The notes below the pieces were generated by a model. It was given only the letters and a program-made list of their open reading frames with translations, did no database searches and was not told the DNA's origin. 64,000 nucleotides of DNA from Raineyella sp. LH-20 (GTDB lineage: Bacteria; Actinomycetota; Actinomycetes; Propionibacteriales; Propionibacteriaceae): contig NZ_CP137003.1 of NCBI RefSeq assembly GCF_033110965.1, positions 558,001 through 622,000 of the forward strand, read 5' to 3'. Positions 1 to 64,000 of the stretch are shown piece by piece (within the stretch, counting starts at the first letter, position 1; every line of letters starts with the position of its first letter). The translations under genes and the position numbers were made by a program.

Positions 1-540
1 GTCGTACGACGCCCGCACCTGCCAGACCTCGCACTCCAGGCCGAGCAGCGCGCAAGCCATCGACAGCGACGCGCCCCACTGGCCGGCGCCGGTCTCGGTG
101 GTCAGCCGGGTGATGCCCTCGGCGGCGTTGAAGTAGGCCTGGGCCACCGCGGAGTTCGGCTTGTGCGAACCGGCCGGAGAGACGCCCTCGTACTTGTAGT
201 AGACGTGGGCCCCGGTGCCGAGGGCGCGCTCGAGGCGATGCGCCCGGACCAGCGGCGAGGGCCGCCACCCGGCGTAGATCTCCCGGACCGTCTGCGGGAT
301 CTCGATCCACCGCTCGGTGGAGACCTCCTGCGCGATCAGGCTCTGCGGGAACAGCGGCGCGAGGTCCTCCGGCGTCAGCGGCTGCCGCGTCCCGGGGTGC
401 AGGTGCGGCGGCACCGGCTCCGGCAGGTCGGCCATCAGGTTGTACCAGTGCGTCGGGACGGTCGACGGTACGGCGAAACCGATGGGGTCCAGGGGACGAC
501 CCAGCGGCTCCAGGGGACGCGGAGTGACAGTCTCGGTCAC
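1..540 (-). CDS. TrpB-like PLP-dependent enzyme (TrpB2 type), 5' part only
   Basis: The first 180 residues of a minus-strand gene run off the left edge. The reading holds [20 protein letters not shown], with the likely PLP-binding lysine in SHKPN, followed by [15 protein letters not shown]. This arrangement is typical of the long TrpB2 form of tryptophan synthase beta chain rather than the classical TrpAB-complex subunit. Family members are about 450 residues and make tryptophan from indole and serine, often without a TrpA partner. The GTG start at 540 follows a good ribosome site (GAGGAAGGAA). The C-terminal catalytic half is outside the window, so the exact subfamily rests on these N-terminal motifs. 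Confidence 0.85.
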
Positions 541-695
541 GGGGAGATTCCTTCCTCGGGTGCGGCCGCGACGTCGCGGCCTGCCGCCAGCCTAGCCCCG
601 GTCCTTACCAGTGCGGCGCCTCCACCACCTCCGGCGTCACTGTCCCGTCCTCACCACGCCCGCATCCATCACTCCCCGCAGTCACCAACCCGCAG

Positions 696-1841
696 TCACC
701 ACACCAGCGGACGTCCGTTGCCGGGCAGCCCCCACTCGGCGGCCGGCACGGTCCGCACCGCCGCCAGACCGAGCCAGTCGGCGAGCAGGTCCAGCTCACC
801 GCGCAGCGCGGAACGTACGACCCCAGGATCGGCACCGTCCTCCAGCCAGGCGGCCCGGACGACCAGCTCGCCGGACTGCCGGTCGGCCTTCAGGTCCACC
901 CGGGCGACCAGCCGCTCGCCCAGCAGGAACGGGTAGACGTAGTAGCCGTAGCGCCGGCGCGGCCCCGGGACGTAGATCTCCAGGCCGTAGTCGAAGTCGA
1001 ACAACCCGCGCAGCCGACGGCGTTCGAAGACCAGCGAGTCGAACGGGCTGAGCAAGGCCACCGCGTCGATCCGGCGCGGCCGCCGGGCGGCGTGCCACAG
1101 CCAGGCCTGCCGGGTCCAGCCGGGCACGGCGACCGGGGTGAGCTCTCCGGTCTGCTCCAGCGCGGCGATCGCCGTCGCGGTCTCGCCCCGGTCGAGCCGG
1201 AAGTAGTCGGCCAGACAGCCCAGGGTGCCGATGCCGAGGGCGGCGGCCGCGCGGCGGACCAGCGTCAGCACCGCCTCGGGTTCGTCGAGGGTCGGCGCGT
1301 CGGCGACGGCGGCGGGCAGCACCCGGTGCGGCAGGTCGAACACTCGCTCGAACTGCGACGTACGCCGTGCCACCGAGGCACGCCCCGACCAGAGCAGCCA
1401 CTCGGTCGCAGTCTTCACCTCCGACCAGTTCCAGCCCCACGAGGCCGCCCGCTCGGCCGACACCGGCAGGTCGTCGACCAGCCGCTCCTCGATGTCGCGG
1501 GCGGTGCCGGGGTGCCGCCCCACCTCGGCCAGCACGGCGGCGACCAGCTCGGGGTGGTCGCGGATGATCCGACGGATGCTCCCCCAGGCCTCCGACTCCG
1601 CCCGGGCCATCCGGAACCGCAGCGCCGGCTCCAGGCCGACATCGACCAGGCTCGCGGCGTGGCCCCAGTACTCGAAGAGGCGACGCGGGGACCGGCCGGC
1701 CGCTCGGTCCACCAGCCTGGTGTCGTACGGCCCGAGGCGGGAGAACAGCGGAAGATAGTGCGCCCGCTGTACCACGTTGACCGAGTCGATCTGGAACTGT
1801 GCGACCCGGTCGACGGTGCGCTGCAGATGGCGCATCGTCAC
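696..1841 (-). CDS. YcaQ-type winged-helix DNA glycosylase family protein (HTH_42)
   Basis: This 381-residue protein shows FQIDSVNVVQRAHYLPLFSR followed by RLFEYWGHAASL, both hallmarks of the YcaQ/HTH_42 family. Characterised members (E. coli YcaQ, Streptomyces AlkZ) are DNA glycosylases acting on alkylated bases or interstrand crosslinks. The family N-terminus normally starts about 25 residues earlier. An in-frame stretch reading LGLDAARRIALAAQGFAEP lies directly upstream of the GTG at 1841, but no ATG, GTG or TTG precedes it before the cspA terminator. The start is therefore uncertain. The family call is firm, the substrate is inferred. Confidence 0.8.
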   Translation of the reverse strand: MTMRHLQRTVDRVAQFQIDSVNVVQRAHYLPLFSRLGPYDTRLVDRAAGRSPRRLFEYWGHAASLVDVGLEPALRFRMARAESEAWGSIRRIIRDHPELVAAVLAEVGRHPGTARDIEERLVDDLPVSAERAASWGWNWSEVKTATEWLLWSGRASVARRTSQFERVFDLPHRVLPAAVADAPTLDEPEAVLTLVRRAAAALGIGTLGCLADYFRLDRGETATAIAALEQTGELTPVAVPGWTRQAWLWHAARRPRRIDAVALLSPFDSLVFERRRLRGLFDFDYGLEIYVPGPRRRYGYYVYPFLLGERLVARVDLKADRQSGELVVRAAWLEDGADPGVVRSALRGELDLLADWLGLAAVRTVPAAEWGLPGNGRPLVW

Positions 1842-1969
1842 CCGGCCGGGCAGCGGCCGGGGCTCGGCGAAGCCCTGGGCGGCGAGAGCGATCCGCCGGG
1901 CGGCGTCGAGACCGAGCGTCCGCGCGGCGGATCGATCGGACGTCCGCGCAGCCGCTCGGCCAGAATTGG

Positions 1970-2005
1970 CCGAAGGCCCCCGGTCGGACGACCGGGGGCC
2001 TTCGG
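1970..2005 (-). terminator. Strong hairpin terminator downstream of the cold-shock gene
   Basis: The arms 1970-1986 and 1989-2005 form a perfect 17-bp inverted repeat with a minimal loop. It begins 18 bases past the cold-shock stop codon. No T-tract follows, which is common for actinobacterial terminators. It also lies just upstream of the YcaQ-type gene and would separate the two transcripts. Confidence 0.75.
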
Positions 2006-2023
2006 AAGCTGGTGACCTGATGG

Positions 2024-2230
2024 TCAGTGAATGACGGAGATGTTGGCCGCCTGCATGCCCTTCGGGCCTTCGACGGTCTCGAACTCGACCCGATCGCCCT
2101 CGTTGAGCGAACGGTAGCCGGTGGAGTTGATGGCGGAGAAGTGAGCGAAAACGTCGGGGGAGCCGTCCTCGGGTGCGATGAAGCCGAAGCCCTTCTCAGC
2201 GTTGAACCACTTGACGGTACCGGTGTTCAT
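2024..2230 (-). CDS. cspA: Cold-shock domain protein
   Basis: This 68-residue single cold-shock domain protein carries the RNP1-like KGFGFI and RNP2-like VFAHFSAI motifs in the usual order. Such proteins bind single-stranded RNA and DNA and act as RNA chaperones in the cytoplasm. The length is exactly that of the family. ATG at 2230 is preceded by AAGGA about 11 bases upstream. The gap up to 2434 could hold a leader and promoter, but I see no clear cold-box. Paralogues are usual in actinobacteria, so the gene number within the family cannot be assigned. Confidence 0.93.
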
Positions 2231-2434
2231 GTAAATCTGTGTCCTTCATAGGGAGGTTGTACGTGGGCGCGACGTAATCGTAGTGCCCTAGGGGTGATGC
2301 TGGTGACACGCCTTCCCAGAAAGACCGATCACACCGCAACAACTGTGACTCACAATACAACCAAGCATCGACGACACCTAATCCCCCTCCCACCGACCGT
2401 CGCTCTCCGCCCCGCTGCGTGCCACAGTGGTGCC

Positions 2435-3082
2435 ATGACAGCGTTCCGTGGCTTCGCCCCGGTGGCCCTCGAGTTCTACCGGGGACTGGAGGCGGACAAC
2501 TCCCGCACGTACTGGCAGGCCCATCGCGACACGTACGAACAGGACGTACGGGGGCCGATGGAGGCGCTCCTCGGCGAACTCACCGACGACTTCGGCGACG
2601 CCAAGGTCTTCCGGCCGAACCGGGACGTACGGTTCAGCAACGACAAGTCGCCGTACAAGACCCACCTCGGGGCGTACGTCCCGACGGCCCCGGCCACCGG
2701 CTGGTATCTGGAACTCTCCGCACTCGGGATGCTCACCGGCGCCGGTTTCTACCACGCCTCGTCCGACGGTCTCGCCGCGCTCCGCGACCGGATCGACGAG
2801 GAGGGCGAGGAGCTGGCCGCGATCGTCACCACCCTGCAGGAGGACGACTGGCGGCTCGGCGGGGAGACCCTGAAGACGGCGCCGAAGGGCTGGCCGGCCG
2901 ACCACCCGCAGATCGCACTGTTGCGGCACAAGAGCCTGTCGGTGTCCCGGCGGATCGAGGACGAGGTGGTGTACTCCGCCGGGCTGGTCGAGCGGGTCCG
3001 CGGCGACTGGGACGAGCTGCGGCCGCTGGTCGAGTGGGTCTCCCCGGTGCTGGAGGGGACCGGCGAGCCCGGCCGCCGCTGA
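2435..3082 (+). CDS. DUF2461 family protein
   Basis: The product has 215 residues, starting at MTAFRGFAPVALEFYRGLEA. This matches the start of DUF2461 (TIGR02453) proteins, including the conserved RPNRDVRFSNDKSPYKTHLG block at about residues 60-80 and SRRIEDE near the C-terminus. The ATG at 2435 is chosen because an in-frame upstream extension (from 2294) reads as non-conserved intergenic sequence. The biochemical function of the family is unknown. The gene stands alone, convergent with the Nudix gene whose stop lies 9 bp away. Confidence 0.85.
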   Translation: MTAFRGFAPVALEFYRGLEADNSRTYWQAHRDTYEQDVRGPMEALLGELTDDFGDAKVFRPNRDVRFSNDKSPYKTHLGAYVPTAPATGWYLELSALGMLTGAGFYHASSDGLAALRDRIDEEGEELAAIVTTLQEDDWRLGGETLKTAPKGWPADHPQIALLRHKSLSVSRRIEDEVVYSAGLVERVRGDWDELRPLVEWVSPVLEGTGEPGRR

Positions 3083-3091
3083 GCCGCCACC

Positions 3092-3592
3092 TCAGAGCCG
3101 GGTGACGGTGGCGCCGGCGGGACGCCCGTCGGCGTACGGGATGACCGCATGGAACGGTCGCGGATCGTCGTCGAAGAGCAGCGGCAGGAAGTAACGGTCG
3201 CCCTCCCACATGTCGAGGCCCATCAGGTCCTCCAGCGGGATCCAGGCGAGATCACCCTCGACGTTGCGCTGCGGCGGCTCGCCCTCGAAGGCGGTGACCA
3301 GGAAGACCATCCCGAAGACATGACCGTCCGGCCCGGAGAAGCCGGGCCAGTTCAGCGTCCCGCGCAGCGTCATCGCCGTCGGGACGATCCCGGCCTCCTC
3401 CGCCAGCTCACGGATGATCCCCGCGGCCGCGTCCTCGCCCTGCTCGAGCTTGCCCCCCAGGCCGTTCCACTTGCCGTACTGCTCGTCGGCATCCCGGGCG
3501 ATCCGGTGGCACATCAGCACCCGGCCGTCGCGGACGACATAGGCCAGGGTGGTCAGGACGGGGGCGTACGGCACCTGTCGAGCGTACGACAC
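3092..3592 (-). CDS. Nudix hydrolase, MutT/8-oxo-dGTPase-like
   Basis: This 166-residue protein contains a complete Nudix box, GGKLEQGEDAAAGIIRELAEEAGI (residues about 46-69; pattern Gx5Ex7REx2EExG). The box coordinates Mg2+ and hydrolyses nucleoside diphosphates linked to another group. Preceding residues LMCHRIARDADEQYGKWNGLGGK resemble MutT-type 8-oxo-dGTP diphosphatases, so nucleotide-pool cleaning is the likely role, though Nudix substrates are poorly predictable. It starts at GTG 3592 and is divergent from the cobI operon, whose start is 110 bp away. Confidence 0.85.
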   Translation of the reverse strand: MSYARQVPYAPVLTTLAYVVRDGRVLMCHRIARDADEQYGKWNGLGGKLEQGEDAAAGIIRELAEEAGIVPTAMTLRGTLNWPGFSGPDGHVFGMVFLVTAFEGEPPQRNVEGDLAWIPLEDLMGLDMWEGDRYFLPLLFDDDPRPFHAVIPYADGRPAGATVTRL

Positions 3593-3702
3593 GGGCCGGC
3601 GCGGTCCGCGCCGCCGACCCGCTCCGACCCTGACTCCGGAGCGTGTAGTAAATCCTCGTAGGATGGCGCCTGTCCGACCGGGGCCAGAGACGAGGAGACG
3701 AC

Positions 3703-4512
3703 GTGGACCAGCCGCAACGCCTGATCGGAGTGGGCGTGGGCCCGGGTGATCCCGAGCTCGTCACGGTCAAGGCGGTCCGCCTGCTGGCCGAGGCCGACGT
3801 CGTGCTGGTGCCGCGGACCGAGCGCGCCGCCGAGACCGAGGCGGACGACCGCGCGGCGGGGACCGAGGCGGCCGACCGTGCGGCCGGGACCGGCGGCCGG
3901 GCCGACCGGATCGTCGCCACCGCCTGTCCGGCCGCCGCCGACCGGATCGTCGCGGTGCCGTTCAGCATGCGCGAACGCAGCGGTGTCGGCCCGGCCCGCC
4001 GGGCCGCCTGGGCCGCGTCGACCGACGCCGCCGTCCGGGCTTTCCGGGACGGGGCACGGACGGTCTGCTTCGCCACCGTCGGTGACCCCAGCGTGTACTC
4101 GACGTTCAGCTACCTGGCCGCCGAGGTGGCCCGTGAGGTGCCCGACGTACGGATCGAGGTCGTCCCGGGGATCACCGCGATGCAGGCGCTGGCCGGGGTG
4201 TCCCGGACGCCGCTGGTCGAGGGCCGGGAGGTGCTGGCCCTGGTGCCGGTGACCGGCGGGGTCGAGGTGCTGTCGGAGGCGCTGCGGACCGCCGACACCG
4301 TGGTGGCCTACAAGGCCGGCCGCCGCCTGCCGGAGGTGCTCGACGCGATCGCCGCCGTCCGCCCGGAGCACGACGTCCTGGTCGGCACCGACGTCGGCCT
4401 GCCCGACCAGCAGCTGGTCGACGGCCGGGACCCCGCCGCGCGGGCCGCGGCACCGTACTTCAGCACCGTGCTGGTCACCCCGCCGCGTCCGACGACCGGA
4501 GGACGACTGTGA
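3703..4512 (+). CDS. cobI: Precorrin-2/cobalt-precorrin-2 C20-methyltransferase
   Basis: This SAM-dependent corrin methyltransferase adds the C20 methyl group early in cobalamin synthesis. LIGVGVGPGDPELVTVKAVR at the N-terminus and VVPGITAMQALAGVSRTPLV are the tetrapyrrole methylase signatures of CobI/CbiL. GTG 3703 is preceded by GAGGAG. The protein (269 aa) has an extra Ala/Asp/Arg-rich, internally repetitive stretch at about residues 42-66 between the first strand and the family core. Because CbiG, CbiX and CbiH activities are encoded downstream, it probably acts on the cobalt-loaded intermediate (CbiL role). It is first in a four-gene operon and overlaps cobM by 4 nt. Confidence 0.92.
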   Translation: MDQPQRLIGVGVGPGDPELVTVKAVRLLAEADVVLVPRTERAAETEADDRAAGTEAADRAAGTGGRADRIVATACPAAADRIVAVPFSMRERSGVGPARRAAWAASTDAAVRAFRDGARTVCFATVGDPSVYSTFSYLAAEVAREVPDVRIEVVPGITAMQALAGVSRTPLVEGREVLALVPVTGGVEVLSEALRTADTVVAYKAGRRLPEVLDAIAAVRPEHDVLVGTDVGLPDQQLVDGRDPAARAAAPYFSTVLVTPPRPTTGGRL

Positions 4513-5399
4513 CCGGCGAGACGAGAGGCAGTGACAGCGTGGACCAGGAACGTGACGTGGAGCAGGACGACACGGAACGCGGAAGCGGCGACCGCACGGG
4601 CCTGGTGGTGTTCGTCGGCGCCGGCCCCGGCGCGGCGGACCTGATCACCGTCCGCGGGGCGGCGGTCGTCGCCCGGGCCGACATCGTGATCTGGGCCTCC
4701 AGCCTGGTGCATCCCGACATCGTCGCCGGCGCCCGTCCCGACGCCGAGCTGATCGACTCCGCCGCCGTCCCGCTGGAGGCGCTGCGACCGGTCCTCGAAC
4801 GCGCCCGCGACGAGGGACTGCTGGTGGCCCGGGTGCACACCGGCGATCCGTCGATCTACGGGGCGATGGGCGAGCAGCGGGTGCTCTGCGACAACGTCGG
4901 CATCGCGTACGAGACCGTGCCGGGCGTCTCCGCGTTCTCCGCCGCGGCCGCCCGCGCCGACGTCGAGATCACCGTCCCCGAGGTGTCCCAGTCGCTGATC
5001 CTCACCCGGCTGGAGGGCGGCCGGACGCCGATGCCGGACCGGGAGACCGTACGCTCCTTCGCCGAGCACGGCACCACGATGGCGCTCTACCTGTCCGCGG
5101 CGCGCAACAAGGTGCTCCAGGAGGAGTTGCTCGCCGGCGGCTACCCCGCCGACACGCCGTGCATCGTCGGCTACCGGGTGACCTGGCCCGACGAGATGGT
5201 GCTGCGCTGCGAGCTGGCCGAGCTGTCCGCGACGATGCGCGAGCACAAGCTGTGGAAGCACACCGTCGTGCTGGTCGGCCCCGCGCTGGCCGAGGGCCCG
5301 AGCGGCACCCGCAGCCACCTCTACCACCCCGGGTTCCGGCATGCCTACCGCGCCGCGGACCCGACCGCCGCAGCAGCCCTGAAGGAGACCCACGCATGA
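4509..5399 (+). CDS. cobM: Precorrin-4/cobalt-precorrin-4 C11-methyltransferase
   Basis: This 296-residue corrin methyltransferase (CobM/CbiF) transfers a methyl group from SAM to C11. VVFVGAGPGAADLITVRGA begins the conserved domain at about residue 33. LVARVHTGDPSIYGAMGEQ and ETVPGVSAFSAAAARAD are typical of CobM. The first 30 residues are acidic, low-complexity and not part of the family fold. The true start could be internal, but GTG 4509 gives a GTGA overlap with cobI and implies translational coupling. Its stop overlaps the next gene by ATGA. Confidence 0.93.
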   Translation: MTGETRGSDSVDQERDVEQDDTERGSGDRTGLVVFVGAGPGAADLITVRGAAVVARADIVIWASSLVHPDIVAGARPDAELIDSAAVPLEALRPVLERARDEGLLVARVHTGDPSIYGAMGEQRVLCDNVGIAYETVPGVSAFSAAAARADVEITVPEVSQSLILTRLEGGRTPMPDRETVRSFAEHGTTMALYLSAARNKVLQEELLAGGYPADTPCIVGYRVTWPDEMVLRCELAELSATMREHKLWKHTVVLVGPALAEGPSGTRSHLYHPGFRHAYRAADPTAAAALKETHA

Positions 5400-7126
5400 C
5401 TCGGGATGTCGCCGTCGCACGCATCGGCCAGGTCACCAACAGCCCGGCCACCCGTCAGCACGCGGACCGGATCGAGCGGGTGCTCGGCCGCGACACCGTA
5501 CGCTTCGACGGCCCGGCCTCGGACGGGCTGCCGGCCGCCTGGCAGTCCTGCGACCTGATCATCAGCCACCTGGCGCTGGGCGCGACGACCCGGATCATCG
5601 CCCCGTTGCTGGCCTCCAAGACCCAGGACCCGGGCGTCGTCGTGGTCGACGAGGCGGGCCGCTTCGCGGTGCCGCTGGTCGGCGGCCACTCGGGCGCCGC
5701 CAATGCGCTGGCCCGGCTGCTGGCCGACGGCCTGGGCGCGACGCCGGTGCTCACCACTGCCACCGACGCGCTCGGCCTGCCCGCCCTGGACACCCTGGGC
5801 TGGCCCTGGTCCGGCGACCTCGCCCGGACGACCCGGGCGATCCTCGACGGCCGGCCGGTCCGGCTGGACCGGACCTCCGCCTGGCCGCTGCCGCCGCTGC
5901 CGGACAACGTCGCCGAGGACTGCGCGGCGCCCGAGGCCCAGATCGTCGTCACCGACCTCGCGACCGGCCCGGTCGCCGGGCCCGACCTGCCCCGCGTCGT
6001 CGTGCACCCGCGCTCCCTGGTGGCCGGGATGGGCTGCAACCGCGGCACCTCCGAGGCACAGCTGGCCACCCTGCTGACCGAGACCCTGGACGGGGCCGGG
6101 CTGTCCCGGGACAGCCTGGCCGCGCTGGTCAGCGCCGGCGTCAAGGCCGACGAGCCCGGGTTGGTCGCGCTCGCCGCGACCCTCGGCGTCCCGTTGGTGA
6201 CGTACGCCGCCGAGCGGCTGGCCGACCAGCCGGTGCCCCACCCCAGCCCGGTCGTCGACGGCCACGTCGGCACCCCGAGCGTCGCCGAGGCCGCCGTGCT
6301 CGCGCACGGCGCCGACCTGGTGGTCGACAAGCGCCGCACCCCGGACGCCACCTGCGCCATCGGCCGGATCGCCCCGCGCGGACGACTCAGCGTCGTCGGG
6401 CTGGGACCCGGCGCCCGCGACCTGGTCACGCCACGCGCTCGGCAGGCGATCACCTCGGCCGCGGTGCTGGTCGGCTACGCACCGTACGTGGAGCAGGTCC
6501 GCGACCTGCTCAGCCCCGGCACCGAGGTGTACTCCTCCGGGATGGGCACCGAGGAGGCCCGCACCGCGTACGCCATCGCCCGGGCCCGGGAGGGCCGTCA
6601 GGTGACCCTGGTCTGCTCCGGCGACCCCGCCCTCTATGCGATGGCCAGCCCGGTGCTGGAGCAGGGCACCGACGGGATCGACGTGGACATCGTGCCCGGG
6701 GTGACCGCCAGCCTCGCCGTCTCGGCGATCCTCGGCGCCCCGCTGGGCCACGACCACGTCACGCTCTCGCTGTCCGACCTGCACACCGACTGGCCGACCA
6801 TCGAACGTCGGCTGCGGGCCGCCGCCGAGGGCGACTTCGTCGTGGTGCTCTACAACCCGCGCAGCCGCACCCGGACGACCCAGCTGCCCCGGGCACTGGA
6901 GATCCTCGGCGCCCACCGCCCGCACGACACCCCGGTCGCCGCGGTGCACGAGGCCTGCCGACCCGACCAGCGGACCTACCTGGCTACGCTGGACACGTTC
7001 GACCCGACCCGGGTGGACATGAACTCGCTGGTCGTCGTCGGCTCGTCGACCACCCGCTACACCACCAGCGGCGCCGGTCGCCGGGTGATGGTGACGCCTC
7101 GCGACTACACCTGGATGCCCGCATGA
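5396..7126 (+). CDS. CbiG-CbiH(CobJ) fusion: cobalt-precorrin-5A hydrolase plus C17-methyltransferase
   Basis: This 576-residue bifunctional enzyme joins two domains. Residues 1 to about 330 are CbiG-like: VVVVDEAGRFAVPLVGGHSG in the middle and VVAGMGCNRGTSEAQL at the start of the CbiG C-terminal domain, which opens the delta-lactone of cobalt-precorrin-5A. Residues about 340-576 are a CobJ/CbiH methylase with VVGLGPGARDLVTPRARQAI, LVCSGDPALYAMASPV and VVLYNPRSR. CbiG activity belongs to the anaerobic, early-cobalt pathway. ATG 5396 overlaps the cobM stop (ATGA); an in-frame extension back to 5159 would run inside cobM. Fused CbiG/CbiH proteins are known in propionibacteria. Confidence 0.92.
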   Translation: MTRDVAVARIGQVTNSPATRQHADRIERVLGRDTVRFDGPASDGLPAAWQSCDLIISHLALGATTRIIAPLLASKTQDPGVVVVDEAGRFAVPLVGGHSGAANALARLLADGLGATPVLTTATDALGLPALDTLGWPWSGDLARTTRAILDGRPVRLDRTSAWPLPPLPDNVAEDCAAPEAQIVVTDLATGPVAGPDLPRVVVHPRSLVAGMGCNRGTSEAQLATLLTETLDGAGLSRDSLAALVSAGVKADEPGLVALAATLGVPLVTYAAERLADQPVPHPSPVVDGHVGTPSVAEAAVLAHGADLVVDKRRTPDATCAIGRIAPRGRLSVVGLGPGARDLVTPRARQAITSAAVLVGYAPYVEQVRDLLSPGTEVYSSGMGTEEARTAYAIARAREGRQVTLVCSGDPALYAMASPVLEQGTDGIDVDIVPGVTASLAVSAILGAPLGHDHVTLSLSDLHTDWPTIERRLRAAAEGDFVVVLYNPRSRTRTTQLPRALEILGAHRPHDTPVAAVHEACRPDQRTYLATLDTFDPTRVDMNSLVVVGSSTTRYTTSGAGRRVMVTPRDYTWMPA

Positions 7127-8403
7127 CCGAGGAACGTACGATCGCCGACCGCGTCCGGAGGACCGCCCGGGCCGCCCATCCGCCGCTGGTCATCGCCGCC
7201 CACGGCACCCGTGACCCCGAGGGCGCCGCTGCCGCCCGGGAACTCGCCGCACTGGTCCGCACTGCCCTGCCGGAGGTGACGGTCGACCTGGGCTTCGTCG
7301 AACTCACCGACCCCGGCATCGCCGAGGCGGTCGCCACCGCTGCCGCCGGGGCCGAGCGCGGCGCGGTGGTCGTGGTGCCGCTGATGCTCGGCAAGGGCGG
7401 CCACGTCCGGCGCGACATCCCCGAGGCGATCGAGGCCGGCCGCGCCCGGGTGCCCGGCAGCACCGTGGCGTACGCCCCCCATCTCGGCCCCGACCCCGCG
7501 TTGCGGGCGATCACCCTGGAGCGGATCCGGGCGGTCCTCGGGGACTGGTCGGAGGCGTCCACCACGGTCGTCCTGGTCGGCCGCGGCTGCAGCATCGCCG
7601 AGACGAACGCCGACCACGTCGCGCTGACCCGGCTGGTGCAGGAGGAGGGTGGCTTCGCGCAGGTGCTGCCGGCGTTCCTCCAGGTGACCGGTCCGGACCT
7701 GCCACACGCCCTCGACCAGGCCGCCCGACTGGGTGCCGAGCGGATCGTGGTGGCGCCCAATGTGCTCTTCCCCGGGGCGATGCGCAGCTGGACCCGCGAC
7801 CAGGCGGCGGCCTGGTCCGAGCAGCACCCGGACGGACCGACGGTGCGGGTCGCCGAGGTGATCGGGCCGTGCGCCGAACTGGCCGCGGTGGTGGTCGACC
7901 GCTACCGGGCGGGCGCCCGCCGGCTGGGTGACCGCGGCGCCACCCCGGTCTACCTCAGCGGTCTGGTGCTGCGCGGGCGCGACGTCCTCGTCGTCGGCGG
8001 CGGACGGGTCGCCGAGCGCCGGATCGTCGCGCTGCTCGATGCCGGCGCCCGGGTGCGCGTGGTGTCGCCGACCCTCACCCCCGTCCTCGCGGCGCTGGAG
8101 GTGTCCGGCCGGATCAACTGGTCGGCCCGCGCGTACGCCGACGGCGACGTCGCCGAGGCCTGGTACATCCTGGCCCTCACCGACGATCCGGCGGTGAACA
8201 CCCGGGTCGCGGCCGAGGCCGAGACGCGCCACATCTTCTGCGTACGCGGCGACCATGCGGCGGGCGGCAGCGCCTGGACCCCGGCGACCGGCCGCGGCGC
8301 AGGCATGCTGCTCGGGGTGATCGGCCGCCGGGACCCGTCCCGCACCGCCGCGGTCCGCGACGCGCTGGTGACGGCGGTCCGGGCCTTCGACGACCAGGAC
8401 TGA
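7123..8403 (+). CDS. CbiX-SirC fusion: sirohydrochlorin cobaltochelatase plus precorrin-2 dehydrogenase-like domain
   Basis: This 426-residue protein begins with a two-lobed CbiX chelatase. VIAAHGTRDPEGA (His about 26) heads the first lobe, followed by GGHVRRDIPEAI. The C-terminal about 150 residues are a Rossmann domain, LVVGGGRVAERRIVALLDAGA, as in SirC/CysG-N, which oxidises precorrin-2 with NAD+. Together the two domains would convert precorrin-2 to cobalt-sirohydrochlorin. The start overlaps the cbiG/H stop by 4 nt. It is the last gene of the operon and is followed by a dispersed palindrome. Confidence 0.9.
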   Translation: MTEERTIADRVRRTARAAHPPLVIAAHGTRDPEGAAAARELAALVRTALPEVTVDLGFVELTDPGIAEAVATAAAGAERGAVVVVPLMLGKGGHVRRDIPEAIEAGRARVPGSTVAYAPHLGPDPALRAITLERIRAVLGDWSEASTTVVLVGRGCSIAETNADHVALTRLVQEEGGFAQVLPAFLQVTGPDLPHALDQAARLGAERIVVAPNVLFPGAMRSWTRDQAAAWSEQHPDGPTVRVAEVIGPCAELAAVVVDRYRAGARRLGDRGATPVYLSGLVLRGRDVLVVGGGRVAERRIVALLDAGARVRVVSPTLTPVLAALEVSGRINWSARAYADGDVAEAWYILALTDDPAVNTRVAAEAETRHIFCVRGDHAAGGSAWTPATGRGAGMLLGVIGRRDPSRTAAVRDALVTAVRAFDDQD

Positions 8404-8439
8404 CGCGGGCCGCAGCGGCTTCGGCCGACGTCCCTCTCG

Positions 8440-8511
8440 CCAGACCGTACCCGTGGTGTCCATTCCGGTCCGGTCGCCCGGGAGGGAATGACGACGACGG
8501 GTACGGTCTGG
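8440..8511 (+). repeat. Dispersed palindromic element, copy A (short form)
   Basis: This 72-bp imperfect palindrome is bounded by the inverted pair CCAGACCGTACCCGT and ACGGGTACGGTCTGG, with an inner matching CATTCC/GGAATG pair. It shares outer arms, inner arms and the central CGGTCGCCCG motif with copies B (43381) and C (57413, inverted). Copy A lacks both the 19-bp tandem extension and the 230-bp tail of B and C. It begins 37 bp after the cbiX/sirC stop and may also end that transcript. Confidence 0.8.
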
Positions 8512-8581
8512 ACCGCGAGCCGGTTCGGAGGGACGGAGCGGGGACAGACTTGGCACTCGGACGACCCCTTGCCCGGCATGG

Positions 8582-8626
8582 AAAAAGCCCTTGTCAGGAC
8601 CTTTTCAGGTCTCTGACAAGGGCTTC
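8582..8626 (-). terminator. Intrinsic terminator of tRNA-Arg
   Basis: A 13-bp stem (8585-8597 with 8613-8625) continues into an inner GACC/GGTC stem. On the minus strand it is followed by five T residues. It sits 6 bp beyond the 3' end of the tRNA-Arg gene and is the clearest U-tailed terminator in the window. Confidence 0.88.
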
Positions 8627-8632
8627 CGTTGG

Positions 8633-8705
8633 CGCGCCCGGAGGGATTCGAACCCCCAACCTTCTGATCCGTAGTCAGATGCTCTATCCGTTAAGCTACG
8701 GGCGC
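8633..8705 (-). tRNA. tRNA-Arg(ACG)
   Basis: This 73-nt tRNA reads on the minus strand. The acceptor arms GCGCCCG and CGGGCGC pair perfectly and the discriminator is G. The anticodon loop CTACGGA is closed by a TCTGA/TCAGA stem, giving anticodon ACG (read as inosine-CG, for CGU/CGC/CGA). The T-arm GGTTCGAATCC is present. CCA is not encoded. Confidence 0.95.
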
Positions 8706-8786
8706 TTCTCGTCCCAAGTGCTCCTTGCGACGAATAAGAACAATAGACCCTCGTCACCGAGATGCCAAATCGATCGGCGAACCTGA

Positions 8787-8805
8787 TACCAGTTCCATAC
8801 TGGTA
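8787..8805. promoter_or_regulatory. Operator-like palindrome upstream of pckG
   Basis: TACCAGT-TCCAT-ACTGGTA is a perfect 7-5-7 inverted repeat, 208 bp before the pckG start, and ATACCAGT recurs as a half site near 8921. A -10-like TAGAAT lies at 8942-8947. The form suits a dimeric regulator, but no regulator is identified. The rest of the 8706-9012 intergenic region shows no gene. Confidence 0.4.
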
Positions 8806-9012
8806 AACACCACCGGCGACACAGAATGGCACAGGGTCCTGTGAATCAACCCGCGCCAGTACGTCGATCGACGCTTCTTGTGATCTGTTTCACGGGTTTC
8901 TCTTCCCGTCAAGCCTTGTAATACCAGTTGGGTCAGTGGCCTAGAATCGGCGCAACATCCGGGCATCCTTGCTAGTCCTAGCCGGTTCATCGATCTCAAC
9001 GAGGAGCACACT

Positions 9013-10836
9013 GTGTCCGTCGACACCACCCAGGCACCCACGACCCACAAGGCCCTTCTGGAGTGGGTCTCCGAGGTCGCGGCCCTGACCGAACCCGACT
9101 CGATCTACTGGTGCGACGGTTCTCAGGAGGAGTATGACCGCCTCGGTGCTGAGCTCGTGGCGGCCGGGACCGCGATCAAGCTGGACGGCGACAAGAAGAA
9201 GAACTCGTACTACTTCGCCTCCGATCCTGACGACGTGGCCCGCGTCGAGGACCGTACGTTCATCTGCTCGGAGCACGAGATCGATGCCGGTCCGACCAAC
9301 AACTGGCGCTCCCCCGCCGAGATGAAGGCCACCCTCACCGAGCTCTACCGCGGCGCGATGCACGGACGGACGATGTATGTCATCCCGTTCTGCATGGGCC
9401 CGATCGACGCCGAGGACCCCAAGTTCGGCGTGGAGATCTCCGACTCGGCGTACGTCGCCATGTCGATGCGGATCATGACCCGGATGGGCACCGCCCCGCT
9501 CGAGGCGATGACTGCCGGCGGCGACAAGGAGTTCGTACCCTGCCTGCACTCGGTGGGCTTCCCGCTGGACGAGGGCGTCGAGGACGTAGCCTGGCCGTGC
9601 AGCGACACCAAGTACATCGTGCACTTCCCCGAGGAGCGCGCGATCTGGTCGTACGGGTCGGGCTACGGCGGCAACGCGCTGCTCGGCAAGAAGTGCTACT
9701 CGCTGCGGATCGCCTCGGTGATGGCCCGCGACGAGGGCTGGATGGCCGAGCACATGCTGATCCTCAAGCTCACCTCGCCGGAGGGCAAGACCTACCACAT
9801 CGCCGGCGCCTTCCCGTCCGCCTGCGGCAAGACCAACCTCGCGATGATCGAGCCGACGCTGGCCGGCTGGACCGCCGAGACGCTGGGTGACGACATCAAC
9901 TGGATGCGCTTCGACGACGAGGGCTACCTGCGCGGCGTCAACCCGGAGAACGGCTTCTTCGGCGTCGCCCCCGGCACCGGCTACTCCACCAACCCGAACG
10001 CCATGCGCACCATCGAGGCGGGCAACTCGATCTTCACCAACGTCGCCCGTACGCTCGACGGCGACATCTGGTGGGAGGGGATGACCGACGACAAGCCGGC
10101 CGAGTTGATCGACTGGAAGGACCAGCCGTGGACCCCGGAGGCGGGCACCAAGGCCGCCCACCCGAACAGCCGGTTCACCACGCCGATCGACCAGTGCCCG
10201 ATCCTCTCCGACGAGTGGAACGACCCGCAGGGCGTTCGGATCGACGCGATCCTCTTCGGCGGCCGCCGCGCCACCACCGTCCCGCTGGTCACCGAGAGCC
10301 TGAACTGGGCGCACGGCGTCTTCATGGGCGCGACCTGCTCCTCCGAGACCACGGCCGCCGCCAAGGGCGCGGTCGGCGTCGTCCGTCGCGACCCGATGGC
10401 CATGCTGCCGTTCATCGGCTACAACGCCGGTGACTACATCCAGCACTGGCTGGACATGGAAACGCTGCACGAGACCGCGCACCTGCCGAAGATCTTCTAC
10501 GTCAACTGGTTCCGCAAGTCCGACGACGGTGCGTTCCTGTGGCCCGGCTTCGGCGACAACAGCCGCGTCCTCGCCTGGATCGTCCGCCGGCTCGAGGGCA
10601 CTGCGGACGCTGTCGAGACCCCGATCGGCTTCGTGCCGACGCCGGACGCGATCGATCGGACCGGCATCGAGGACGAGGTCGACGACGCCACCCTGGCCGA
10701 GGTCCTCAGGGTCGATGCCGAGGACTGGAAGCGGGAGATCCCGCTGATCGAGGAGTGGTTCACCAAGCTCGGCAACCGTCTGCCCCAGCAGCTGTGGGGC
10801 CGGCTGGACGAGCTGAAGGCCACCCTGGACGCCTGA
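9013..10836 (+). CDS. pckG: Phosphoenolpyruvate carboxykinase (GTP)
   Basis: This 607-residue enzyme interconverts oxaloacetate + GTP with PEP + CO2 + GDP. It has the GTP-class active-site loop [13 protein letters not shown] (about residues 268-280) with its hyper-reactive cysteine, the kinase-2 region [10 protein letters not shown], and [11 protein letters not shown]. Length and motifs match the actinobacterial GTP class, not the ATP class. The GTG start at 9013 follows GAGGAG. It is monocistronic, preceded by 307 bp with a palindrome and followed by a strong hairpin. In propionic-acid bacteria it balances C3/C4 flux. Confidence 0.96.
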
Positions 10837-10901
10837 GCACCCCGGATCCTCTGCACCCCGGATCCTGAGCATCCCGACGTCGCACTCAGGATCTCAGGTC
10901 C

Positions 10902-10936
10902 GTGTCGCCCGTTCCCCACTGTGGGGACGGGCGACA
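10902..10936 (+). terminator. Hairpin terminator after pckG
   Basis: GTGTCGCCCGT...CCCCAC pairs with GTGGGGACGGGCGACAC, about 17 bp with one bulged base and a very short loop. It starts 65 bp after the pckG stop. The remaining sequence to 11162 contains two copies of the 15-bp word TGTTCCCGGGGGCAC (10959 and 11005) and no gene. Confidence 0.75.
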
Positions 10937-11162
10937 CGCCTGTTCCGGGGAAACCGAGTGTTCCCGGGGGCACCCCCGTCCGCGGGAAACCCCAGGTCAC
11001 CGCCTGTTCCCGGGGGCACCGACGGTCGCCCGGGTCACCTGTCCCGGAATCGATCGATGCCGACCTGGCCGCTCCGGCCGACAATGGGAGCGAGAGCGAT
11101 CGGTCGTCGGCGTACGCCACCGCTGACCGCTCCGACCCACGACCCGAGGAGCGCGATCCGCC

Positions 11163-12044
11163 ATGACCAGCCCCGTCCTGTTCTTCGTCGACGACCTCGC
11201 CGAGGGCACCCTCGCCCCCGGGCAGTCGTTCCACCGGGCGGATCCGGACGCCCCTCAGCTCCGGGTGACCGATCTGGCGGTGACCCGCGGTGACGGCATC
11301 TTCGAGACCGCCGGGGTGCTGCACGGCCACGTCCAGGCGCTCGACCCGCACCTGCGCCGCTTCGCCAGGTCCGCGCGGCTCCTCGATCTGCTGGCGCCCC
11401 GGCTGGACGTCTGGCGCGCCGCGATCCTGGCCGCTGTCGCCGCGTACGGCTCCGAGGGGCGGGCGTACGCGAAGTTCGTGATGACCCGTGGCGTCGAGGG
11501 CACCGACCTGCCGACCGGTTGGGTGTACGTCGCCGAACGCGAGGACGTCACCGCCGCCCAACGGGACGGGATCCGGGTGGTCACCCTCGACCGCGGCTAC
11601 CGCCATGACGTCGCCCAGACCTCGCCGTGGCTGCTGCAGGGCGCCAAGACCCTGTCCTATGCGGTGAACAAGGCGGCGCTGCGGGAGGCGGCCCGCCGCG
11701 GCGCGGACGACGTCCTGTTCACCAGCAGCGACGGTTATGCGCTGGAGGGCCCCACCTCGACGCTGCTCGCCCGCTTCGGCGACACGTACGCCACCCCCGA
11801 CACCGACCTGGGGATCCTCGCCGGCACCACGCAGGCCCGGGCCTTCCGCCACCTCGAACGGGCCGGACACGTCTGCGAGTACCGCCGGATCAGCACCGCC
11901 GAGTTGCCGGCGGCCGATGCCCTGTGGCTGTTGTCGAGCACCCGGCTGGCCGTCCCGGTGCGAGCCCTGGACGGCCGGCCGGTCAGCGTCGACGCCAAGG
12001 CCACGACCCATCTGCTGGTGGCGCTGGAGTCCACCGAGGACTGA
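11163..12044 (+). CDS. pabC: Class IV aminotransferase, probable aminodeoxychorismate lyase
   Basis: This 293-residue fold-type IV PLP enzyme has the likely Schiff-base lysine in GAKTLSYAVNKAA, about residue 161. TRGDGIFETAGVLHGH and DVLFTSSDGYALEGPTSTL match aminodeoxychorismate lyase and branched-chain aminotransferase relatives. Actinobacterial proteins of this length are mostly annotated PabC, making 4-aminobenzoate for folate. D-amino-acid or branched-chain aminotransferase activity is the alternative. The start follows GAGGAG. A 12-bp hairpin overlaps the stop codon. Confidence 0.75.
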   Translation: MTSPVLFFVDDLAEGTLAPGQSFHRADPDAPQLRVTDLAVTRGDGIFETAGVLHGHVQALDPHLRRFARSARLLDLLAPRLDVWRAAILAAVAAYGSEGRAYAKFVMTRGVEGTDLPTGWVYVAEREDVTAAQRDGIRVVTLDRGYRHDVAQTSPWLLQGAKTLSYAVNKAALREAARRGADDVLFTSSDGYALEGPTSTLLARFGDTYATPDTDLGILAGTTQARAFRHLERAGHVCEYRRISTAELPAADALWLLSSTRLAVPVRALDGRPVSVDAKATTHLLVALESTED

Positions 12045-12070
12045 CACCGGGGCCCGCCGGCCCCGGTGTC
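12043..12070 (+). terminator. Hairpin terminator overlapping the pabC stop
   Basis: GACACCGGGGCC (12043-12054) and GGCCCCGGTGTC (12059-12070) form a perfect 12-bp stem with a 4-nt loop. It lies between convergent pabC and acs and could stop both. The word GGCCCCGGTGTCC is repeated twice more before the acs stop. Confidence 0.7.
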
Positions 12071-12124
12071 CCCTTCGGCGTCAGACGTCGGCGTCCCTGC
12101 TGTCAGGCCCCGGTGTCCCTGCCG

Positions 12125-14020
12125 TCAGGCCCCGGTGTCCATCGTCGACAGATCGCCGACGTCCTCGCCGAGCGCCTGCGCCTTCAGCACGCGCCGCAGG
12201 ATCTTGCCCGAGCGGGTCTTCGGCAGCGAGTCGACGAAATCGATCACGTCCGGCTTGGCGATCGGGCTGAGGTGCTGGGCGACGTGGCGACGGATGTCCT
12301 CGGCCAGTTCCGGGGAGCCCTTCAGCCCGGCCCGCAGGATGGCGAAGGCGTGGATCGCCTGGCCCTTCACCTCGTGCGGCAGGCCGATCGCGGCCGACTC
12401 GATCACGTCGGGGTGGGAGTTCATCGCGGCCTCGACCTCGGCGGTGCCGATCCGGTGGCCGGAGACCTTGATCACGTCGTCGGTCCGTCCGACGATCCAC
12501 ACGTAGCCGTCCTCGTCGACCCGCGCAGAGTCACCGGTGAGGTAGGCACCCGGGTACTTCGACCAGTACGTGTCGAGGTAGCGCTGCTCGTCCTTGTAGA
12601 GGGTCCGCAGCATGGCCGGCCAGGGGTGCTTGAGCACCAGCATGCCCTCGGTGCCGGTGGGCACCTCGTTGCCCTCGTCGTCGAGGATCGCCACCTCCTG
12701 TCCGAAGAACGGCTTGCCGGCCGAGCCGGGCTTGAGCGGCATCGACGGGGTCGGGGTGACCTGGAACATGCCGGTCTCGGTCTGCCACCAGGTGTCCATG
12801 ATCGGGCTCTGCCCCTTGCCGACCACGTCGTGGAACCAGTGCCAGGCCTCCGGGTTGATCGGCTCGCCGACCGAGCCGAGCAGCCGCAGCGAGGACAGGT
12901 CGTGGCGATTCGGCCAGGCGTCGCCGAAGCGCATCAGCGAGCGGATCGCCGTCGGGGCGGTGTAGAAGATCGAGATGCCGTAGTACTCGATCAGTTGCCA
13001 CCATCGGTTGGGGTAGGGGAAGGTGGGCCCGCCCTCGAACATGAACGAGGTGGCCCCGTTGAGCAACGGCCCGTAGAGGCCGTACGTGTGGCCGGTGATC
13101 CAGCCCGGGTCGGCGGTGCACCAGTAACGATCCTCGTCGCGGACGTCGAAGACGTACTTCGTGGTGGCGTACGCCCCCACCTGGTAGCCGCCGTGGGTGT
13201 GCACGATGGCCTTCGGGTGGCCGGTCGACCCGGAGGTGTAGAGCAGGAACAGCGGGTCCTCGGCGTCCACCGCGACGGTCTCGCACCGGCCGTTGGCGAT
13301 CGGCAGCGAGGTGAGGTCGTGGTACCAGTGGTCCCGCAGCGGGTCCATCTCCACCTCGGTGCCGGTGCGGCGCACCACGATGACGTTCTCCACCGTCGGG
13401 GAGAACCGGATCGCCTCGTCGACGATCGCCTTCATCGGGAAGACCGATCCGTTGACCCAGGACCCATCAGCGGTGATCAACAGCTTGGAGGCGGAGTTGT
13501 CGATCCGCTCCCGCAGCGCGTCGGCCGAGTAGCCGCCGAACACCACCGAGTGCACCGCACCGATCTTGGCGCAGGCGAGCATCGCGAACCAGATCTCGGG
13601 GATCCGCGGCAGGTAGATGGTGACGATGTCGCCCTTGACAACGCCCATCGCCTTCAGGACGTTCGCCATCCGGTTGACGTTGCGGTTCAGTGCGTGGAAC
13701 GAGAAGGTGCGAGGGTCGCCGCCGCCCTCGGGCACCCAGATCAGCGCGAGCTTGTTCTTCCGCGGTCCGCTCAGGTGGCGGTCGACGGCGTTCGCGACGA
13801 TGTTCGTACGACCCCCGGTGAACCACCGGAAGAAGGGGGCATCGGAGTCATCGAGTACCTGGTCCCACGGCTGGGACCAGTCCAGTTCGGCGGCTTCTGC
13901 GGCCCAGAATCCCAGCGGATCCTGGCCGGCGTGGGCCGCGAAGGCGGCGTGGTCGGCGACGCGGGTGCCGGCCAGCACGGCAGCGGACGGCGGGACGAAC
14001 TCTCCAGGGGCAGAGGCCAC
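12125..14020 (-). CDS. acs: Acetyl-CoA synthetase (AMP-forming)
   Basis: This 631-residue ANL-family ligase activates acetate with ATP and CoA. It shows the adenylation P-loop YTSGSTGHPKA (about 263-273), the WWQTETG motif, VKVSGHRIGTAEVEAA, and the C-terminal PKTRSGKILRR whose lysine is the usual regulatory acetylation site. The N-terminal ACS domain and overall length fit Acs rather than longer-chain ligases. GTG 14020 is preceded by AAGGAG. The 80 bases upstream can fold (GTACAG...CTGTAC around 14041-14078), which may form a leader structure. Confidence 0.95.
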   Translation of the reverse strand: MASAPGEFVPPSAAVLAGTRVADHAAFAAHAGQDPLGFWAAEAAELDWSQPWDQVLDDSDAPFFRWFTGGRTNIVANAVDRHLSGPRKNKLALIWVPEGGGDPRTFSFHALNRNVNRMANVLKAMGVVKGDIVTIYLPRIPEIWFAMLACAKIGAVHSVVFGGYSADALRERIDNSASKLLITADGSWVNGSVFPMKAIVDEAIRFSPTVENVIVVRRTGTEVEMDPLRDHWYHDLTSLPIANGRCETVAVDAEDPLFLLYTSGSTGHPKAIVHTHGGYQVGAYATTKYVFDVRDEDRYWCTADPGWITGHTYGLYGPLLNGATSFMFEGGPTFPYPNRWWQLIEYYGISIFYTAPTAIRSLMRFGDAWPNRHDLSSLRLLGSVGEPINPEAWHWFHDVVGKGQSPIMDTWWQTETGMFQVTPTPSMPLKPGSAGKPFFGQEVAILDDEGNEVPTGTEGMLVLKHPWPAMLRTLYKDEQRYLDTYWSKYPGAYLTGDSARVDEDGYVWIVGRTDDVIKVSGHRIGTAEVEAAMNSHPDVIESAAIGLPHEVKGQAIHAFAILRAGLKGSPELAEDIRRHVAQHLSPIAKPDVIDFVDSLPKTRSGKILRRVLKAQALGEDVGDLSTMDTGA

Positions 14021-14100
14021 GGTGACTCCTTCGTCAACGCGTACAGCCCACGGGCCCGATGCCCGGGGGTTCCTGTACGTGGAACGGGGAGCACTTTAGT

Positions 14101-14151
14101 GTGTCCCGGGTCACCCGTGAAGCCGTTTCGAATCCGGGTGACCGGGGACAC
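14101..14151 (-). terminator. Hairpin terminator of tRNA-Ser(GCT)
   Basis: Arms 14101-14117 and 14135-14151 pair over 17 bp with one mismatch and a 17-nt loop. It lies 10 bp past the tRNA 3' end, between tRNA-Ser and acs on the same strand. No T-tract follows. Confidence 0.65.
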
Positions 14152-14160
14152 ACATCAGAG

Positions 14161-14251
14161 CGGAGGCGGCGGGATTTGAACCCGCGATGGGATATAAGTC
14201 CCAAACCCGCTTAGCAGGCGGGCGCCATAGACCGGACTAGGCGACGCCTCC
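14161..14251 (-). tRNA. tRNA-Ser(GCT)
   Basis: This 91-nt class II tRNA reads on the minus strand. Acceptor arms GGAGGCG and CGCCTCC pair. The anticodon loop CTGCTAA sits on a CCCGC/GCGGG stem, giving GCT (AGC/AGU serine). A long variable arm (TTGGGACTTATATCCCA) and the T-arm GGTTCAAATCC are present. CCA is not encoded. Confidence 0.95.
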
Positions 14252-14345
14252 GAGCACGAAGGGCCTGCAACAGCCCCGAGTACCGAGGGATCATGCTACA
14301 GATTCCGCCCCGAGCGGTCCAACCGGGCCACCGGGGCGTGCCGGC

Positions 14346-14393
14346 CCTGCTGAACGGGGCATTAAGGGATCCTGCTGAACGGGGCGTTACATT
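14346..14393 (+). promoter_or_regulatory. Paired direct repeat and candidate -10 upstream of the LCP gene
   Basis: CCTGCTGAACGGGGC occurs at 14346-14360 and again at 14371-14385, 25 bp apart. TACATT at 14388-14393 could serve as a -10 box about 34 bp before the LCP start. The repeat looks like an activator or repressor site, but no regulator is known. Confidence 0.35.
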
Positions 14394-14426
14394 GGGGAGA
14401 ACTGATTCTTGACGCTCGGAGCACCC

Positions 14427-15965
14427 ATGGACCCCCAGCACGACCGGCTGCGCGCCAACTCCTTCGTCGGCGCCACCGGATGGACCGTCCTGACCGCCGC
14501 GGTGCCTGGCGTCGGGCTCATCCGGGCCGGTCACCGCCTGCTCGGCAACCTCGTCATCACCCTCGTCGTCGGCGCCGCCGTGGCGCTCGGGGTGGTGATC
14601 GCAGTCCGTCGCGAGTGGGCACTGGCGTTGATCGTCGACCCGATGTTCCTGCGCGTCGCCGGGGTCGCGTTCGGGGTCGTGGGGCTGGGCTGGGTGGTGA
14701 CCATCGTCGCCGTGCACCTGCAGCTCCGCCCCCTCCCGGTGCGCCGGTGGGAGCGGGTGGTGGGCTTCCTGATGGTCGCGGTGCTCACCTTCGCCGTCGC
14801 CGCCCCGTCGGCCGTCGGCGCCCGCTACGCCTGGTCGCAGGCCGATCTGGTCCGGGCAGTGTTCGGCGGCAACACCGAACAGACCGCCGGCACCGTTCCG
14901 CAGGCGTGGAAGGAGAAGGGCCGGCTCAACATCCTGTTGCTCGGCGGCGACTCCGGCCCGGACCGCACCGGGATGCGTACGGACACCGTGATGGTCGCCT
15001 CGATCGACACCTCCACCGGTGACACGGTGCTCTTCGGCCTGCCCCGCAACACCGCCCGGATGCCGTTCCCTGCCGGACCGTTGCGCAAGGCCTACCCGAA
15101 CGGCTGGTACGACGGCTACAACGGCGACGACCCTGAGTACTTCCTGAATGCGCTCTACGAGTTCGTGCCCCAGCAGCATCCTGAACTCTTCCCCGACTCC
15201 ACCCATGCCGGCGGCGACGCGATGAAGGCGTCCGTCGGCGAGGCACTGGGGATCCCGATCGACTACTACGCGGTGGTCGACCTGGCAGGCTTCGAGCGGC
15301 TGATCGACGCGATGGGCGGGGTCACCGTCAACATCAACAACTACATCCCGATGGGCGGCAGCACCGACGCCCACGTGCCGCCCAAGCAGTGGCTCTCGCC
15401 GGGCGCCGAACAGCACCTCACCGGCAACCAGGCGCTGTGGTACGCCCGCGGCCGTTACGGCTCCGACGACTTCCAGCGGATGAGCCGGCAGCGCTGCGTG
15501 ATCAGCGCCCTCGCCGACCAGGCCAACGTGCCCAACCTGCTGAGCCGCTACGAGGCCATCGCCCGCGAGTTCCAGGGCGTGGTGCTCACCGACATCCCGC
15601 AGGCGGATCTGCCGTCGGTGCTCAACCTCGCCCTGCTGATCCGGGCCGGCAACATCCGCTCGATCGTCTTCACCAACGACGTGGCCGGCTTCCGCTCCGC
15701 CCGCCCCGACTTCCCGCTGATGCGCACCCAGGTGCAGGCGGCGATCCAGGAGTCGCTCGTCAAGACGCCCGACACCGCCGCGCCCGCGCCGAGCACCCCG
15801 ACGCCGACGCCGACGGCGACGGCGACCCCGAGCTCCCGCACCACCCCGGCGTCGACCCCCTCGCCGACGCCGGCCCAGACCAGTGTCAACGTCCGGTCGG
15901 TCTGTGCGTACGACCCGGTGGCCGCCCAGGAAGCGACCACCAACCCGCCGTACTGGGTGAAGTGA
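14427..15965 (+). CDS. LytR-CpsA-Psr (LCP) family glycopolymer ligase
   Basis: This 512-residue membrane protein has four hydrophobic helices in the first 130 residues, then the LCP domain: LNILLLGGDSGPDRTGMRTDTVMVASID with the conserved acidic and arginine residues, a later GGVTVNINNYI, and ALWYARGRYGSDDFQRMSRQ. LCP proteins attach glycopolymers to peptidoglycan using polyprenyl-phosphate-linked donors. A Pro/Thr-rich linker (repeated TPTP) leads to a short C-terminal tail. ATG 14427 is preferred over TTG 14409 because GGAG lies 5 bp before it. Confidence 0.9.
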   Translation: MDPQHDRLRANSFVGATGWTVLTAAVPGVGLIRAGHRLLGNLVITLVVGAAVALGVVIAVRREWALALIVDPMFLRVAGVAFGVVGLGWVVTIVAVHLQLRPLPVRRWERVVGFLMVAVLTFAVAAPSAVGARYAWSQADLVRAVFGGNTEQTAGTVPQAWKEKGRLNILLLGGDSGPDRTGMRTDTVMVASIDTSTGDTVLFGLPRNTARMPFPAGPLRKAYPNGWYDGYNGDDPEYFLNALYEFVPQQHPELFPDSTHAGGDAMKASVGEALGIPIDYYAVVDLAGFERLIDAMGGVTVNINNYIPMGGSTDAHVPPKQWLSPGAEQHLTGNQALWYARGRYGSDDFQRMSRQRCVISALADQANVPNLLSRYEAIAREFQGVVLTDIPQADLPSVLNLALLIRAGNIRSIVFTNDVAGFRSARPDFPLMRTQVQAAIQESLVKTPDTAAPAPSTPTPTPTATATPSSRTTPASTPSPTPAQTSVNVRSVCAYDPVAAQEATTNPPYWVK

Positions 15966-15978
15966 CCGGGCCCGCACG

Positions 15979-17118
15979 GTGATCGCGGCGCTGAGGTCCT
16001 GGTTCGTCCGCCACCCGATGGTCGGCGACGCCATCATCGCCGCCCTGCTCTCCCCGTTCCTCCTCGGCTCGACGACCGCCCTGCACGAGCAGGGCCCCGA
16101 ATGGCCCTACCTGCTGTGGGGCGCGGCCTACCTGCTGCCGCTGCTCGTCCGGCGGACCCACCCGGAGTGGGCCGCCCTCGGGCTGATCCCGGCCCATCTG
16201 GTACAGCTCGCGGTGACCGGCCAGCCGACCCCCGCCAACGTCACCGTCCCGATCGTGCTGCACGCCGTCGCGGCCCGGACCGAGCCCCGCCGGGCCAGGC
16301 TCTGGCTGCTGGTCGCGGCCGTGGCCTCCGTCACCGCGGGGGTCGACTGGTCGCTGACCCGTGGCCACGAGTATCCGACGACGATCGTGGCCAATGCCCT
16401 CGGCTGCTTCGCGGTCTGCGCCGCCGCCTGGTTCATGGGCCGGCTCCGCGCCGAGCGCCGGCGCACCGAGCTCGCGGTGCAGCGGCGGGCCGCCGGCGAG
16501 GAACGGGCCCGGATCGCCCGGGAGATGCACGACGTGGTCGCCCACTCGTTGTCCGTCATCGTCGTGCAGGCCGACGGTGGCGCCTACCTGGCCCGGCTCC
16601 ACGGACAGGACGCAACCACCCTGGAGACGGTCGCCGCGACCGCCCGCACCGCGCTGGCGGAAACCCGCCGCCTGGTCGGCGTGCTGCGCGACGGCGCTGA
16701 CGGCCCGGCCACCCTGGAGCCGGAGGCCTCCCTGGAGTCCATCCCCGACCTCGTCGCGGCCACCCGGGCGACCGGCCTTCCGGTGACGTACGCCGAACGG
16801 GGCGACCCCGCCACCCACCGGCCTCTCGGGGCGGGGGCGGAGCTGGCCGCCCACCGGATCGTCCAGGAGTCGCTGACCAACGTGCTCCGCCATGGCGGCC
16901 CGGACGCCACCGCCGACGTCACCCTGACACACTCGCCCCAGGGCCTGCGGATCGCCGTGGTCAACACCGGACGCCGCAGCACCCCCGACGGCCGGGGACA
17001 TGGGTTGATCGGGATGCAGGAACGGGTCGCCGCCTACGATGGGGACCTGGTGGCCGGACCCCGTCCCGACGGGTTCGAGGTGATCGCCACCCTGCCTGCC
17101 GAGGAGTCCCACCCGTGA
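15979..17118 (+). CDS. NarL-type sensor histidine kinase
   Basis: This 379-residue kinase has about five N-terminal membrane segments (residues 15-150), then a HisKA_3 dimerisation region, ERARIAREMHDVVAHSLSVI, with the phospho-accepting histidine in EMHD. The C-terminal HATPase domain includes RIVQESLTNVLRHGG and GHGLIGMQERVAAYDG. It would pass phosphate to the response regulator with which it overlaps by 4 nt. The gene order kinase-regulator-ABC exporter suggests control of the exporter, as in antimicrobial-peptide or cell-envelope stress systems. The GTG start has only a weak ribosome site. Confidence 0.9.
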   Translation: MIAALRSWFVRHPMVGDAIIAALLSPFLLGSTTALHEQGPEWPYLLWGAAYLLPLLVRRTHPEWAALGLIPAHLVQLAVTGQPTPANVTVPIVLHAVAARTEPRRARLWLLVAAVASVTAGVDWSLTRGHEYPTTIVANALGCFAVCAAAWFMGRLRAERRRTELAVQRRAAGEERARIAREMHDVVAHSLSVIVVQADGGAYLARLHGQDATTLETVAATARTALAETRRLVGVLRDGADGPATLEPEASLESIPDLVAATRATGLPVTYAERGDPATHRPLGAGAELAAHRIVQESLTNVLRHGGPDATADVTLTHSPQGLRIAVVNTGRRSTPDGRGHGLIGMQERVAAYDGDLVAGPRPDGFEVIATLPAEESHP

Positions 17119-17789
17119 CCGCACCCGTCCGTGTCCTGCTGGTCGACGACCAGGCCCTGGTCCGGGCCGGTTTCCGGATGGTGCTCGACGCCCAGCCCGA
17201 CATCTGCGTCGTCGGGGAGGCCAGTGACGGGGTCGAGGCGGTCGCGCTGGCCGACCGGCTGGCCCCCGACATCGCGCTGATGGACATCCGGATGCCCCGC
17301 CTCGACGGGGTGGCGGCGACCCGCCGGATCGTGACCGAGCACCCGACCACCCGGGTGATCGTGCTGACCACCTTCGACCTCGACGAGTACGTGTACGCCG
17401 CCCTCGGCGCCGGCGCATCGGGATTCCTGCTCAAGGACGCCGGTCCGGAGGATCTGCTCGCCGCGATCCGGGCGGTGCACTCCGGGGACGCTGTGGTCGC
17501 CCCGTCGGCGACCCGCCGACTGCTGGACCGCCTGGCGCCACGACTGGCGGACAACGTGGACCTGCGCACCCCCGACGAGCGGTTGGCGGCGCTGACCGCC
17601 CGCGAACGGGAGGTGCTCGCCGTGGTCGGCCGCGGGCTGACGAACGCCGAGATCGCCGACGAGCTGTTCCTCTCCGAAGCCACCGTGAAGACCCACATCG
17701 GCCACATCCTCGCCAAGCTCTCGCTGCGGGATCGGGTCCAGATGGTCGTTCTGGCGTACGACGCGGGTCTGGTCCGGCCGCGCCCCTGA
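17115..17789 (+). CDS. NarL/LuxR-type response regulator
   Basis: This 224-residue regulator has a receiver domain (VLLVDDQALVRAG; phospho-acceptor Asp in ALMDIRMPRLDG, about residue 57; signalling Thr and Lys in LTTF and LLKDAGPEDL). A C-terminal LuxR helix-turn-helix follows (LTAREREVLAVVGRGLTNAEIADELFLSEATVKTHI). It is the partner of the upstream kinase. Its last eight codons plus stop are part of a 32-bp tandem duplication, so an earlier or later stop could have arisen easily. Confidence 0.93.
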   Translation: MTAPVRVLLVDDQALVRAGFRMVLDAQPDICVVGEASDGVEAVALADRLAPDIALMDIRMPRLDGVAATRRIVTEHPTTRVIVLTTFDLDEYVYAALGAGASGFLLKDAGPEDLLAAIRAVHSGDAVVAPSATRRLLDRLAPRLADNVDLRTPDERLAALTAREREVLAVVGRGLTNAEIADELFLSEATVKTHIGHILAKLSLRDRVQMVVLAYDAGLVRPRP

Positions 17790-17828
17790 CGGACCCGGGC
17801 CTGGTCCGGCCGCGCCCCTGACGGACCG
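17765..17828 (+). repeat. 32-bp tandem duplication across the response-regulator stop codon
   Basis: Units 17765-17796 and 17797-17828 differ at two positions. Each contains the GLVRPRP codons and a TGA. The second unit lies outside the gene. This looks like a recent local duplication. Confidence 0.85.
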
Positions 17829-17970
17829 TGTCGGTGGGTACCTCCCCTAGGTGATCCGGGCATCGATCCGACCGGCCCCTGGGGTGAGGTCCCCTACGAC
17901 CCCGGGCGTATCCCCGGGCCCCGCCCGCCGACCGATGTCCCGGGGCCGCGGGCCGACAACAGTGGGCGCC

Positions 17971-18672
17971 ATGACCACGATCACCGCGCCACCACGCGCC
18001 GCCGTACGCACCGCCGACCTGACCCGGATCTATGGCTCCGGCGACACCGCCGTACGAGCCCTCGACGGGGTGGACGTGGAGTTCACCACCGGACGGTTCA
18101 CCGCGATCATGGGCCCGTCCGGTTCCGGCAAGTCCACTCTGATGCACTGCGCCGCCGGGCTGGACGCGGTCACCTCCGGACACGCCTGGATCGGCGACAC
18201 CGACATCACCACCCTCAACGACCGCGACCTGACGGTGTTGCGCCGCGACCGGGTGGGCTTCGTCTTCCAGGCGTTCAACCTGCTGCCCACCCTCGACGCG
18301 CGGGCGAACATCCTGCTGCCGCTGCGGCTGGCCCGGCGGCGCCCGGACCGGGAGTGGTTCGACCAGCTGGTCACTGTGCTCGGGCTGGCCGACCGGCTCG
18401 ACCATAGACCGTCCGAACTCTCCGGCGGCCAGCAGCAGCGGGTCGCGGTGGCCCGCGCCCTGGTCACCCGCCCGGAGGTGGTGTTCGCCGACGAGCCGAC
18501 CGGGGCGCTGGACTCGGTCGCGGGCGCCGACCTGATGGCCTTCCTGCGCCGCAGCGTCGACGAGTTCGGCCAGACGATCGTGATGGTCACCCACGACGCG
18601 CACGCGGCGTCGTACGCCGACCGGACCATCCGGCTCGCCGACGGGCGGATCGTCGCCGACGAGGAGCGCTGA
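17971..18672 (+). CDS. ABC transporter ATP-binding protein (MacB/LolD type)
   Basis: This 233-residue ATPase has Walker A GPSGSGKS, the Q-loop in FVFQAFNLLPTL, signature LSGGQQQR, Walker B VVFADEPTGALD and the H-loop HD. These are typical of the MacB/LolD/FtsE-like exporters that couple to FtsX-type permeases. ATG 17971 is chosen over an in-frame upstream start at 17851 because conserved sequence starts here. The stop is 2 bp before the permease ATG. It is located 3' of a two-component system that may regulate it. Confidence 0.92.
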   Translation: MTTITAPPRAAVRTADLTRIYGSGDTAVRALDGVDVEFTTGRFTAIMGPSGSGKSTLMHCAAGLDAVTSGHAWIGDTDITTLNDRDLTVLRRDRVGFVFQAFNLLPTLDARANILLPLRLARRRPDREWFDQLVTVLGLADRLDHRPSELSGGQQQRVAVARALVTRPEVVFADEPTGALDSVAGADLMAFLRRSVDEFGQTIVMVTHDAHAASYADRTIRLADGRIVADEER

Positions 18673-18674
18673 CG

Positions 18675-21089
18675 ATGCTGCGCGAACCACGCCGTCTGGT
18701 GGCGTCCCTCGTCACCGTCGTCCTCGGCATCACCTTCCTGGCGCTCAGCCTGCTGCTCGGCGACGCGCTGTGGGCCACCATGCGTGACCAGGCCGCAGCA
18801 AGTGTCGGCACCGCCGCCACGGTGGTCACCCTGCCCTCCGACGTCAAGCAGGGCACGGCACTGCCGCCCTCCGGCCTGGACCCGATCCGTACGCTGCCCG
18901 GCGTGACCGGCGTACGCGCCGGCGCCCGGGCGACCACCATGCAGAAGATCGAGGGACGCCAGGCGTCCCTGGTGCTCACCACCCTCCCCCAGCCCGACCG
19001 CTACCAGGTGCAGGAGGGCACCGTGCCGAGCCGACCCGGCGAGATCGCCCTCGACGCGACCACCGCCCGGGTCCGCCGGCTGGCGGTCGGTCAGGAGGTC
19101 GTGGTCACCCCGTTCACCGACGCCGGCCCGACCGCACTGCGTGTCGTCGGGATCCTCGCGACGGTGGACGACCAGGGAGAGGGCACCCCGACCGCCTTCG
19201 CGGTCCCCGACCAGGTCTTCGCGATGAGCACCACGCCGGGCTACGACGAGGTGTTCGTCGACAGTGCCGCCGACCAGGCGACCGTCCGGGACGCCGTCGC
19301 CGCCGTGCCCGCGGTCCGTGACGCCCATCTCACCGTCCGCACCGGCCATGACGAGATCGATGCACGGATCCAGGACTACACCCAGGGGCTCGCCCAGATG
19401 CAGGGCCTGCTGCTCGGCTTCGCGGTGATCGCCCTGGTGACCGCCACGCTCGTCATCACCAACACCTTCACCATCGTCGTCGCCCAGCGCACCCGGGCAT
19501 TGGCCCTGCTGCGCTGCGTCGGCGCGACCCGGCGACAGGTGCTGCGCGACGTGCTCGGGGAAGCCCTGCTGGTCGGCGGCATCGGCTCGGTCGGCGGGCT
19601 GCTGCTCGGCGGCGCCCTCACCGCACTGGCGGTCCGGGTGTCCCGCGGCACCTCGATGGAACTGGTCGCGTTCACCCCGTCGTGGTGGAGCATCGTGGTG
19701 CCCCTGGTCGCCGGGGTCGTCCTCACCGTGGCCTGTGCACTGGCCCCGGCCCGGGCCGCGACCCGGGTGGCACCGTTGGCCGCGCTGCGTCCGCTGGAGC
19801 CGGTCGCTCTGCGCACCCGCGGCGGCGTGGTCCGGGCATTCCTCGGCACGGTCGGCGCGCTCGGCGGCACCGGCCTGCTGGTGTACGGCGCGGTCGAGAA
19901 CGAGCTGGTGCCGGGGCTGGTCGGCGGCGCGGTCTCCCTGATCGGCGTGGTGGTGCTGGGCCGCTGGCTGGTGCCCGCGTGCGCCGCCGGGCTGTCCCGG
20001 GTCAGCGGCCGCCTCGGTGGGCTGCCCGGTGAACTGGCCGCGGAGAACGCCCGGCGCAACCCGCTGCGGGCCACTGCCACCGCCCTGCTGATCGGCACCA
20101 CCATCGTCACCCTGATGCTGGTCGGCGCCTCCTCCGCCAGTCGCACCACGACGGCCGAACTGGACCAGAACTTCCCGGTCGACGCGATCGCCGAGCCGTC
20201 GACCACGATGTCCACTGCGACGTACGACCGGATGGCGCACACCGCGGGCGTTTCCGGCGCGGCCCGGGTGCCGATGACCACGCTGACCGCCATCGCCGAC
20301 GGCAAGGACCACAAGGTCGACGCGGCCGTCCTGTCGACGGACGCGCGCCGGCTGCTCCGCGACGACCGGATGGTCGACGGACTGGGCGACGGCACCATCG
20401 TCGCGCCCCCGGACGCCGGCCTGGTCGACGGTCAGCAGGTCACCCTGCGGGGTCCGGGAGGGCAGACCACCGTCACCTCCGTGGTCGGGAAGGACCGGCT
20501 CGGGCCGGTGATCACCCCCGCCACTCTGCAGCAGGTCGACCCGCAGGCCGCCGCGATGATCTGGCTGCGGTTCGACCAGGGCGCCGACCCGGCGCAGGTG
20601 GTCGAGGACGTCAGCCGGGCCGCCGGCACCGAGGCCCAGGTCTCCGGTCTGGCCGCCCAGCGCGACGAGATGACCGGCATCGTGGACACCATGCTCGCCG
20701 TGGTGATCGGGCTGCTTGCGGTCGCGGTGGTCATCGCGGTGATCGGCATCGGCAACACGCTCAGTCTGTCGGTGCTGGAGCGGACCCGGGAGAGCGGGCT
20801 GCTGCGGGCCCTCGGGCTGACCCGCGGCCAGCTGCGCGGAATGCTCGGCTGGGAGGCCGTGGTGCTCGCCGCCATCGGCACCCTGCTGGGGATCGGGCTG
20901 GGGATCGGCTACGGCATCGCCGGCGTGCACGCGCTGGCGGGAGGTGTCAGTACGGTGCTGATCGTCGTCCCGTGGGGCCGGCTGCTCGCGGTGGCCGTCG
21001 TCGCCATCGCCGCCGGCTGGTTGGCCTCGGTCGCACCGGGAGCCGCTGCGGCCCGGGTCAGCCCGGCGCTTGCTCTGGCCGAGGAGTGA
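18675..21089 (+). CDS. FtsX-like ABC transporter permease
   Basis: This 804-residue protein has an N-terminal membrane helix, a large extracytoplasmic domain, and two FtsX-type three-helix modules (about residues 245-370 and 670-800). Conserved RTRALALLRCVGATRRQVL and the similar RTRESGLLRALGLTRGQL lie in them. It would be the membrane half of the exporter with the preceding ATPase. Duplicated FtsX permeases of this size in actinobacteria are linked to export of, or resistance to, antimicrobials. The substrate is unknown. Confidence 0.9.
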   Translation: MLREPRRLVASLVTVVLGITFLALSLLLGDALWATMRDQAAASVGTAATVVTLPSDVKQGTALPPSGLDPIRTLPGVTGVRAGARATTMQKIEGRQASLVLTTLPQPDRYQVQEGTVPSRPGEIALDATTARVRRLAVGQEVVVTPFTDAGPTALRVVGILATVDDQGEGTPTAFAVPDQVFAMSTTPGYDEVFVDSAADQATVRDAVAAVPAVRDAHLTVRTGHDEIDARIQDYTQGLAQMQGLLLGFAVIALVTATLVITNTFTIVVAQRTRALALLRCVGATRRQVLRDVLGEALLVGGIGSVGGLLLGGALTALAVRVSRGTSMELVAFTPSWWSIVVPLVAGVVLTVACALAPARAATRVAPLAALRPLEPVALRTRGGVVRAFLGTVGALGGTGLLVYGAVENELVPGLVGGAVSLIGVVVLGRWLVPACAAGLSRVSGRLGGLPGELAAENARRNPLRATATALLIGTTIVTLMLVGASSASRTTTAELDQNFPVDAIAEPSTTMSTATYDRMAHTAGVSGAARVPMTTLTAIADGKDHKVDAAVLSTDARRLLRDDRMVDGLGDGTIVAPPDAGLVDGQQVTLRGPGGQTTVTSVVGKDRLGPVITPATLQQVDPQAAAMIWLRFDQGADPAQVVEDVSRAAGTEAQVSGLAAQRDEMTGIVDTMLAVVIGLLAVAVVIAVIGIGNTLSLSVLERTRESGLLRALGLTRGQLRGMLGWEAVVLAAIGTLLGIGLGIGYGIAGVHALAGGVSTVLIVVPWGRLLAVAVVAIAAGWLASVAPGAAAARVSPALALAEE

Positions 21090-21104
21090 CCCGGCCGGCT
21101 CTGC

Positions 21105-21548
21105 TCAGTCGAGCCGACCGTACGCCGCCCGCATCCGCTCGGTGACCTCGGCCGCCAGCCGCTCGAGCTCCGCACCCCGTGCCGGGTCCAGCAACGGGAC
21201 CCGGTCGGGGTGCTCCTCGTCGTCGCGGGGGTAGAGCCGCAACTGGTCCTCGGTCACGGTGGCCCGGCTGATGTCGGTCCAGTGGTGCTCGCTGGTCCGC
21301 CCGAGCGCGGACAGCCGGTAGCCGCCGTCGTCGAGGCTGATCCGTACCCGGCCGCGGAACGCGACGATCAGGGCGAGGGTGAGCTGCACAGCACCGAGCA
21401 GCACCAGCACGATCGCGATGGCGGTCACCACGACATGCCAGTGCAGCCCGATCGCCGCGACCAGCACGACGCCGCCCACGATGAGCAGGCCGGCGGCGAT
21501 GCCGAAGGCCCGGGCGGGCAGGACTGCGTCCAGGCGGTAGGTGTTCAC
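21105..21548 (-). CDS. Small membrane protein with PH-like C-terminal domain
   Basis: This 147-residue protein has two membrane helices (about 15-35 and 38-62), followed by a soluble region with VRISLDDGGYRLSALGRTSEHHWTDISRATVTEDQLRLYP. That pattern suits bacterial PH-like domains: a beta-strand run and a basic W-x-D-I loop. The function is unknown. GTG 21548 lies one base past the 3' end of the tRNA-Ser(TGA) gene on the same strand, so no normal ribosome site can exist outside the tRNA. No other in-frame start lies nearby. Confidence 0.75.
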   Translation of the reverse strand: MNTYRLDAVLPARAFGIAAGLLIVGGVVLVAAIGLHWHVVVTAIAIVLVLLGAVQLTLALIVAFRGRVRISLDDGGYRLSALGRTSEHHWTDISRATVTEDQLRLYPRDDEEHPDRVPLLDPARGAELERLAAEVTERMRAAYGRLD

Positions 21549-21549
21549 G

Positions 21550-21636
21550 CGGCGAGAGTGGGATTCGAACCCACGGAACGGTCACCCGCTCGGCCGCTTT
21601 CAAGGCGGCTGCACTAGTCCACTATGCGATCTCGCC
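21550..21636 (-). tRNA. tRNA-Ser(TGA)
   Basis: This 87-nt class II tRNA reads on the minus strand. Acceptor arms GGCGAGA and TCTCGCC pair and the discriminator is G. The anticodon loop CTTGAAA is closed by a GCCGC/GCGGC stem, anticodon TGA (UCA serine). The T-arm GGTTCGAATCC is present. A -10-like TAGGAT lies at 21654-21659. The next gene downstream starts one base after it. Confidence 0.95.
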
Positions 21637-21686
21637 AATGAGGATCAGCCTCGATCCTAGCGAAGGCCGTGTGCGAGGCTGGGACC

Positions 21687-22664
21687 ATGCTCATGCGCGC
21701 GATTCTCGCCCCCGAACCGGGCGGACCAGAAGCCCTGCAGATCGTCGAGGTGGACCGTCCGGAGCCGGGCCCCGGGGAGGTGCTGGTCCGCGTCGTCGCC
21801 GCCGGAGTCAACCGGGCCGACATCCTGCAGCGCCAGGGCCACTACCCACCGCCGCCCGGCCACACCGACGTGCTGGGACTGGAAGTCTCCGGCGTGGTGG
21901 CGGAGCTCGGCGAGGGTGTCACCGGGTGGCAGCCCGGCCAGCAGTGCCTGGTGCTGCTGGCCGGCGGCGGCTACGCCGAGTACGTCGTCGCGCCGGCCGG
22001 TCAGCTGGTGCCCACGCCTCCGGGGATCGACCCGGCCGATGCTGCCGGGCTCCTCGAGGTGGCCGCGACCGTGGTGTCCAATCTCGACCTGGCCCGACTG
22101 GCGCCCGGGGAGACCCTGCTGGTGCACGGTGGGGCGGGCGGCATCGGTTCGTTCGCCATCCCGTACGCGAAGGCCCTGGGCTGCACGGTGCTGACCACCG
22201 CCGGCTCACCGGAGAACCTCGACTACTGCCGCTCCCTCGGCGCCGACCATGCCCTCGACTACCACGAGGACTGGGTGGCCGCGGTCAAGGACGTCACCGA
22301 CCGCCACGGTGCGGACGTCATCCTCGACATCATGGGCGCCAAGTACCTGCCGCTGAACGTCCGCGCGTTGGCCGTCGGTGGCCGGCAGGTGACGATCGGG
22401 CTGCAGGGCGGTCGCAAGGGCGAGCTGGACATGGGCGCGCTGCTCAACAAGCGGGCCAGCATCCACGCCACCTCGCTGCGGTTCCGGCCGGCGGCCGAGA
22501 AGGCGGCGATCTGCGCCCGGGTGGTGAAGGTCGTCTGGCCGATGCTCGCCGAGGGGATCATCCGCCCGTTGCGCACCGAGCGGGTGCCGTTCGCCGAGGT
22601 GCGCCGGGCGCACGAGCTGATGGACGCCCCGGGGCATCGGGGCAAGATCGTCCTGGTGCTGTGA
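21687..22664 (+). CDS. NAD(P)H quinone oxidoreductase, zinc-free MDR family (PIG3-like)
   Basis: This 325-residue medium-chain reductase has the quinone-oxidoreductase pattern VNRADILQRQGHYPPPPG and LGLEVSGVV, then the Rossmann motif VHGGAGGIGSFAI (about 140-152). It lacks the catalytic zinc Cys/His set of alcohol dehydrogenases. Members reduce quinones with NADPH. ATG 21687 or ATG 21693 could start it. Upstream sequence is shared with the divergent tRNA-Ser promoter. Confidence 0.88.
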   Translation: MLMRAILAPEPGGPEALQIVEVDRPEPGPGEVLVRVVAAGVNRADILQRQGHYPPPPGHTDVLGLEVSGVVAELGEGVTGWQPGQQCLVLLAGGGYAEYVVAPAGQLVPTPPGIDPADAAGLLEVAATVVSNLDLARLAPGETLLVHGGAGGIGSFAIPYAKALGCTVLTTAGSPENLDYCRSLGADHALDYHEDWVAAVKDVTDRHGADVILDIMGAKYLPLNVRALAVGGRQVTIGLQGGRKGELDMGALLNKRASIHATSLRFRPAAEKAAICARVVKVVWPMLAEGIIRPLRTERVPFAEVRRAHELMDAPGHRGKIVLVL

Positions 22665-22699
22665 GGTCGGCGGGACACGGAGCCTCCTAGACTCGACCC

Positions 22700-23284
22700 A
22701 TGAGCGAGGAACGGCAGGACGGGACCCCGGACGGCACGAACGAGCAGCAGGTGCTGGCCGGTCGCACCGACGACGGTCGGGTGTACGTCGTCGGTCCCGA
22801 GGAGATGGCGGTGACCGGCGACCGGCCCGAGGGGCAGAACGGTTCCGTCACCGATCAGGTGGAGGAACCCGCCAAGGTGATGCGGATCGCCACGATGATC
22901 CAGCGCCTGCTGGACGAGGAACGGGCAGCCCCGCTGGACGAAGCGAGCCGACAGCGGCTGGCGGAGCTCCACGCGAGTTCCGTGACCGAACTGAAGGACG
23001 GCCTCAGCCCGGACCTGGCCGCCGAGCTGGAGCGCCTGGCCCGACCGTTCACCCCGGCGCACACCCCGTCCGACGACGAGTTGCGGATCGCCCAGGCACA
23101 GTTGGTCGGCTGGCTGGAGGGACTCTTCCAGGGCATCCAGACCGCGCTGGTCGCCCAGCAGATGGCCGCCCGGGCCCAGCTCGAGCGGGGCCGCCGGGAG
23201 CTGCCCGGCCAGCAGAGCCCGCTCGGCCCGCAGCACCCGATGCCGGGCCAGCAGGGTCCGGGCCAGAGCGGCATGTATCTCTGA
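22700..23284 (+). CDS. bpa: Bacterial proteasome activator (Bpa/PafE-like)
   Basis: This 194-residue protein matches Bpa (DUF2587): VMRIATMIQRLLDEERAAPLDEASRQRLAELH, then EKL-type helices and a Gly/Gln/Pro-rich tail ending in GMYL. That ending fits the HbYX-like C-terminus that docks on the 20S proteasome and opens its gate without ATP. It implies the genome encodes a mycobacterial-type 20S proteasome, which is not in this window. A 14-bp hairpin terminator follows immediately. Confidence 0.83.
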   Translation: MSEERQDGTPDGTNEQQVLAGRTDDGRVYVVGPEEMAVTGDRPEGQNGSVTDQVEEPAKVMRIATMIQRLLDEERAAPLDEASRQRLAELHASSVTELKDGLSPDLAAELERLARPFTPAHTPSDDELRIAQAQLVGWLEGLFQGIQTALVAQQMAARAQLERGRRELPGQQSPLGPQHPMPGQQGPGQSGMYL

Positions 23285-23317
23285 TCCGGTGACCCCGGCC
23301 ACGCCGGGGTCACCGGA
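23285..23317 (+). terminator. Hairpin terminator after bpa
   Basis: TCCGGTGACCCCGG (23285-23298) and CCGGGGTCACCGGA (23304-23317) form a perfect 14-bp stem with a 5-nt loop, directly after the bpa stop codon. Confidence 0.8.
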
Positions 23318-23425
23318 CGTTCACCTGACCGACGTCGATCTTTCACCTGGTCAGGGAACCATCCCCACGTGTGCAGACGTCCAACCGAAGGACACCACCA
23401 CACTGATACGTCACACGAGTAGGGG

Positions 23426-24028
23426 ATGACCGTGAGCGTTTCTGTCACTGAGGCCGGGTGCGCCGCGCACCCGGAGCTGTACCAGCATCCGTTGCTGGAG
23501 GACGATCCGGGCCGCTCGGCCACCGTCGAGCAACGCCGCGAGCGGTCCGCGATGACCCGCCGGGCGACCGCCATCTGTGCGGGCTGCTGCTCGCTGCGGG
23601 ACTGCCTCTACCGCGCCGTGGTGGAGCACGACGTCGCCGGCTTCGTGGCCGGCACCACCGAGCCGCAGCGCCGTCGGATGCGGGCGATGCTCGACGTGAC
23701 GATCGGGGCCGACGACCTCGACTCGCTCACCGGGGTGTCCGCCTCTCCGCACCAGGTCAACCACGCCGAGATCGTCCGGCTGCGGGCACAGAACCCGCAC
23801 ATGTCCTTGGAGACGATCGCCCAGCGGCTCGGCTGCTCGCTGTCGACGGTCAAGCGGCACCTGCGCCGCGCCCGGGCCGAGGCCGCCGGCGCCCTGCAGG
23901 AGCCGGAACCTGGTGCGGAGGTCACCCCACCCAGCCCCGACGAGGTGATGTCGGCCCGGACGATCGTCGTGCACGGCGAGGGGGCGCGCCCGATCGGAGA
24001 CGGCAAGGCCTCCCTGGTCGCCGCCTGA
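23426..24028 (+). CDS. WhiB-like protein with C-terminal helix-turn-helix
   Basis: This 200-residue protein has an N-terminal WhiB-type region: Cys12, then CAGCCSLRDC (CxxC-x5-C, about residues 52-61), which would hold a [4Fe-4S] cluster. GFVAGTTEPQRRRMR replaces the usual G[VI]WGG turn. After a linker, residues about 108-150 form a helix-turn-helix, SLETIAQRLGCSLSTVKRHLRRAR, like sigma region 4 or MerR/LuxR HTHs. It would act as a redox-responsive DNA-binding regulator. It starts at ATG 23426 after AGTAGGGG. The target is unknown. Confidence 0.82.
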   Translation: MTVSVSVTEAGCAAHPELYQHPLLEDDPGRSATVEQRRERSAMTRRATAICAGCCSLRDCLYRAVVEHDVAGFVAGTTEPQRRRMRAMLDVTIGADDLDSLTGVSASPHQVNHAEIVRLRAQNPHMSLETIAQRLGCSLSTVKRHLRRARAEAAGALQEPEPGAEVTPPSPDEVMSARTIVVHGEGARPIGDGKASLVAA

Positions 24029-24079
24029 CCGACGGGCCCGGATCGGGCGCCCTGGTGGAACGACTGACCCTGTGGACGA

Positions 24080-24877
24080 CTAGCCCAGGTCGAACCAGCG
24101 GGACAGTTCCGCCAGGGTGCCGCCGTCCTCGAACCGCCCGGTGACCGCATCCGCGGCGAGCCGGACCTCCAGTGGGGCGTCGCCGAGGGCGACGCCCCGG
24201 CCGGCCCAGCGCAGCATCTCGATGTCGTTGCGCCCGTCGCCCATCGCCAGCACGTCGCCCGGGTCGATGCCGCGGCGGGCGCAGACGTCGGCCAGCGCCA
24301 TCGCCTTGTGCACGCCCTCGGGGGCGATGTCGAGCCACGCGCTCCAGCCGATGAAGTACGAGACTCCGTGCAGACCGAGCCGCTCGGCCAGCTCGATGAA
24401 GTCCTCCGGGGAACTGCCCGGGTCGCGGACGATCACCCGGGTGACCGGCCGGGAGGCGAGGTCGTCGACCCCGACCACCTCCATCGTGCCGCTGAGGTCA
24501 CCGGGCGGGAACGGCGCGTTGAGCCGATAGCCACGGCCGACCTCCTCGACCGCGATCAGCGCCTGGGGTGCCATCCGCTGCACCCGCTCGATCACGTCGG
24601 CCGGGTCGAAGGTGACCATCCGGACGACGTCCAGCGGCGGGTACCGTACGATCACCGCGCCGTTCGAGCAGACGTACGGCCCCTCGGGCAGGTCGAGCCG
24701 ATCGGCCAGATCACGGGTGTCGTGCCAGGACCGGCCGGTGGACAGCACCACCCCGGTGCCCTGCGCCGCGATCCGCCGGATGGCGTCACCGAGCGGCGCC
24801 GGCATCGCCGAATCGTGGTCGACGATCGTGCCGTCGATGTCGAGGGCCACCAGGCGTGGCCGCCAGCTGCCGGGCAC
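24080..24877 (-). CDS. HAD-family (Cof-type) phosphatase
   Basis: This 265-residue HAD hydrolase has nucleophile motif ALDIDGTIVD (Asp13 and Asp15), motif II LSTGR, and motif IV MGDGRNDIEML. A C2-type cap domain lies between (about residues 85-190). Cof enzymes dephosphorylate small phosphorylated metabolites such as sugar phosphates or flavin precursors. The GTG start lies 9 bp after the serS stop on the same strand, so the two are probably co-transcribed. Confidence 0.88.
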   Translation of the reverse strand: MPGSWRPRLVALDIDGTIVDHDSAMPAPLGDAIRRIAAQGTGVVLSTGRSWHDTRDLADRLDLPEGPYVCSNGAVIVRYPPLDVVRMVTFDPADVIERVQRMAPQALIAVEEVGRGYRLNAPFPPGDLSGTMEVVGVDDLASRPVTRVIVRDPGSSPEDFIELAERLGLHGVSYFIGWSAWLDIAPEGVHKAMALADVCARRGIDPGDVLAMGDGRNDIEMLRWAGRGVALGDAPLEVRLAADAVTGRFEDGGTLAELSRWFDLG

Positions 24878-24886
24878 CCGCAGGTC

Positions 24887-26155
24887 TCAGCCCTGGAGGG
24901 GCCGCAGGACGTCGCGCCCGAGGTACGGCTGCAGGGCCGCCGGCACCCGGACCGACCCGTCGGCCTGCTGGTGGTTCTCCAGCAGCATGACGATGATCCG
25001 GGTCACCGCGCACAGCGTGCCGTTCAGGGTCGCCAGCGGTGCGGTGCCGTCCTCGAACCGGCCGCGGATGTTGAGCCGGCGGGCCTGGAAGTCGGTGCAG
25101 TTGGAGGTCGAGGTAACCTCGCGGTAGGTCTGCTGGGTGGGCAGCCACGCCTCGCAGTCGAACTTGCGCGACGCCGACAGGCCGAGGTCACCGGAGGCGA
25201 CGTCGATCACCCGGAAGGGGATCTCCAGCGCCTCGAGGAACTCCTTCTCGAAGCCCAGCAGCCGGTGGTGCTCCCGTTCGGCGTCCTCGGGGTCGCAGTA
25301 GACGAACATCTCGACCTTGTCGAACCAGTGCACCCGGAAGATGCCGCGGGTGTCCTTGCCGTACGATCCGGCCTCGCGGCGGTAGGACGGGCTGTAGCCG
25401 ACGTAGTGCTTCGGCAGCGAGTCGACGATCTCGTCCATGTGGTAGCCGGCCAGTGGCACCTCGGCGGTGCCGACCAGGTACATGTCGTCGCGCTCCAGCC
25501 GGTAGACGTCCTCGGCGGCCTGGCCGAGGAAGCCGGTGCCCTCCATCGCGGCGGGCTTCACCAACGCCGGCGGGATGATCGGGGTGAAGCCCCAGTCGAG
25601 CGCCTTGCGCATCGCCAGGTTGATCAGCGCCAGCTCCAGCTCGGCGCCCTGGCCGGTGAGGTAGTAGAAGCGTGAGCCCGAGACCTTCGCCCCGCGCTCC
25701 ATGTCGATCGCGCCGAGGATCTCCCCCAGCTCCAGGTGGTCACGCGGGGTGAACCCTTCGGCGGCGAAATCGCGCGGGGTGCCGATCGCCTCGAGCAGGA
25801 CGAAGTCCTCCTCGCCGCCGGTCGGCACGCCGGGGGCGATCAGGTTGCCCACGCCCCGCAGCCGCTCGGTGAAGGCGACGTCGGCCTCCTTGCTGGCCGC
25901 CTCCAGCTCCTTCACCTGTGCGGCCAACTGCTTGGTCCGGTCCAGCAGCTCCTGCTTCTCCGCTCCCGTGGTCCGGCCGACCAGCTTGCCGAGGTCCTTC
26001 TGCTCGGCGCGCCGGGTCTCGTACGCGGCGATCGCGGAGCGGCGCTTCTCGTCCAGGGCGAGCAGGTCGTCGACGACGGACGCGGACTCCCCGCGGGCCT
26101 CCTGCGAGGCTCGTACGCGGTCGGGGTCCTGGCGCAGCAGCTTGGGATCAATCAC
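24887..26155 (-). CDS. serS: Seryl-tRNA synthetase
   Basis: This 422-residue class II aminoacyl-tRNA synthetase charges tRNA-Ser. An N-terminal coiled-coil tRNA-binding arm (about 30-105) precedes the catalytic core. The core has motif 2 [14 protein letters not shown] (about 280) and motif 3 [20 protein letters not shown] (about 385-404). GTG 26155 gives [15 protein letters not shown], the normal family start; the 11-residue upstream extension is not conserved. Two tRNA-Ser genes lie elsewhere in the window. Confidence 0.96.
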
Positions 26156-26207
26156 GATGGTCAGCCTAGCCGTCCTGCGTGGCGGCATGGACGCCTAGGA
26201 TCGTGCT

Positions 26208-27794
26208 ATGTCCCGGCCCCTTCCCCGCCGCCTCCGGCTGTGGCTACCACCGGCCCTGCTGGCGGCGTACGTCGCGTGGACCGCGGCGGCCGTCGCCGGG
26301 CTGCTCGGCCCGCTGGACCGCGCGGTGCTGCTGGATCCTCCGCTGGACCCGGCCGGCGGCCCGTTCCAGGTGCTGGCCTCGATCGGCGTGGTCGGCGCCC
26401 CGGTGGTGCTCTATGCCGGGCTGGCGGTGCTGGCCTGGTGGGCCTACCGCCGCCGGCTGCGGGAGCTCGCGTGGGCGATCCTGCTCGCCGCGGCGCTGTC
26501 CTGGGCGGGCATCGAGCTGGCGAAGGCGGTGCTGCGGATGCCGCGCCCACCGACCGCACCCGACATCCTCGGGGTGAGCGGCTGGGGCTTCCCGTCGGCA
26601 CACATGGCCGCCGCGGTGACGGCGGTGCTGATGATCACCGCGACGATGATCACCACCCGGCAGTCGCACGCCACCACCCGCGGCTGGCGGGTCGGCGGGG
26701 TGGTGCTGGTGCTGCTCTACGCCGTCGACCGATGGGGCCTGGGCGCGCACTGGTTCTCCGACATCCTCGGCGGCGCACTGTGGGGTGCACTGTCCGCCGG
26801 CTGGGCACTGCTGCTGACCCGGGTGCATGCGCACCCCGATCCGACGCCTTCCACGCCCGAGCCGGGTGGTGCGAGCGACGGCACCGACGACGCGGCACAG
26901 CCCCGGGCGGCGGTGATCTACAACCCGACGAAGGTGCTCGACCTGCCCACCCTGGTCCGCCACGTCGAGTTCGAGCTGGCCGGCCGCGGCTGGCGGCGGG
27001 CGATCTGGCTGCCGACCACGCCGGACGATCCGGGGATCGAGATGACGGCGATCGCGGTCCGCAAGGCGGTCGACCTGGTGATCGGTGTCGGCGGCGACGG
27101 CACCGTACGGGTGATCGCCGCCGGTCTGGCCGGCACCGGCATTCCGCTGGCGGTCGTCCCGGCGGGCACCGGCAACCTCCTCGCCCGCAACCTGGCGATC
27201 CCGCTCGACGAGGTCCGGGCCCTGGAGACCGCCTTCGAGGGGACCGAGCGGGCGATCGACCTGATCCGGGTGCGGGCGGACGACGGCCCGTACGACCACT
27301 TCTGTGTGATGGCCGGGATCGGCATCGACGCGGCGATCGTCGGCGAGGCCGGCACCGAATTGAAGCGGGCGATCGGCAACACGGCGTACGTGGTGTCGGC
27401 GGCCCAGCACGTCAACCATCCGGCGCTGGACACCCGGATCTCCCTGGACGGGGCGCCGCCGCTGCGGACCCGCGCCCATCTGGTGCTGATCGGCAACGTC
27501 GGGTTGCTCCAGGGTGGCATCCAGTTGATGCCCGACGCCCGGGTCGACGACGGCCGGCTCGACCTGATGGTCGCCTCGCCGCGCGGGATCCGGGACTGGC
27601 TGAGCGTCTTCACCCGGGTGCTGGCCCGCCGCGGCCGCACCGACGAGCGGCTGCGCCGGCTGACCGGGCGGCGGGTCGAGATCGTCGTCGACCACCCGGA
27701 CCGCTACGAGCTGGACGGCGACCCGCAGGGCACCTGCACCCGGCTGACCGCCGAGGTGGTGCCGGGAGCGCTGGTGCTGCGGGTGCCTCGCTGA
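26208..27794 (+). CDS. PAP2 phosphatase-diacylglycerol kinase fusion
   Basis: This 528-residue two-domain membrane protein begins with a PAP2 domain of about six helices (1-210) with all three phosphatase motifs: KAVLRMPRP, PSAHM and DRWGLGAHWFSD. After an acidic linker come residues about 235-528 of a diacylglycerol-kinase catalytic domain with AAVIYNPTK, GVGGDGTVRVIAAGL and VPAGTGNLLARNL. One half removes a lipid phosphate and the other adds one, so the pair may turn over phosphatidate or polyprenyl phosphate at the membrane. Both domains look intact. Confidence 0.9.
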   Translation: MSRPLPRRLRLWLPPALLAAYVAWTAAAVAGLLGPLDRAVLLDPPLDPAGGPFQVLASIGVVGAPVVLYAGLAVLAWWAYRRRLRELAWAILLAAALSWAGIELAKAVLRMPRPPTAPDILGVSGWGFPSAHMAAAVTAVLMITATMITTRQSHATTRGWRVGGVVLVLLYAVDRWGLGAHWFSDILGGALWGALSAGWALLLTRVHAHPDPTPSTPEPGGASDGTDDAAQPRAAVIYNPTKVLDLPTLVRHVEFELAGRGWRRAIWLPTTPDDPGIEMTAIAVRKAVDLVIGVGGDGTVRVIAAGLAGTGIPLAVVPAGTGNLLARNLAIPLDEVRALETAFEGTERAIDLIRVRADDGPYDHFCVMAGIGIDAAIVGEAGTELKRAIGNTAYVVSAAQHVNHPALDTRISLDGAPPLRTRAHLVLIGNVGLLQGGIQLMPDARVDDGRLDLMVASPRGIRDWLSVFTRVLARRGRTDERLRRLTGRRVEIVVDHPDRYELDGDPQGTCTRLTAEVVPGALVLRVPR

Positions 27795-27821
27795 GGCCGC
27801 CGCGCCGGCGGGCCGGGTCAG

Positions 27822-27842
27822 CCCCGACGAGCAGCGTCGGGG
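27822..27842. terminator. Small bidirectional hairpin between convergent genes
   Basis: CCCCGAC and GTCGGGG pair over 7 bp around a 7-nt loop, between the PAP2/kinase fusion and the convergent lipoprotein gene. It is a modest terminator candidate. Confidence 0.45.
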
Positions 27843-27886
27843 ACGTCGAGCAGAGCCGGGACGTCAGGCGGGGTCCCGCCCGGGGG

Positions 27887-28432
27887 TCACTTCCAGGTCA
27901 GGCTGTCGAGGATCTGCTGGACCTCACCGGAGGCGGTCTGGTCGTCGGCGGGCCACGACCAGTTCAGCGCGACCAGCTTGCCGCCGGTCTCGACGTAGTA
28001 CTGGTGCAGCACCAGCCCCTCGGCCTGGGCCTGCAGTCCGGTCAGCTTCTTGCCGCCCACCATCACCGCCTCGGCGTCGGTGGCGCCCGGCATCGCGGCC
28101 TTGGCCTGCTGCACCAGGGTGTCCCGGGACCGGCCGCTGGCGTCGATGTAGACGCTGAAGGACACCCCCGAGCTCATCCCGCCGCGGGCGAGGTAGGCAT
28201 CGATCTGGCCCGAGGTGTCCGACGACCCGACGTCGGTCCAGCCCTGCGGGACCACCAGCGAGTAGAGCGGGCGCTGCAGGGTGCCGCCGGCGGCGACCCC
28301 CGAGGCAGCCGGCACCGCCGGGGTGACCGGAGCGGTGCCCGGGGCACACCCGGTCAGCAGCCCCGCGGTCAGCACTGTGCCGACGACAGCAGCGACGGCG
28401 GCCACGGATGCCGCCCGGAAGGTCCTCGACAT
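27887..28432 (-). CDS. Putative lipoprotein
   Basis: This 181-residue protein has a signal peptide with lipobox LLTGC (Cys29), so it should be lipid-anchored outside the membrane. The mature part starts with a Pro/Ala-rich spacer, then YSLVVPQGWTDVGSSDTSGQ, a fold seen in actinobacterial lipoproteins related to LpqN/PsbP-like proteins, though I cannot confirm that. It starts 9 bp after pheA on the same strand. No specific function is assigned. Confidence 0.75.
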   Translation of the reverse strand: MSRTFRAASVAAVAAVVGTVLTAGLLTGCAPGTAPVTPAVPAASGVAAGGTLQRPLYSLVVPQGWTDVGSSDTSGQIDAYLARGGMSSGVSFSVYIDASGRSRDTLVQQAKAAMPGATDAEAVMVGGKKLTGLQAQAEGLVLHQYYVETGGKLVALNWSWPADDQTASGEVQQILDSLTWK

Positions 28433-28441
28433 GGCCGAAGC

Positions 28442-29497
28442 CTACCGCTGACCGGCCCGGCCGAGGCTGTCGCTGCCCGGATGACCGGAGCTGTCGCCGC
28501 CGGGATGACCGTGGCTCTCGCCACCCGGATGACCGTGGCTCTCGCCACCCGGATGACCGTGGCTCTCGCCACCCGGATGACGCAGCCCGTCCAGCCAGTG
28601 CCGGGCGGCGGCGTACGCCTCGTTGGTCTGTCCCTCGTCGAGGATCGGCGCCTGCCGGTCGGCACGCGGGTAGGAGCCGAGGAAGGTGACCTTGGCGCAG
28701 ACCCGGTGCAGTCCGGTGAGCGTCTCCTGCATCCGGGCGTCGTCGATGTGGCCCTCGGCGTCGATCGAGAAGCAGTAGCTGCCCAGCGCCTGCTTGGTCG
28801 GCCGCGACTCGATCCGGGTCATGTTCACGCCGTGCCCGGCGATCTGTTCCAGGATGCCGAGCAGCGAACCGGACCGGTCCACCTTCATGTACGCGACCAG
28901 GGTGGTCTTGTCGGCGCCGGTTGCGGGCGGCGGGGTGGCCGGCCGGGTCACCACGACGAACCGGGTCACCGCGTCCTCGTTGTCGGCGATGCCGTCGGCG
29001 ACGATCTCCAGACCGTTCATCTCGCCGGCGATCCGGGCGCAGATCGCGGCGTCGTGGGCCGAGCCCGGATCGGACACCTCGACCGCCGCGCCGGCCGTCG
29101 ACGGGCCCTCGGTGACGACGGCGCGGGGCAGGTGCCGGGCCACCCACAGCCGGGTCTGCGCGGCGGCGTGCGGGTGGGTGAGCACGGAACGTACGTCGCC
29201 GAGCGCGGTGCCGGGGCGTACGCACAGCGCGAACTCCACCGGCAACAGCACCTCGCGGCGGATCATCAGCGCCTGAGAATCGTCGGCCAGGTAGTCCAGG
29301 GTCGCGCTGACCCCGCCCTCCAGGGAGTTCTCGATCGGGACGAAGGCGGCGTCGATCTCCCCGGCCCGGACCGCGTCCAGTGCGGCGACGACCGTGCGGA
29401 AGGGCGTCAGCACGTCCTGGTCGTCCGCGATGAGCAGCAGAGCCTGGTGGGTGAAGGTCCCGGCCGGGCCGAAGTATCCGTACGTCAGGGGAGGCAC
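28442..29497 (-). CDS. pheA: Prephenate dehydratase with octapeptide-repeat tail
   Basis: This 351-residue enzyme converts prephenate to phenylpyruvate in phenylalanine synthesis. The catalytic region runs YGYFGPAGTFTHQAL, FVPIENSLEGGVSATLDYL, and the TRFVVV motif. The ACT domain (GSLLGILEQIAGHGVNMTRIESRP, about 208-231) binds phenylalanine for feedback control. Normal enzymes end soon after the ACT domain. Here five 8-residue repeats (HPGGESHG type) add 40 residues. GTG 29497 starts 4 bp after the mannosyltransferase-like gene, in an aat-GT-pheA-lipoprotein operon. Confidence 0.93.
   Translation of the reverse strand: MPPLTYGYFGPAGTFTHQALLLIADDQDVLTPFRTVVAALDAVRAGEIDAAFVPIENSLEGGVSATLDYLADDSQALMIRREVLLPVEFALCVRPGTALGDVRSVLTHPHAAAQTRLWVARHLPRAVVTEGPSTAGAAVEVSDPGSAHDAAICARIAGEMNGLEIVADGIADNEDAVTRFVVVTRPATPPPATGADKTTLVAYMKVDRSGSLLGILEQIAGHGVNMTRIESRPTKQALGSYCFSIDAEGHIDDARMQETLTGLHRVCAKVTFLGSYPRADRQAPILDEGQTNEAYAAARHWLDGLRHPGGESHGHPGGESHGHPGGESHGHPGGDSSGHPGSDSLGRAGQR
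28460..28579 (-). repeat. 24-bp tandem repeat inside pheA (five units)
   Basis: Five in-frame 24-bp units encode HPGGESHG (three times), HPGGDSSG and HPGSDSLG. The first three are nearly identical DNA, indicating recent slippage or unequal exchange. The encoded tail is hydrophilic with a histidine every eight residues. Confidence 0.9.
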
Positions 29498-29501
29498 CCG
29501 G

Positions 29502-31121
29502 TCACACTACCGGCGGGCGGGGCCGATGGACGAGCATGTCCCGATAGCCGCGGACGGTGGCCAGCGCGGTCTGCCAGCGCTCCCGCAGCGTCGGTGCCGG
29601 GCCGACCCGTTCCGCGCGGCGGCGCAGCGCGTCCTGGTGCCACCACCAGGCGATCACGGCGAGCACCGCCCACTGGACCGCCGGGGAGAAGGTGTCGCGG
29701 ATCCGCGAGGCGACCGCACTCAGGCTCTCCCCGTAGTCCAGACCGCGGCCGGGGATGTAGGACAGCGAGAGGAAGACGCCGCGCCAGATGAACAGCCCGT
29801 CCAGCCGACTCGCGCCGATCAGCACCAGCGGGCCCCAGGCGATCAGGTCGTACCAGGACAGCGTGTAGAGCGAGGTGGTCAGCCAGCCGACCGACAGCAG
29901 CAGGGCGGTGCGCACTGCGACGGTGATCGGGTCCCGGTCCGGCTCCACGCCCTCCGGGGTGCCGGCGACGGCGTGCCAGGGCAGCACCCGCGACAGCATC
30001 CAGGCGACGGTGACGGTGCCGACGACGGAGAAGCCGTTCAGCACGCCGGTGGCCGCCGGCACCGGCAGGTAGTACGTCAGCACGGTGTAGAACGGCTGGG
30101 CCCAGGAGCCGACCGAGACGTACGAGGTGTTGCGCAGCGCGGCGAACAGCGCGCCGGGGGCGAACAGCCCGTAGAGCAGTCCCATCGACAACGCGGTGCC
30201 GATCAGCAGTCCGACCAGTTTGCGGGGCTGGCGCCGGTAGCCCCAGACCATCGCCACCCCGTACAGGCCGATGCTGAGCTTGCAGGCGCCGGCCAGGCCG
30301 ATCATCACCCCGGCCGCGACCGAGCTGCGGCGCATCAGCATGATGCCGAGCATGGCGAACATCACCGACCAGCCCTCGTTGTGCGCGCCGGCGGTGATCG
30401 CCCAGATCAGCAGCGGGTTGGCGATGGTGAGCAGGGCGGCCCGGCTCTTCAGCTGTTCGTCGCCGTGGGCGAGCCAGACCACCACCGCGCTGGTGACCAG
30501 GAACGGGATGAAGGCGGACACCTGCAGCCAGAAGACGATGTCGTGCATGTTGAGCCCACCGAACCGGTTGGCCAGCAGCTGCACCCAGGTCATGATCGGC
30601 CCGTACACGCTGGGGGTGTCCTGCCAGGGCCGCTCGGTCCACCGCAGCACGGGGTCGAACTGGCTGCGGAAGACCGCCGCCGGCGTGATGTCGTACGGGT
30701 TCATCCCGAGTCGCTGCAGGCGGCCGTACGCCGCGTACATCAGCACGTCGGCCGAGGTCAACGGCGGCACCATCAGGGTCGCCAGGTTGAGCACCACGCC
30801 GAAGGTGAACACCCGCCAGACCTTCGGCGTCCAGCCGTCGCGGAGTGCCCGGACCGCGATCGACAGGCCGATGCCGCCGATCAACACCGCCGCGAACAGT
30901 GCCCCGGAGACCACCCACTCCCCCGGGATCGGCACCAGCCCGGTCGGCAGGTAGTACGGCGGCAGCAGGGAGGCCCGCGGCCCCAGGGTCAGGGTGACCG
31001 CCGACGGACCCAGCACCCCCACCGCCACGGTCAGCACCGTGGCGAGCAGGATCAGTCCCAGGCCGACCCGCGGGCTGTTCCGCCAGGTCAGCCCGGCCGG
31101 CGGCATCCAGGGCGTACGCAT
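29502..31121 (-). CDS. GT-C type polyprenol-phosphate mannosyltransferase-like membrane protein
   Basis: This 539-residue protein has about 12 membrane helices. SADVLMYAAYGRLQRLGMNPYDITPA in the first third resembles the acidic loop of MptA/MptB alpha-1,6-mannosyltransferases and related GT-C enzymes, which use polyprenyl-phosphate sugars to extend cell-envelope glycans. A conserved GAHNEGWSVMFAMLG lies mid-protein. The exact linkage cannot be told from sequence alone. ATG 31121 overlaps the aat stop (TGATG), showing translational coupling; pheA follows 4 bp downstream. Confidence 0.72.
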   Translation of the reverse strand: MRTPWMPPAGLTWRNSPRVGLGLILLATVLTVAVGVLGPSAVTLTLGPRASLLPPYYLPTGLVPIPGEWVVSGALFAAVLIGGIGLSIAVRALRDGWTPKVWRVFTFGVVLNLATLMVPPLTSADVLMYAAYGRLQRLGMNPYDITPAAVFRSQFDPVLRWTERPWQDTPSVYGPIMTWVQLLANRFGGLNMHDIVFWLQVSAFIPFLVTSAVVVWLAHGDEQLKSRAALLTIANPLLIWAITAGAHNEGWSVMFAMLGIMLMRRSSVAAGVMIGLAGACKLSIGLYGVAMVWGYRRQPRKLVGLLIGTALSMGLLYGLFAPGALFAALRNTSYVSVGSWAQPFYTVLTYYLPVPAATGVLNGFSVVGTVTVAWMLSRVLPWHAVAGTPEGVEPDRDPITVAVRTALLLSVGWLTTSLYTLSWYDLIAWGPLVLIGASRLDGLFIWRGVFLSLSYIPGRGLDYGESLSAVASRIRDTFSPAVQWAVLAVIAWWWHQDALRRRAERVGPAPTLRERWQTALATVRGYRDMLVHRPRPPVV

Positions 31122-31843
31122 CACTGGCTCAGGCTAGCCGCGGGCAGGCAACCGGTCCGCCAGTCGACCGGCATCACCCAGGCCGGTTGCGGCAGCGCGA
31201 GCGCTCTGCGCAGCCTGACCAGGTAGTCCGCCCGGGGGATCTCGATCACCCCCAGGGAGGCCAGGTGGTCGGTGCGCCACTGCACGTCGAGCAGTCGCCG
31301 TTCGGGCCGTCCGCCGGCCCGCAGCATCGCCACCAGGCCCATCAACGCCACCTTGGACGCGTCCCGGCCCACCTGCGGGTCGTGGAACATCGACTCCCCG
31401 GCGAACAGCCCGCCGTAGCCGACGCCGTACAGGCCGCCGACCAGGCGACCGTCGGGCGTCCGTGTCTCCACCGAGTGCGCCCGACCGGCCCGGTGCAGCT
31501 CGGTGTAGACCGCCACCACGTCGGGGTCGATCCACCCGCCGTCACGGTCCTGGCCGGCGCAGGCAGCGAGCACCCCGTCGAAGTCCCGGTCGACGGTCAC
31601 CTCGAAGTGGCGGGCGCTCTTGCGCAGCGACCGGGTCACCCGCAGCCCGTCCAACGGCAGGATCCCCCGCTGCACCGGGGAGAACCAGCCGATCCAGTCC
31701 TCCACCGGCATCGGGAACATCGCATTGACGTACGCCCGCATCACCAGCGGGGCGTCCATCCCGGAGGTCAGCGCGACGAGGTCCTGGTCACCCCACTGTC
31801 CCGGTCCCGGCAACGGAGCGGGGTCGAGGTAGCGGTGAGCCAT
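31121..31843 (-). CDS. aat: Leucyl/phenylalanyl-tRNA-protein transferase
   Basis: This 240-residue enzyme adds Leu or Phe from aminoacyl-tRNA to N-terminal Lys/Arg of proteins, creating N-degrons for ClpS/ClpAP. Motifs AYVNAMFPMPVEDWIGWFSPVQRGILPLD, HSVETRTPDGRLVGGLYGVGYGGLFAGESMF and LLDVQWRTDHLASLG match Aat closely. It heads the minus-strand operon. It overlaps the downstream glycosyltransferase by one base (TGATG). Confidence 0.95.
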   Translation of the reverse strand: MAHRYLDPAPLPGPGQWGDQDLVALTSGMDAPLVMRAYVNAMFPMPVEDWIGWFSPVQRGILPLDGLRVTRSLRKSARHFEVTVDRDFDGVLAACAGQDRDGGWIDPDVVAVYTELHRAGRAHSVETRTPDGRLVGGLYGVGYGGLFAGESMFHDPQVGRDASKVALMGLVAMLRAGGRPERRLLDVQWRTDHLASLGVIEIPRADYLVRLRRALALPQPAWVMPVDWRTGCLPAASLSQ

Positions 31844-31920
31844 GCCGCCATTATCGGACCCGGTGCCGCTGGGGGATCTCCCGGACCGTCCGACGGCCGC
31901 CCCCGACGTACGCTGGCCCC

Positions 31921-32592
31921 ATGGTGGATGAGCAGACAGGCACCTCCGGAGAGGTGACCCGGAACGCGGCCCGGGCGGCCGGATCGACCCTGCGGCGCAT
32001 CCTGGACCTCGCCATCGACGGAGCGGCCTCGCTGCCCGGGGCGAAGGTGGTCGCCGCCCGGCAGCTGCAGAAGCACCCGAACACCGACGAGGCGATCGAT
32101 GCGGTGATCACCTCCCACATCGCGCTGGCTTCCACCTCGGGCTTCCTCAGCAATGTCGGCGGCCTGCTGGTCACCGCGATCACCATGCCGATCAACCTCG
32201 TCGGACTGGCCGTGCTGCAGACCAGGATGGTCGCGGCGATCGCCCACCTGCGGGGCTACGACATCGAGGACACTCGGGTGCGGACGGCGATCCTGATGTG
32301 CCTGATGGGCGGCGAGGAGCTCTCCCGCCTGGTCGACAAGGGCAAGCTGCCGGGCGCGCCGCTGCTGGTCGCGACCGCCCCGATCGCCAACCCTGACCTC
32401 TACGAGGTGGTCTCCGAGCGGGTCGTCACCGCGCTGCTGACCACCCACGGCGGCAAGTCCGTGGGGGTGCTCGCCACCAAGCGCATCCCGATCATCGGCG
32501 GCGGGATCGGCGCGGTCTTCGACGGCATCGCGACCCGCCAGGTCGGATCGTTCGCCCGCCACGAGCTGGTCCAGCGCCGCGCGCTCCGCTGA
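31921..32592 (+). CDS. EcsC-family protein
   Basis: This 223-residue protein resembles EcsC-domain proteins. It has a basic N-terminus, helical HIALASTSGFLSNVGGLLVTAI and PINLVGLAVLQTRMVAAIAHLRGYD, and a Gly-rich IPIIGGGIGAVFDG near the end. The family is often found with ABC transporters and protease regulation in Bacillus, but the molecular role is unknown. It lies divergent from aat, with 77 bp between starts, and its stop is 18 bp from the convergent GH13 stop. Confidence 0.8.
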   Translation: MVDEQTGTSGEVTRNAARAAGSTLRRILDLAIDGAASLPGAKVVAARQLQKHPNTDEAIDAVITSHIALASTSGFLSNVGGLLVTAITMPINLVGLAVLQTRMVAAIAHLRGYDIEDTRVRTAILMCLMGGEELSRLVDKGKLPGAPLLVATAPIANPDLYEVVSERVVTALLTTHGGKSVGVLATKRIPIIGGGIGAVFDGIATRQVGSFARHELVQRRALR

Positions 32593-32610
32593 CCCGGTGC
32601 GACCGGGCGG

Positions 32611-33903
32611 TCAGCGTTCCAGCACCGCCCAACCGTGCGGCTCGATCTCCAGCAGGTCGTCCCCGCTGTGGGCGATCACCGTGCCGGTCGGCATCGGCCG
32701 GGATCCGTCGTCGACGTTGAGCGCGACGGCGATCTCCTGACGGGTCTCCCCCGCCCCACTGGTGCACGCCACAACGATCGTCTCGTTGGTCACCGCGACC
32801 ACCTCGACGTCGGCCCGGACCAGCCAGGGATGGCGGCGCCGCAGCCCGATCAACGCCTGGTGACGGGTGAGGATCGAGCGGCCCAGCAGGGAGAGGTTCT
32901 CCGGGCGCGGCGGCATCGCCGGCCGGATCTGGTCGTCACCGCCCGGGCGGTCCTGCTTGATCCCCACGAAGCCTTGTTCGTCGCCGTAGTAGATCGACGG
33001 GATGCCGGGCAGCACACAGAGCAGCACCAGGGCGTGGCCAAGGTGCCGGTCGTCGTTGAGCAGGCTGCGGATCCGGGTCACGTCGTGGTTGCCGACGAAG
33101 GTCTGTGGGACGAAGGTCGTCAGGAACTCCCGGTGCCGTTCCAGCGCGTGGGCCAGTTCCCAGAAGTTCGCGTCGTTGAGCGAGGACCAGATCGCCTTCC
33201 ACAGCTCGTACTGGGTCACGCTGTGCACCCCGGCACGGCGGACGAAGCCGGGCAGGTCGCCGTGGATCACCTCGCCGACCAGCCAGGCCTCGGGGAAGTC
33301 GGCACGGACCCGCGCGGTGATCGGGGCCCAGGCCTCCGGCCCCGGGGCGTACGCCGCGTCCAGGCGCCACCCGTCGATGCCGAACCGCAGCCAGTGCTCC
33401 ATCACGCCGACGACGTAGTCGCGGACCGCCGGGGTGGACAGCTCCAGCTCCGGCAGGTCGAGGTTGCCCTCGAAGCAGCGTACGTAGCCGTCGACCCACT
33501 GCACCCAGGATCCGTCCGCGGTGCCGGGTCCGGCCCCCTCGGCCCGGGCGACGAGCGGGTGGGTCCGCGCCACATGGTTGAAGACCCCGTCCAGGACGAC
33601 CCGGATGCCGCGACGGTGCGCCTCGTCGACCAGCCGCCGCAGGTCTGCCTCGTCCCCGAGCCGCGGGTCCACCCGGTAGTGGTCGACCGTGTCGTAGCCG
33701 TGGGAGACGGAGGCGAAGACCGGGCCCAGCAAGAGTCCGTTGCAGCCGATGGAGACCAGGTAGTCCAACCACCCTACGAGGTGGTCCAGGCGATGGTGGA
33801 CGACGTCACCCGCGACCGACGTACGCTCCGCTCCGGTGAATCCGAGGGGGTAGCAGTGCCACCACACGGCGTAGTCGACCCAGGCTGGCTGGCTCACGGT
33901 CAT
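32611..33903 (-). CDS. GH13 alpha-amylase-family glycosidase
   Basis: This 430-residue protein contains the four GH13 conserved regions: DGVFNHV, GWRLDAAYA (nucleophile Asp), LVGEVIHG (acid/base Glu) and FVGNHDVTRI (third Asp). The barrel is followed by a short beta domain. There is no signal peptide, so it acts inside the cell, likely on maltodextrins, trehalose-type sugars or glycogen fragments. The subfamily cannot be set by eye. ATG 33903 is followed by the family-like WVDYAVWWHCYPLGF. It is divergent from gltA. Confidence 0.88.
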   Translation of the reverse strand: MTVSQPAWVDYAVWWHCYPLGFTGAERTSVAGDVVHHRLDHLVGWLDYLVSIGCNGLLLGPVFASVSHGYDTVDHYRVDPRLGDEADLRRLVDEAHRRGIRVVLDGVFNHVARTHPLVARAEGAGPGTADGSWVQWVDGYVRCFEGNLDLPELELSTPAVRDYVVGVMEHWLRFGIDGWRLDAAYAPGPEAWAPITARVRADFPEAWLVGEVIHGDLPGFVRRAGVHSVTQYELWKAIWSSLNDANFWELAHALERHREFLTTFVPQTFVGNHDVTRIRSLLNDDRHLGHALVLLCVLPGIPSIYYGDEQGFVGIKQDRPGGDDQIRPAMPPRPENLSLLGRSILTRHQALIGLRRRHPWLVRADVEVVAVTNETIVVACTSGAGETRQEIAVALNVDDGSRPMPTGTVIAHSGDDLLEIEPHGWAVLER

Positions 33904-34171
33904 GGCACCAGCGTAGCGACGCGGGCCCCGTCACACGGCCGACACATTATGGAACGACCGACTGCATCGTGGACGGCCCGGCGGCAGAATGGCGGCAATC
34001 GACACCGGTGGCCAGGAGACAGTGCGGAAGAGGCGCATCGGTGTACATCCTTCGTCGCCGGTGCCCCTTCAGATGCACCGGCTCAACGTGCCGTTCACCG
34101 ATCGACCCACGAGGTCGGAATCGCTTTGCTAGGGTCCACGGTGGGCAGCAATGACTACAAGGGAGTAATGG

Positions 34172-35458
34172 ATGACCACACCAGTTCTCACCACCGGTGA
34201 CGGCCAGCAGATCGAACTTCCGTTCGTCCAGGCGGTCAATGGCGACAACGGGTACGACGTCAGCAAGCTGCGAGCCCAGACCGGCAATGTCACCCTGGAC
34301 GAGGCCTTCGGCAACACCGCCGCGTGCCGCTCGGAGATCACCTTCATCAACGGCGAAGAGGGCGTCCTCCGTTACCGCGGCTATCCGATCGAGCAGCTGG
34401 CCGAGCAGTGCAGCTTCGTCGAGGTGATGTGGCTGGTGCTCTACGGCGAGCTGCCGACGCGTGAGCAGCTGGAGACGTTCGAGAACGACCTCGTCCACAA
34501 CATGTTCCTCGACGAGCGGATGCGCGACCTGTTCCGCTGCTTCCCCCGTCGTTCGCACCCGATGCCCGTCCTGTCGGCGGGCATCTGTGCGCTGTCGACG
34601 TTCAACCGTCACCACGTGGGCCTCGGCACCGAGGACGTGGAGATCGCCACGCGCAAGCTGCTCGCCCAGGTGCCGACCCTGGCGGCGTACGCGTACAAGA
34701 ACTCGAAGGGCGAGCCCTTCCTCTACCCGAACTACAACCTGTCGTACGTGGAGAACTTCATCCGGATGGCCTTCGGCACTCCGGCCGAGGACTACCAGTT
34801 CGACGAGGCCGTCACCCGCGGCCTGGACGTGCTGCTGCTGCTGCACGCCGACCACGAGCAGAACTGCTCCACCTCGACCGTACGCATGGTCGGCTCCTCG
34901 CAGGCCAACATGTATGTGTCCGTCGCCTCCGGCGTGAACGCCCTGTCCGGCCCGCTGCACGGCGGCGCCAACCAGGCCGTGCTGGAGATGCTGGAGGCGA
35001 TCCGCCAGTCGGGCATCAGCCCGAAGGAGTACCTGCAGCAGGTCAAGGACAAGAAGGCCGGCATCAAGCTGATGGGCTTCGGTCACCGGGTCTACAAGAA
35101 CTTCGACCCGCGCGCCGCGATCATCAAGCGCTACGCGGACGACATCCTCAACACCTCCCCGAACGGCGACAAGCAGCTGCTGTCGATCGCCAAGGAGCTG
35201 GAGGAGACCGCGCTGGCCGACGACTACTTCGTGTCGCGCAAGCTCTACCCGAACGTCGACTTCTACTCCGGCCTGATCTACGAGGCGATGGGCTTCCCGG
35301 TCGAGATGTTCACCGTGCTGTTCGCGGTGGGCCGCCTGCCCGGCTGGATCGCCCAGTGGCGTGAGCACAACGCCGATCCGAAGGCCCGGATCTCCCGTCC
35401 GCGCCAGCTCTACATGGGCCACGACAAGCGCAACGTCGTCCCGATGGACCAGCGCTGA
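34172..35458 (+). CDS. gltA: Citrate synthase
   Basis: This 428-residue hexameric-type citrate synthase condenses oxaloacetate and acetyl-CoA. Active-site segments are HHVGLGTEDVE, LHGGANQAVLEML (with His), GFGHRVYKNFDPRA (His) and NVDFYSGLIYEAMGF (Asp). Its length and EEGVLRYRGYPIEQLAE are typical of type II bacterial GltA. ATG 34172 follows AAGGGAG. A 13-bp hairpin terminator follows the gene. Confidence 0.97.
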   Translation: MTTPVLTTGDGQQIELPFVQAVNGDNGYDVSKLRAQTGNVTLDEAFGNTAACRSEITFINGEEGVLRYRGYPIEQLAEQCSFVEVMWLVLYGELPTREQLETFENDLVHNMFLDERMRDLFRCFPRRSHPMPVLSAGICALSTFNRHHVGLGTEDVEIATRKLLAQVPTLAAYAYKNSKGEPFLYPNYNLSYVENFIRMAFGTPAEDYQFDEAVTRGLDVLLLLHADHEQNCSTSTVRMVGSSQANMYVSVASGVNALSGPLHGGANQAVLEMLEAIRQSGISPKEYLQQVKDKKAGIKLMGFGHRVYKNFDPRAAIIKRYADDILNTSPNGDKQLLSIAKELEETALADDYFVSRKLYPNVDFYSGLIYEAMGFPVEMFTVLFAVGRLPGWIAQWREHNADPKARISRPRQLYMGHDKRNVVPMDQR

Positions 35459-35495
35459 TCACCCGCTGATCACCCCGCCCGGCACCCGCCGGACG

Positions 35496-35539
35496 ACGAA
35501 GGGCCCCGGACCGCTGCGAGCGGCTTCGGGGCCCTTCGT
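35496..35539. terminator. Bidirectional terminator between gltA and dihydroxyacetone kinase
   Basis: ACGAAGGGCCCCG (35496-35508) and CGGGGCCCTTCGT (35527-35539) form a perfect 13-bp stem, extended by inner CCGCT/AGCGG. It lies 38 bp after gltA and 19 bp beyond the convergent DHA-kinase gene. Confidence 0.82.
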
Positions 35540-35557
35540 GCCGGTCGGGCGTCCTGA

Positions 35558-37237
35558 TCAGAGGTCGGCCGACCGGAACGCGGCAAGGGCCTCCAGCCAC
35601 CGCACGACGGCGACCGCACCGGGATCCGGGTAGCCCTGGGCGCGCTCCCCGAGATAGCTGGCCCGACCGCGCCGGGCGACCGCGTCCACGGTGGCCGCCG
35701 CCCCACGGCGGGCCGCCTCGACGACGGCGTCGGCGCCGTCCGCCCACGCCTCGGCGGCCGGGGCGAGCGCGTCGAGCATGGTGCCGTCGCCGGGGGCCGC
35801 GGCCCCCAGGTCGGCGATGCCGGCGACCGCCGCGGCGAGCGCGCCACCCCAGTCGGCGCCCTGCTGGAGCGCTTCGGCGGCCCGGAGCAGGCCCACCGCG
35901 TAGAGCGCCCCCGAGCTGCCGCCGACCTCACGTCGGACGACCGCGGACAGGTGCCGCAGCAGATGACTCGCATCCCCCTCGATCGGGTCGTCGAACCAGC
36001 CGTACGCCCCACGGGCGAGGGCCTGGCCGAGGTCGCCGTCGCCGACCTGCTGGTCGAGCCGGGTCAGTTCGGTCTCACTGTCAAGGACGGCCTGGCAGGC
36101 GACGTCGAGCGCGGCCCGGACACGGACGTCGGGGGTGCCGAGGTCGCCCTCGGCCGGCGTCGGCATCGGCATCGGCACGGCCACGGTGACCAGGGCGGGC
36201 GGTGCGTCGACGCCGTGGCCCGGCCAGGCGAGTGCGGCGGTCGGGGCGTCGAGGGCCGCCAGCACGGCCGCACCGTCTCCCTCCAACGGCAACAGGGTGA
36301 CCGAGATCCCGGCCATGTCCAGACTGGTCATCACCTCACCGCGGTAGAGCCGGAGCAGCTCGATGCGGCGCAGCTCCAGTTCCCGGGCCACCGCCCGGGT
36401 GGCGATGGCCAGCTCGACCGGCGGGGTGGCCCCGGCGCCACCGACCAGCGCCACCACCCGGGCACCGGCCCGGATGCCCCGCTCGGTCGCAACCCGGGAC
36501 AGCATGATGTGCACCAGCTTGTCCGCGTCGGTCGCCCGGATCCGGCGTACGCCCGGCTCGCCATGGATCCCGAGACCGAGTTCGACCTCGTCGTCGCGCA
36601 GGTCGACATCGGGTGCCGGCAGTCCCGGCACGGTGCAGGCGGACAGCCCGGCGTTGATGGTGCCGAGCCGGTCGGCGACGGCCCGGGCACCGGCCCGTAC
36701 GTCCTCCAGCGGCAGGCCCCGCTCGGCCAGCGCGCCGGCCACCTTCTCGACCAGCACGGTGCCGGCGAGGCCGCGACGCCCGGCGTGTTCGTCGCCCTCG
36801 GGCAGCGCGACATCGTCGGCGACCAGGACGGTCTCCACCCGGTAGCCGTCCGCCCGGGCGAGTTCGGCGCCGAGCTGGAAGTTGAGCCGGTCGCCGGTGT
36901 AGTTCTTCACCACCAACAGGCAGCCGGCGGCGCCGGTGACCGCCCGGATCGCCTGGTGGACGGCGTCGGCCCCGGGGGAGGAGAAGATCCCGCCGGTGAC
37001 GGCGGCGGTGAGCATCCCCCGCCCGACGAAGCCGGCGTCGGACGGGTCGTGGCCGCCACCGCCACCGGTGATGACGGCCACCGGCACCGCGGGATCCCCC
37101 GGCCCCTCGGCACGCCGGTCGGCACGGATGACGGTCGTACGGTCCTCCAGCAGGCTCAGCCCGGGCTGCACCAAGGCCAGGCCCTCGAGGGCCTCCTGCA
37201 CGACATCGGACGGGTCGTTGAGCAGTTTCGCCGGCAT
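35558..37237 (-). CDS. dhaK: ATP-dependent dihydroxyacetone kinase (DhaK-DhaL fusion)
   Basis: This 559-residue enzyme phosphorylates dihydroxyacetone or glyceraldehyde. The DhaK part (1 to about 330) has VITGGGGGHDPSDAGFVGRGML and ELGLGIHGEPGVRR, whose histidine binds the substrate covalently. The DhaL part (about 350-559) has DQQVGDGDLGQALARGA and GGSSGALYAVGLLRA for ATP-Mg binding. Fused K-L architecture marks the ATP-using form, not the PTS form. ATG 37237 gives MPAKLLNDPSDV, the normal start; ATG 37249 is the alternative. It follows a 103-codon gene on the same strand. Confidence 0.93.
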   Translation of the reverse strand: MPAKLLNDPSDVVQEALEGLALVQPGLSLLEDRTTVIRADRRAEGPGDPAVPVAVITGGGGGHDPSDAGFVGRGMLTAAVTGGIFSSPGADAVHQAIRAVTGAAGCLLVVKNYTGDRLNFQLGAELARADGYRVETVLVADDVALPEGDEHAGRRGLAGTVLVEKVAGALAERGLPLEDVRAGARAVADRLGTINAGLSACTVPGLPAPDVDLRDDEVELGLGIHGEPGVRRIRATDADKLVHIMLSRVATERGIRAGARVVALVGGAGATPPVELAIATRAVARELELRRIELLRLYRGEVMTSLDMAGISVTLLPLEGDGAAVLAALDAPTAALAWPGHGVDAPPALVTVAVPMPMPTPAEGDLGTPDVRVRAALDVACQAVLDSETELTRLDQQVGDGDLGQALARGAYGWFDDPIEGDASHLLRHLSAVVRREVGGSSGALYAVGLLRAAEALQQGADWGGALAAAVAGIADLGAAAPGDGTMLDALAPAAEAWADGADAVVEAARRGAAATVDAVARRGRASYLGERAQGYPDPGAVAVVRWLEALAAFRSADL

Positions 37238-37296
37238 GACTACCACCATGAGCACTGCACGCCGGGTTGGCAAGCAGTTTCGTGAGGTGCGCCGGC

Positions 37297-37608
37297 TCAG
37301 CGCGGAACGATCAGCCACTCTCCCTTCACCCGCCGGCTGATCCGGGTGCGCTGGATCTCGGCCACCACGCCGACCGCCCGCTCCACCTCGTCGGCGATCG
37401 CCGCGGCCCGTCGATCCTCCTCAGCACGGCCGGTCGGGTCGATGCTGAACCGGACGGTCACCCAGGGCAGCCCGTCCTCCATCACCAGGTCCGGTGTGTC
37501 CAGGTGGGCCGCCCGGCGGGTGGCCGCGGCGGCGGTCGCCAGCACCTCGGCCGGGCGGTGCCCGACGCGGACCTCGGTGACCTGCAGGGCGACGTGGTAG
37601 GACGGCAT
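37297..37608 (-). CDS. Hypothetical protein, 103 aa
   Basis: This small soluble protein begins MPSYHVALQVTEVRVGHRPAEV and ends GEWLIVPR. No family is recognised. Alternating beta-strand-like and helical stretches suggest a compact alpha/beta fold. It ends about 59 bp before the DHA-kinase start on the same strand, so it may be co-transcribed. Confidence 0.6.
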   Translation of the reverse strand: MPSYHVALQVTEVRVGHRPAEVLATAAAATRRAAHLDTPDLVMEDGLPWVTVRFSIDPTGRAEEDRRAAAIADEVERAVGVVAEIQRTRISRRVKGEWLIVPR

Positions 37609-37708
37609 GGCATCGACCGTAGTAGGCGGATCAGACAGTCGCGGCGAGGCGGCCCGTCGCGGGCTGCCGAGGCTCTCCCGACGTCAGCCAGAGAAGCATC
37701 CCTATGCC

Positions 37709-37738
37709 TTGAAAAAGATCACGTAAACCTCTTATAGT
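37709..37738 (+). promoter_or_regulatory. Sigma-70-type promoter of gntK
   Basis: TTGAAA at 37709-37714 and TATAGT at 37733-37738 are separated by 18 bp and lie 43 bp before the gntK start. It is the best consensus promoter in the window, and strikingly A/T-rich for this DNA. Confidence 0.75.
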
Positions 37739-37781
37739 CATCTCATTGAGACGCGCAGGTGCGTCCGGAGAAAGGTCAACG

Positions 37782-38294
37782 ATGACAAACACCCACGTCG
37801 TGGTGATGGGAGTCGCCGGTTCGGGCAAGTCCACCGTGGCCCGGGCGTTGGCGGATCGGCTCGGCTGGGTGCTGGCCGAGGGTGACGAGTTCCATTCGAT
37901 CGGCAACATCGCCAAGATGGGCTCGGGCATCCCGCTCACCGACGCGGACCGCTGGCCCTGGTTGCAGAGCATCGTCACCTGGACCGCCGACCAGGACCGA
38001 TCCGGACACTCCACCGTGATCACCTGTTCGGCGCTGCGCCGGGCCTACCGGGAGGTGCTGCGCGCCGCTCCGGGGCGTACGGTGTTCGTCCACCTCGACG
38101 GCACCCCCGAACTGCTCGCCTCACGGCTGGGGGCCCGCACCGACCACTTCATGCCGCCCGCGCTGCTGTCCTCCCAGCTCGCCACCCTCGAACCGCTGCA
38201 GCCCGACGAGGCCGCCGTCGTCGTCGACATCGACGCCGAGATCGACACCATCGTCGACCGGGCGGTCGCCGGACTCCTCCCCCCGGTGGGCTGA
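37782..38294 (+). CDS. gntK: Gluconokinase
   Basis: This 170-residue kinase phosphorylates gluconate to 6-phosphogluconate. Walker A GVAGSGKS (residues about 9-16), LAEGDEFHSIGNIAKMGSGIPLTDADRWPWL and TCSALRRAYREVLR match the GntK family. ATG 37782 follows GGAGAAAGG; the in-frame upstream extension is not conserved. A strong promoter lies directly upstream. No gluconate permease is adjacent. Confidence 0.95.
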   Translation: MTNTHVVVMGVAGSGKSTVARALADRLGWVLAEGDEFHSIGNIAKMGSGIPLTDADRWPWLQSIVTWTADQDRSGHSTVITCSALRRAYREVLRAAPGRTVFVHLDGTPELLASRLGARTDHFMPPALLSSQLATLEPLQPDEAAVVVDIDAEIDTIVDRAVAGLLPPVG

Positions 38295-38389
38295 GATGGC
38301 CGACGCCGGATGCCGGGCGGCCGTGGAGCGGCTCAGCTGCGCCAACCTGGCCCACGCCTTCGCCGAGCCGGCGCTGCGACAATGATCCG

Positions 38390-38971
38390 GTGCCCCGTCC
38401 CACACCCGCCGACCTCGCCGCCGCGGCGGGGCGGACGATTCCCGACATTCTGCCCGACCCGCTGAGACTGCTGGTGGTGGGCATCAACCCGAGCCTGTGG
38501 TCAGGCGCCACCGGCGCCCACTTCGCCCGCCCCGGCAACCGGTTCTGGCCCGCCCTTCACGCGGCCGGGATCACCGACCACGTCATCGACTGCACCGCGG
38601 GGATGCGGCCGGATGACCGCGCGGCACTGGAGATACTCGGCCTGGGGATCACCAACCTGGTGGATCGGGCCACCGCCCGAGCCGACGAGCTGACCGCCGA
38701 CGAGATCCGTGCCGGGGCGGCCCGACTGGAGCGTACGGTCGCCGCCCGGCATCCACGGGTGGTGGCGGTGGTCGGCATCGCGGCCTACCGCACCGGGTTC
38801 CGCCGGCCGAAGGCGCGTGCCGGCCGCCAGCCGGAGGACCTCGCCGGCGCCGAGTTGTGGGTGCTGCCCAATCCGTCCGGTCTCAACGCGCACGAGACCG
38901 TCGCCAGCCTGGCCGCCGCGTACGGTGCGGCCGCCGACGCCGCGGGGATCCGGCGCAGGATCAGCGGGTGA
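38390..38971 (+). CDS. mug: Mismatch-specific uracil/thymine DNA glycosylase
   Basis: This 193-residue member of the Mug/TDG branch of uracil-DNA glycosylases has VVGINPSLWSGATGAHFARPGNRFWPAL, carrying the GINP active-site motif, and LPNPSGLNAHE as the intercalation region. It removes uracil or thymine mispaired with guanine. It starts at GTG 38390. Its 3' end overlaps the convergent MFS gene by 11 bp. Confidence 0.9.
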   Translation: MPRPTPADLAAAAGRTIPDILPDPLRLLVVGINPSLWSGATGAHFARPGNRFWPALHAAGITDHVIDCTAGMRPDDRAALEILGLGITNLVDRATARADELTADEIRAGAARLERTVAARHPRVVAVVGIAAYRTGFRRPKARAGRQPEDLAGAELWVLPNPSGLNAHETVASLAAAYGAAADAAGIRRRISG

Positions 38972-40211
38972 CCCGGTAGCGTACGAACGTCGGCACCAGC
39001 AGCGCCGCCAGCACCACCCCGGCGACCACCACGACACCGCCGCCGGCGGTCGCCGCGACGGTGCCGACCACCGCCGCGGCCGCACCGTGCAGGGTGTCCG
39101 CCAGCCGGGGACCACCGGCCACGACGACGATGAAGATGCCCTGCAGCCGTCCACGCACCTCGTCGCTGGCGGCCTCCTGCAGGATGGTCTGCCGGAACGC
39201 CGCCGACGCCATGTCGGCCGCCCCACCCACAGCGAGCAGGGCGAGCGCCGGCCACAGCAGCCCGACGCCGGCGAACAGGGCGAAGCCGAGCATCGAGGCG
39301 CCCCACACCACGATGCACACCACGACGGCCAGTCCCTGCCGGCTGACCCGGGAGATCCACCCGGAGAGGATGCCGCCCAGCAGAGCGCCGGCGGGGATCG
39401 CCGCGAAGAGCAGGGCGAAGGCGGTGCCGCCCTCGACCGGGCCGCCGAACGACTCATGGGCGAATTGCGGGAACAACGCCCGCGGCATCCCGAACGTCAT
39501 CGCGATCACGTCGACAAGGAAGGACATCATCAGCACCGGCTGGCCGCGCAGGTAACCCAGCCCCTGGATGACCGAGCGCAGCCCCGGCACCCGGGGACGT
39601 TCGTCGGCGGCCGAGGGCAGCGCGGGCAGCCGGACCGCCGCCCACAGGGTGGCGAAGAGGAACACGGTGTCAGCCAGGTAGAGCCAGGAGAACCCGAGCA
39701 CCGGGATCAACGCGCCACCGACCAGCGGTCCGGCGATCGCGCCGAACTGCAGCACCGTCATGTTGAGCGAGTTCGCCGCCGGGAGCTGCCCGGCGGGCAG
39801 CAGGCGCGGCAGGATCGACGTACGGGTCGGCTGGTTGACCGCGAAGAAGGCCTGCTGGACGGCGAAGATCACCAGGATCAGCCACACATTGCCCACGCCG
39901 AGCGCGGACTGGGCCCAGAACAGTCCCGAGGTGACGATCAGGCCGAGGGTGGACAGCACCATCAGCCGGCGCCGGTCCATCGCATCGGCCAGCGCCCCAC
40001 CCCACAGGCCGAACACCACCAGCGGAACCAGCCCGAAGACGCCGGTCAGACCGACGTACGCGGAACTGCCGGTGAGCGCGTAGAGCTGCGCGGGCACCGC
40101 GACGACGGTGAGCTGGGCGCCGATGACGGTGATGATGTTGGCGACCCACAGTCGGCGGAAGTGATCGTCGTGGAGGGGGCGGGTGTCGGCGAACATCTCG
40201 CGTACGCCCAT
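38961..40211 (-). CDS. MFS transporter (enterobactin-exporter/DHA3-like)
   Basis: This 416-residue major-facilitator protein has about 12 helices. FGLWGGALADAMDRRRLMVL, in the loop between helices 2 and 3, matches the DHA3 drug-efflux branch. The substrate is not predictable. ATG 40211 follows GGGAGGGG; an upstream in-frame extension runs into tRNA-Gly and is rejected. It lies 24 bp downstream of tRNA-Gly on the same strand. Confidence 0.87.
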   Translation of the reverse strand: MGVREMFADTRPLHDDHFRRLWVANIITVIGAQLTVVAVPAQLYALTGSSAYVGLTGVFGLVPLVVFGLWGGALADAMDRRRLMVLSTLGLIVTSGLFWAQSALGVGNVWLILVIFAVQQAFFAVNQPTRTSILPRLLPAGQLPAANSLNMTVLQFGAIAGPLVGGALIPVLGFSWLYLADTVFLFATLWAAVRLPALPSAADERPRVPGLRSVIQGLGYLRGQPVLMMSFLVDVIAMTFGMPRALFPQFAHESFGGPVEGGTAFALLFAAIPAGALLGGILSGWISRVSRQGLAVVVCIVVWGASMLGFALFAGVGLLWPALALLAVGGAADMASAAFRQTILQEAASDEVRGRLQGIFIVVVAGGPRLADTLHGAAAAVVGTVAATAGGGVVVVAGVVLAALLVPTFVRYRVTR

Positions 40212-40235
40212 CACACCCCTCCCGGAACGGAACAG

Positions 40236-40306
40236 AGCGGGCGCCAGGACTCGAACCTGAACCTCCACACCGGAAGTGTGGCGCCCCACCCTTGGGCCTC
40301 ACCCGC
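40236..40306 (-). tRNA. tRNA-Gly(TCC)
   Basis: This 71-nt tRNA reads on the minus strand. Acceptor arms GCGGGTG and CGCCCGC pair with one G-T pair and the discriminator is T. The anticodon loop CTTCCGG sits on a CCACA/TGTGG stem, giving TCC (GGA/GGG). The T-arm GGTTCGAGTCC is present. CCA is not encoded. Confidence 0.93.
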
Positions 40307-40346
40307 ATGCATCGTCGTACGACGCCCGGCCGACTCTACTCCCCCC

Positions 40347-41618
40347 TCACCGCCCGGAGAACTCGCGTTCCGCAGCCGCCATCGGCACCCGCAGCGCCGC
40401 GAAGCCGGCGAGCACCGCCGGGACGAGCAGCAGACCGGCCCCGATGTTGAGGCCGCCGTAGCCGAGACCGGCCATCACCGGGCCGCCGAGGAGCGCCGCG
40501 CCGGCACCGACGTAGTTCATCAGGGCGTCGTTGGCACCCTGCAACGGGACCCGCACCTCACCCGAGTCGACTCCGGCGAGCAGCGCGGAGGCGGCGATGA
40601 TCGAGGCGGACCAGCCCAGCCCGAGCAGGATCAGGGCAGCGGAGGTCAGTTCGAGCCGGCCGTTGGCGGCGACCATGCCGGTGACCACCGCGGCGAGCAG
40701 GACGGCGAGACCGATGCCGGCGACCGTCATCGCGCCGACCCGGTCGGTGAGCCAGCCGAAGGCCGGGCTGAGCGCGTACATGCCGAGGATGTGCAGGCTG
40801 ATCACCAGACCGATCACCTCGAGGTGGTGACCGTGGCCGTTGAGGTGGATCGGCGTCATCGACATCACGCCGACCATCACCCCATGGGCCACCGCGGTGA
40901 GCAGCACGGCGAACCGCGCCGTCGGGTGGTGCATCGCCCACGCCAACGCCTGCAGGGCACTGATCCGCCGCTCCGCTGTCCGCTCGGTGCCCGACGTCGC
41001 CCCTCGGGCGGACGCTGTTCCCCGGCCGGACGTCGCCGCTGCCGGGGCGAGCGCCGGGCCACTCGGCAGCAGCATCACCACCCCCGACGCGAGCAGGAAG
41101 GACACCACCCCGAACAGGTAGGACCCGGACAGCGCCGGCAGTGCGACGGACCGCCCGAGCGCGTCGCCGTACGTGGCGAGGTTCGGGCCGAGCGCGGAAC
41201 CGATCGTGGTGGCCCAGAAGACCATCGACATCAACGTCGCCCGGCGCGGGCCGGCCGCGAAGTCCGCCCCGGCGTAACGGGTCTGCAGGTTCGTCGCCTG
41301 CGCCGCGCCGAACAGCAGCAGTGCCACGAAGAGCACCACGGCCGAGTGCAGCACCGCACCGACGACCACCGCCGCGGCACCGACCGCGGCCACCCGGTAG
41401 CCGAGTCCCAGGGCGGCGCGCCGGCCCTTCCGGGCGGCCAGCTGGGCCAGCGGGACGGCCGCGATCGCGGCGCCCAGCACCGACAGGGCCTGGCCGAAGC
41501 CGGAGTACGCGGTGCCGGCGATCTGCTGGATCAGCAGGGCCCCGACGGCGATCCCGGAGGCCACGCCGACGCCGCCGAGCACGTTGGTCAGCATCAGCAG
41601 CAGGATGGGGCGCTTCAC
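40347..41618 (-). CDS. MFS transporter
   Basis: This 423-residue major-facilitator protein has about 12 helices split by a central Ala/Thr/Arg-rich loop (about residues 190-220). LAQLAARKGRRAALGLGYR in the first half and FGWLTDRVGAMTVAGIG in the second are the paired MFS cytoplasmic motifs. The substrate is unknown. GTG 41618 is the start. It is unrelated in detail to the MFS protein on the other side of tRNA-Gly. Confidence 0.85.
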   Translation of the reverse strand: MKRPILLLMLTNVLGGVGVASGIAVGALLIQQIAGTAYSGFGQALSVLGAAIAAVPLAQLAARKGRRAALGLGYRVAAVGAAAVVVGAVLHSAVVLFVALLLFGAAQATNLQTRYAGADFAAGPRRATLMSMVFWATTIGSALGPNLATYGDALGRSVALPALSGSYLFGVVSFLLASGVVMLLPSGPALAPAAATSGRGTASARGATSGTERTAERRISALQALAWAMHHPTARFAVLLTAVAHGVMVGVMSMTPIHLNGHGHHLEVIGLVISLHILGMYALSPAFGWLTDRVGAMTVAGIGLAVLLAAVVTGMVAANGRLELTSAALILLGLGWSASIIAASALLAGVDSGEVRVPLQGANDALMNYVGAGAALLGGPVMAGLGYGGLNIGAGLLLVPAVLAGFAALRVPMAAAEREFSGR

Positions 41619-41745
41619 GAGCGGTCAGTCTGCCATGAAGGCGGATACCCCCGGGGGGACTGTGTGCCGTCGGGTGTCCGTCCCGGTCCCGGTCCTCGGC
41701 CTCGCCCTTGGCCTCACCCTCGCCTGCGGCACGTACGCTGGCCGG

Positions 41746-42666
41746 GTGCCCCCGCGTTCCCCGCTGCCCCGCCGCCACGGCCTGTCGGCCGCGTGGGTGC
41801 GGACGCCGGACGCGGACAAGCCCGCCCCGTGGCCGACGATGCGCGACTTCCTGCTGGACCGACTCGCCGCCGACGCCCCGGTGGACGCGATGCTCGCCCT
41901 CGGTCGCTTCGTGACCAGCGACGGGACACCCCTCACCGGCGCCGAGGCGTACGCGCCGCACACCTTCGTCTGGTTCCACCGCGACCTGCGCGAGGAGCCG
42001 GTGGTGCCCTTCGAGATCGGCGTGCTGCACCGTGACGAGCACATCGTCGTGGTCGACAAGCCGCACTTCCTGTCCTCCATCCCCCGCGGGCGCCACGTCA
42101 CCCAGTCGGTGGTCGTCCGGCTGCGCGATACCCTCGGCCTGCCCGAGCTGTCCCCCGCTCACCGGCTCGACCGGTTGACCGGCGGGGTGCTGCTGCTCAC
42201 CACCGAACGCCGCTGGCGGGCGCCCTACCAACAGCTCTTCGAGCAGCGGCTGGTGACCAAGACCTACACCGCCCTCGCCCGGGTCCGTCCCGACCTGACC
42301 TTCCCCCGCGAGGTGGCGAACCACCTGCACAAGCGCCGCGGGGTGCTGCAGACCGACGTGCTACCCGACCGGGAGACGAACAGCCGGACCGTCGTCGACC
42401 TGGTCGAACAGCGCGGGGCGTACGGGCGCTACCTGCTCACCCCCACCACCGGGAAGACGCACCAGCTGCGGGTCCACCTGGCCGGGCTCGGCATCCCGAT
42501 CCTCGGCGACCCGCTGTACCCGGAGGTGCGCGAGGTGGACATCGACGACTTCTCCACCCCGCTGGAGCTGGTCGCCCGGACGCTGGCCTTCACCGACCCG
42601 ATCAGCAGGGACCCGCGGACCTTCACCAGCCGGCTCGCGCACCACTGGCCGGACGAGGCGGCGTGA
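41746..42666 (+). CDS. RluA-family pseudouridine synthase
   Basis: This 306-residue RNA-modifying enzyme has SPAHRLDRLTGGVLLL with the catalytic Asp in HRLDRLTGG (about residue 142), VVDKPHFLSSIP, and GKTHQLRVHLAGLGIPILGDPLYP near the C-terminus, as in RluA/RluC/RluD. The target rRNA or tRNA position cannot be told. The GTG start at 41746 is chosen because the in-frame upstream part overlaps the divergent MFS gene. It is followed 13 bp later by trmL. Confidence 0.88.
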   Translation: MPPRSPLPRRHGLSAAWVRTPDADKPAPWPTMRDFLLDRLAADAPVDAMLALGRFVTSDGTPLTGAEAYAPHTFVWFHRDLREEPVVPFEIGVLHRDEHIVVVDKPHFLSSIPRGRHVTQSVVVRLRDTLGLPELSPAHRLDRLTGGVLLLTTERRWRAPYQQLFEQRLVTKTYTALARVRPDLTFPREVANHLHKRRGVLQTDVLPDRETNSRTVVDLVEQRGAYGRYLLTPTTGKTHQLRVHLAGLGIPILGDPLYPEVREVDIDDFSTPLELVARTLAFTDPISRDPRTFTSRLAHHWPDEAA

Positions 42667-42679
42667 GAGACTGACCGGC

Positions 42680-43153
42680 ATGTCCTGCCCGGTCCGCATC
42701 CTCTTCCACTCCCCCCGCATCCCGCACAACACCGGCGCCACCATCCGGCTGGCCGCCATCACCGGGGCACCGCTGCACCTGGCCGGGCCGCTGGGCTTCT
42801 CGATGGACGACACCCATCTGCGGCGGGCGGGCCTGGACTACCACGACATGGCGAACGTCACCGTGCACGAGGACCTCGAGACGGCGTACGCGGCGCTGCT
42901 GCCGGCCCGGGTCTTCGCCTTCACATCGCACGCGACCGTACGCCATACCGACGTCACCTACCGGGAGGGCGACGTGTTGCTGTTCGGCCCGGAGCCGACC
43001 GGCCTGGATCCCGCGGTGCTGGCCGATGACCGGGTGACCGAACAGCTCCGGATCCCGATGCGGCCCGGCAACCGGTCGCTGAACCTGTCCAACGCGACCG
43101 CGATCGCGACGTACGAGGCGTGGCGGCAGTTCGGCTTCCCGGGCGCTGTCTGA
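42680..43153 (+). CDS. trmL: tRNA (cytidine/uridine-34-2'-O)-methyltransferase
   Basis: This 157-residue SPOUT enzyme methylates the wobble 2'-O of tRNA-Leu. FHSPRIPHNTGATIRLAAITG, LLFGPEPTGLDPAVL and RSLNLSNATAIATYEAWRQ are the three SpoU motifs that form the trefoil knot. The length matches TrmL. It lies 13 bp after the pseudouridine synthase, so a small RNA-modification operon is likely. Confidence 0.94.
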   Translation: MSCPVRILFHSPRIPHNTGATIRLAAITGAPLHLAGPLGFSMDDTHLRRAGLDYHDMANVTVHEDLETAYAALLPARVFAFTSHATVRHTDVTYREGDVLLFGPEPTGLDPAVLADDRVTEQLRIPMRPGNRSLNLSNATAIATYEAWRQFGFPGAV

Positions 43154-43170
43154 GCCCCGAAGAGATACCG

Positions 43171-43210
43171 GCTCTTCACCGCTCTTCACCGCTCTTCACC
43201 GCTCTTCACC
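43171..43210. repeat. 10-bp tandem repeat (four units)
   Basis: GCTCTTCACC is repeated four times without interruption and is followed by GAAGAG, which can pair with CTCTTC. It starts 17 bp after the trmL stop. The 10-bp period places repeats on one face of the helix. Confidence 0.85.
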
Positions 43211-43314
43211 GAAGAGGGTGGAGTCGGGGTCGGCATCCGCCAAGCGTTCGCTCGGGCAGGCCGCGGGCAGTCGTGACCCGCTGGGCCGGCTGGGCCGGGG
43301 GTGCGTCCGGGTGC

Positions 43315-43359
43315 CTGGGCGGGGGTGGCCTAGGCGGCGGTGGCCTGGGCGGGGGTGGC
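43315..43359. repeat. 15-bp G-rich tandem repeat (three units)
   Basis: The units CTGGGCGGGGGTGGC, CTAGGCGGCGGTGGC and CTGGGCGGGGGTGGC are consecutive. The G-runs could support a G-quadruplex on the plus strand. They lie 22 bp before dispersed element copy B. No gene is seen from 43154 to 43760. Confidence 0.8.
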
Positions 43360-43380
43360 CGGACCGGAGCCCTCGCCGTG

Positions 43381-43712
43381 CCAGACCGTACCCGTGGTGT
43401 GCATACCCTCCCGGTCGCCCGAGCGGGAATGAACACGAAGCGTACGGTCTGCTACGCGGCGTACGGTCTGCTACGCGGCGTACGGTCTGCGCCAGAAGAC
43501 GGGGCACTGCAGGCCTGGCCAGGACGCGAACGAGGGCGCGGTGAACCCGCCGGACGAGCGTACCGGGAACCGGCAGCGGAAACCCGCACCCCCTCCCCCT
43601 CGCCCACGCCCCTCCCACCCCACGGGATGACCGCCAGGACCACGACTGTCGACCGCAGCGATCCAGCAACGATCCTTCCTGCCGACACCACCCCACCACG
43701 GGTAGCCCCAAC
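43381..43712 (+). repeat. Dispersed palindromic element, copy B (long form)
   Basis: The 71-bp palindromic head (43381-43451) is bounded by CAGACCGTAC and GTACGGTCTG. It is followed by two 19-bp tandem units of the form CTACGCGGCGTACGGTCTG (to 43489), then a tail of about 220 bp. Head, 19-bp unit pattern and tail all align with copy C (57413-57070) in opposite orientation; copy A has only the head. No transposase or convincing ORF is visible. Confidence 0.8.
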
Positions 43713-43760
43713 CTCCGATGGGCCGGGATACCCCCGGGGGTAATGGGGTAGGCTGTGGCC

Positions 43761-43937
43761 ATGTCCGTCTCGCCGTGTGCCCTGTCGGTCCCGCTGCTGC
43801 TGGGAGTGGTGGTCGGCGTCATCGTGCATCCCGTCGCCGGCATCGTGCTGGGGATCGCCGTGCTCGCCTGGAACGTCGTCCGGGCCCGGCGGAGCCAGGA
43901 GTGCACCACCTGCGCCTGGCCCCGGCGTCCGCAGTGA
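43761..43937 (+). CDS. Small membrane protein with C-terminal CxxC
   Basis: This possible 58-residue protein begins MSVSPCALSVPLLLGVVVGV, with two short hydrophobic stretches and a basic break (VVRARRSQ), ending in ECTTCAWPRRPQ. The ATG is preceded by GGGG and TAGG. The CxxC could bind metal or a thiol partner. It has no recognised family, and its existence rests on start, signal-like hydrophobicity and codon use. Confidence 0.5.
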   Translation: MSVSPCALSVPLLLGVVVGVIVHPVAGIVLGIAVLAWNVVRARRSQECTTCAWPRRPQ

Positions 43938-44036
43938 GACGGCTCCCTGCTCACATCCCGATTGCTGCGCAGTCGAAGGCGTGCTGGAGGTTCCCGGGTA
44001 CGCCGGGAGTCAGCCGCCTGGGCCCGGGCCCCGGAC

Positions 44037-44618
44037 TCACATGCGCAGTCTGATGACGAAGAGCAGGTAGCACAGGACCGGAAGCGCGACGACCGACAGC
44101 ACGGCGACGACCGTACGCACCCGGCCGAGGTTTCGCAGGATCACCCTGAGCAGGAGGAACAGCTGGATGCCGATGAACCCTCCCAGGCAGTTCAGGATGA
44201 CGTCGTCGATGTCCGACGCGCCCAGGGCGAACACGCCCTGGACGATCTCCACCGCCACGCTCGCCGAAGCGACGAAGAGCATGGTTCTCGCCCCCGTCGA
44301 CTTCGTCAGTGCAGACATCGACTTCGTCAGTGCAGACATCGACTTCGTCAGTGCAGACATCGACTTCGTCAGTGCAGACAAGGATGCGCCGAGGGGGATG
44401 AAGAGGAGGACGTTGCCTGCGATGTTGCCGAACGCGAACCTCCTCACGCCCGACGAACCGCTGAACAGGTAGTGCGAGATGCTCGCGAACGGGATGAGGT
44501 TGAACGATCGTTCCGTACCAAGCGGCCGCGAGAAGAGCAGAAGCTTCAGCGCGAACACGACGTAGAGGACGAACGCAGCACAGATGACGACGGTCTCGAG
44601 CCTCGCGCGCGTCGTCAT
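44037..44618 (-). CDS. VanZ-like membrane protein with internal tandem repeat
   Basis: This 193-residue protein has about four membrane helices. FALKLLLFSRPL, NLIPFASI, NIAGNVLLFIPLG and EIVQGVFALGASDIDDVILNCLGGFIG follow the VanZ pattern, whose members can confer low-level teicoplanin resistance but mostly lack known roles. Four copies of SALTKSM/T lie between helices 2 and 3. ATG 44618 is chosen; an upstream start at 44648 or 44792 is possible. Base composition is slightly less GC-rich than its neighbours, which hints at transfer. Confidence 0.78.
   Translation of the reverse strand: MTTRARLETVVICAAFVLYVVFALKLLLFSRPLGTERSFNLIPFASISHYLFSGSSGVRRFAFGNIAGNVLLFIPLGASLSALTKSMSALTKSMSALTKSMSALTKSTGARTMLFVASASVAVEIVQGVFALGASDIDDVILNCLGGFIGIQLFLLLRVILRNLGRVRTVVAVLSVVALPVLCYLLFVIRLRM
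44299..44382 (-). repeat. 21-bp tandem repeat inside the VanZ-like gene
   Basis: Four 21-bp units (GACTTCGTCAGTGCAGACATC on the plus strand; the last differs at its end) keep frame and encode SALTKSM repeats. Near-identity implies recent expansion. Confidence 0.9.
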
Positions 44619-44875
44619 GGGTCGCCCGTTCGACCGATCCCCGACCATCCCGGATACTGACTGCTCAGGCACTTCCCGAACGGTACGCGCCGAGCCTGGC
44701 ACGGGCAACGGGCCGCCGGAGGCGATCAATGGCCGCCGCCACACCAGCACCGAACGCGGAGCGTCCTGATCACCTGGGTCCGCCCGCACCAACAGCCCCC
44801 CCTCGGCCCGAGACGATCACCCCCATCACCCGATGGACCGGCCTCCCCCCGATCGGTACACCTAAGATCGACCCC

Positions 44876-45784
44876 ATGGGACACGACCACGACCACGGCG
44901 CCGCCCCTCAGCGCCGGTTGGTGGTGGCCCTGGCGATCACCGCGACGGTGCTGGTGGCCGAGGTGGTCGGTGCGGCGCTGACCCGCAGCCTGTCGCTGCT
45001 CACCGACGCCGCCCACATGCTCACCGACGTGGCCGGACTGACGATGGCGCTGGTCGCCGCCCGGCTGGCGATCCGACCGGCCGACGAGCGGCGCACCTGG
45101 GGGTTCCGGCGGGCCGAGGTGATCTCCGCCCAGTGGCAGGCCGCGATCCTGTTGGCGGTCGGGGTGTACGCGCTGATCGACGGCGTCCGGCGGCTGATGC
45201 AGCCACCGGACGTCCCGTCCGGCGCCCTGCTGGTCTTCGGCATCATCGGCCTGGCCGGCAACCTGGTGTCACTCGCCGTCCTGCTCAGCCACCGCGACGT
45301 CAACCTCAACCTCCGCGCGGCCTTCCTCGAGGTCGTCAACGACGCGCTCGGGTCGGTCGCGGTGATCGTCTCGGCGGTGCTGATCGGGACGCTCGGCTGG
45401 CTGCGCGCCGACGCGGTCGCCGCGATGGTGATCGCCGTGCTGATCATCCCCCGGACGCTGGTGCTGCTCCGCTTCTCGACCACGGTGCTGCTGGAGTCCA
45501 CGCCGAAGGGCCTCGACCTGACCGAGGTGCGCCGGCACCTGCTGGAGATCGACCAGGTCCTCGAGGTCCACGACCTGCACGCGAGCACGATCGCCACCGG
45601 CCTGCCGGTCCTCAGCGCCCACGTCATCGTCGAGGAGGAGTGCTTCCGCACCGGCACCGTCCCCGGGCTGCTGGACACCCTGCAGCGCTGCGTCGCCGAG
45701 CATTTCCCGGTGTCAGTGGCCCATTCGACGTTCCAGCTCGAGCCACCCCGGCACCGCGATCACGAGGACATGCCGGGCGTGTAG
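44876..45784 (+). CDS. Cation diffusion facilitator (CzcD-like metal exporter)
   Basis: This 302-residue CDF protein has a short His/Asp-rich N-terminus (GHDHDHG) and six membrane helices. SLSLLTDAAHMLTDVAGL (HxxxD in helix 2) and VNDALGSVAVIV (ND..G in helix 5) form the transport metal site. A C-terminal cytoplasmic domain follows. It likely exports Zn2+, Co2+ or Cd2+. ATG 44876 has no ribosome site but lies 7 bp after a -10-like TAAGAT, consistent with a leaderless mRNA. The cobalamin riboswitch follows at once. Confidence 0.9.
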   Translation: MGHDHDHGAAPQRRLVVALAITATVLVAEVVGAALTRSLSLLTDAAHMLTDVAGLTMALVAARLAIRPADERRTWGFRRAEVISAQWQAAILLAVGVYALIDGVRRLMQPPDVPSGALLVFGIIGLAGNLVSLAVLLSHRDVNLNLRAAFLEVVNDALGSVAVIVSAVLIGTLGWLRADAVAAMVIAVLIIPRTLVLLRFSTTVLLESTPKGLDLTEVRRHLLEIDQVLEVHDLHASTIATGLPVLSAHVIVEEECFRTGTVPGLLDTLQRCVAEHFPVSVAHSTFQLEPPRHRDHEDMPGV

Positions 45785-45913
45785 TCTGGCCTGGCAACAC
45801 GCGGAGCCCGAGGAAGCCGGTGAGATTCCGGCACGGTCGCGCCACTGTGAGTCCAAGTCAGGAACTCGGCCCGCGTACACCACGACTGGGACGCGCCATC
45901 CCGGAGAGGACAC
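45785..45913 (+). ncRNA. Cobalamin (B12) riboswitch
   Basis: The core reads GAGGAAGCCGGTGAGATTCC, then GGCACGGTCGCGCCACTGTG, then AAGTCAGGAACTCGG: the B12-box and surrounding conserved segments in the right order. A small hairpin GGGA-CGCGCCA-TCCC (45885-45905 region) carries GCGC in its loop, able to pair with the GCGC of the L5-like loop. It abuts the ribosome site GGAGAGG of the next ORF. Adenosylcobalamin binding should therefore hide that site. The downstream genes are a 24-codon ORF, cobT, cobS and cobD. Confidence 0.9.
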
Positions 45914-45914
45914 C

Positions 45915-45989
45915 ATGAGCGACCCGTTCTGCTGCTCGGCCACCGACAGCCCCGCTCATCGCCGCCCTGCTTGCGACTGCACCGCCTGA
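45915..45989 (+). CDS. 24-aa Cys-rich small ORF directly under the riboswitch
   Basis: ATG 45915 follows GGAGAGG at ideal spacing. The 24-residue product starts MSDPFCCSATDSPAHR and ends with a second Cys pair CDC near the C-terminus: four cysteines and one histidine in 24 residues. The ribosome site is the one the riboswitch would control, so this ORF, not cobT, is the first regulated reading frame. It could be a regulatory leader peptide or a metal-binding microprotein. I know of no named family for it. Confidence 0.6.
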   Translation: MSDPFCCSATDSPAHRRPACDCTA

Positions 45990-46107
45990 CGCGCCCCGTA
46001 CCAGACGTGGGGACGCGCCCGGGTCGCGACGTTCGGTCCGATTCCACTCACTCGTATCCACAGGGCCTTTCACAGGCCCGGGCGCGCCTCCACCCCTCGG
46101 AGGATCG
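45990..46107 (+). promoter_or_regulatory. Structured spacer between the small ORF and cobT
   Basis: The 118-bp spacer has two possible hairpins: GCGCCCC/GGGGACGCGC around 45991-46018, and GGGCC/GGCCC at 46063-46079, 29 bp before cobT. cobT has its own GGAGG. The structures could couple cobT expression to translation of the upstream ORF or attenuate transcription. Confidence 0.4.
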
Positions 46108-47151
46108 ATGACCACCACCCCACCCACCACCCCCACCATCACCCCGCCCGATGCCGAGGCGTACGCCGCCGCACTGGCCCACTGCGACACACTGGCGATG
46201 CCGACCGGCGCTCTGCACGGCCTGGTCGAGCTGGGCTGCTGGATCGCCGCGGCGCAGGGCCAGGTGCCGCCCGCCCCGCTGGACAACGTCCGCACCGTCG
46301 TCTTCGCCGGTGACCACGGCGTGGCCGCCGACGGCGTGTCCGTCTACCCCACCGCGATCACCGTCGGGATGGTCCATGGCATCCTCGCCGGCAAGGCCGG
46401 GATCAGCGTGATCGCCCGCCAGCACGGCATCCACGTACGTCTCCTCGACATCGGCGTCAACGCCGATCTGGACGTTCCCGCCGAGGTGACCGCGCACAAG
46501 GTGCGTCGCGGCTCGGGCAACATCCGTCTCGAGGACGCGCTGACCCGCGCCGAGGCCGAGCAGGCCCTCGCCGAGGGGGCGGCGATCGCTGCCGAGGAGA
46601 TCGCCGCCGGCGCGCAGCTGCTGATCGCCGGTGACCTGGGCATCGGCAACACCACGCCGTCCGCCGCGCTGATCGCCGCCACGTACGGCGTGCCCGCGGC
46701 CGAGGTGACCGGCATCGGCACCGGGCTCGACGAGTCCGGGCGGCTCCGCAAGGCGGCGGTGATCGACGAGGCGATCGCCCGCTGCGGCGACCGGCTCGCC
46801 GACCCGATCGAACGGCTGGCCTGCCTCGGCTCGGCCGACATCGCCGCGGCCACCGGCTACATGATCGCCGCGGCCCAGGCCGGGGTGCCGGTGCTGGTCG
46901 ACGGGGTGATCGCCGGCGCCGAGGCAACGATGGCGGAGTCCATCGCCCCTGGCGCCAAGACCTGGATGCGCGCCGGACACCGCTCCCCCGAGCCCGGTCT
47001 GTCGTACGCCATCGAGCGGCTGGGGCTGCGACCGATCCTCGATCTGGGCCTGCGCCTCGGCGAGGGCACCGGGGCGGCCGCCGCCGTCCCGTTGGTGCGC
47101 ACCGGCATCGCCCTGATGCGGGAGATGGCGACCCTTGCTGATGTCAGCTGA
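46108..47151 (+). CDS. cobT: Nicotinate-nucleotide-dimethylbenzimidazole phosphoribosyltransferase
   Basis: This 347-residue enzyme activates the lower ligand of cobalamin as alpha-ribazole phosphate. VFAGDHGVAADGVSVYP, AGDLGIGNTTPSAALIAATYG and the C-terminal GEGTGAAAAVPLVR are canonical CobT motifs, with a conserved glutamate in LGEGTG as catalytic base. ATG 46108 has GGAGG. cobS overlaps its end by 11 nt. It is controlled by the upstream riboswitch. Confidence 0.96.
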   Translation: MTTTPPTTPTITPPDAEAYAAALAHCDTLAMPTGALHGLVELGCWIAAAQGQVPPAPLDNVRTVVFAGDHGVAADGVSVYPTAITVGMVHGILAGKAGISVIARQHGIHVRLLDIGVNADLDVPAEVTAHKVRRGSGNIRLEDALTRAEAEQALAEGAAIAAEEIAAGAQLLIAGDLGIGNTTPSAALIAATYGVPAAEVTGIGTGLDESGRLRKAAVIDEAIARCGDRLADPIERLACLGSADIAAATGYMIAAAQAGVPVLVDGVIAGAEATMAESIAPGAKTWMRAGHRSPEPGLSYAIERLGLRPILDLGLRLGEGTGAAAAVPLVRTGIALMREMATLADVS

Positions 47152-48007
47152 GTCCGGATCGGCCGGAGCCGGGGCCACCGAAGCGGGATCGGCCGCCGGA
47201 GTCGCTGGGTCCGGGCCGGCCGCCGGAGCCGCCGGGTCGGGGCCGGCCGCCGGCTGGCGGTTGGCGGCGGGCACCCTGACCCGGATCCCGGCCGGCGCGA
47301 TCGCCCAGGTGACCCCGCGGATCGCCCGGACGGCGATGACTGTCGGCTCGGCCGTGATGGTGCCCGTCGCCCTCGTGGCTGGCCTGGTCGGCTGGGGGGC
47401 CGTACGTCTGGGTGCCCCCGGCCTGGTCGGTGGCCTGCTGGCGGTCGGGATCGTCGCCCAGCTCTCCCGCTCGATCCACTGGGACGGGCTCGCCGACACC
47501 GCCGATGGGCTCGGCTCGTCGTGGGACCGCGACCGTGCCCTGGAGATCATGCGGACCGGCGACGTCGGCCCGATGGGCGCCGGCACGCTGGTCGTGGTGC
47601 TCGGTCTGCAGGCGGCGTCGTACGGTGCGTTGCTCGCCGGGCCGTGGGGCTGGCTGGTCGTTGCGGCGCTGGTCTGCGCCTCGCGCGCGGCCCTCGTCCT
47701 GTCCTGCCTGCGCGGCGTACGACCCGCCCGGCCCGAAGGCCTCGGGCAGGCGGTCGCCGGGTCGGTGCGGTGGTACGACGCGGTGGTCGTCTGGCTGGTG
47801 TGGGCGGCGCTGCTGTCCGGGGTCGCGCTGGTGACCGGGGCGTCCTGGTGGACCGGTGTCCTCGCCGCGGCCGGCGGACCGGTCGCCGCCGGGGTGCTGC
47901 TGTGGTGGTGCGTACGACGCCTGGGCGGCATCACCGGTGATGTGCTCGGCGCCACTGTCGAGGCGGCCGCCGCCGGGCTGGCCGTGCTGGCGGTGATCGT
48001 GTGGTGA
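47141..48007 (+). CDS. cobS: Adenosylcobinamide-GDP ribazoletransferase (cobalamin synthase)
   Basis: This 288-residue membrane enzyme joins adenosylcobinamide-GDP and alpha-ribazole. It has about six helices; SIHWDGLADTADGLG (about residues 110-124) and LGGITGDVLGATVE near the end are CobS signatures, with the acidic residues that bind metal. The first 40 residues are a Gly/Ala/Ser repeat (SGPAAGA type) not in the family core. ATG 47141 overlaps cobT by 11 nt. cobD starts in its stop. Confidence 0.93.
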   Translation: MSAESGSAGAGATEAGSAAGVAGSGPAAGAAGSGPAAGWRLAAGTLTRIPAGAIAQVTPRIARTAMTVGSAVMVPVALVAGLVGWGAVRLGAPGLVGGLLAVGIVAQLSRSIHWDGLADTADGLGSSWDRDRALEIMRTGDVGPMGAGTLVVVLGLQAASYGALLAGPWGWLVVAALVCASRAALVLSCLRGVRPARPEGLGQAVAGSVRWYDAVVVWLVWAALLSGVALVTGASWWTGVLAAAGGPVAAGVLLWWCVRRLGGITGDVLGATVEAAAAGLAVLAVIVW

Positions 48008-48933
48008 GTCGCGCTACGGCCCGGGCCCTCGGGCTGGGGCTCGGCTTCGGGCTGGACCGGCTGCTCGGTGACCCCCGCCGCGGCCATCCGGTGGCGGCGT
48101 TCGGACGGTTGGCGGCCGCAGTGGAGCGGCGTACGTACGCCGACACGGTGACCGCGGGCGCGGGCCACGTGGCCCTGCTGGTCGGGGCGACCACCCTCGC
48201 CGCCGGACTGGTGCAGCGTACGGTCCGCGATCGGCCACTCGCCGACATCGCCTGGACCGCGCTGGTCACCTGGACGGTGCTGGGTGGCCGGTCGCTGGAG
48301 CGGGAGACTGCGGCGGTGGCGGCCCACCTCGAGCGGGGCGACCTGCCCGCCGCCCGGGAACAGGTCAGCCATCTGGTCGGCCGCGACCCGTGGGCGCTGG
48401 ACACCGCCGGGGTGGCCCGGGCCGCGATCGAGTCGCTGGCCGAGAACACCTCCGACGCCGTCGTCGCCCCGCTGGTGTGGGGGGCACTCGCCGGCGCCCC
48501 GGGCATGGTCGCGCACCGGGCGATCAACACGCTCGACGCGATGGTCGGCTACCGCAACGACCGCTACGAGCGGTTCGGCAAGGTCGCCGCCCGGCTCGAC
48601 GACGTTGTCAACTGGCTGCCCGCCCGGCTCGGTGCCACTCTCGCCGCCGGGACCTCGTCCGCCGCGTGGCGGGCGGTCCGTGAGGACGCCGGCGCACACC
48701 CCAGCCCGAACGGCGGGAAGATCGAGGCGGCCTTCGCCGGAGCCCTGGGGATCCGGCTCGGCGGGTCCAACGCGTACGGCGGCGTGGTCGAGGACCGCGG
48801 CGAACTGGGCGACGGCCGGCCCGCCGAGGCGCGGGACGCGGCCCGGGCGGTCCGACTCGCTCGCCGGGTGCAGTGCGGGGCCCTGGCGGTGGCCATCACG
48901 ATGGCCTGGGTGTTACGGAAGCGGTGTCCGTGA
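48004..48933 (+). CDS. cobD: Adenosylcobinamide-phosphate synthase (CobD/CbiB)
   Basis: This 309-residue membrane protein attaches aminopropanol (phosphate) to cobyric acid. LDRLLGDPRRGHPVAAFGRL, RDPWALDTAGVARAAIESLAENTSDAVVAPL and AHRAINTLDAMVGYRNDRYERFG are the CbiB motifs. GTG 48004 gives a GTGA overlap with cobS; the neighbouring GTG at 48001 is also possible. It is the last gene of the riboswitch operon. Confidence 0.94.
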   Translation: MSRATARALGLGLGFGLDRLLGDPRRGHPVAAFGRLAAAVERRTYADTVTAGAGHVALLVGATTLAAGLVQRTVRDRPLADIAWTALVTWTVLGGRSLERETAAVAAHLERGDLPAAREQVSHLVGRDPWALDTAGVARAAIESLAENTSDAVVAPLVWGALAGAPGMVAHRAINTLDAMVGYRNDRYERFGKVAARLDDVVNWLPARLGATLAAGTSSAAWRAVREDAGAHPSPNGGKIEAAFAGALGIRLGGSNAYGGVVEDRGELGDGRPAEARDAARAVRLARRVQCGALAVAITMAWVLRKRCP

Positions 48934-49050
48934 CGGGGACGGCGAGCCTCACGAGGACGGCGAGCACCGCGGCGGCCGGGCGGGTGCCCGCCTCGACGCG
49001 AGTACCCGGCACAGCCCGCAGCCGCCGCGCCTTCTGCCAGATGCGCGGGT

Positions 49051-49092
49051 TTCAGTCAGCCGCGGCCTGTCGGCGGGCCGCGGCTGACTGAA
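49051..49092. terminator. Strong hairpin downstream of cobD
   Basis: TTCAGTCAGCCGCGGCC (49051-49067) pairs perfectly with GGCCGCGGCTGACTGAA (49076-49092) around an 8-nt loop. It begins 118 bp after the cobD stop and is a likely transcription terminator for the cobalamin operon. Confidence 0.7.
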
Positions 49093-49134
49093 GCGGCGGC
49101 GTTTGCCTGAAAGCGCGGCGGATGCGCTCGGCAT

Positions 49135-49244
49135 CCCGACCCAACCAGACCAGCAGCCCGGCCCAACCAGACCAGCAGCCCGGCCCAACCAGACCAGCAG
49201 CCCGACCCAACCAGACCAGGGGCCCGATCCAACCAGACCAGCAG
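49135..49244. repeat. 22-bp tandem repeat (five units)
   Basis: The unit CCCGACCCAACCAGACCAGC(AG) is repeated five times with changes at two or three positions. The 22-bp length is not a multiple of three and there are no spacers, so it is neither coding nor CRISPR. Confidence 0.9.
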
Positions 49245-49334
49245 CCCGATCGGCCGGGCGCAGCCCGATCGCACCGAACGAGCGATCGATCCCGGCCGCA
49301 ACGCCCCGGGACCACCGTTGACTACCCTGATCGC

Positions 49335-49538
49335 ATGGCCGATGCTCGCGTACGCCCCGCCCGACACTCCGCCGTCACCGATGCTGCCGAAGGCGCACGG
49401 ATGCCGGGGATGACGGGGCCGGCCGTGATCCGAGCGATCTCACGGACCTCAGCGGATCCGAGGCGTCCACAGGTGCCAGGGGACGGAGGGCGGGTGCCGG
49501 GGGATGCCGGGCGGGTTCCCGCGATCGGCGGGCGCTGA
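49335..49538 (+). CDS. Possible small protein, 67 aa
   Basis: This reading frame starts MADARVRPARHSAVTDA and ends with a Gly/Pro repeat (VPGDGGRVPGDAGRVP). Its TGA overlaps the next ATG by one base (TGATG), which would fit translational coupling. There is no family match, no good ribosome site and low-complexity composition, so it may be untranslated leader. Confidence 0.25.
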   Translation: MADARVRPARHSAVTDAAEGARMPGMTGPAVIRAISRTSADPRRPQVPGDGGRVPGDAGRVPAIGGR

Positions 49539-50242
49539 TGGCCACCTGGATCATCCTGCTGATCACGGTACCGCTGGTGGGTTGGCTGACCGCCGTGGTC
49601 GTCGGTGCCCCGCAGCGCGAGCGACGTCGCCTGGCGGAGCTCCGCAGCGGCGCCGAGGCCCGCGGGTGGACCTACACCGACGACGCATCGCGACTCCAGC
49701 CGCCGGTGCCGAGGCTGCGGGAGTGGCAGCGCAGGCTGCACTTCCGGGAGGGTTTCGCGGGTGCTTACCACGGTCAGGAGTTCTGCGTCGCGCACGTCGT
49801 CCACGAGGGCCCGGCGCCTGCGCACCATGGCCGCCACAGCCCGCAGGACGCCGGCCCGGGGCAGCACCCCCGCCGCACCCACGCCACGATCTGCTGGATC
49901 CGACTGCCGTTCCCGCTCCACGAGGTGCGGATCGTGCCGATCGACCAGCTCGAGGATCGCCGCCGCCAGGTGGGCGGCACGGTGCACCGCACCGGACACG
50001 CCGCGTTCGACGAGAGGTTCGCGGTCCTCACCGACGACGAGCTCCTCGGCCGGATGGCCGTCTCCCCCGCGGTGCGTACGCTGCTGACGGCCACCCGGCT
50101 GCCGTGGAGCGTCACTCTGCAGGGCATCACGCTGGTCGCCGAACGCCCTGGCCGGGTGCCGCAGACCACCGAGGACGCGCTCAACGGGGTCGCCATCGCC
50201 GCGGCGGTGACCCAGGCCCTCACCGGTCGGTCACGGCCCTGA
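49538..50242 (+). CDS. Hypothetical membrane-anchored protein, 234 aa
   Basis: The protein starts MATWIILLITVPLVGWLTAV, a single N-terminal membrane anchor. A soluble domain follows with LAELRSGAEARGWTYTDD and FRVE-like strands, a His-rich loop around residues 88-110, and CWIRLPFPLHEVRIVPIDQ. The pattern RGWTYTDD...F...Y.G.....H is seen in actinobacterial proteins of unknown function. No catalytic motif is evident. Confidence 0.7.
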   Translation: MATWIILLITVPLVGWLTAVVVGAPQRERRRLAELRSGAEARGWTYTDDASRLQPPVPRLREWQRRLHFREGFAGAYHGQEFCVAHVVHEGPAPAHHGRHSPQDAGPGQHPRRTHATICWIRLPFPLHEVRIVPIDQLEDRRRQVGGTVHRTGHAAFDERFAVLTDDELLGRMAVSPAVRTLLTATRLPWSVTLQGITLVAERPGRVPQTTEDALNGVAIAAAVTQALTGRSRP

Positions 50243-50332
50243 CTCCACCCGCCGCGCTCCGACCCGGCCTCCGAGGAGCGCGGCCCGACCCCACCCCGGG
50301 CACCGTCCCGCCCCCGCTGCCGGCCGTCGCCC

Positions 50333-52030
50333 TCACAGCTCCGGCAGCGCCTCCCGGACCTGCTTGCGCAGCACCTTGCCCAGCATCGACCGGGGCAGGT
50401 CCCCGTCGGCGGTGATCACCCGACGCGGCACCTTGTAGGCGGCCAGCAGGCCCCGGCAGTGCGTCCGCACGGCGTCCTCGTCGATGCGTACGCCCGGCTC
50501 GGGCTCGACCACCGCGACCACCGTCTCCGAGCCGTCCTCGCGCCGCTTGCCGACCACCGCGACGTCCACGATCCCGGGGAACGTACGGATCGCTTCCTCC
50601 ACCTCGGAGGGGGCGACGTTGAAGCCGCCGGTGATGATCAGTTCCTTGGCCCGGTCGACGATGGTGGTGTAGCCCTGGGCGTCGACGACGACGAGGTCGC
50701 CGGTCCGCAGCCAGCCGTCGGGCAGCAGCGTACGGGCCGTCTCCTCGGGGTTGTTCCAGTAGCCCTGGAAGACCTGCGGACCCTTGATCAACAGTTCGCC
50801 GCGCTCCCCCGGCGCCACCTCGCGGGTCGGGTCGTCGGGGTCGACCACCTTCATCAGCGTCGACGGGAACGGCACCCCGATGGTGCCGGTCCGCCGGGTC
50901 GGCCAGAACGGGTTGCCGAGCGCCACCGGCGAGGACTCGGTCATCCCGTATCCCTCGACCAGCAGCCCACCGGAGACCGATTCCCACAACTCGACGATCG
51001 GGTCGGTCAGCGCCATCGCCCCGGAGATGCAGAACTTCGCCGACGCCAGCGACACGCCCCGCTCGATGGCCGCCCGGGCGGTCCGCTCGTAGATCGGCGG
51101 GACGGCGCAGTAGACCGTCGGTGGGAACCGCTTCGCCGCCTTCAGCACCAGGTCGACGTCGAACTTCGGAAAGAGCACCAGGTTGGCCTGCCGCAGCACG
51201 CCGTACGTCAGGTAGAGCGTCATCCCGAAGGCGTGGAACATCGGCAGCACGGCGTAGAAGTTCTCCGCGCGGTACTGCGCGTCCTTCATCCAGGCCTTGC
51301 CCTGCAGGGCGTTGGCGTACAGGTTGAAGTGGGTGAGCATCGCGCCCTTCGGATGCCCGGTGGTGCCCGAGGTGTACTGGATCACCGCCAGGTCCCGCAC
51401 CGTCGGCCGGGGCACCTCCGGATCGACCGGCCGGTCGGCGAGCAGCGCCCGCCACGGCATCGTCCCCCGGGTCGGGGCGGTCAGCGCGGCGCGGGTCCGC
51501 TGCAGCGAGCCGACCGGCAGCCGCAGCGCGGCCCGCATCGCCACCGGGAACTCCTCCAGCAGGTTCACCGCGATCAGGGTGTCCGGCCGATCCGCCACCG
51601 GGATCTCCTGCAGTTTGCCTGCGGCAACGTCCCAGGCGATCGCCACCCGGGCGCCGTGGTCGGCGAACAGCTCGGCCAGCTCGTGGGCGGTGTAGAGCGG
51701 GTTGTGCTCCACCACGACCGCCCCGAGCCGCAGCGCGGCGTAGAAGGCGACGACGTGCTGGGGGCAGTTCGGCAGCATCAGGGCGACCCGGTCGCCGGGC
51801 CGTACGCCCAGCCGGCGCAGTCCCTCGGCGGCGCGGAAGACCTGCTCGCCCAGGGCGGCGTACGTGGTGGTGCGGCCGAAGAAGGTCATCGCGATCGCGG
51901 CGCCGCCCTCGGCCACCGACCGTTCGAACATCTCCACCAGCGAGGTGGTCGGCAGCTCGATCTCGGCAGGAACACCCGGTTGATAGGCGGCCACCCAGGG
52001 CGGCACAGAAGACTCGGACGACGCGGTCAT
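50333..52030 (-). CDS. fadD: Long-chain fatty-acid-CoA ligase (AMP-forming)
   Basis: This 565-residue ANL enzyme activates fatty acids with ATP and CoA. It shows the P-loop YTSGTTGHPKGAML (about 220), VEGYGMTESSPV (A5), WLRTGDLVVVD (A7) and LPRSMLGKVLRKQVRE with the catalytic Lys (A10). The length and the LPMFHAFGMT motif suit medium/long-chain acyl-CoA synthetases. No beta-oxidation genes lie nearby, so the substrate range is inferred. Confidence 0.9.
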   Translation of the reverse strand: MTASSESSVPPWVAAYQPGVPAEIELPTTSLVEMFERSVAEGGAAIAMTFFGRTTTYAALGEQVFRAAEGLRRLGVRPGDRVALMLPNCPQHVVAFYAALRLGAVVVEHNPLYTAHELAELFADHGARVAIAWDVAAGKLQEIPVADRPDTLIAVNLLEEFPVAMRAALRLPVGSLQRTRAALTAPTRGTMPWRALLADRPVDPEVPRPTVRDLAVIQYTSGTTGHPKGAMLTHFNLYANALQGKAWMKDAQYRAENFYAVLPMFHAFGMTLYLTYGVLRQANLVLFPKFDVDLVLKAAKRFPPTVYCAVPPIYERTARAAIERGVSLASAKFCISGAMALTDPIVELWESVSGGLLVEGYGMTESSPVALGNPFWPTRRTGTIGVPFPSTLMKVVDPDDPTREVAPGERGELLIKGPQVFQGYWNNPEETARTLLPDGWLRTGDLVVVDAQGYTTIVDRAKELIITGGFNVAPSEVEEAIRTFPGIVDVAVVGKRREDGSETVVAVVEPEPGVRIDEDAVRTHCRGLLAAYKVPRRVITADGDLPRSMLGKVLRKQVREALPEL

Positions 52031-52070
52031 GCCCTCAGGTTACGCGTCCGTAGGTCGGTCGCGCCGGCAG

Positions 52071-53738
52071 TCAGCGCTTGGGGGTCCGGCCCCGTCCCCA
52101 GGGGCGGCCGGTCCAGGCCAGGTAGCCGCCGGTGGCGCCGAGCACGCCCCACATGGCGCCGAGCACCGGGCCGGCGAACCGGCCCAGCCGGTCGGTGTTG
52201 GCGACCAGGATGTTGGACCCGCCGGCGATCATCGCCGCCACCACCATGCCGAGCACCAGCCGGTCGGTCATCCCCTCGGCCCGGGCGACCAACGGCTCGA
52301 GCTCGTCGGCACGCAGATTGATGTCCACCCCGTCCTTGTCCAGCCGCTCCACCAGCCGGCGGGCGTACGACGGCAGCTCGGTGCTGAGCATCACCGCGTC
52401 GAGGGTCGCCTCCCGCGCCCGGCCCGCCCAGTAGCGCGGGTCGAGACGCTGCAGCAGCAGGCGTTCGGCGAACGGATTGAGCGCGTCGGAGAGGGCGAAG
52501 GTCGGGTCGAGGCGGCGGCCCAGGCCGTCGACGATGGTCAGCATCCGGACCAGCAGGACGATGTCGGCCGGCAGCGCCAGCCGCTGGGTGCGAACGATCC
52601 GGAACAGGTACATGCCGACGTCGACCATCTTCACGTCGGTGAGCCGGCGGCCCTCCATCGCGGCGAGCAGCCCGGACACCTCACGACGCAGTGCGGAGCG
52701 GTCCAGCCGGCCGCGCGGCGGGGCGAGGGCGACCAGTGCCTCGGCGACCACGTTCGGGTCGTTGCGGTACATCCCGACGATGATCGCGGCGAACTGCCGG
52801 GTCATCGTCGCCGTCATCCGCCCGACCATGCCGAAGTCGATCACCCCGATGGTGCCGTCCGGCTCGATCAGCAGGTTGCCGGAATGCGGGTCGGCGTGGA
52901 ACTTCCCCATCTCGAAGACCATCCGGAGCAGCATCTCGCAGCTGCGCAGGGCCAACGAGTGCCGGTCGATGCCCTGCGCGTCGAGGGCGGCGATGTTGTC
53001 GACCCGGATGCCGGTCAGCCGCTCCATCGTCAGCACCCGGGTGGAGCTGGTGTCCCAGTGGATCCAGGGAATGTGGATCCGCTTGTCGCCGGCGAAGTAG
53101 GCGCCGAACTCCTCGCAGGCGTGCGCCTCGATGGTGTAGTCCATCTCGGCGCGCAGCGCCCGGCTGAACTCCTCCACCAGGCCGGTGACGCCGATGTCGG
53201 AGAAGAAGCCCGAGTTGCGCTCCAGATGCCGGGCGATGTTGCCGAGGATCTCCAGGTCCTCGGTGACCTTGTCGACCACCCCCGGTTTGCGGACCTTGAC
53301 CACCACCTCGCGGCCGTCGTGCAACACCGCGGCGTGCACCTGGCCGATCGAGGCGGTGGCGATCGCCACCTCGTCGAAGGAGGCGAACAGTTCGGTCACG
53401 TCGGCGCCGAGATCGGCCCGGACGACGGCGCGGATGTCGGAGACCGGGATCGGCGGCTCGCTGTCGGTGAGGGTGCTGAGCGCGTCGCAGTAGGGATCCG
53501 GCAGCAGGTCGCGGCGCATCGACAGTGCCTGCCCGAACTTCACGTACGTGGTGCCCAGGTCCCGGAAGGTCTGCACCAGGATCTCCGGGCGGATGTCGTC
53601 GTCCTCGCGCGGATTGACGTAGCCGTGCCCCAGCGAGGGCAGCCAGCGTCCCAGACCGGCCTGGTAGGCCGTGGCATAGAGGCCGTTGCGGGAGAGCACC
53701 TGGGCGATCTCGCGGTACCGCTGGAGGTGACCGGGCAT
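52071..53738 (-). CDS. ABC1/UbiB-family atypical kinase
   Basis: This 555-residue protein is a UbiB/ADCK-like kinase: TYVKFGQALSMRRDLLPDPY (KxGQ motif), IATASIGQVHAAVLHDGREVVVKVRKPG (Ala-rich loop and VAVK lysine), FHADPHSGNLLIEPDG and IDFGMVGR (metal-binding DFG). Two C-terminal membrane helices follow. Such proteins support quinone synthesis or lipid homeostasis. ATG 53738 (MPGHLQRYREI) is chosen; 53753 is possible. Its start is only 33 bp from the divergent GH31 start. ORF sequence further upstream overlaps that gene and is not coding. Confidence 0.88.
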   Translation of the reverse strand: MPGHLQRYREIAQVLSRNGLYATAYQAGLGRWLPSLGHGYVNPREDDDIRPEILVQTFRDLGTTYVKFGQALSMRRDLLPDPYCDALSTLTDSEPPIPVSDIRAVVRADLGADVTELFASFDEVAIATASIGQVHAAVLHDGREVVVKVRKPGVVDKVTEDLEILGNIARHLERNSGFFSDIGVTGLVEEFSRALRAEMDYTIEAHACEEFGAYFAGDKRIHIPWIHWDTSSTRVLTMERLTGIRVDNIAALDAQGIDRHSLALRSCEMLLRMVFEMGKFHADPHSGNLLIEPDGTIGVIDFGMVGRMTATMTRQFAAIIVGMYRNDPNVVAEALVALAPPRGRLDRSALRREVSGLLAAMEGRRLTDVKMVDVGMYLFRIVRTQRLALPADIVLLVRMLTIVDGLGRRLDPTFALSDALNPFAERLLLQRLDPRYWAGRAREATLDAVMLSTELPSYARRLVERLDKDGVDINLRADELEPLVARAEGMTDRLVLGMVVAAMIAGGSNILVANTDRLGRFAGPVLGAMWGVLGATGGYLAWTGRPWGRGRTPKR

Positions 53739-53771
53739 GGGACCACGGTACATGGCACCCGAGGTGCAACG

Positions 53772-55931
53772 ATGGCAGCCATGCGGGTGGATCGGCGGGC
53801 GGCTCTGGCCCTGGGTGGCGGCGTGCTGGCGGCCGGTGCTCTGACGGCCGGCGGGATCGCCGTCCGCAGCCCGTACGCTCCGCCGCCGCAGCTGCCGACG
53901 GGCAGCTGGGATCCGGGACCGGCCACCGGGACGTACGACCTGGGTGGTCACCGGGTCGAGATCGGCCGACCCGGCGGTCCTCCGAGCGGCCGGTTCCGGG
54001 TGCTCCGCGGCGGGACGCCGGTCTGGTGGGCCCGGGCGGGGGTGATCGGCGCGGCTCGCGGCACCCTGCTGTGGACCGACCGCCTCGGGCATTTCAGCGA
54101 CCGGCGCCGCCTCGACCGGGTCTGGGCCGACGCCCGCTGCGAAACCGCCGGGGTGGTCGGCGGCGACACGCTCCGGCTCACCGGACGATTCGGCGTACGC
54201 CCCGGCGAGGGACCTGACTGGCAGCTGACCCTGCTCTCCCGCGGCGACGTCCTCGAGGTGGACCTCGAGGTGCCGGACGCCGACCTGGTGCTGCTGCGCT
54301 CCGACCTGGCCGTCGACGAGGCGGTGCACGGACTGGGGGCGCAGGCCACCGACATCGACCTGCGCGGTCAGGACGTCGTGCTGGCCGCCCGGGAGCAGGG
54401 CATCGGCCGCGGTAAACAGCCGCTGACCGTGCTGGCGGAGAAGACCCAGGGCGCCGGTGGCTCGCCGACCACGACGTACGCACCGATGCCCGCCCTGGTC
54501 ACCCGCGGCCTGCGGGGCCTGGACTGGAGCCAGGACCGGGTGGCCGAGGTCGACCTGCGCGACCGGCTCGAGGTGTCGGTGTGGGACGCCCGGATCACCG
54601 CCCGCTGGCGCACCGCCGCGACCCCGCGGGAGCTGGTGCGCACGCCCCACGACCCGATCCCGGGCTGGACCGGCACCGGGGCGATCCTCGGCCTGCAGGG
54701 CGGGTCGGCCGAGGTGCGCCGCAAGCTCGACGCCCTCGACGGCGCCGCGATCGCCGGGGTGTGGCTGCAGGACTGGGTCGGCCGGCGCAGCACCGGTTTC
54801 GGCAGCCGACTGTGGTGGACCTGGCAACTGGACCGGCACCTCTACCCGGACTGGGACCAGCTGGTCGCCGACCTCACCGGGCGCGGCATCCGGGTGCTCA
54901 GTTACATCAACCCGTTCGTCGTCGACCCCGGCGAGAAGCCCGGTGGGGTGGATCGCGACCTCTACCACGAGGCACTGCGCCGCGGCTTCCTGGTCGGGCA
55001 CCCCGCCGGTGGACCGTACGTCCTCGACCAGGACGGGTTCAGTGCGGCGATGGTCGACCTGACCAACCCGGCGGCGTACGCCTGGTTCGGCGAGGTGATC
55101 GCCGCGATGCCGCAGACCGGCGGCTGGATGGCGGACTTCGGCGAGTCGCTGCCCTTCGACGCGGTGCTGCACGAGGGCGATCCTCGCGAGCTGCACAACC
55201 GGTGGCCGCTGCTGTGGGAGCAGCTCAACGCCGAGGTGCGGGGCCCGGACGAGTTCGTCTTCCACCGCTCCGCCTGGCGCGGCTCGCGGGCCGCGCACTG
55301 GGCGGGCGACCAGCTGACCTCCTGGGACGCCCACGACGGGATGGCCTCCGCCCTGCTCGCGATGCTGGCCGGCGGGGTCAGCGGCCTGCCGCAGATGCAC
55401 AGCGACGCCGGCGGCTACACCTCACTGGACCAGCCGGTGGTGCAGACCCACCGGGACGCCGAACTCCTGCTGCGCTGGAGCGAGTGGTGCGTCTGGTCGC
55501 CGGTGCTGCGCACCCACGAGAGCAACCGGCCGGAGGAGAACGCGCAGGTCTGGGACCCGCAGGCTTCCCCGGCCTTCGCGCAGCAGACCCGGGTGTTCCG
55601 GGAACTGGCCGACTACCGGGCGACGGTGGTCGCCGACGACCTGCCGGCGATCCGGCACTGCTGGGTCGAGGTGCCGGGCACCGCGGCCGCCGAGCGGGAC
55701 GACCAGTACTTCTTCGGACCGAGCTTCCTGGTCGCCCCGGTGCTACGGCCCGGCGTCACCGGCCGCGAGGTGTCACTGCCGCCCGGTCGGTGGGTGCTGG
55801 TCTGGACCGGCGAGGAGTACGCCGGCGACCGAGTGACCCGGGTCCGTTCGCTGATCGGCCAGCCACCGGTCTTTCACCGGGTGGAGGACGCCGGCGCCGC
55901 CGCGATCTCGCGGCGCATCCGGGCGCTCTGA
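53772..55931 (+). CDS. Tat-exported GH31 glycosidase, sulfoquinovosidase-like
   Basis: This 719-residue protein has an N-terminal Tat-like signal, VDRRAALALGGGVLAAG. The GH31 barrel has WLQDWVGRRSTGFGSRLWWTWQ, GWMADFGESLPFDA (nucleophile Asp in DFGE), HNRWPLLWEQLN and RSAWRGSRAAHWAGDQ (acid/base Asp). The RLWW and DFGE segments resemble YihQ-type sulfoquinovosidases, in which that Arg and Trp bind the sulfonate. Other alpha-glucosidase or alpha-xylosidase specificity is possible. ATG 53772 has GAGGTG 5 bp before. The 3' end overlaps the convergent next gene by 58 bp. Confidence 0.82.
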   Translation: MAAMRVDRRAALALGGGVLAAGALTAGGIAVRSPYAPPPQLPTGSWDPGPATGTYDLGGHRVEIGRPGGPPSGRFRVLRGGTPVWWARAGVIGAARGTLLWTDRLGHFSDRRRLDRVWADARCETAGVVGGDTLRLTGRFGVRPGEGPDWQLTLLSRGDVLEVDLEVPDADLVLLRSDLAVDEAVHGLGAQATDIDLRGQDVVLAAREQGIGRGKQPLTVLAEKTQGAGGSPTTTYAPMPALVTRGLRGLDWSQDRVAEVDLRDRLEVSVWDARITARWRTAATPRELVRTPHDPIPGWTGTGAILGLQGGSAEVRRKLDALDGAAIAGVWLQDWVGRRSTGFGSRLWWTWQLDRHLYPDWDQLVADLTGRGIRVLSYINPFVVDPGEKPGGVDRDLYHEALRRGFLVGHPAGGPYVLDQDGFSAAMVDLTNPAAYAWFGEVIAAMPQTGGWMADFGESLPFDAVLHEGDPRELHNRWPLLWEQLNAEVRGPDEFVFHRSAWRGSRAAHWAGDQLTSWDAHDGMASALLAMLAGGVSGLPQMHSDAGGYTSLDQPVVQTHRDAELLLRWSEWCVWSPVLRTHESNRPEENAQVWDPQASPAFAQQTRVFRELADYRATVVADDLPAIRHCWVEVPGTAAAERDDQYFFGPSFLVAPVLRPGVTGREVSLPPGRWVLVWTGEEYAGDRVTRVRSLIGQPPVFHRVEDAGAAAISRRIRAL

Positions 55932-56395
55932 GCCACCACGAACCACACCGCGGCGGCCAGGAAGAGGACACCGAAGGCCATCCGGCCGTACGCCGGCAGG
56001 TAGAACTGCGGCAGCACCAGCGCCATCAGCACACCCAACGGCCAGGCGGCCGGGCGGCGCAGGGCGAGCAGGATCCCACCGACCGCGACCAGCACCAGGC
56101 CGGCAGCGAACATGGTCACCGCCACCGGCTGGAACCGGGTCAGCGTCGGGTCGGCGCCGGCCGCCAGCCCGAACGTCTCGGCGCCGTAGTAGGGCAACAG
56201 CAGGGCGGTGCCCAGGGCGACGACGGCCCGGGCCCGACCGCCGATCCGGTCGGCCAGGACGGTCAGCGCAACGAAGGCCGCCATGCCGCAGACATGGGCC
56301 GCGATCCAGCGCGGCGAGGCGACGTCGTCGGGGTAGGGCCGGAGCAGCAGGTACGCGGCCATCAGCAGCCCGGCAGCCAGTGCGGAGATACGCAT
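55874..56395 (-). CDS. Multi-pass membrane protein, divergent from TetR
   Basis: This 173-residue protein has about five or six membrane helices (HVCGMAAFVALTVLAD, VALGTALLLPYYGAETFGLAA and others). It begins MRISALAAGLLMAAYLLLRP. No family is recognised. It shares a 106-bp regulatory region, holding two operator-like palindromes, with the divergent tetR gene and is the likely repressed target. AAAGG precedes ATG 56395. The 3' end overlaps the GH31 gene. Confidence 0.7.
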   Translation of the reverse strand: MRISALAAGLLMAAYLLLRPYPDDVASPRWIAAHVCGMAAFVALTVLADRIGGRARAVVALGTALLLPYYGAETFGLAAGADPTLTRFQPVAVTMFAAGLVLVAVGGILLALRRPAAWPLGVLMALVLPQFYLPAYGRMAFGVLFLAAAVWFVVAQSARMRREIAAAPASSTR

Positions 56396-56402
56396 CACAG
56401 TG

Positions 56403-56414
56403 CCTTTCGAAAGG
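56403..56414. promoter_or_regulatory. 12-bp palindrome at the ribosome site of the membrane-protein gene
   Basis: CCTTTCGAAAGG is a perfect palindrome that covers the AAAGG ribosome site of the membrane-protein gene. It may affect mRNA folding there. Confidence 0.35.
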
Positions 56415-56429
56415 AGTGGCAGAGATTGG

Positions 56430-56444
56430 GAGAGCACTGCTCTC
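56430..56444. promoter_or_regulatory. TetR operator candidate 1
   Basis: GAGAGCA-C-TGCTCTC is a perfect 7-1-7 palindrome between the divergent membrane-protein and tetR genes. A second near-identical site lies 42 bp away. Length and symmetry fit a TetR dimer. Confidence 0.75.
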
Positions 56445-56471
56445 ATATTGGCACACGACCCCGAGTAATAC

Positions 56472-56486
56472 AAGAGCAGCGCTCTC
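56472..56486. promoter_or_regulatory. TetR operator candidate 2
   Basis: AAGAGCA-G-CGCTCTC matches site 1 at 12 of 15 positions and keeps the AGAGC/GCTCT arms. It lies just after a -10-like TAATAC and 16 bp before the tetR ATG, well placed for autorepression. Confidence 0.7.
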
Positions 56487-56501
56487 TGACATCCTGTGGA
56501 C

Positions 56502-57041
56502 ATGGGCGTACGCGAACAGGCACGGGCGGAGACGACGGCGCGGATCATGGCGGCGGCGCGCGACCAGATCGCCACCGTCGGCGGGGCCGGACTGTCGATG
56601 CGGGCGATCGCACGTGCGGTGGGCCTGGTCTCCTCGGCCGTCTACCGCTACTTCCCGACCCGTGACGCGCTGCTCACCGCGTTGATCATCGAGTCGTACG
56701 ACCACCTGGGTGACCACCTGGCCGGCCTGCCGGCCGACTGGCGGGCCCGGGCGACCGGCCTGCGGGACTGGGCGCGGGTGCACCCGCAGGAGTTCCACCT
56801 GATCTACGGCACGCCGATCCCGGACTACCGGGCGCCGCAGGACACCATCCCCGCGGCCGCGCGGGCGGTCGCGCCGTTCCTGGCGCTCGCGCCGATCGCG
56901 GCGACGGTGCCGGAACTGGCCCAGCTGGTCGGCTTCGTCGGGCTGGAACTCGCCGGCCACTTCGTCGGCAGCGAACCACCGGTCGAGGAGCTCTTCACCG
57001 CCGTGCTCGACCGCCAGGTCGCAACCCTCGGACTGGGGTGA
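56502..57041 (+). CDS. TetR-family transcriptional regulator
   Basis: This 179-residue repressor has an N-terminal helix-turn-helix, ARDQIATVGGAGLSMRAIARAVGLVSSAVYRYFPTRDALL (about residues 18-57), followed by a helical ligand-binding domain of the TetR_C WHG type (WARVHPQEFHLIYGTPIPDY). Two matching palindromes lie upstream. It probably represses itself and the divergent membrane-protein gene. ATG 56502 is preferred over GTG 56496. The ligand is unknown. Confidence 0.88.
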   Translation: MGVREQARAETTARIMAAARDQIATVGGAGLSMRAIARAVGLVSSAVYRYFPTRDALLTALIIESYDHLGDHLAGLPADWRARATGLRDWARVHPQEFHLIYGTPIPDYRAPQDTIPAAARAVAPFLALAPIAATVPELAQLVGFVGLELAGHFVGSEPPVEELFTAVLDRQVATLGLG

Positions 57042-57069
57042 CGCGGGACCGCGCACGGCTCCTCGTAGT

Positions 57070-57413
57070 CCGGGGTGAACCCGTGGTGGTCGTGTCGGCA
57101 CGACGGATCGTCGAGTCGCCGGCGTCGACAGTCGCCGTCCTGGTGGTCATCCGGTGCGTCGGGATGGGTGAGGGAGGAGGGTGCGCGGCTTTCCGCTGAT
57201 GGAGGTCCCGGCAACGCTCGTCCGGCGGGCTCACGCGCCCTCGTCCACGTCGCGGCCGAGCCCGCGGTGCCCCCGTCCCTCGGCTCGGACCGTACGCTTC
57301 GTTTCAGACCGTACGCTTCGTTTCAGACCGTACGCTTCGTTTCAGACCGTACGCTTCGTATTCATTCCCACTCGGGCGACCGGGAGGGTGTGCATACCAC
57401 GGGTACGGTCTGG
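57070..57413 (-). repeat. Dispersed palindromic element, copy C (long form, inverted)
   Basis: Read on the minus strand from 57413, the head CCAGACCGTACCCG...GTACGGTCTG is followed by three tandem 19-bp units AAACGAAGCGTACGGTCTG (the last ends GGTCC, 57287), then a tail homologous to that of copy B to about 57070. Alignment with B has small indels, several of three bases. The element lies just after tetR. Confidence 0.8.
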
Positions 57414-57486
57414 CAGGCGAGAGCTCCTGCCCGGCCCAGCGAGCGGGCTTCGCCGAGCTCGCCGCACGGCGGGCTGCGCGCGGCGC

Positions 57487-57626
57487 ATGACCTTCGGCCT
57501 CGGCTTCGGCTTCCACCCGGAAGCGCTCGCCGAGTTCGCCGCGGATGTCGACTCGTCGGCGACAACCTCATGACCATAGTGGCCGTCGGTCGCGAGAAGC
57601 GGCGCCCCGGTTACTGGCGAGACCGC
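57487..57626 (+). pseudogene. Decayed ParE/RelE-type toxin remnant
   Basis: An ORF of 28 codons begins MTFGLGFGFHPEALAEFAAD, like the N-terminus of ParE toxins, and then stops. Overlapping it in another frame is GDNLMTIVAVGREKRRPGYW followed by RDR, the typical ParE C-terminus (AVxHxRRxPGYW). About 50 central residues and the reading frame are lost. No intact antitoxin is seen. It lies between element copy C and the large membrane-protein gene. Confidence 0.6.
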
Positions 57627-57639
57627 ATCATCCGGCGGC

Positions 57640-59046
57640 TCAGCGGAAGCCGAACACCGGGCCGAACAGCACCGCCACCACCGCAGCCCAGGCGCCGATC
57701 ACAGGCAGGTAGCGGCTCTGCCAGCGCACCAGGGCGACGTACGGTCGACGTCCGCGGAGGAACCCGAGCTGCAGCCAGACGGCCCCGATCAGATTGACGG
57801 CCAGCACCACGTTCTCCCCCAGCGCGGCGAGCTTGTTGGCGGTGGCGCCGTACTCGGCGATCCGCCCGCCGATCGCCACCAGCACCAGCACGTCGACCAG
57901 CACCGCACCGACGATCAACACCACCTGCAGCCGGTCGAACCAGCCCGGCGTCGCCTCCACCGGTCGGGCCGCCAGGGAGAAGAGCACCAGGCCGAGCACC
58001 ACGGCGAGCAGCGCGTCGACGATGATCAGCGTGTTGCGGTCGGCCTCCACCAGCCGCCCGGAGAGCGGGACCGTGATCAGGAAGGCCACCAGCAGCAGGG
58101 TGACCAGTGGGGTGAACACCCGGGTCAGCATCGGCGCCATCGCCGACAGGGAGCTGCCGGTCTCCACCAGCCAGGCGGCGATGACGATCGCACCACCGAC
58201 ACTGATCGGCAGCACCCAGGTGCCGAGCACGTCGCCGGGGTAGACGCCGGTCAGCGTGAACATCGCGAAGGCCAGGCCGAACAGCACTCCCCCGCCGAGT
58301 GCGAACAGCACGACGTGGATGAACAGCTCCCCGGTGAACCGCAGGTAGTCCGGCCAGCGGTCGAGGATCCGCCAGTCGGCGCCGAGGTAGACCGCGCCGA
58401 GCACCACCCACAGCACGATCGGCGCGTGCAGCCAGAAGAGCGGCTGGGTCTGACCCTGCTCCGCGAAAGGGTAGAACGCCTCGACCGCGGCGAACACCGC
58501 CACCGCGCCGAGCAGGCCCGCCGTCGGCGCCAGTGCGACCCGGCCCCGCAACCAGAGGAAATATCCGCCGAGCACGACGGCCACCCCGAGCACCGCCGCC
58601 ACCGGCAGGATCTCGAGGGCGAACGCCACCCTGACGGCCAGCCCGGCGAGGGCCGCGAACACGACGGCCGCCAGGAGACCCTCGCGGCGTCGGAGCAACA
58701 GCGAGGTTGGCGACCCGCCCGACAGTGAGACGGGCGACCCGCCCGACAATGACGCGGGCGACGCGCCCGACGATGAGGCGGCCTGCACCACTCCGCCCGG
58801 CGCCGCGGGGCCCGGCCACCACAGGTCCGGGTGGTCATGGGCGAAGTCCCGGGCGACCGGATCGGTGTCCGCCAGTCGTCGCAGCGCGACCAGGAAGGCC
58901 TCGTCCCCGGCCAGGCCGGTGCCGGCGAGTTCCTCGGCGGAGGTGGTCAGTCGGGTGGTGCGTTCGGCGGTCTCGTCGTCCCCTGGTCCCGGCCGATCGG
59001 TGACGTACGTACGCCAGAGCGCAAGAAACGGGGCCATGGTGTCCAT
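57640..59046 (-). CDS. Large multi-pass membrane protein (DUF4153-like)
   Basis: This 468-residue protein has an N-terminal soluble helical part of about 90 residues (a permease-prefix-like region), a Ser/Gly repeat (SLSGGSPVSLSGGSPTSL, about 100-117), then about eleven membrane helices. FALGGGVLFGLAFAMFTLTGVYPGD and LIGAVWLQLGFLRGRRPYVALVRWQSRYLP resemble DUF4153 proteins, whose role is unknown. ATG 59046 or ATG 59037 may start it. Confidence 0.7.
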   Translation of the reverse strand: MDTMAPFLALWRTYVTDRPGPGDDETAERTTRLTTSAEELAGTGLAGDEAFLVALRRLADTDPVARDFAHDHPDLWWPGPAAPGGVVQAASSSGASPASLSGGSPVSLSGGSPTSLLLRRREGLLAAVVFAALAGLAVRVAFALEILPVAAVLGVAVVLGGYFLWLRGRVALAPTAGLLGAVAVFAAVEAFYPFAEQGQTQPLFWLHAPIVLWVVLGAVYLGADWRILDRWPDYLRFTGELFIHVVLFALGGGVLFGLAFAMFTLTGVYPGDVLGTWVLPISVGGAIVIAAWLVETGSSLSAMAPMLTRVFTPLVTLLLVAFLITVPLSGRLVEADRNTLIIVDALLAVVLGLVLFSLAARPVEATPGWFDRLQVVLIVGAVLVDVLVLVAIGGRIAEYGATANKLAALGENVVLAVNLIGAVWLQLGFLRGRRPYVALVRWQSRYLPVIGAWAAVVAVLFGPVFGFR

Positions 59047-59072
59047 GGCCCCGATCCTCGCATCACCAGTGA

Positions 59073-60131
59073 CTACTCGGCGACCGCCCCCGCGCGCAGG
59101 CCGCGCTCGCCCGGCCGGACGATCCGCTTCAGGTCGCGCGCTCCGGTGGGATCGCTGAGCGCCTCGGCCACCTCGTCGAGGCCGTAGCGGCCGGTGACCA
59201 GCGGATCGAGCTGCACCAGACCGGCCTCGACCAGCCGGATGCCGATCGGCCAGGTGCCGGTGTAGCGGAAGATGCCGGTGACCTTCAGCTCGCGGCCGGT
59301 GACCACGCCGACGGGCAGCGGCAGGATGTCCTCGCCCATCCCGACCAGGACGACCGTGCCGGCCGGCTTCACCTGCTTGATGCCCGACACGATGGCCGGG
59401 TTGACGCCCGAGCAGTCGATGAAGGTGTCGGCCGCGACGGCCAGGTACTCCGCCGAGCCGGGCTCCACCACGCGGGTCGCCCCGTGGGCGAGGGCGATCT
59501 CGCGCCGGGTCGGGTTCGGCTCGCTGATCACCACGTCGGTCGCCCCGAAGGCCCGGGCCGCCTGCGCAGTGATGATGCCGATCGGGCCGCCGCCGGCGAT
59601 CAGCACCGTGGCCCCCGGGCCGATCTCGGCCTTCTGGACCGCGGCGATGCCGACCGAGAGGGGTTCCAGCAGGGCCGCGGCGTCATCGCTGATCGAGTCC
59701 GGGATGGGGTGCGCGAACTTGCTCTGGATCGTCACGTAGTCGCAGAACGCGCCGTCGATCGGGGGCGTCGCGTAGAACTCCATCTTCGGGCACAGGTTGT
59801 AGCGACCCGACAGGCAGTACTCACACACGCCACAGGAGCGCTGCGGTTCGACCGCCACCCGCTCGCCGATCCGCGCGGGGTCGACGTCGGCCCCGACCGC
59901 CACGATCGTGCCGCTCAGCTCGTGGCCGAGCACGATCGGGTCGTTCACCACGAAGTCGGCGATCCGGCCGTGGGTGTAGTAGTGCACGTCGGAGCCGCAC
60001 ACGCCGACGCTGGCCACACTGACCAGCACCTCGTCGGACGCGGGCTGCGGGGTGGGCCGCTGCTCGAGGTCCTCGACGCCCACCTCCTTCATGACGCTGG
60101 CCCACATGGTCGGGGCAATCTGCGCAGTCAT
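59073..60131 (-). CDS. Zinc-dependent polyol (sorbitol/xylitol-type) dehydrogenase
   Basis: This 352-residue medium-chain dehydrogenase has catalytic-zinc residues in GVCGSDVHYY (Cys) and GHELSGTIV (His-Glu), the structural-zinc set CGVCEYCLSGRYNLC, and Rossmann motif AGGGPIGIITAQAARAFGA. These fit sorbitol/xylitol (polyol) dehydrogenases that oxidise polyols to ketoses with NAD+. It follows a ribose-type ABC system and an FGGY kinase fragment, so polyol uptake, oxidation and phosphorylation in one operon is likely. Confidence 0.9.
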   Translation of the reverse strand: MTAQIAPTMWASVMKEVGVEDLEQRPTPQPASDEVLVSVASVGVCGSDVHYYTHGRIADFVVNDPIVLGHELSGTIVAVGADVDPARIGERVAVEPQRSCGVCEYCLSGRYNLCPKMEFYATPPIDGAFCDYVTIQSKFAHPIPDSISDDAAALLEPLSVGIAAVQKAEIGPGATVLIAGGGPIGIITAQAARAFGATDVVISEPNPTRREIALAHGATRVVEPGSAEYLAVAADTFIDCSGVNPAIVSGIKQVKPAGTVVLVGMGEDILPLPVGVVTGRELKVTGIFRYTGTWPIGIRLVEAGLVQLDPLVTGRYGLDEVAEALSDPTGARDLKRIVRPGERGLRAGAVAE

Positions 60132-60174
60132 TGTCTTCCTTCCGAGAAATCCGGTGGCCCGTACGAGGCCGGTG

Positions 60175-61161
60175 TTACTTGATCAGGCCGGCGGTCTTGT
60201 ACATGTCGATGTACTGGCCGACGGTGGACGCGTCGACCACCGGCGCGTCGATGTTCTTGTCGATCTGCTTCTGCGCACCGGTGAGGAGGTCGTGGACACT
60301 CGACATGTTGAGCTTGGCCAGGTCGATGGCGGACTGCAGGGTGGTGGCGGACATCTTCCCCTGCTGGATCAGCAGGCAGGCCTCGGGGGTGCCGTCGGTG
60401 CCGTACGCGAACATCTTGCCGGCCGCCGGCTTGTTCCCGACCGCCTCCAGGGCACCGGCGCACATGTTGTCGTTCATCGAGCAGATGGCGTCGATCTGGG
60501 GATTGGCGGTCATCCAGTCCTCCATCAGCTTCATGCCCTCGTCCTTGTTCCAGTTCGCGATCTGCTCGCCGACGATCTTCACGTCGGGTCGCTTGTCGAA
60601 GAACTCGGCCTGCCAGGCCTTGCGGCGCTCGATGGCGTGGAAGTTGCCGGCCGGGCCGTTCAGCACCACGACCTTGCCGTTCTGGGGCACCTCGGCGAGA
60701 GCCTTCTTGGCCACGCCGGCGCCCTGGTCGTACGGGTTCGCGTCGACCGAGGAGGCCCCGGCGATGTTGGCGATCCGGGCGTTGGTGGTGATGGCGATGA
60801 TGTTCGCCGCGACGACCTTCTCGACGTAGGGCCGCTGGGCCTCGCCGTTGTTCGGCTGGACGATGATCGCGTTGAACTTGTTGGTGATCGCGTTCTCGAT
60901 CAGGGTGTTCTCGGTGTCATCGTTCGCCTGGCCGTCGAAGACCTCGATCGACAGGTCGGGGTACTGGCCGGCGGCGTTCTTCATCTCGTTGGCGAGCCAC
61001 GCGGCGAAGGAGTCCGACTGGGCGCGGGCGATGTAGGCCACCCGGAACTTACCGCTGCCGGCTGAGCCGGAGGTGTTGCGCGAGCATCCGACGAGAACGC
61101 CACCGAGGCCGAGCAGAGCGGTGGTCTTCAGCAGTCCGCGACGAGTGAGATAGGGCGACAT
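60175..61161 (-). CDS. Sugar ABC transporter substrate-binding lipoprotein (RbsB-like)
   Basis: This 328-residue protein has a Tat-like signal with RRGLLKTTALLGLGG and a lipobox LVGC (Cys26), so it is probably a Tat-exported lipoprotein. The mature part is a periplasmic-binding-protein type 1 fold: FRVAYIARAQSDSFAAWLANEM, FNAIIVQPNNGEA and GTDGTPEACLLIQQGKM. It belongs to the ribose/xylose/polyol group. It is co-oriented with permease and ATPase upstream and dehydrogenase downstream (43 bp). Confidence 0.92.
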   Translation of the reverse strand: MSPYLTRRGLLKTTALLGLGGVLVGCSRNTSGSAGSGKFRVAYIARAQSDSFAAWLANEMKNAAGQYPDLSIEVFDGQANDDTENTLIENAITNKFNAIIVQPNNGEAQRPYVEKVVAANIIAITTNARIANIAGASSVDANPYDQGAGVAKKALAEVPQNGKVVVLNGPAGNFHAIERRKAWQAEFFDKRPDVKIVGEQIANWNKDEGMKLMEDWMTANPQIDAICSMNDNMCAGALEAVGNKPAAGKMFAYGTDGTPEACLLIQQGKMSATTLQSAIDLAKLNMSSVHDLLTGAQKQIDKNIDAPVVDASTVGQYIDMYKTAGLIK

Positions 61162-61180
61162 TGCCGTGATCCTTTCGATG

Positions 61181-61240
61181 GGGATGACAGTCCGTTGGGG
61201 GGATGACAGTCCGATGGGGGTGATGAACAGTTCGACTGGG
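61181..61240. repeat. 20-bp imperfect tandem repeat in the ABC operon
   Basis: Three 20-bp units, GGGATGACAGTCCGTTGGGG, GGATGACAGTCCGATGGGGG and TGATGAACAGTTCGACTGGG, are consecutive. They lie in the 134-bp gap between the permease stop and the binding-protein start. The region would be mRNA of the operon. Confidence 0.75.
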
Positions 61241-61295
61241 TGATGGATGAGGGATGTCGGGGCCTGCTGTCGGGCAGGTCGTGTCCGGGGTCCTG

Positions 61296-62300
61296 CTATT
61301 TCTGCAGGGACGGTTCGGGAGGCGTGGGCCGGCTTTCGGAGAGATCGGGCTTGAGGATGACGTGCGTACGCTTCGCCCGCTTGCTGCGGATGTCGTACAT
61401 CACCGCGACGGCGATGATGACGCCCTTGGTGATCTGCTGGACGTACGACTGGACGCCGACCAGGTTCATGATGTTGTTCAGCAGGCCGATGATGAAGGCA
61501 CCGGCGAGGGTGCCGAGGGTGGTGCCGACGCCACCGGTGAAGCTGGTGCCGCCGACGACGGCCGAGGTCAGGCCCTCCATCTCGTAGCCGACCGCGCCGT
61601 TGGGCAGGCCCGCGTTGACACGGCTCATGAAGAGCACGCCGGCCACGCCGACGAAGATCCCGTTGAGGATGAACGCCTGGTACTTCGTCTTGCGGACGTT
61701 GATGCCGGAGGCGCGGGCGGCCAGTTCGTTGCCGCCGATGGCGTAGAGGGCGCGGCCGTATTTCGTCTGGTTCATCAGGTAGCCGGTGAGACCGACGGCG
61801 ACGAGCAGGAAGATCACCGGGATCGGGATCGGGCCGATCGAGCCCTGGCCCAGGTCGGTGAACTTGCCGAGCTGGAGGATGTTCTGACCGCGGGTGTAGA
61901 GCAGCACGGCGCCGCGCGCCACCATCCCGACCGCCAGCGTCGCGATGAAGGGAGGCACGTCGAAGTCGGCGGTCATCACCGCACTGATCAGGTTGCAGAC
62001 GACACCGACGACGATGCCGACCACCAGGGCCACGATGATGCTGTCGGTCGCCTTGTACGCCACCACCGACAGCACACCGGCCAGCGCCAGCACCGAGCCG
62101 GCGGAGAGGTCGATCATCCCGCAGATGATCAACATCATCTCGCCGAAGGCCAGGATCGTGGTCACGGTGAGCTGGCGCGGGATGTTCGTCATGTTCTCGG
62201 CGGTGAGGAAGTTCGGGCTCAGGAACGAACTCCCGATGAACATCGCCAGCAGGATCAGATAGATCGAGTACTTGCTCAGGTTGAGATTACGAAGCTTCAT
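61296..62300 (-). CDS. Sugar ABC transporter permease (RbsC-like)
   Basis: This 334-residue membrane protein has about ten helices. GMIDLSAGSVLALAGVLSVV, ALYAIGGNELAARASGINV and AVVGGTSFTGGVGTTLGTLAGAFIIGLLNNIMNLVGV are RbsC/XylH-family permease motifs. ATG 62300 follows AGGGGTGA and lies 5 bp after the ATPase stop. A GTG at 62309 would give a 4-nt overlap instead. The longer upstream frame is the ATPase gene in another frame. Confidence 0.94.
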   Translation of the reverse strand: MKLRNLNLSKYSIYLILLAMFIGSSFLSPNFLTAENMTNIPRQLTVTTILAFGEMMLIICGMIDLSAGSVLALAGVLSVVAYKATDSIIVALVVGIVVGVVCNLISAVMTADFDVPPFIATLAVGMVARGAVLLYTRGQNILQLGKFTDLGQGSIGPIPIPVIFLLVAVGLTGYLMNQTKYGRALYAIGGNELAARASGINVRKTKYQAFILNGIFVGVAGVLFMSRVNAGLPNGAVGYEMEGLTSAVVGGTSFTGGVGTTLGTLAGAFIIGLLNNIMNLVGVQSYVQQITKGVIIAVAVMYDIRSKRAKRTHVILKPDLSESRPTPPEPSLQK

Positions 62301-62305
62301 GACGT

Positions 62306-63811
62306 TCACCCCTGGGTGATTTCCGGGACTTGATTCATTGCGTGGGCGAGGATGCGCTCCTGACTGAACTCCGCACGAGGGATCTCGCCGGTGAGTCGCC
62401 CGGCCGACATGACATAGATGCGGTCGCACATCCCGATGAGTTCGGGCAATTCGGAGGAGACCATCAGCAGCCCCTTGCCCTGCTGGGCCAGCTGGGTCAT
62501 CAGGCGATAGATCTCGAACTTGGCACCGACGTCGATGCCGCGGGTCGGCTCGTCGAGCAGCAGCACCTCGGGGTCGGTGAGCAGCCACTTGGCCAGCAGG
62601 ACCTTCTGCTGGTTGCCGCCGCTCAGCGACTGGATCGGGGTCTCCACGCTGGGCGCCTTCACCGCCATGGCCTTGAAGTACTCGGCGACCAGGGCGTCCT
62701 CCTCCCGGGGATGGGAGCGGCCGCCGTGGATGACCTTCTGCAGGCTGGCCAGGGTGGCGTTCTTCTTGATCGAGAGGATGGGCACGATGCCCATCAGCCG
62801 GCGGTCCTCCGAGAGCAGCGCCACACCGTGCCGGATGGCCTGCTGCGGGGTGGAGATGCTCACCGGGGTGCCGTTGACCTCGACGGTGCCGCCGTCGAGC
62901 GGATCGAGACCGAAGATCGACTGGATCGTCTCGCTGCGTCCGGCGCCCACCAGGCCGGCCAGCCCGACGATCTCACCGGCCCGTACGTGCAGCGAGATGT
63001 CGGTGAAGGTGTGCTCGCGGTGCAGGTCGGAGACCTTCAGCACGACGTCGCCCAGCGCCACCTCCTCCTTGGGGTACTGGTTGTCGAGCTTGCGACCGAC
63101 CATCCGGGCGATCACCTCGTCGAGGTCCAGCTCGGCGGCGGGGTCGGTGCTCACCACCTGGCCGTCGCGCAGGATGGTGATGTCGTCGGCGATCCGGAAG
63201 ACCTCGTCCATCTTGTGCGAGATGTAGATGATCGCCACACCCCGGCTGCGCAGGAGGTCGATCTTCCGGAAGAGGTTCTCCACGTCCTTGTGCGCGATCG
63301 CGGAGGTCGGCTCGTCCATGATGAGGATGTCGGCCTTGTGGTAGATCGCCCGTTCGATCTCCAGCATCTGGATGTCGGACACCGTCAGGCTGGCCAGCTT
63401 CTGGTCGATGCTGTACGGCAGCCCCTCGCGGTCGAGGATCGCGCGGGCCTCGCGGCGGATGAACTTCCAGTCCACCCGGCCGGCCTTCATCGGCAGCCGG
63501 CCGATGAAGAAGTTCTCCGCGATGGTCATCTGCGGCACGTAGTTGAGTTCCTGGGCGATCATCGCGATGCCCAGGCTGTGGGCCTGGATCGGCGACTTGA
63601 CCTTGACCGGTGCGTCATCGAGATAGATCTCGCCGGCGTCCGGCTGGTAGAGGCCGTTGATGATCTTCATCAGGGTGGACTTGCCGGCACCGTTCTCGCC
63701 GCAGAGGGCGTGGACCGTGCCGGGACGGACGGCGAAGCTGACGTTCTGCAGCGCCTTGACGCCGGGGAAGGACTTCTCAATGCCTTCGACCCGCAATCTG
63801 AAGTCACTCAT
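62306..63811 (-). CDS. Sugar ABC transporter ATP-binding protein (RbsA-like)
   Basis: This 501-residue protein has two ATPase domains. The first carries Walker A GENGAGKST, signature-like LTVSDIQMLEIERAI and Walker B ILIMDEPTSAI. The second has GLVGAGRSE, LSGGNQQKVLLAKWL and LLLDEPTRGID. Degenerate second Walker A is normal in the RbsA/MglA/XylG group. It feeds the adjacent permease and binding protein. Confidence 0.95.
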   Translation of the reverse strand: MSDFRLRVEGIEKSFPGVKALQNVSFAVRPGTVHALCGENGAGKSTLMKIINGLYQPDAGEIYLDDAPVKVKSPIQAHSLGIAMIAQELNYVPQMTIAENFFIGRLPMKAGRVDWKFIRREARAILDREGLPYSIDQKLASLTVSDIQMLEIERAIYHKADILIMDEPTSAIAHKDVENLFRKIDLLRSRGVAIIYISHKMDEVFRIADDITILRDGQVVSTDPAAELDLDEVIARMVGRKLDNQYPKEEVALGDVVLKVSDLHREHTFTDISLHVRAGEIVGLAGLVGAGRSETIQSIFGLDPLDGGTVEVNGTPVSISTPQQAIRHGVALLSEDRRLMGIVPILSIKKNATLASLQKVIHGGRSHPREEDALVAEYFKAMAVKAPSVETPIQSLSGGNQQKVLLAKWLLTDPEVLLLDEPTRGIDVGAKFEIYRLMTQLAQQGKGLLMVSSELPELIGMCDRIYVMSAGRLTGEIPRAEFSQERILAHAMNQVPEITQG

Positions 63812-63854
63812 GACTTCGTCCCTTTCTTCATGTTCCGGGCTCCGGTGGCCGAAA

Positions 63855-64000
63855 TCAGGAGTGGCGCATGGCCACGAGATGAGAGAGCTCCGCGAAGCGG
63901 GCCTGGATCGACGGATCGTGGTCGGCCACGAACCGGGAGGCGAGGCGGGGCGTCCACTCCGGCGGCTGCGCCGACCCGGCGAGTGCCCAGGCGGCCTGCC
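63855..64000 (-). CDS. C-terminal fragment, probable FGGY carbohydrate kinase
   Basis: The last 48 residues of a minus-strand gene read QAAWALAGSAQPPEWTPRLA and end ELSHLVAMRHS. The QAAWALAG...PPEW.P pattern matches the C-terminus of xylulokinase-type FGGY kinases. Position at the head of a polyol ABC operon supports that. The rest lies beyond the right edge, so identity is tentative. Confidence 0.5.
   Translation of the reverse strand, partial: QAAWALAGSAQPPEWTPRLASRFVADHDPSIQARFAELSHLVAMRHS

Follow-up and report, generated by a model that had tools for sequence, protein, structure and literature searches.

Hairpin-forming repeats of the kind described here are usually credited to Y1 (RAYT) transposases. 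REPINs have been described as doublets of REP sequences that form hairpins, and sequencing reads from which such an element is precisely missing have been reported for them (PMC3116915). The GTAG/CGTC-tagged REPs are palindromes 20-40 bp long, one end of which bears an unpaired tag, the stems of the CGTC type being 8-9 bp long, and bacterial MITEs, for example RUP, NEMIS and ERIC, are non-coding elements of 70-300 bp with terminal inverted repeats of 15-30 bp (PMC3733652). Neither 'actinobacter' nor 'actinomyc' occurs in the main text of the latter paper, and literature searches over titles and the openings of abstracts gave no description of the repeat analysed here.

The window is a stretch of 64,000 nucleotides (C1:558001-622000) from a high-GC bacterial genome that consists of a single contig of 3,632,335 bp. 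An earlier note on this DNA had reported three palindromic repeats lying outside genes and in both orientations. All three are present (copies A, B and C, Table 1), the third on the opposite strand, and a repeat search of the window assigns them to one family, B and C being 89% complementary over 111 nt. The note also held that the three heads share outer arms and an inner CAT..CC/GG..ATG pair; in copy C, however, GCAC stands in place of the CAT. With up to one mismatch, the terminal 10-mer CAGACCGTAC is found at 17 sites in the window; 100 shuffles gave 4.14 sites on average and at most 10.

Table 1. Positions of the repeats and of the accompanying features (window coordinates unless otherwise indicated).
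Feature	Position	Strand	Description
Copy A head	8441..8510	+	70 bp, without tail
Copy B head	43382..43451	+	70-bp near-palindrome, loop CGGTCGCCCG
Copy B tail	43452..43489	+	two additional copies of the 19-bp end repeat, composed of a 9-bp spacer and GTACGGTCTG
Copy C head	57343..57412	-	70 bp, opposite orientation
Copy C tail	57286..57342	-	three extra 19-bp end repeats, the outermost with one mismatch (CGGACCGTAC)
574-bp stretch with copy B	43154..43727		aligned gap of 6 bp in G002, 5 bp in G001 and 79 bp in G003 (G003 limits slightly different from those of the G002/G001 comparison)
608-bp stretch with copy C	57032..57639		against 14 bp in G001
Subfamily 2 members	108710, 130478, 1808690, 1845927, 3359559		contig positions
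Second palindrome family	49022-49121; L077:5863-5942; L078:11758-11835; L079:1263-1360; G002 L147:2538-2605		first position in the window, the last in G002

A covariance-model search of the whole genome, which the note had suggested, revealed many more copies. A model built from 17 heads (R1) recovered these heads and six further places, plus one weak match (E 0.41), and a wider model (R2), built from 22 heads of this genome and one copy from the congener G002, gave 46 matches corresponding to 23 places on both strands (150 of 4,642 first-look candidates scored). The exact 10-mer CAGACCGTAC occurs at 79 sites in the genome, and its reversed control at one; by hand count, 44 of the sites fall within repeats and 35 are solitary. 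The solitary sites are unremarkable, since 56 relatives carry from 0 to 32 such sites per genome. Eighteen of the 23 copies form subfamily 1, with the ends CAGACCGTAC...GTACGGTCTG showing a few single changes and the centre CGGTCGCCC in 17 of them. One member at contig position 2962569 is degenerate and 69 bp long, the other copies of the family measuring 70 bp. The remaining five copies (subfamily 2) have the ends CAGATGCACC...GGTGCATCTG with small variations. Pairwise identity within subfamily 1 has a median of 83% (range 74-97%; 17 copies, 2962569 excluded), and the median between the two subfamilies is 59%.

In all 23 copies, 20-27 of the 27 arm positions form Watson-Crick pairs, and the palindrome of subfamily 2 is nearly complete, with 29-33 of 35 half-positions paired. 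The earlier note had argued that the arms of copy A pair although they differ from those of B and C, as a sign that structure is kept. This argument fails, because A and B both have 22 of 27 positions paired and C has 21, so that pairing in A is no special feature. Whole heads have a median predicted fold energy of -42 kcal/mol. Alignments around the heads of copies outside the tailed group have a median length of 71 columns and never exceed 88 (n=30, including short partial alignments from 24 columns), which makes the head the unit common to all. Its ends are sharp, because the matches extend little beyond the head, on otherwise unrelated flanks.

The family is similar to REPINs (PMC3116915) in its anatomy: a pair of conserved ends in inverted orientation gives one hairpin, which is extragenic and multicopy. 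None of the 23 copies overlaps a gene as called by a simple codon-usage gene caller. It differs from them in that single arms here barely fold alone (medians of -4.2 and -2.6 kcal/mol for the two arms), in that there are only 23 copies, and in that eight copies carry one-sided arrays of 19-bp half-sites. It also differs in that neither a Y1 match nor a consistent tag was found. No match to PF01797, which covers the Y1 transposases including RAYTs, was found in any of four genomes of the genus, in a search in which six of 14 controls matched, five of them above the cut-off; a search of the own genome alone likewise gave none, as against five of the 14 controls. GTAG/CTAC and CGTC/GACG occur at scattered positions, and many of the 23 copies lack them. 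The repeat is a small intergenic palindrome like the GTAG/CGTC-tagged REPs (PMC3733652), but its stems of 27-35 positions are longer and have no constant unpaired tag. It is therefore not filed as a true REP/REPIN, the Y1 transposase and the tag having both been looked for without success.

In length, terminal inverted repeats of 15-30 bp, non-coding nature and number of copies, the family resembles MITEs as defined in PMC3733652, although no insertion sequence with the exact ends was seen in this genome and no target-site duplication is evident. Exact 10-mer sites in the genome include no pair with the spacing of an insertion sequence other than the heads themselves; this search covers exact ends in this genome, and diverged ends or other strains could differ. 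Apart from the heads, BLAST of copy B against the own genome, with 40 of 70 candidates scored, returned matches that were all short and weak. The flanks, judged by eye, show no constant target-site duplication; the copy at 1603202 has an ambiguous overlap of 4-5 bp. IS110, the only other transposase family searched for, has two copies in the genome. Insertion of IS110 into the repeats was considered and dismissed, the flanks of both copies being, by eye, without such a repeat.

The flanks of copies B and C are related to each other, though diverged (75% over 371 aligned columns between -25 and about +330 of the head), and the two copies thus are not mutually independent; A aligns with either of them over 72 columns only. 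The flank-sharing group consists of the tailed copies 601382 (B), 615343 (C), 1320512, 1693038, 1802671 and 3403674 and the untailed copy 513991, and the common sequence extends at most from about -240 to +330 of the head, not over the whole span in every pair. The left flank of 1693038 is the 3' end of a gene for a 244-residue protein, a recognisable piece of which lies at 513991 and which recurs partly, as DNA similarity, at 1320512 and 601382. This gene, whose product presumably resembles AbiEi/DUF559-type proteins, was considered as a mobiliser; since it has no Pfam match and tblastn gave nothing else convincing in 48 stretches of the own genome, it is probably a passenger. The origin of all copies in one recent segmental duplication, against which the note had wanted the repeat checked, does not hold, but seven copies do share flanks. 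Passive spread by ectopic recombination, segmental duplication and replication slippage, without a dedicated enzyme, would account for these seven, some of which include the 3' end of one gene, and it agrees with the abundance of tandem repeats around heads and with the large amount of extra sequence in this genome compared with its congeners. The other lineages, however, share the head only, and matches between them run no more than some 20 bp past its ends. This pattern is not explained by duplication of flanking DNA, and passive spread is considered distinctly unlikely as the origin of the family.

Eight of the 18 copies of subfamily 1 carry one to three clear extra end modules with a period of 18-19, in every case 3' of the head on the strand that reads CGGTCGCCCG. 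Six of these tailed copies share flanks and hence have one origin, while 228116 and 234541 look separate, so that the bias in tail side amounts to about three events. One copy of subfamily 2, 130478, has a 19-bp tail, the side of which is not assignable because the centre is nearly symmetric. Arrays of other periods touch or adjoin heads on either side, with 27 bp after 1075817, 25 bp before 1045835 and 36 bp before 3612670. The last two contain CGTACG-like motifs, and an array with a 22-bp period is found beside the head at 1802671.

The repeat has a narrow distribution. At E <=0.01, R1 matched four of 196 genomes, namely the own genome, G002, G148 and G185; R2 at 0.001 matched two of 198 family genomes, the own genome and G002, both multi-genome searches being run with stricter filters that lose weak matches. 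The matches in G148 and G185 (E 6.6e-5 and 0.002) were rejected as members, because their ends and spacing differ by eye. G002 has two divergent copies, at 1037465 and 3096496, elsewhere than the copies of this genome, and R2 found no member in G001 or G003, with nothing better than E 0.09. A strict repeat pattern, which reaches only 13 of the 23 own copies, had no occurrence in broad collections of genome contigs and viral contigs, from which close relatives may be absent, and copy B matched nothing among plasmids and phages.

Both flanks of 11 of the 23 copies can be aligned in at least one of G001-G003, and none of these 11 places is occupied in the relatives; neither G002 copy falls in the gaps orthologous to them. 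Of the two G002 copies, the one at 1037465 is some 2.5 kb away from the orthologous place of 3612670 (beside hypF), in a different gap. The cleanest locus is 1603202, where homology to G002 ends 2 bp before the head and restarts 49 bp after it. The 121 extra bp thus consist of 2 bp, the head and 49 bp that resemble, by eye, a degenerate tail. Around copy C the gap aligned with G002 is wide (1,640 bp here against 108), and at the place of copy A the relatives have longer and different DNA (802 bp in G002 and 3,387 in G001, against 223-230 here). At most loci exact insertion limits cannot be set, because the intergenic DNA is too diverged. The extra length is not specific to the repeat, since the own genome is more than 60 bp longer than a relative in 39 of 62 gap comparisons without a head as well as in 15 of 23 with one; lineage-specific extra DNA being common here, empty places alone are no proof of insertion of the repeat. 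In G003, the 79-bp gap at the place of copy B holds one exact lone GTACGGTCTG within a small inverted repeat; it could be a remnant or chance. Only 10 such 10-mer sites occur in that genome. Near copy B, the window segment 43961-44820 is 860 bp long, whereas the corresponding gap in G002 has 20 bp (930 and 9 bp by the limits of G001); it holds about four repeats of a 21-bp unit near 44297-44380.

Several findings support the earlier note in its suggestion of a REP-like element or non-autonomous mobile unit: the same ends recur in 23 dispersed copies, flanks are unrelated between lineages, the sites are intergenic and all 11 alignable loci in relatives are empty. The family is probably a non-autonomous, REPIN/MITE-like hairpin mobile element that spread in this lineage by means of a putative enzyme.

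The same note had also offered a structured RNA. In the window, an Rfam cmscan at gathering scores gave four tRNAs and a cobalamin riboswitch only, and no match for the repeat. The riboswitch match (45771-45887, plus strand, 38.3 bits) is next to the end of a cation efflux gene (44729-45784). Within subfamily 1 (17 copies) the arms pair at 85.4%, against 84.5% with shuffled partners (61 of 500 shuffles reach the observed value), pairing of an arm with its own partner is scarcely superior to pairing with that of another copy (22.3 against 21.8 of 27 positions), and the covariation score is equalled in 53 of 500 shuffles. Cells changed on both sides stand out somewhat (11 against 6.4 in shuffles; 20 of 500). 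When both subfamilies and the G002 copy are taken together, such cells number 56 against a shuffled mean of 20, a value that none of 500 shuffles reaches, as is also the case for the covariation score; two of the five measures are non-significant in this set, both-side-changed pairs (48 of 500) and further pair types (152 of 500). Between the subfamilies the stem is preserved and the two ends change in concert, on the basis of few independent events; inside subfamily 1, covariation is weak at most. The concerted change is equally compatible with DNA or RNA and does not distinguish between them, and template-switch correction inside the palindrome could be another source of it.

Transcription into an RNA hairpin acting as a terminator or as a stabiliser of mRNA 3' ends would fit the stable predicted folds. 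The 23 gaps with a head comprise 8 convergent, 3 divergent and 12 co-directional ones, and 68 headless gaps of at least 100 bp comprise 10, 29 and 29, respectively, so that divergent gaps are fewer and convergent gaps more frequent at heads, the latter without significance (Fisher p = 0.065). Against such a role, only one of the 23 copies is followed, on either strand, by a run of at least four T in the first 20 bases beyond the stem, and the loop strand of subfamily 1 shows no preference, matching five and opposing four of nine co-directional gene settings by hand count (6:4 with copy A, which is excluded since the gene to its right is a tRNA of the opposite strand). Beside the copy at 108710 there is a separate terminator-like hairpin, which is kept in G001 and G002, both without the repeat at that place. 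Together with the weak covariation of subfamily 1, these observations make such a primary role very unlikely, although the repeat may act as a terminator or stabiliser as a secondary function. The structured RNA of the note is accordingly unsupported, and its interpretation as a whole is partly supported.

Another interpretation is that the repeat is a dispersed protein-binding site, a chromosome-organising or regulatory operator with inverted 19-bp half-sites in which extra direct half-sites strengthen binding. In subfamily 1 there is almost no variation in the outer 10 bp, whereas mismatches are frequent in columns 11-13 and 18-20, and the 19-bp module does occur in direct arrays, both of which agree with binding by a protein. 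A conserved centre of 9-10 bp, however, is not needed for such a site, and with no members in G001 and G003 and two divergent ones in G002 the turnover is fast for a conserved chromosome system. The scanned neighbours have no evident common function: a Pfam scan of a subset, 38 neighbour proteins (four without family) and nine window ORFs (five without family), gave mixed functions including S-adenosylmethionine synthetase, ammonium transporter, HypF, aldehyde dehydrogenase, chaperonin and regulators, among others, which rules out a link to one gene function among the scanned neighbours. A binding site is thus regarded as unlikely.

As a mobile element, the family would work with a unit of 70 bp, a quasi-palindrome in which a short conserved centre lies between two inverted end modules of about 19-27 bp; as single-stranded DNA, this unit is predicted to form one long hairpin. 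A trans-acting enzyme would recognise either the pair of inverted ends or the hairpin that replication exposes, excise or copy the unit at its sharp ends and insert it into gene-free sequence. If recognition requires matching ends, both ends would change together as a new subfamily arises. The 19-bp end module would sometimes be duplicated in tandem on one side and then be carried along by later copies.

A second, unrelated palindrome family of about 80-100 bp, with a core resembling TTTCAGTCAGC.GCGGCC...GGCCGC.GCTGACTGAA, occurs several times in this genome and at least once in G002 (Table 1). Its copy in the window is adjoined by a 22-bp tandem array at 49109-49270 with about five units of the CCAACCAGACCAGCAGCCCG type. 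A bolder proposal, and a rather doubtful one, is that the repeat analysed here is a REPIN-like replicator without a Y1 transposase, moved by a new, putative trans-acting enzyme of the genus that recognises long DNA hairpins and could serve several palindrome families. A clear hairpin family in a genus without a Y1 match is a place to look for another mobiliser, and the question of mobility is testable through comparison of strains. For intergenic hairpins in this genome, a riboregulator should not be the default reading.
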